Of a DNA stretch of 13,537 nt, positions 1-13,537 are shown piece by piece. How positions within the stretch are numbered: position 1 is the stretch's first letter; every line of letters starts with the position of its first letter. This DNA comes from Syntrophaceae bacterium (GTDB taxonomy: Bacteria; Desulfobacterota; Syntrophorhabdia; Syntrophorhabdales; WCHB1-27). Both the position numbers and the translations under genes were made by a program. The stretch covers positions 1-13,537 of the forward strand of contig PLSJ01000117.1 of assembly GCA_003165115.1 (NCBI GenBank), given 5' to 3'. A model generated the notes under the pieces. It did no database searches and was not told where the DNA came from. It saw only the letters and a program-made list of their open reading frames with translations.

Positions 1-277
1 GACGCAGGGAGAATTGGGCGTTCTTCATCCCCACGACCGACGTGCGTACCTCGATCTCGTCCCCGTACCGCAGTTTCTCCTTCAGGTCGAGCCGCGCCTC
101 CTTGACCATGAGATGCGTCCCTGCCTGCTCCCAGTCGGGAAGGGAAACGCCGAGGATCAACAGGTGCTCGAACCACGACTTTTCGAAGAACCTCAGGTAG
201 TTCCCGAAGTAGACGACCCCGCCCGCGTCGGTGTCCTGGTAATAGATTCGGGTTTTGTACATATTCTTCTTTACCAT
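1..277 (-). CDS. YbgC/FcbJ-type acyl-CoA thioesterase, 5' part only
   Basis: The first 92 codons of a hotdog-fold thioesterase; the rest lies beyond the left edge. The N-terminus carries the family signature, YYQDTDAGGVVYFGNYLRFF at residues 12-31. The second Asp (D17) aligns with the catalytic Asp of E. coli YbgC, which hydrolyses short acyl-CoAs and 4-hydroxybenzoyl-CoA-like substrates. Known members are about 130-140 residues long, so roughly one third is missing. Two starts are possible: ATG at 277, or ATG at 262 (M6). Neither has a strong Shine-Dalgarno sequence; the AAAGAAG before 262 is only modest. YbgC often sits with tolQRA-pal, but no tol gene is visible here, so a link to that complex cannot be claimed. 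The gene is divergent from the glycosyltransferase, with about 90 nt between them. Confidence 0.88.
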   Translation of the reverse strand, partial: MVKKNMYKTRIYYQDTDAGGVVYFGNYLRFFEKSWFEHLLILGVSLPDWEQAGTHLMVKEARLDLKEKLRYGDEIEVRTSVVGMKNAQFSLR

Positions 278-351
278 TTTTGAGAGGATCGGTAAAGGGC
301 CGGGCGCCTCTCCGGGCACCTCGTAAACCCGGCCACCCCTGGACCGCGAGA

Positions 352-357
352 TATGAT
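352..357 (+). promoter_or_regulatory. Possible -10 element for the glycosyltransferase operon
   Basis: TATGAT matches the sigma-70 -10 consensus at 5 of 6 positions and lies 11 nt before the ATG at 369. No -35-like sequence is found 16-18 nt upstream, and there is no Shine-Dalgarno sequence before the ATG. If it is real, the transcript would start only a few nucleotides before the start codon. Weak call. Confidence 0.25.
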
Positions 358-368
358 AAAATGACTGC

Positions 369-1847
369 ATGAAGCCTCTCACCGTCATCGCCCGTTACAC
401 CCCCGGAACCGGTTCGGATGCCGTTTTGCGTTCGCTGGCGCGGTCTCCCCTTGTCGATGCCCTGCTGCTGGTCAGCCCGGAGCCGCATGCCCCGACCGTG
501 GCCGGCGCCCGTTTGCTCCCGGCGGAATCGCTGCGATCGCGACGGGTCCTCGACATCGTCCTGAACGCGGCGCGCACACCCTATCTCCTTCTCTTTCCGG
601 ACGGCGCACCCGGCTCTATCGAGCCTCGCGCCTTCGAGCGTATGGTAGACGCGGCACAATCGACGCGATCCGGCATGGTCTATTCGGATTATTATGAGGG
701 CGAGAAGGAAGCGCGGGTCCCTCATCCCCTTTGCGACTATCAGCAGGGAAGCGTCCGGGACGACTTCGACTTCGGCGCCATGCTCCTTTTTTCGGCCTCC
801 GCCGCCCGCGAGGCGCGGGAGACGTACGGCCTGGTGCCGGACGTGAGGTTCGCCGGCCTCTACGATCTCCGCCTTAAGGTCTCGATCGACTCACCCGTCA
901 TGCATCTGCCGGAAGCCCTCTGCACGTGCCCGGCAAGGGTGGTCGGTCCCGCGGCACAGGAGCCGCTTTTTGCCTATCTCGACCCCCGCAGCGAGGCCGT
1001 CCAGAAAGAGATGGAACAGGTCTTCACCGATTACCTCGGGAAGATAAACGCCTACGTGCCGGGTTCCCGCCTGAAGCGCATCGATGCCGGCCAGACGCCT
1101 TTCCCCGTGGAGGCCTCCGTGATTATTCCCGTGCTGAACAGGAAAGAGACGATCGCCGAGGCCGTGGCAAGCGGCCTTTCGCAGGAGACCACGTTCCCTT
1201 TCAACGTGATAGTCGTGGACAACCACTCCACGGACGGGACGACCCCGGTCCTCGGTGAGCTTGCCGCGCGCCATCCCGCGCTTCACCACGTCGTCCCCGT
1301 CCGGACCGGCCTCGCCATCGGCGGTTGTTGGAACGAGGCGCTTCGATCCGAGTCTTGCGGCCGCTATGCGGTGCAGCTCGATTCCGACGACCTTTACCGG
1401 ACCCCCCACGTGCTGCAATTAATAGTCGACACCCTCCGCGACGGCAGCCTTGCCATGGTGATCGGCTCTTATACACTCGTCGATTTCACTCTCGAAGAGA
1501 TTGCGCCGGGGCTCATCGACCACCGCGAATGGACGGACGAGAACGGCCACAATAACGCATTGCGCGTGAACGGGCTCGGGGCCCCGCGAGCCTTCGCCAC
1601 GGCCCTCATGAGGGAGGCAGGCTTTCCGGATGTGAGCTATGGAGAGGATTACGCGGCGTCTTTGCGGATATGCGGGGAATATAAGGTCGGTAGGATCTTC
1701 GAGAGCCTCTACCTGTGCAGGCGCTGGCGGGGCAACACGGACTCAAGGCTCGCACTCGACGCCATAAACAGGAATAACGCCTTCAAGGACGGGGTCCGGA
1801 CGGCCGAAATCCTTGCCAGGCAGAAGATGAACCGGGAGGTCGGTTGA
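369..1847 (+). CDS. Family 2 glycosyltransferase with two GT-A-like halves
   Basis: A 492-residue cytosolic protein. The C-terminal half (about residues 248-460) is a recognisable GT2 domain. It has the nucleotide-binding start ASVIIPVLNR (249-258), then VVDNHSTDGTT, the metal/sugar-nucleotide motif QLDSDD (336-341), and a GED (425-427) in the catalytic-base region. Residues 1-200 look like a second, degenerate GT-A domain: LTVIARY at the start, LLLFPDGA in place of a DXD-type loop, and VYSDYYE at 104-110. The enzyme probably moves a sugar from a nucleotide sugar to an acceptor; donor and acceptor cannot be read from the sequence. In-frame stop TAA at 357-359 leaves ATG 369 as the only start. 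No Shine-Dalgarno sequence is seen. Its stop overlaps the start of the DUF4922 gene, so the two are co-translated and probably act together. Confidence 0.9.
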   Translation: MKPLTVIARYTPGTGSDAVLRSLARSPLVDALLLVSPEPHAPTVAGARLLPAESLRSRRVLDIVLNAARTPYLLLFPDGAPGSIEPRAFERMVDAAQSTRSGMVYSDYYEGEKEARVPHPLCDYQQGSVRDDFDFGAMLLFSASAAREARETYGLVPDVRFAGLYDLRLKVSIDSPVMHLPEALCTCPARVVGPAAQEPLFAYLDPRSEAVQKEMEQVFTDYLGKINAYVPGSRLKRIDAGQTPFPVEASVIIPVLNRKETIAEAVASGLSQETTFPFNVIVVDNHSTDGTTPVLGELAARHPALHHVVPVRTGLAIGGCWNEALRSESCGRYAVQLDSDDLYRTPHVLQLIVDTLRDGSLAMVIGSYTLVDFTLEEIAPGLIDHREWTDENGHNNALRVNGLGAPRAFATALMREAGFPDVSYGEDYAASLRICGEYKVGRIFESLYLCRRWRGNTDSRLALDAINRNNAFKDGVRTAEILARQKMNREVG

Positions 1848-2866
1848 GCGACACCATGGGCATTGGCGGCTACTCTCCCCTCCTCGATGCCGGCGCGATC
1901 TATGGCGTTTTCGAGGGCAAGCAGTGCTCGGGCAGTCTTCCCGAGCTTTGTCTCGGGCTCCTCGACCGGCAAAAGAAGGCGTGGCCCGCCGCGGCTGCGG
2001 GCTATGAGTCGCTCGGGTCCGCGCGTGAAAGGGAACTGAAGTGCCGCGGATTTTCCGTCCGCGTCCAGCAGAATCCGGGGAGAAGCAAAAGCACGCTCGC
2101 CGATGTGGGGGAAAAGGGCGTGGCCGGGCGGGCCTGTTTTCTTTGCCCCGCAAATCTGCCCAAAGAGCAGAAAGGCATACTTTACCGGGACACCTATCTG
2201 ATCCTCTGCAACCCGATGCCGGTGTTTTCCTCCCACTTCACCGTTTCTCACCTGGACCATCGCCCTCAAGGCATCGCCGGGGCCGTCGTCACGCTGCTTC
2301 AGCTCATGTCCGACTTCGGCCCGGGATCGTCCGTCCTTTATAACGGACCGAGATGCGGCGCATCGGCGCCGGACCACCTCCATTTTCAGGTAGTGCCGGC
2401 AGGCCAGATGCCGATCGAGAAAGAGCTCCGGCTCGAAAGGCCGGCTTTCAGAAGACGCACCGGCGGTGTTTCCGTGTACCGGCCGAAGGGCGTGGGACGC
2501 AGGGTTGTCATCATGGACGGACCCGGACCGGATGCGGTGGGGGAAGCGCTCCATGCTCTTGTGAAGGGACTCGGGATTGTGCTTCGCACCGACCTGGAAC
2601 CGATGATGAACCTCGTCTGCCTCCGGCGGGAACATGCCTACACGGTGCTGGTCTTTCCCCGCGCGAAACATCGCCCCGACGCTTTTTACCTGGAGGGTGA
2701 AGGCCGCCTCGCAATCAGCCCGGCCGTCGTCGAGATGGGGGGAATCATGGTAACGCCTCTTGAGCGGGATTTCGAGCGCCTTGACAGCGCGTTGGTGGAG
2801 CAGATATTCAATGAGGTGTCGCTCGACGCGACAACGGTCGAGGCGGCCATCGACGCGATGGAATAG
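1844..2866 (+). CDS. DUF4922 HIT-like protein (GDP-hexose phosphorylase-related fold)
   Basis: A 340-residue protein with the DUF4922 pattern: a CFLCPANLP zinc-knuckle-like motif (C98, C101), NPMPVFSSHFTVSHLDH around 123-139, then NGPRCGASAPDHLHFQ ending at 182. HLHFQ is the histidine motif of the GalT/HIT superfamily, which includes the VTC2/GDPGP1 GDP-hexose phosphorylases and Ap4A phosphorylases. The likely chemistry is therefore phosphorolysis or nucleotidyl transfer on a sugar nucleotide, but the substrate is unknown. The start is TTG at 1844: GGGAGG at 1833-1838 is 5 nt upstream, whereas it would be 17 nt from the in-frame ATG at 1856. The TTG overlaps the TGA of the glycosyltransferase. 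This context suggests a shared sugar-nucleotide pathway. It ends 9 nt from the convergent yqeC stop, with no visible terminator. Confidence 0.82.
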   Translation: MSDTMGIGGYSPLLDAGAIYGVFEGKQCSGSLPELCLGLLDRQKKAWPAAAAGYESLGSARERELKCRGFSVRVQQNPGRSKSTLADVGEKGVAGRACFLCPANLPKEQKGILYRDTYLILCNPMPVFSSHFTVSHLDHRPQGIAGAVVTLLQLMSDFGPGSSVLYNGPRCGASAPDHLHFQVVPAGQMPIEKELRLERPAFRRRTGGVSVYRPKGVGRRVVIMDGPGPDAVGEALHALVKGLGIVLRTDLEPMMNLVCLRREHAYTVLVFPRAKHRPDAFYLEGEGRLAISPAVVEMGGIMVTPLERDFERLDSALVEQIFNEVSLDATTVEAAIDAME

Positions 2867-2875
2867 GACAGGACC

Positions 2876-3613
2876 TCAACCACCCGGCCCCGAGGAGGCA
2901 AGGCCGTAGAATTCTCCCTGCCGCACGCTCGCCACGATCACCTGCCCGCCTCCCGTATGGCGGCCCACGGCCGCCGCCAGGCGCGGCACCGATTCCCGAT
3001 CCCCGCAGGCATCATACTTGTTGAGCACGACGACGTACCCGGCCCTATCGACGCCCTTCATGAGCGCATCCCCTTCGAAGAGCCTCACGAAGACCGGGGC
3101 CGTAATCTCTGTGTCGGGCGACAGTCCCGTCACCCGGCGGAAAAGCTCCTGCCTGAAGACTGCCTGCGCGATCGTAAGGCCCAGGGCATCGAGGCCCGCA
3201 ACCACCACGGTGAGGCCCGAGCACGGTGGAATTACGGGCTCGTGGGCCGCGGGGTACTTCAACGGCAGCCCTTTCGCGCCGTCCGCCTCGACGAGCACGA
3301 GGTCGTACTCCCTTCGCAGCGCCTCAACGTCGCCGGGGTCGATCCCCGTCAGCTTTCCCTGTTCCACGGACTTGCCCATCCGGACGAATCGCCGGCCTTT
3401 CCCGCTTTTTTCCGGGTCGCGGTCGCCGAAGATCGTGTATGGTTCCTTCGCCCATATGTGCGTGGTGGTTGTCATCACCACCAGTTTTCCTTGTCCGGCG
3501 GCCGCCTGTCCGAGATATTCCGCGAGGGATGTTTTACCGCCCCCACCGACGAAGCTTATGACGTCTTCGCCGAGCAGGAAGGGGAGAGGGTCGATCCTTT
3601 CAAGATACCACAT
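2876..3613 (-). CDS. yqeC: Selenium-dependent hydroxylase accessory protein YqeC
   Basis: A 245-residue protein of the YqeC family, which is associated with maturation of selenium-dependent molybdenum hydroxylases, typically alongside YqeB and SelD. Visible features are a glycine-rich P-loop-like VGGGGKTS (22-29), the family's TTTTHI (48-53), LVEADGAKGLPLK (107-119) and NKYD (198-201), together suggesting nucleotide binding. Start chosen: ATG 3613. An upstream in-frame TTG at 3649 would add 12 residues with no family resemblance. ATG 3613 lies inside the end of the DUF2007 gene (14-nt overlap) and has no Shine-Dalgarno sequence of its own, so translation probably depends on reinitiation. Last gene of the queD operon. 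It implies that a molybdenum hydroxylase and selenium metabolism exist elsewhere in this genome. Confidence 0.85.
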   Translation of the reverse strand: MWYLERIDPLPFLLGEDVISFVGGGGKTSLAEYLGQAAAGQGKLVVMTTTTHIWAKEPYTIFGDRDPEKSGKGRRFVRMGKSVEQGKLTGIDPGDVEALRREYDLVLVEADGAKGLPLKYPAAHEPVIPPCSGLTVVVAGLDALGLTIAQAVFRQELFRRVTGLSPDTEITAPVFVRLFEGDALMKGVDRAGYVVVLNKYDACGDRESVPRLAAAVGRHTGGGQVIVASVRQGEFYGLASSGPGG

Positions 3614-3842
3614 AGGGCATGTTCTTGATGCTTGTGATGATGGCGGCAACGCGCTGCTCGTCCTTTTCCTTCACGAACAAGGAGGCGTAGCCCTTCTGGA
3701 GGATGAAAAGCCCGTCGTAGGCCGTATCCTTATGCTCTTTCACGACATACTCGATCGATTCTCTCTCGAGGGCGGCTTTCAGCATATCCATCTCGAAGAT
3801 GCTTTCGATGGTATGAGCTTTAACCCACCTATCTGAAGCCAT
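3600..3842 (-). CDS. DUF2007 (putative signal-transducing) small protein
   Basis: An 80-residue soluble protein with the DUF2007 layout: a beta strand (WVKAHTI), a helix over residues 17-28 (MDMLKAALERES), the turn EYVVKEHKDTAYDG, and a second helix EKDEQRVAAIITSI. The family is small, widespread and without an established biochemical role, although the name 'putative signal transducing protein' is in use. The start ATG 3842 follows GAAGGA by 4 nt and overlaps the end of the lipoprotein gene by 14 nt; its own stop overlaps yqeC, also by 14 nt. It sits mid-operon between the lipoprotein and yqeC. The family assignment is moderately sure; the function is unknown. Confidence 0.72.
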   Translation of the reverse strand: MASDRWVKAHTIESIFEMDMLKAALERESIEYVVKEHKDTAYDGLFILQKGYASLFVKEKDEQRVAAIITSIKNMPYVVS

Positions 3843-4299
3843 TTTCCTTCGATGCGGGCGACGCCTGAGCGGCCCTGTCTACGGGACCGACCCATATCTC
3901 GACCTGGGTGGTGAACGTCTCTCTCTTTGTCCTGATATTGGAGGCCCGGTCTTCCTTGATGAAATTCAAGATCATGTCGCCATACTTGTAACTATTGACG
4001 AAGCGCCACCCGTTCTTGACCATGTTGACCTTAAAGTACGTCTCCAGGGAACCGACGTCGACGTTTCCGGTCAAGACGAGCACACCCGCCTTCACGTTGG
4101 GCGTTTCATAGATAAAGCTCTTTTCCCTTTGAAAATCGAGTTCCTTGGGGACGGGAATGTCGGGGAACGTGTAAAAAACCGTATTCGAGACCTCGTTCTT
4201 AGACGTCCCTTTCTGCTCCTGCACCGTCACCTGCCGGGACGTCGCGCATCCCCCCATGAAAAGCAGCGCTGCCGCAAGAACAACAACCCATTTCTTCAT
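3829..4299 (-). CDS. Uncharacterised lipoprotein
   Basis: A 156-residue protein with a short lipoprotein signal peptide: KK at positions 2-3, hydrophobic VVVLAAALLF, then MGGC with the lipidated Cys at 18. Met at -3 is less usual than Leu. A Ser/Thr/Lys-rich linker follows (about 20-38), then a small folded domain with FPDIPVPKEL, LVLTGNVDVGSLETYF and MVKNGWRFVNSYKYG. The mix of short strands and one amphipathic helix resembles small alpha/beta periplasmic lipoprotein domains, but I recognise no characterised family. Start chosen: ATG 4299, which overlaps the folE2 stop as ATGA and is preceded by GGAGGGGAG; an upstream in-frame ATG at 4332 would bury the signal peptide. Why a surface lipoprotein lies in a queuosine/selenium operon is unclear. 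Confidence 0.8.
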   Translation of the reverse strand: MKKWVVVLAAALLFMGGCATSRQVTVQEQKGTSKNEVSNTVFYTFPDIPVPKELDFQREKSFIYETPNVKAGVLVLTGNVDVGSLETYFKVNMVKNGWRFVNSYKYGDMILNFIKEDRASNIRTKRETFTTQVEIWVGPVDRAAQASPASKENGFR

Positions 4300-5087
4300 G
4301 CCTCCCCTCCCTCGTTTTCTCTCTCCAAACATGCATAGGCGCTATGGTTGTGGATGCTCTCGAAGTTCTCCGCCTCTACGATAAAATGGGTAATATTCTG
4401 ACTGGCGCTCAGCTTTTCCGCCACCTCTCTTGCGACGTCCTCCACGAACTTGGGGTTCTCGAAGGCCTTCTCCGTCACGAACTTCTCATCCTGCCTCTTG
4501 AGTACCGAGTAAATCTCGCAGCTCGAACAGCCCTCGATAAGGGAGATCAGGTCTTCTATCCAGAAGAAACGCCTGAATTGCACCTTGATGGTCACCACGC
4601 CTCTCTGGTTGTGCGCCCCGTGGTCACTTATTTCCTTCGAGCAAGGGCAGAGCGTCGTCACGGGGACCGACACGCTGACGGTAAAGTCTTTCATGCTGTT
4701 TTGGCCGTCCAGGTGGCCGGAAAAACCGCACATATACTCAAGATACCCCGCCGTGCCGGATACAGGCGCCTCCTTTCTTATGAAGTACGGGAAGCGGACC
4801 TCCATGTGGGCCGACTCGGCATTCAGCCTTCCCTTCATTTCCCCCAGGATCGCAGGGAAATCCTTCATGTTGATCGTGTTTTTGTGGGCGTGCAGTATCT
4901 CGACAAATCTGCTCATGTGCGTCCCCTTGTACTCCTGGGGAAGACTCACGTACATGCTTATCTCGGCGATGGTGTGCTGGAAGCCGTTTCTCTTGTCGAG
5001 GACAACTATCGGGTACTTCACATTCTTGACTCCCACCTTGTCTATCTTGATATTGCGGGAGTCGTGCATGTTCTGCACGTCTTTCAT
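4296..5087 (-). CDS. folE2: GTP cyclohydrolase IB (FolE2)
   Basis: A 263-residue protein of the FolE2/MptA type, which converts GTP to 7,8-dihydroneopterin triphosphate, the entry step for folate and for preQ0/queuosine. The family core is present: FQHTIAEISMYVSLP (36-50), then TTLCPCSKEISDHGAHNQRG (144-163). C147, H159, E201 and H246 are the best candidates for the metal site. FolE2 enzymes are unrelated in sequence to FolE and can use metals other than zinc, so they are often linked to low-zinc conditions; no Zur-like site is obvious here. ATG 5087 starts 6 nt after the queD stop, with AGGGAA upstream. The stop TGA overlaps the lipoprotein start (ATGA). Adjacent queD uses its product directly. 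Confidence 0.95.
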   Translation of the reverse strand: MKDVQNMHDSRNIKIDKVGVKNVKYPIVVLDKRNGFQHTIAEISMYVSLPQEYKGTHMSRFVEILHAHKNTINMKDFPAILGEMKGRLNAESAHMEVRFPYFIRKEAPVSGTAGYLEYMCGFSGHLDGQNSMKDFTVSVSVPVTTLCPCSKEISDHGAHNQRGVVTIKVQFRRFFWIEDLISLIEGCSSCEIYSVLKRQDEKFVTEKAFENPKFVEDVAREVAEKLSASQNITHFIVEAENFESIHNHSAYACLERENEGGEA

Positions 5088-5093
5088 ATCGAC

Positions 5094-5462
5094 CTATTCC
5101 CTGTACGCCGCATAGGCATTATCCGATTCCCATACGCGCACCTCTTTCACCACGACATGTTCCTTGCCGACCAGTTCGGCCAGACGGCCGTATATGTAAA
5201 ACGCGAGGTACTCGGCCGAGCTCGCCCTCTCTTTGAAGAACGGGATTTCGTTGATGTACTTGTGGTCGAGTTCGGCGACCACTTCCCGCAGCATCGCTTT
5301 GAGGACCGCGAAATCGAGAACCATCCCGTCTTCGCCGACCCGCTCGCCCTCGAAGAGGGCCTCCACCCTGAAATTGTGTCCGTGCAGCTCCTCGCACTTG
5401 CCATGATACAACTCGATCTTATGGGCAGCGGCAAAGGTTTCTCTCACGAAGAGGGCGAACAT
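5094..5462 (-). CDS. queD: 6-carboxy-tetrahydropterin synthase QueD
   Basis: A 122-residue protein of the 6-pyruvoyl-tetrahydropterin synthase fold. It probably turns dihydroneopterin triphosphate into 6-carboxy-tetrahydropterin for 7-deazaguanine (queuosine) synthesis. Zinc ligands are H14 (AAAHKI), H27 and H29 (CEELHGHN); the catalytic set is C23, D66 and H67 (ELDHKYIN); the pterin anchor is E112 (VWESDNAYAAY). Length is normal for the family. PTPS paralogues can also serve folate synthesis in place of FolB; the intact CxxxHGH motif favours QueD, but dual use is possible. ATG 5462 is the only usable start because an in-frame TAG lies 10-12 nt upstream. There is no Shine-Dalgarno sequence. 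First gene of the five-gene operon; queE and queC are not in the window. Confidence 0.93.
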   Translation of the reverse strand: MFALFVRETFAAAHKIELYHGKCEELHGHNFRVEALFEGERVGEDGMVLDFAVLKAMLREVVAELDHKYINEIPFFKERASSAEYLAFYIYGRLAELVGKEHVVVKEVRVWESDNAYAAYRE

Positions 5463-5470
5463 CGCAATAC

Positions 5471-5497
5471 TCTATATTGTCCCAGGAATGTTGTCAA
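5471..5497 (-). promoter_or_regulatory. Putative sigma-70 promoter of the queD operon
   Basis: On the minus strand a perfect TTGACA (5497-5492) is followed after 15 nt by TATAGA (5476-5471); a 17-nt reading gives the poorer TAGAGT. The start of transcription would fall within a few bases of the queD ATG at 5462, implying a leaderless or nearly leaderless mRNA, consistent with the missing Shine-Dalgarno sequence. It lies in the 110-nt gap divergent from the DUF3786 gene. Confidence 0.45.
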
Positions 5498-5572
5498 CAT
5501 GGAAAACAGGCGTGGCAAGGCGGGGAATCATAGCAGTTGTAAAAGTTGTTTCTTTTAGTTACACTTGAACAC

Positions 5573-6184
5573 ATGTTCGTTACCGACGGCACATCAAACT
5601 ATGACAGGGTCTGCGAGGAGCTGCTGGGCCTCGTGTGGAAAACGGGGGCCGTCGCCAATGCGCCTGTCCTTTTAGGGAGCGTCGAAGAAGGGGCCGCCTG
5701 TATCCCCCTTTTCGGAGAGGTCTGCCGCGTCCGCCGCGACGGCGTTTACAAGGATGCGGCGAGGCTCGATACCATCGGCTCGATCCTTGTCGTGAGGTAC
5801 CTGCTCACGGCGGGTACCGTACAGATACGGCATACCTGGCTGCCCTACCGGGATTTGAAGGACGGGGCGCAGTTCTCGGGGTTCATCAAGGCCAACATAG
5901 AGGACAAGATAGCCGGGGCGTTCCAGGGAAAGCGCGAGGCCTTGGCCGAGCGGTTGTCGGCGCTCGGCGCCGTCGCGTGCGCGGAAGAGGTGCAGAGCGA
6001 TATCGCGCTGGTCGTCCATCCCCTGCCGAAAGTGCCCGTGCTCTGTCTTTTCCAGGACGCCGACGAGGAGTTTCCCGCGTCGTTCCAGTTCCTCTTCGAC
6101 GGCTCCGCTCCCTCGTACCTCGATTTGGAGGCACTCGCCGCCACGCTTCAGTACATCTACCTGAAATTGATTGGAGAAGCATGA
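5573..6184 (+). CDS. DUF3786 domain protein
   Basis: A 203-residue soluble protein matching the DUF3786 family, common in anaerobic bacteria and archaea and uncharacterised. The most typical part is the C-terminus: LCLFQDADEEFPASFQFLFD followed by APSYLDLEALAATLQYIYLKL. Earlier features are IPLFGEVCRVRRDG near residues 44-57 and VVRYLLTAGTV near 78-88. There is no signal peptide or membrane segment. ATG 5573 is preferred over an in-frame TTG at 5546 that would add nine residues; neither has a clear Shine-Dalgarno sequence. The last codons overlap the next start as ATGA (6181-6184), so it should be translationally coupled to the receiver-LpxC fusion, which makes a functional connection plausible. 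Its mechanism cannot be inferred. Confidence 0.82.
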   Translation: MFVTDGTSNYDRVCEELLGLVWKTGAVANAPVLLGSVEEGAACIPLFGEVCRVRRDGVYKDAARLDTIGSILVVRYLLTAGTVQIRHTWLPYRDLKDGAQFSGFIKANIEDKIAGAFQGKREALAERLSALGAVACAEEVQSDIALVVHPLPKVPVLCLFQDADEEFPASFQFLFDGSAPSYLDLEALAATLQYIYLKLIGEA

Positions 6185-7440
6185 CAAAAGTTCTTATTAT
6201 CGATGACGAAAAACCCATCCTCGAAAGCCTTTCCTCGATCCTCCTCGAAGAAGGATTCGCCGTCTGTACCGCCAAAGACGGCAAAGAAGGACTGGCCATT
6301 TTCAAAAAGGAAAAGCCCAGGATCGTCCTTCTCGACATATGGATGCCCGAGATGGACGGTCTCGAAGTGTTGAGACTGGTACGGGAAACCGATCCGGAAG
6401 CGGTGGTCATCGTTATTTCGGGCCACGGCACCATCTCGACCGCCGTCGAAGCGGTGAAGCTGGGCGCGACCGATTTCCTCGAAAAGCCCCTCTCCATAGA
6501 CAAGGTGCTCGAGGTAATTTCGAGAGGGCTCGCGGGCGGCAACAATGGCAAGGAGAGGACAGGCGATGACGTGCGGATCGAGATCGCGAGGGGCTTCGAG
6601 GGGTGCAGGCAAAAGACCATCGGCAAGAGCATCGTGGCCTATGGGATGGGCCTCTTTTCGGGCGTGAAGACCGGGATGATCCTGCTGCCCATGCCGCCCG
6701 GCACGGGGATAATCTTCGAACAGGTGCCGGAGGGCGAGCGCATACCCGCCTTTGTCGACTATGTCTACTCTTCCGGGAACGCATCGTCTATAAAAGGCAA
6801 GAGCTGCACCATCACCACGGTCGAGCATCTCCTCGCCACGTGCCACATGTACGGGATTACGAACCTCCTGGTGAAGATAAGCGACGAAGTGCCCATTTTT
6901 GACGGGTCGGCGCAGGAGATCTGCAACAAGATAGAAGAAGCGGGCATTATCGAGCAGAACCAGGGCATAGAACCCCTGGTCGTAAAGAAGAAGATCGTCC
7001 TCCGGAACCTGCCCGACGGCAAGTACCTCTCGATAGAACCGGCCAGCGAACTTGAGATCGATTACAGGCTGGATCAGCCCCGGCCCATCGGCGTACAGCA
7101 GTACGTATTCCGGGGCGGGAAGAGCGCCTTCCTGCGGGAGATCGCCCCCGCCCGCACCTTCGGCTCCATAAAGGACTTCGAAAGGCTTGAAAAAATGGGG
7201 CTCGCCGCGGGAAGCCGCGTGAGCAGCGTCATGAGCAACGTGATACTCCTCAACAACGAGGAAGTGATCAATACGGATTTGAGGTTCCCCGATGAGTTCG
7301 TGAGGCATAAAATCCTCGACCTGATCGGAGACCTTTACCTTATCACCCGCCCTGTCATAGGGAAAGTGGTCGCGCGCCAGACCGGGCACCTGGAGAATAT
7401 CGCCCTGGTAAAAGAGCTGAAACAGGCCTTTTGCCGGTAA
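6181..7440 (+). CDS. Response-regulator receiver domain fused to LpxC-family deacetylase
   Basis: A 419-residue fusion. Residues 1-118 form a complete receiver of NtrX/NtrC type: acidic pair D8-D9, phospho-acceptor D52 (LLDIWMPEMDG), switch S80 (ISGHGT), F99 and K102 (DFLEKP). After a hydrophilic linker (119-135), residues ~142-419 form an LpxC domain. LpxC removes acetate from UDP-3-O-acyl-GlcNAc, the committed step of lipid A synthesis. Expected residues are present: E215-H216 (TVEH), T326 (ARTF), H376, K377 and D380 (VRHKILDLIGDLY), H403 (GH). Differences: the usual G-[IL]-H-[ST]-G has Phe (F159), the glycine loop after ARTF is altered and about three residues longer, and the C-terminal tail is very short. 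Start ATG 6181 overlaps the DUF3786 stop. The fold is certain; the substrate is likely but could differ from standard LpxC. Confidence 0.93.
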   Translation: MTKVLIIDDEKPILESLSSILLEEGFAVCTAKDGKEGLAIFKKEKPRIVLLDIWMPEMDGLEVLRLVRETDPEAVVIVISGHGTISTAVEAVKLGATDFLEKPLSIDKVLEVISRGLAGGNNGKERTGDDVRIEIARGFEGCRQKTIGKSIVAYGMGLFSGVKTGMILLPMPPGTGIIFEQVPEGERIPAFVDYVYSSGNASSIKGKSCTITTVEHLLATCHMYGITNLLVKISDEVPIFDGSAQEICNKIEEAGIIEQNQGIEPLVVKKKIVLRNLPDGKYLSIEPASELEIDYRLDQPRPIGVQQYVFRGGKSAFLREIAPARTFGSIKDFERLEKMGLAAGSRVSSVMSNVILLNNEEVINTDLRFPDEFVRHKILDLIGDLYLITRPVIGKVVARQTGHLENIALVKELKQAFCR

Positions 7441-7443
7441 TAC

Positions 7444-7460
7444 GGCGCGAAGGCCGCGCC
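7444..7460 (+). terminator. Weak terminator-like hairpin after the receiver-LpxC gene
   Basis: GGCGCG and CGCGCC pair around the loop AAGGC, 3 nt after the TAA stop. The only T-run (CTTTTCC near 7471) is about 11 nt away, so it does not meet the usual intrinsic-terminator pattern. Confidence 0.3.
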
Positions 7461-7529
7461 CCGAACCCCACTTTTCCGCCCATCCCCGATCGACAAGGGA
7501 GGCAGGCGACGCCTGTTCGTCCTGCCCAT

Positions 7530-7586
7530 GTCTCGTGCCGCAAGAGACTGTCTTGCATGAAGAGACGGAGCTCTTGTCGTGCAAGA
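7530..7586 (+). other. Two consecutive stem-loops in the gap before the DUF305 gene
   Basis: The first has GTCTC (7530-7534) and GAGAC (7544-7548) around a 9-nt loop. The second has TCTTGCA (7551-7557) and TGCAAGA (7580-7586) enclosing an inner AAGAG/CTCTT stem with loop ACGGAG. They lie in the 265-nt gap between the LpxC fusion and the DUF305 gene, which holds no convincing ORF. They may be leader or terminator structure; no function is assigned. Confidence 0.4.
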
Positions 7587-7672
7587 CCGGCACCCTACCC
7601 CGCGCGTCGATGAGCGCCTCGCGAGCCGGTAGGCCCGTCGGACCCTCCGTGGCATGCTTATTGTAGAGAGTT

Positions 7673-7703
7673 CTGTCTCGCTAGTTCGACGAGACAGGAG
7701 GGG
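7673..7703 (+). promoter_or_regulatory. 5' leader hairpin abutting the DUF305 Shine-Dalgarno
   Basis: CTGTCTCG (7673-7680) and CGAGACAG (7690-7697) form a perfect 8-bp stem with a 9-nt loop. The 3' arm ends on the first bases of the strong Shine-Dalgarno AGGAGGGG (7696-7703), 2 nt before the ATG at 7706. Folding could expose or partly mask the ribosome site, or protect the mRNA 5' end. A TATTGT -10-like sequence just upstream would start the transcript near the hairpin, but no good -35 is seen. Confidence 0.45.
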
Positions 7704-7705
7704 TT

Positions 7706-8377
7706 ATGAAAAAGAGGCTGCTCAAGGGACTCGGCATCGGTTTTCTGCTTATGCTCCTTTGCACACCGCTTTTTGCAACCAGGACTCCACAGGCGGCATG
7801 CCTCCCGGACACGCTTTATCAGGACAATCAGGCGCTCCTCAGGGATGCGGCGCAAGGCATGGTCCGGGGCGTCGGACAGGCGGCGATGCAGGGGACGGCC
7901 GGAGACTATTTTCTCGCGGCCATGATCCCTTATTGCGAGGCCGGTATAGCGTTAGCCAACGACGTAGCCCGCTTCAGCGACGACAGGGACCTCGCGCGGC
8001 TGGCCGGCGAGAAATCGCTCGGAGAGGAGCTCCTGCTCAAACGGATGCAGTCGCTCAAGCGGGGAAGCCTTACGCTTGCGACGCGGCTCGACCGCAGCTC
8101 GACGCGTTCCTTCGTGCGTCTCATGCAGGAAGTGGGAGAGACGACCTGGCAAGACATACAGCCCGCCCTGTCAGACCCCAATCCCGAGCATTCCTTCATC
8201 ACGGTGATGGTCGCCTATGGGGAAGGCGCCATCGACATGGCAAAAGTGGTCCTGATCTTCGAAAACGACCAGGAGATGCGCGATATCGCGCAGCATGTCA
8301 TCGGCATGCATCAGGCAGACGTCAAGTCCATGCAGTCCTGGCTCAGGAACCGGCAGCCGGGCGAGACCTGCCGGTAG
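7706..8377 (+). CDS. Exported protein with two degenerate DUF305 repeats
   Basis: A 223-residue protein. A signal peptide is clear: KKR, hydrophobic core IGFLLMLL, cleavage likely after LFA (residue 24). Two DUF305-like helical repeats follow. Repeat 1: GDYFLAAMIPYCEAGIALAN (66-85), then ending KRMQSL. Repeat 2: HSFITVMVAYGEGAIDMAK (162-180), ending QADVKSMQSWL (203-213). DUF305 proteins are ferritin-like bundles, and some (CopM type) bind copper through the MIPHH motif. Here both copies have lost the His pair (MIPYC and MVAYG), although the rest of the pattern is kept. Metal binding is therefore doubtful, or it uses other residues such as C32, C77 and C222. Strong Shine-Dalgarno GGAGGGG 2 nt before the ATG. 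Monocistronic by spacing. Confidence 0.8.
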   Translation: MKKRLLKGLGIGFLLMLLCTPLFATRTPQAACLPDTLYQDNQALLRDAAQGMVRGVGQAAMQGTAGDYFLAAMIPYCEAGIALANDVARFSDDRDLARLAGEKSLGEELLLKRMQSLKRGSLTLATRLDRSSTRSFVRLMQEVGETTWQDIQPALSDPNPEHSFITVMVAYGEGAIDMAKVVLIFENDQEMRDIAQHVIGMHQADVKSMQSWLRNRQPGETCR

Positions 8378-8518
8378 CGCCACCGCCCTTCCTTCCTCCC
8401 CTTTTTCGTCCAAGCTCTCTCTTTACGGGCCGATGCCGGACAAAGAAAGCTCCGATGGAAAGAACGCACGCATCCGGGGTACAATATACTGAAAGGACAT
8501 GCAGGGAGAGAGGAGAAC

Positions 8519-9484
8519 ATGAGCACGACGCACGCCGAAGAATGCTTCGACAGACTCGCACCCGAGGTAAAAGCCTTCCTGGGACACATAAGAAAGGCGC
8601 CGCCTCCCGCCATTTCCATCGATTCCTATAAGGCGATGAGGCAGTTTGCGCTTTCCATGGTGACAAGGGTGGAAAGGACGGACTTTTCGGGCAAGATCGA
8701 GGACACGGCGATACCCGGCCCCGGAGGGCCCATACCCGTCCGCGTGTACACGCCTGCCGGAGACGCGCCGCTGCCCGTCCTCCTCTTTTTTCACGGCGGC
8801 GGGTGGGTACTCGGGAGCCTCGATACGGAAGAAGACACGTGCCTCGCCCTCGTGAAGCGGACGCCGTGCATCGCCGTCTCGGTGGACTACAGGCTTGCAC
8901 CCGAGCACCCCTATCCCGCGGCGTTGGAAGATTCTTACGCGGCCCTTCTCTGGGTGGCGGAGCACGGCCGCGCGCTGGGGGCGGACCCCACGCGCATCGC
9001 GGTCAGCGGGGAAAGCGCGGGCGCCAACCTCGCCACCGTCCTCACCCTGGCGTCCAGGGACCGGAAGGGACCAGTCATCACTTTTCAGGCGCTCTTTTAT
9101 CCGGCGACGAACATCGCCGGTTCCACGGCGGAATCGATGAAAGACTTCGCCGAGGGATTTTTCATCGGCAGCCGCGATATGGAGGGCATAAGGGCCATGT
9201 ACGTGCCCGAGAAGAAGGACTGGACAAACCCTTACGTCTCTCCGCTGCTCGCCCCGGACCTCTCGCTCCTCCCTCCCGCCCTTGTGGTCACCGCGGGCTG
9301 CGACCCCCTGAGGGGCGACGGAGAAGCGTACGCGCTGCGTCTGGCGGACGCGGGCGTCCAGGCGAAATGTGTCTGCTACGAGGACATGATACACGCCTTC
9401 CTCCTCCTCTTCAAATCGTCGGTGAGCAGGCAGCAGGCCCTCGATACAACGGCCGCCATGCTGAGGAACGCCTTTGGCGCCTGA
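8519..9484 (+). CDS. Alpha/beta hydrolase, hormone-sensitive-lipase type esterase
   Basis: A 321-residue cytosolic esterase/lipase of the HSL (family IV) group. The oxyanion-hole motif FHGGGW spans 91-96, and VDYRLAPEHPYPAALED (122-138) is typical of the group. The nucleophile is S166 in GESAG, the acid D262 in GCDPLRGDGEAY, and the base H292 in MIHAF; the triad is complete. The N-terminal ~60 residues form the usual cap. Such enzymes hydrolyse short to medium acyl esters; the natural substrate is unknown. The ATG follows GGGAGAGAGGAGAAC, a good Shine-Dalgarno. It stands alone, 141 nt after the DUF305 gene and facing a convergent gene 630 nt away. TACAATATACT (8480-8490) could supply a -10, but no matching -35 is evident. 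Confidence 0.93.
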   Translation: MSTTHAEECFDRLAPEVKAFLGHIRKAPPPAISIDSYKAMRQFALSMVTRVERTDFSGKIEDTAIPGPGGPIPVRVYTPAGDAPLPVLLFFHGGGWVLGSLDTEEDTCLALVKRTPCIAVSVDYRLAPEHPYPAALEDSYAALLWVAEHGRALGADPTRIAVSGESAGANLATVLTLASRDRKGPVITFQALFYPATNIAGSTAESMKDFAEGFFIGSRDMEGIRAMYVPEKKDWTNPYVSPLLAPDLSLLPPALVVTAGCDPLRGDGEAYALRLADAGVQAKCVCYEDMIHAFLLLFKSSVSRQQALDTTAAMLRNAFGA

Positions 9485-9616
9485 TTCTTCACCGGCCCTT
9501 TCACGGCCCCTGCCGGATGCCATGCCCCTGTCCGGGTAAGATCTTCCCGCATCCTCCTGTTTTGCCGGTTCTGTCTCTCATTTCGCACCCCTTCTGTTTC
9601 TTCAGCGAAACCATAG

Positions 9617-9906
9617 ATTGACAATAAACGGGGGCGTACTTACGTTGATTCAGGCATACCCGTGAAGAACAAAAGCCCCGGCGTGAGAGTGGAAGCATAC
9701 ACGCCCACGTGGCTGCGCACGTCCGTCCGAAGACCTCCACCTGTCCCCCACCCTTCAAGAGTGGTTCGCTCCACTTCTTTGGTTCCTTCGTCTGTCCTCT
9801 TGCCGTAACGCCGATCCGGACGTGCGTCCACGTCAAGGGTTGGACCGATTCCTGGGGCTCCCTGTTCCGTGAACCTGAATGTAACCCAGGTATGTAAACT
9901 GTCAAT
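9617..9906. repeat. 290-bp imperfect foldback element with nested inverted blocks
   Basis: Both ends read ATTGACA inward (9617-9623, and 9906-9900 on the minus strand). Three further blocks recur in inverted orientation and in the same order: TTACGTTGATTCAGG (9640-9654) with TTACATTCAGG (9884-9874), GAACAAAAGCCCC (9667-9679) with GAACAGGGAGCCCC (9867-9854), and ACGTGGCTGCGCACGTCCG (9707-9725) with ACGTGGACGCACGTCCG (9833-9817). Spacing from the ends is 23, 50 and 90 nt on the left and 22, 39 and 73 nt on the right. The centre is about 90 nt. No ORF here looks real and no clear target-site duplication is seen. A MITE-like or degenerate transposon remnant, or two diverged inverted copies of a small repeat, are the main readings. 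Confidence 0.6.
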
Positions 9907-9960
9907 AAGCGCGACAAAGAAATATGAAGGATAGGTTTACGATCGAACTTCAATTGTGTG

Positions 9961-10003
9961 AAGAAGCAGGGGGGCGACCGTCACGGTCGCCCCCCTGCTT
10001 CTT
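9961..10003. terminator. Perfect 21-bp inverted repeat, probable bidirectional terminator
   Basis: Two perfectly complementary 21-nt arms (9961-9981 and 9983-10003) flank a single C at 9982. Each arm begins AAGAAG and contains six Gs then CGACCGT. It lies between the convergent esterase and PEP-CTERM genes, where a bidirectional terminator is expected. The A-rich/T-rich arm ends give a CTTCTT tail on both strands rather than a pure T-run. The strength and perfection of the stem are striking. Confidence 0.65.
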
Positions 10004-10061
10004 AAAGTACCTTCGATGCGCGGGTATGGCGAAGGCCAACGAGGGCGTTCCTCTTTTGTTG

Positions 10062-10091
10062 CCCGGCGCGACGGTACAAGGGTGCGCCGGG
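10062..10091 (-). terminator. Hairpin downstream of the PEP-CTERM gene
   Basis: CCCGGCGC (10062-10069) and GCGCCGGG (10084-10091) form a perfect 8-bp GC stem with a 14-nt loop, starting 26 nt after the stop of the minus-strand gene. It lacks a following T-run on either strand, so it may be an mRNA 3' stabiliser rather than a classical terminator. Confidence 0.4.
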
Positions 10092-10117
10092 TGAGCTTTC
10101 CGAAAACGTCTGTCCGG

Positions 10118-10786
10118 TCACCCCCGCAGCCTTTTTCTGATGCCCATGAGGCCGACCAGCCCCGGCGCGAAAAGGAGCAGGGCAGGCGGCAGGGGCACGG
10201 GAGGGTCGGAAAACTGGTTTTCTAAATAATGCATGCCGGACACCCCTCCCGAGAGCGAGTCGCCTGCGTTCATGGTGATGTCATCGACGACATAGAGACT
10301 CTTATAATAGGATGGTAACAAACCCGACATGGTCTGGAAGGTGCCGGATTGGGTCACCGTGACCGTCAGCGTGGCCAGCTTCGTTGTCTCCGTGGAGTCG
10401 GTGTAGACGCGCTCGATCACCGTCGCGGAGCCGTTGCTGCCTATTTCGGCGCTGAACCCCAGGAGAACGTTGTTTATCGCCATGGGGACCGATGCCGGTA
10501 TGTTGACGGAGAAGGAGGTCTGGACGTTCGGGATGAAGCTGTAGACCGGGCTCAAATTCACAAAAGCAAGTCCGGGCCCCACAAGCGGCGTGTTGACGGG
10601 TATGACGCTGATGGCGGAGGCCCCTATGTCGGAACTGCATCCAAAATTGGTGAACGTCCCGCTATCTATCGTTGCCCCCGGTGTGTTGATCAGGTCTGCC
10701 AGGGTTGTCGCCTCCGCGCTGCCGATCAGGGCGAAAGACACCAGAAAAACAGTTAACAACAAGTCCATGGCAACATGCTTTCTCAT
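10118..10786 (-). CDS. Exported protein with VPLPPA-type PEP-CTERM sorting tail
   Basis: A 222-residue secreted protein. The N-terminal signal (RKHVAMDLLLTVFLVSFALI, cleavage probably after AEA near residue 26) leads into a Thr/Ser/Asn-rich, beta-rich domain of unknown type with few Lys. The C-terminus has the three-part sorting signal of PEP-CTERM proteins: VPLPPA, a hydrophobic stretch LLLFAPGLVGLMGI, and the basic end RKRLRG. In known systems this tail is processed by an exosortase, and such proteins accompany exopolysaccharide or biofilm loci. No exosortase is in the window. Start chosen: ATG 10786, with AGGAGGG upstream at good spacing; the adjacent GTG at 10789 is too close. A ~300-nt leader with a GEMM-like riboswitch precedes it. 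Confidence 0.87.
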   Translation of the reverse strand: MRKHVAMDLLLTVFLVSFALIGSAEATTLADLINTPGATIDSGTFTNFGCSSDIGASAISVIPVNTPLVGPGLAFVNLSPVYSFIPNVQTSFSVNIPASVPMAINNVLLGFSAEIGSNGSATVIERVYTDSTETTKLATLTVTVTQSGTFQTMSGLLPSYYKSLYVVDDITMNAGDSLSGGVSGMHYLENQFSDPPVPLPPALLLFAPGLVGLMGIRKRLRG

Positions 10787-10815
10787 CACTCCCTCCTGTC
10801 GAATTACTCCTCGTT

Positions 10816-10838
10816 ACAGGCAACTTTCCGGTGCCTGT
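10816..10838 (-). promoter_or_regulatory. Leader hairpin upstream of the PEP-CTERM ribosome site
   Basis: On the minus strand ACAGGCA and TGCCTGT pair over 7 bp around a 9-nt loop, about 20 nt before the Shine-Dalgarno AGGAGGG. A second stem, CCCCA/TGGGG at 10880-10896, lies further up. Both are in the presumed expression platform of the riboswitch. No T-run follows either one, so control of translation is as likely as transcription termination. Confidence 0.35.
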
Positions 10839-10987
10839 CTTCCCCGTATGGCCGGCCCGTAATGCCGAGGACCGTGTCGCCCCAGGTTCCGTGGGGTGCG
10901 CCACCGTGAGACAAGACGGCCGAAGCTGCGCTGGTCGGGACAACGGTAACGCCCTTCCCCTTCTTTCCTTTGGGGTATGTTCTGTCC

Positions 10988-11090
10988 GTGGCAACCAGGC
11001 TGTCTGAGTAAAAAACGATCTGAGGAGCGAATCTTGAGACCCTTGGCTTTCCGTCCCACCGTCACCGATGGCTTGGCCGTTTCACTTACG
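10988..11090 (-). ncRNA. GEMM-I-like riboswitch aptamer (cyclic dinucleotide)
   Basis: Read on the minus strand, the layout matches the GEMM-I class (c-di-GMP, or cGAMP in the Ib subclass). ACGGCCAAG leads into a 6-bp hairpin, CCATCG-GTGA-CGGTGG (11071-11056), capped by a GNRA tetraloop. GACGGAAAGCC follows (11055-11045), close to the family's GACGCAAAGCC. Then comes an arm opening GGGTCT (11042-11037) and closing AGACAGCC (11005-10998), and GGTTGCC (10996-10990), which can pair back to GGCCAA. The predicted transcription start is about 11090, exactly at the aptamer's 5' end. The gene it should control is the PEP-CTERM protein at 10786. Ligand choice cannot be settled by eye. Confidence 0.7.
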
Positions 11091-11096
11091 ATAATA

Positions 11097-11125
11097 ATGT
11101 TATACTATGTCTAACATAATGTCAA
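11097..11125 (-). promoter_or_regulatory. Sigma-70 promoter of the riboswitch/PEP-CTERM transcript, with dyad
   Basis: A perfect TTGACA (11125-11120) is 17 nt from TAACAT (11102-11097); a 15-nt reading gives TATAAC. The predicted start is near 11090. The dyad ATGTTA (11117-11112) / TAACAT (11102-11097), with a 9-nt gap, covers the spacer and the -10 and could be an operator. The region is strikingly AT-rich against its surroundings. Confidence 0.6.
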
Positions 11126-11204
11126 GAGAAAGTGCGCGTTCAGAAGAAACAACGGTGTTTTCGGGGATAGTCCGGAAAGCCGGGTTTACAAAGGTCGTTC
11201 CCCA

Positions 11205-11231
11205 GGGAAGGAAACACGCGGAAACGTGTGG
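11205..11231 (-). terminator. Possible htpG terminator
   Basis: On the minus strand ACACG (11229-11225) and CGTGT (11218-11214) pair around TTTCCG and are followed by TTTCCTTCCC. It lies about 90 nt past the htpG stop. A stronger GC hairpin, with GGCGCG/CGCGCC arms at 11245-11277, lies between but has no T-run. Apart from these, the stretch between the htpG stop and the riboswitch promoter (11126-11316) holds nothing recognisable. Confidence 0.35.
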
Positions 11232-11316
11232 GACATCGATTCGCGGCGCGGGCCTTAGGACCCTCCCGGTCCGCGCCGAAAGATGACGGAGAAGAAAGAA
11301 GCGGGGAGAAGCGCCC

Positions 11317-13224
11317 TTATCCCTTTTTCAGGCCGTCGACCATCAATTGCGCCAGGCTTTTCGCGAACGCGGCGGGGTCCTTGGGCCTCGACCCTTCGAG
11401 GAGGAGCGCCTGGTCGTAGATGAGCTTCACGTATTCCTTCAGGACCGGGCTCTTCCCGTCACGTTCGAAGAGTTCGTTCATCGCGGCGAAGAGCGCGTGG
11501 TCGGGGTTTGTTTCCAGTATCTTCTTGCTGTCGGGCACGTTCTGCCCCATGGACCTGAGTATCTTCTCCATCTGCGGGTTGAGGTCGCCTTCGTCGGTCA
11601 CGAGGAGACAAACGGAATCCCGGAGCCTTCCCGAAAGGCGCACGTCCTTTACCTGGTCGGCGAGCTCTTCCTTGATCAGGTCGATCAACTTTTGGTATTT
11701 TTCCTGTGTCTTTTCCTTCTCCGCCTTATCCGTCTTGTTCAGGTCGACGTCCCCCGCGATGATGGACCTGAGACGTTTTCCCTTATACTCGAAACCGGTC
11801 ATCACGAGGTCGTCGACCTCGTCGAGCATGATGAGGACTTCGAAGTCCTTCGCGCGGAACGCCTCCAGGTAGGGCGATTTCACCGCCTCTTCAAAAGAGG
11901 GCGCGGGCATGTAGTAGATGTGCTCCTGCCCTTCCTTCATGTCGTCCACGTACTCCCCGAGCGTCCTCCTTTTCCCCTCTTCGGCAATTGTCGAGGGGAA
12001 AAGGAGGAGGTCCGCGATGGTCTCCTTCCTCGTGAAGTCGTAGTAGAGACCCTCTTTCAGCACGGAGCCCGACTGTTTGTAGAAGGCGAGGTACTCGTCG
12101 TATGCGTCCTTCTTGAGCTCGCCGAACGTCTCGAGCACCTTCTTGATGATGTTGTTCCTTATGACCTCGACCTGCCTGTTGTTTTGCAGGATCTCGCGCG
12201 ACACGTTGAGGGGGAGGTCGGAGGAATCGACCACGCCCTTGACGAAGCGGAGGTACAAAGGAAGCAGCTCCTCGCAGTGGTCCATGATCTTCACGCGCTT
12301 CACGTAAAGCATGGGGCCTATCTTGTAATCCTTGTGAAAGATGTCGTGGGAGACCTTTTTCGGGATGTAGAGCAGGGCCGTAAACTCGGAGGTGCCTTCG
12401 GCCTTGTAGTGGATCACCTTGAGCGGCTCTTCCGGGTCGTGGGAGATGTGCTCGTAAAACTGGGTATACTCCTCAGCGGTAATCTCTGATTTCTCCCGCA
12501 GCCAGAGGGCCTTGCGCGAATTGAGCGTCATGTCCTCCCTGAGCTTCACGGTTTTCGATTTGTCCAGCTCGCTCTGCTTCTCCCTTTCCACCTCCATCAC
12601 GACCGGGTGCTCGATAAAATCGGAGTAGCGGTGGACAACGTCCTGTAGCTCCCATTCTTCCAGGTACTGTTTCTCGTCCTCCCTCAGATGGAGGACAACG
12701 TCCGTCCCCTTCCCCTTCTTCTCCATGTCCTCGACGGTGAATGCGCCGTCGCCCGTCGATTCCCATTTGACGCCCATATCGCCCTTCGATCCCGCCTTCC
12801 TCGAAAGGACCGTGATCCGGCCGGCGACCATGAAAGAAGAATAGAAACCCACCCCGAACTGGCCTATCAATTCGGGGTTGTCCTTGATATCCTTGTCCCG
12901 CAGGGTCTGGAGGAATTCCTTGGTCCCCGAGCGTGCGATCGTCCCCAGGGCCTCTACCGCCTCGTCTTTCGTCATGCCGATCCCGTTGTCACTCACGGTA
13001 AGGGTCCCCTTCTCCTTATCCGGCGTAATCCTGATCGTCCATTCCTTATCGTTCTCCTGGATGCCGGCGTCCGTGAGCGCCTCGTAACGCGCGCGGTCTA
13101 TCGCGTCCGACGCATTGGAAATAAGCTCCCTGAGAAAGACTTCCTTATGCGAATAAAGCGAATGTATCATGAGATCGAGCAACTGCTTGATCTCGGTTTT
13201 GAATTCTCGCGTCTCTACGGTCAT
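11317..13224 (-). CDS. htpG: Chaperone HtpG (bacterial Hsp90)
   Basis: A 635-residue cytosolic ATP-dependent chaperone that remodels client proteins as a dimer. The N-terminal GHKL ATPase is intact: catalytic E33 and Mg-binding N37 in LRELISNASDAIDRA, DNGIGM (79-84), GTIARSGTKEF (94-104) as the lid, GQFGVGFYSSFMVA (121-134) and GTDVVLHL. The middle domain contains PLNVSREILQNN with the ATP-sensing Arg, and the C-terminus has the dimerisation region (MEKILRSMGQ onward). Length is typical. The ATG follows AGGAGGAAGAATACCG, a clear Shine-Dalgarno. Same strand as the PEP-CTERM gene but separated by 500 nt with its own promoter, so probably monocistronic. No CIRCE element or sigma-32-type promoter is obvious. 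Confidence 0.98.
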   Translation of the reverse strand: MTVETREFKTEIKQLLDLMIHSLYSHKEVFLRELISNASDAIDRARYEALTDAGIQENDKEWTIRITPDKEKGTLTVSDNGIGMTKDEAVEALGTIARSGTKEFLQTLRDKDIKDNPELIGQFGVGFYSSFMVAGRITVLSRKAGSKGDMGVKWESTGDGAFTVEDMEKKGKGTDVVLHLREDEKQYLEEWELQDVVHRYSDFIEHPVVMEVEREKQSELDKSKTVKLREDMTLNSRKALWLREKSEITAEEYTQFYEHISHDPEEPLKVIHYKAEGTSEFTALLYIPKKVSHDIFHKDYKIGPMLYVKRVKIMDHCEELLPLYLRFVKGVVDSSDLPLNVSREILQNNRQVEVIRNNIIKKVLETFGELKKDAYDEYLAFYKQSGSVLKEGLYYDFTRKETIADLLLFPSTIAEEGKRRTLGEYVDDMKEGQEHIYYMPAPSFEEAVKSPYLEAFRAKDFEVLIMLDEVDDLVMTGFEYKGKRLRSIIAGDVDLNKTDKAEKEKTQEKYQKLIDLIKEELADQVKDVRLSGRLRDSVCLLVTDEGDLNPQMEKILRSMGQNVPDSKKILETNPDHALFAAMNELFERDGKSPVLKEYVKLIYDQALLLEGSRPKDPAAFAKSLAQLMVDGLKKG

Positions 13225-13268
13225 CGGTATTCTTCCTCCTCATCCTCGTGATAAATAAGGACCGAAGG

Positions 13269-13281
13269 GCGCACGGTGCGC
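13269..13281 (-). other. Short perfect palindrome in the htpG leader
   Basis: GCGCAC-G-GTGCGC is symmetrical around one base and lies in the htpG 5' leader, about 45 nt before the ATG and just downstream of the predicted transcription start near 13297. The loop is too small for a good RNA hairpin, so a protein-binding site is the likelier reading if it has a role. Confidence 0.3.
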
Positions 13282-13303
13282 ACCCCTTGCCTCGCTCCCT
13301 GTT

Positions 13304-13332
13304 AATATAACGAGAAAATCGCCGGCAGGCAA
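13304..13332 (-). promoter_or_regulatory. Putative htpG promoter
   Basis: TTGCCT (13332-13327) and TATATT (13309-13304) are separated by 17 nt on the minus strand. The -10 matches consensus at 5 of 6 positions, the -35 at only 3. The -35 lies inside the terminator-like hairpin of the upstream gene. It resembles a housekeeping promoter rather than a heat-shock sigma factor site. Confidence 0.45.
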
Positions 13333-13345
13333 GGCGGCGTCCGGC
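13315..13345 (-). terminator. Intrinsic terminator of the NADH:flavin oxidoreductase gene
   Basis: GCCGG and CCGGC (13345-13341 and 13325-13321 on the minus strand) enclose a GC-rich loop, and GATTTTC follows with four Ts at 13318-13315. It begins 2 nt after the stop at 13348. Confidence 0.5.
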
Positions 13346-13347
13346 CT

Positions 13348-13537
13348 TCAGGCAGGAGTGCGTTCCTCCCGCTTCTCCCTGACGACGCAGCAAACGCCGC
13401 GTCCTTCGATACCCGGCTTGAAGCACAGGTTGTCCGACTTGCAGACAGACGGCTCCCTGTCCCCGGACTTCCAGCGGTTAACAAGACCGGGCTCGGCGAT
13501 CAGCGGGCGGCAGAGGGAGATGTAGTCGGCCGTCCCT
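13348..13537 (-). CDS. NADH:flavin oxidoreductase (Old Yellow Enzyme family), C-terminal end
   Basis: The last 62 residues of a protein that continues beyond the right edge. The sequence ADYISLCRPLIAEPGLVNRW, then GDREPSVCKSDNLCFKP and GRGVCCV, matches the end of the FMN-binding TIM barrel of Old Yellow Enzyme/NADH:flavin oxidoreductases. In this family, SRPLIxEPxLxNRW forms part of the last barrel strand and helix, and the region after it contains the C..C..C cysteines seen in many anaerobe members. The protein ends with a short charged tail (REKREERTPA), so it appears to lack the 2,4-dienoyl-CoA-reductase-type C-terminal domains. Substrate unknown. Stop TGA 13350-13348, followed by a terminator-like hairpin and then htpG on the same strand. 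Confidence 0.82.
   Translation of the reverse strand, partial: GTADYISLCRPLIAEPGLVNRWKSGDREPSVCKSDNLCFKPGIEGRGVCCVVREKREERTPA

Follow-up and report, generated by a model that had tools for sequence, protein, structure and literature searches.

The window, a stretch of 13,537 nucleotides of DNA from a Syntrophaceae bacterium, contains at 6181..7440 of the forward strand a single open reading frame of 419 amino acids (ATG at 6181, stop codon at 7438-7440) with no internal stops, in which a phospho-receiver domain is followed directly by a deacetylase of the LpxC family. It is preceded on the forward strand by a DUF3786 gene (5546..6184) that overlaps the start of the fusion as ATGA and is taken here as local context only. 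Another member of the family (L132) shows the same overlap, and in a different genus of this family (L131) the fusion likewise follows a DUF3786 gene. HtpG (11317-13224) and a PEP-CTERM-like reading frame, both named by eye, lie elsewhere in the window. A Pfam scan covered ten proteins of the window (all but HtpG, the PEP-CTERM-like reading frame and a reading frame at 3600-3842) and revealed no kinase.

The receiver domain spans amino acids 4-113 (6190..6519, forward strand) and matches Pfam Response_reg with 105 bits against a cut-off of 30.2. Its predicted phospho-acceptor is D52 (codon at 6334..6336), with D8, D9, S80 and K102 as partners. Among the NCBIfam regulator models, NtrX (NF051870) fits the receiver best with 124.2 bits, followed by RssB with 96.7; the 600-bit equivalog cut-off of the NtrX model is missed by this score, which comes from the receiver part only. 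The complete NtrX-like receiver that had been read from the sequence in the preliminary description is thus present at the positions given there. The Pfam scan found no sigma-54 AAA+ domain, GAFTGA motif or Fis-type HTH in the protein. Instead, a linker (amino acids 114-143, 6520..6609), of which residues 120-132 are modelled at pLDDT below 50, leads into the LpxC domain (amino acids 144-414, 6610..7422), which scores 245.9 bits with PF03331 (cut-off 27) and passes the TIGR00325 lpxC equivalog model with 206.7 bits (cut-off 187.25).

The residues expected of an active LpxC are in place, as had also been noted earlier for five of them, to which K377 and D384 can be added. E215-H216 (6823..6828), H376-K377 through D380 (7306..7320) and H403 (7387..7389) presumably correspond to E78-H79, H238-K239 through D242 and H265 of E. 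coli LpxC. Twelve positions of the protein (D8, D9, D52, S80, K102, E215, H216, H376, K377, D380, D384 and H403) do not vary among 15 diverse fused proteins, and the seven that belong to the LpxC domain are also invariant across 76 aligned sequences. The domain is predicted from its sequence to be a deacetylase acting on UDP-3-O-acyl-GlcNAc. It has the LpxC fold, and the AlphaFold model of the whole fusion has a mean pLDDT of 87.4 and a pTM of 0.88. In the 50 rows of VIA structure matches, LpxC chains stand at the top and receivers at the bottom, and in each of the 60 PDB matches listed, out of 132, the best stretch spans just one of the two domains.

A protein of this kind could in principle arise when a frameshift or an assembly error joins two neighbouring genes, an explanation that we regard as having virtually no chance of being right. 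Nothing in the window speaks for it, and the only damaged cases met, L323 with an in-frame stop within the receiver and L326 with the second receiver half only, are damaged in their own receivers. All of the 120 matches listed, out of 7,936, are annotated as Response_reg plus LpxC, at 66-95% identity. In the window's own order, 43 of the 46 genomes match, and the alignment begins in the receiver in 42 of these 43; the match of the remaining genome (G314) covers residues 180-417 only. Because the same architecture recurs across the listed matches and the genomes of the order, a chance or erroneous join is excluded.

The taxonomic spread of the architecture, which the preliminary description had proposed to check, extends far beyond one gene. 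In a sample of 297 genomes drawn evenly from the phylum, 68 (counted by hand) carry an LpxC of the fused clade, with a match of at least 250 bits; the next match below has 170 bits. The match spans receiver and LpxC in 33 of the 68 genomes, is cut by a contig end in G217 and aligns on the LpxC part alone in 34. The receiver of G217 is recognisable by eye despite the contig end. All 34 loci aligned on the LpxC part were fetched. Apart from L323 and L326, these loci (32 of them) encode an unbroken receiver that keeps the five phosphorylation residues; the receiver is thus uninterrupted in 66 of the 68 genomes. The layout is receiver-AAA-LpxC in 14 of the 68 and receiver-linker-LpxC in the remainder. 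The named carriers, drawn in part from 80 of 593 matching stretches, so that their counts are not frequencies, include at least records of Deltaproteobacteria, Thermodesulfovibrionia, Desulfomonile, Desulfopila, Nitrospinota, Thermoanaerobaculales, Holophagae and Terriglobia. In Acidobacteriota, matches of the fused clade are rare (3/119 genomes, a count that includes G428, of which the N-terminus was not read). The window's own MAG, with a completeness of 75%, yielded no further LpxC. A single PF03331 gene is present in 65 of the 68 fused genomes and two in G047, G208 and G252, while the 14 named fused genomes comprise 11 with one and three with two, one of these second matches being partial. 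It is confirmed that the receiver-LpxC fusion is real, conserved and widespread.

The LpxC domains of the fused proteins form a group of their own. A maximum-likelihood tree was built from 102 LpxC domains, with receiver and linker excluded. In this tree, 66 fused rows fall on one side of a single branch and 36 unfused rows on the other (SH-aLRT 99); rows from the window's own order and unfused rows had been thinned beforehand, and some genomes are present twice among the 102. Fused LpxCs share 33-42% identity with those unfused LpxCs of the phylum that were listed. The fused genomes are related by descent, their counts are non-independent observations, and the contrast between fused and unfused genomes is close to one evolutionary event rather than 68; the Fisher values computed for it do not count as separate evidence. 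Receiver-only and receiver-AAA forms are intermixed in the tree, with four changes over three states. This intermixing fits repeated loss of the AAA domain, with the tree leaving the order and direction of events unfixed.

The genomes that carry the fusion differ from their relatives in one further respect. Only two of the 68 fused genomes (G208 and G285) gave a separate NtrX at E<=1e-135, versus 201 of the 229 unfused genomes. Among the other fused genomes, 13 have weak NtrX matches (about 1e-121 to 1e-125) and 53 have none at 1e-120; the unfused remainder comprises five weak matches and 23 genomes without any. NtrY, the cognate type of kinase, is present at E<=1e-80 in 66/68 fused and 199/229 unfused genomes, with G239 and G245 being the fused genomes in which it was not found at this threshold. 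For each genome, these searches scored just the top first-look candidates (five for NtrX, three for NtrY). The fusion takes the place of NtrX. Since G208 and G285 have a separate NtrX, and G208, G252, G047 and three of the 14 named genomes have a second LpxC, the fusion is no plain replacement in those genomes.

A probable source of the receiver can be seen in relatives whose LpxC is not fused. At 20 unfused loci from the same phylum, picked from the best-scoring list, NtrY- and NtrX-type genes lie beside lpxC, with at most one reading frame between, in 11, and all three genes are on the same strand in 10. In L266, for example, the gene order is RuvC-RuvA-RuvB-(176 aa)-lpxC-DUF4390-ntrY-ntrX, with the Ruv proteins named by eye. 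The NtrX proteins of L266 and L273 are full sigma-54 activators, with receiver, Sigma54_activat, lid and HTH_8, and together with that of L282 they have NtrX as their best NCBIfam model at 498-520 bits, which is likewise under the 600-bit cut-off. NtrX is also the best regulator model for the three receiver-AAA-LpxC proteins scanned (345, 264 and 242 bits).

The kinase lies beside the fusion in part of the clade. Outside the window's own order, an NtrY gene lies directly upstream of the fusion at 15 of the 49 fused loci read (4/19 in L085-L104 without L103, 6/13 in L118-L130, 2/3 in L133-L135 and 3/14 in L315-L328), and the same is true of three of the 14 named loci L136-L149. Neighbouring genes were counted only when identified by homology or by family scan, with L119 and L121 judged by homology. 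Several fused loci end at a contig edge near the fusion (L102 is one), so an absent neighbour there says little. Five kinases upstream of fusions were scanned and show NtrY_N, HAMP, PAS, HisKA and HATPase_c. DUF4390 precedes ntrY in the fused loci L120 and L137 as it does in the unfused L266. Because the DUF4390-ntrY order is common to both, lpxC-DUF4390-ntrY-ntrX and DUF4390-ntrY-ntrX::lpxC can be regarded as one neighbourhood in two states. The lpxC-ntrY-ntrX cluster is the probable origin of the fusion, with the direction of events inferred, and the regulatory N-terminus of LpxC is apparently the receiver of a former NtrX. The ancestral state may have been a cluster lpxC-(DUF4390)-ntrY-ntrX with NtrX as an ordinary sigma-54 activator, and in one lineage NtrX would have become joined to the N-terminus of LpxC. 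After joining, the AAA+ and DNA-binding parts would have decayed and been lost in most lines, while the receiver would have stayed phosphorylation-competent and the NtrY kinase would have been retained.

The forms that still carry an AAA domain document what has been lost and what has been kept. Eleven unfused NtrX proteins were aligned with 10 fused receiver-AAA-LpxC proteins (seven from the 68 genomes and three named), leaving out L087 and L096, which failed a literal motif filter, and L103, which is not an NtrX. GAFTGA or GSFTGA is present in 10/11 unfused and 0/10 fused proteins and the Walker B DE in 11/11 versus 0/10, while the Walker A lysine is kept in all 11 unfused and all 10 fused proteins. 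Mean pairwise identity falls from 0.69 in unfused to 0.33 in fused proteins for the AAA domain and from 0.56 to 0.34 for the HTH, and it is 0.65 versus 0.60 for the receiver. A pattern check over the full set of 14 receiver-AAA forms in the phylum sample gave the same picture (GAFTGA in none, Walker B DE in none, Walker A in 14), and the GAFTGA and Walker B patterns are also missing from L087 and L096. As the AAA and HTH parts have diverged and the identity of the receiver has held, the DNA-directed part is under relaxed constraint after fusion.

These remnants bear on the idea that the fusion regulates mainly in trans, with LpxC as the sensor, through binding of its substrate or product, and the receiver as a reporter to NtrY or to gene expression. 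Joining a sensor to an effector would suit signalling in either direction, and the Walker A motif is kept in 10/10 AAA-containing fused forms. Against this, even those proteins in which the AAA domain persists have lost GAFTGA and Walker B and have a diverged HTH; most fused proteins have neither AAA nor HTH, so no DNA output is visible, and we consider regulation in trans very improbable.

The receiver itself is strictly conserved. D8, D9, D52, S/T80 and K102 are present in 212/212 scored fused rows, and W54, G81, H82 and P103 are likewise invariant in all 212. The alignment comprised 214 receiver rows, in which some genomes occur twice; two rows (P0069 and P0100) are without the receiver start motif and went unscored, and P0021 and P0022, with truncated starts, had been left out. 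Loci L315-L333 were scored separately and 16 of 17 are complete, the exception being L326, while L323 and L329 were read by eye. Receivers often dimerise, and the domain could conceivably be a passive scaffold for dimerisation or for targeting to a membrane or partner, its signalling function lost. A kinase gene is indeed absent beside 34/49 fused loci outside the window's order, some of them cut by contig ends, and beside 20/20 within it. However, a scaffold would hardly account for the invariance of the five phosphorylation residues and four further positions while the AAA+ domain decayed freely, nor for the retention of NtrY in nearly all fused genomes, and this explanation is accordingly rated as improbable, though less so than regulation in trans.

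The pairing with a kinase requires separate consideration for the order to which the window belongs. At the 20 loci read (the window and 19 further ones) NtrY lies beside the fusion in none, and the gene next to the NtrY-like kinase showed no receiver motif at the 20 own-order kinase loci read. The kinase gene has a neighbourhood of its own, in which three families recur before it (at 14, 13 and 17 of 20 loci) and one after it (at 12); in L255 these neighbours are SelA, RluD-like, PgeF-like and SmpB. One NtrY-like kinase is present in 44 of the 46 genomes of the order. In the window's own genome, the NtrY-type kinase (G000:C97:3-1220) has HAMP, PAS, HisKA and HATPase_c and is cut by the contig end, with the NtrY_N part off the contig. 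Because no other NtrY-like kinase turned up at E<=1e-40, and because of the pairing seen in relatives, NtrY is inferred to be the probable kinase of the fusion in the window's order. LpxB is likewise found in 44/46 genomes of the order, that of the window included, which makes ordinary lipid A synthesis the more likely role; nothing was found that points to a related amide substrate, the other possibility that had been raised.

The C-terminus of LpxC changes together with its N-terminus. The window protein has 16 residues after H403. The stretch beyond the last conserved motif is 11-20 residues long in fused proteins (median 13 in 85 receiver-LpxC rows and 14 in 12 receiver-AAA rows) versus 16-177 in unfused proteins (median 42; 47 rows, a number of which come from other phyla), so the gain of the receiver goes with loss of the tail. 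The earlier observation that the protein lacks an FtsH-type C-terminal tail is borne out by these numbers, and the contrast with the tailed E. coli enzyme is real for this phylum; short-tailed LpxCs also occur elsewhere, as in Aquifex. VSASA or VPASA was seen at the end of some unfused LpxCs. In a search for LapB, PF18073 was found in 44/46 genomes of the order, with the window's own MAG lacking it, and it also matches control genomes (Bacillus, Lactococcus, Thermotoga and others), Gram-positive ones included; the matching reading frames are mostly about 440-480 amino acids, a RadA-like length, and these are probably RadA.

The receiver might be a phosphorylation-dependent stability or protease-adaptor element that replaces the tail and leaves catalysis untouched. 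There is a precedent in RssB, a receiver protein that acts through proteolysis, and tail shortening does accompany the gain of the receiver. No degron or protease partner was identified here, and unfused LpxCs of other groups such as Aquifex are short-tailed as well, which counts against a compensatory role. This remains the strongest of the alternatives, and we judge it unlikely. The sections consulted of two papers state that LpxC in E. coli and Pseudomonas is regulated mainly through protein level (PMC3333781; PMC12444477), in agreement with such an element. The control of E. coli LpxC by FtsH, LapB and YejM resembles the present reading in being post-translational and in acting on the same enzyme, but it works through a C-terminal tail that the fusion does not have (PMC12444477, in part).

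In the reading that we favour and consider likely, the receiver of a former NtrX sits on LpxC, is phosphorylated by NtrY and sets the activity or lifetime of LpxC directly. NtrY would sense a periplasmic or membrane signal and phosphorylate (or dephosphorylate) D52, the packing or dimerisation of the receiver against LpxC would change, and the changed receiver would set the deacetylase activity or the lifetime of the enzyme in cis. Direct control would thereby take the place of transcriptional control by NtrX. Of the two proposals in the preliminary description, the direct two-component input on the committed step of lipid A synthesis is the best-supported reading in view of the architecture, the conservation and the retention of NtrY, while nothing found here favours its amide-substrate alternative.

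A link between regulators of this kind and lpxC exists outside the fusion, since both NtrYX and DVU2934 act on lpxC in the portions of the literature consulted. In Rhodobacter sphaeroides and in Caulobacter, NtrYX reduces the expression of lpxC (PMC7240162; PMC12444477), which involves the same two-component family and the same enzyme as the fusion; the alphaproteobacterial system acts on the lpxC transcript, in R. sphaeroides by a route thought to be indirect, whereas the fusion has the receiver inside the enzyme. By analogy with these two alphaproteobacteria, restraint of LpxC is suggested as the sign of control. In Desulfovibrio vulgaris, the only target reported for the response regulator DVU2934 is lpxC (PMC3333781; PMC4114195), and the operon of the orthologous regulator in Syntrophobacter fumaroxidans is immediately preceded by lpxC (PMC3333781). 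Leaving its identity with NtrX aside, DVU2934 of this sulfate reducer is a separate DNA-binding regulator that acts on transcription, unlike the fusion (PMC3333781).

The fusion shares with NtrX (NF051870) its best-fitting receiver model, the recognisable NtrX AAA+ domain kept by the intermediates and, in some cases, an adjacent NtrY; it differs in that the window protein has no sigma-54 AAA+, GAFTGA or HTH and has an enzyme as its output. Compared with the NtrYX system as a whole, an NtrY-type kinase in the genome is shared and the adjacency of kinase and regulator is absent at the window. From other LpxCs (PF03331, TIGR00325) the protein is set apart by the added N-terminal receiver, its separate clade and its short C-terminus. 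Response regulators with enzymatic outputs are known, for example CheB and PleD, in which a receiver switches a fused enzyme as is proposed here, but an LpxC output was not found described. No report of an LpxC-receiver fusion appeared in titles or the beginnings of abstracts within open-licence PMC full text, and in a 2025 review of lipid A regulation the terms 'fused', 'fusion' and 'response regulator' have zero occurrences (PMC12444477). What is already known is the architecture as a domain annotation in databases, and two-component control of lpxC at the level of transcription has been published.

Lipid A synthesis is controlled chiefly at LpxC, which is also a target of antibiotics, and to our knowledge the control of this enzyme is little known outside a few model groups. 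If the proposed reading is true, LpxC itself would for the first time be known as the output of a two-component system, and an external signal could set the lipid A-committing enzyme directly. The comparison names the regulator (an NtrX receiver), the probable kinase (NtrY) and a likely evolutionary route by which direct control replaced transcriptional control, and intermediates along this route survive today. The fusion would also document how a DNA-binding regulator can lose its output and be absorbed into its neighbour and probable target. Ultimately, the control of LPS supply in these bacteria becomes directly testable with one protein pair, one aspartate and one enzyme.

The DUF3786 gene (5546-6184) overlaps the start of the receiver-LpxC fusion as ATGA, and loci L131 and L132, from two genomes of the same family as the window, likewise carry a DUF3786 gene ahead of the fusion. 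Together, these arrangements suggest that the fusion is co-translated with this protein of unknown function. Elsewhere in the window, the gene for the selenium-cofactor protein YqeC lies near those for FolE2 and a QueD-like protein (2876-3649 and 4296-5462, reverse strand), with FolE2 scoring above its NCBIfam cut-off and the QueD-like protein just below the NCBIfam QueD cut-off. The protein encoded at 10118-10789, also on the reverse strand, looks by eye to be secreted and to carry a PEP-CTERM-like end (VPLPPALLLFAPGLVGLMGIRKRLRG).

Among relatives, the receiver of the fused LpxC is interrupted by an in-frame stop at L323 (genome G104) and lacks its first half at L326 (genome G083). Since both loci come from draft assemblies, assembly error is a possible cause of this damage. 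Three genomes (G208, G252 and Desulfopila; loci L102, L135 and L144) each encode a canonical LpxC and a second, long-branched receiver-LpxC, the latter being candidate duplicates with a different role. Unfused LpxCs of the phylum (L002, L004, L007) end in tails such as ...SFELLKQVSASA, which are possibly protease signals; fused LpxCs are without such tails.

As for NtrYX, the genome G285 (L129) has a fused LpxC and retains a separate NtrY-NtrX pair, with both genes adjacent on its contig C3. In the window's own genome, an integrase-like ORF and other mobile-element-like ORFs (L246, 2254-8132), assigned by eye, adjoin the NtrY-like kinase and occupy the region where relatives carry SmpB. At 10 of the 20 unfused loci read (L266, L269, L271, L273, L275 and L280-L284), ntrY and ntrX lie downstream of lpxC in the same orientation, and from this gene order it is predicted that NtrYX would control lpxC at these unfused loci as well.
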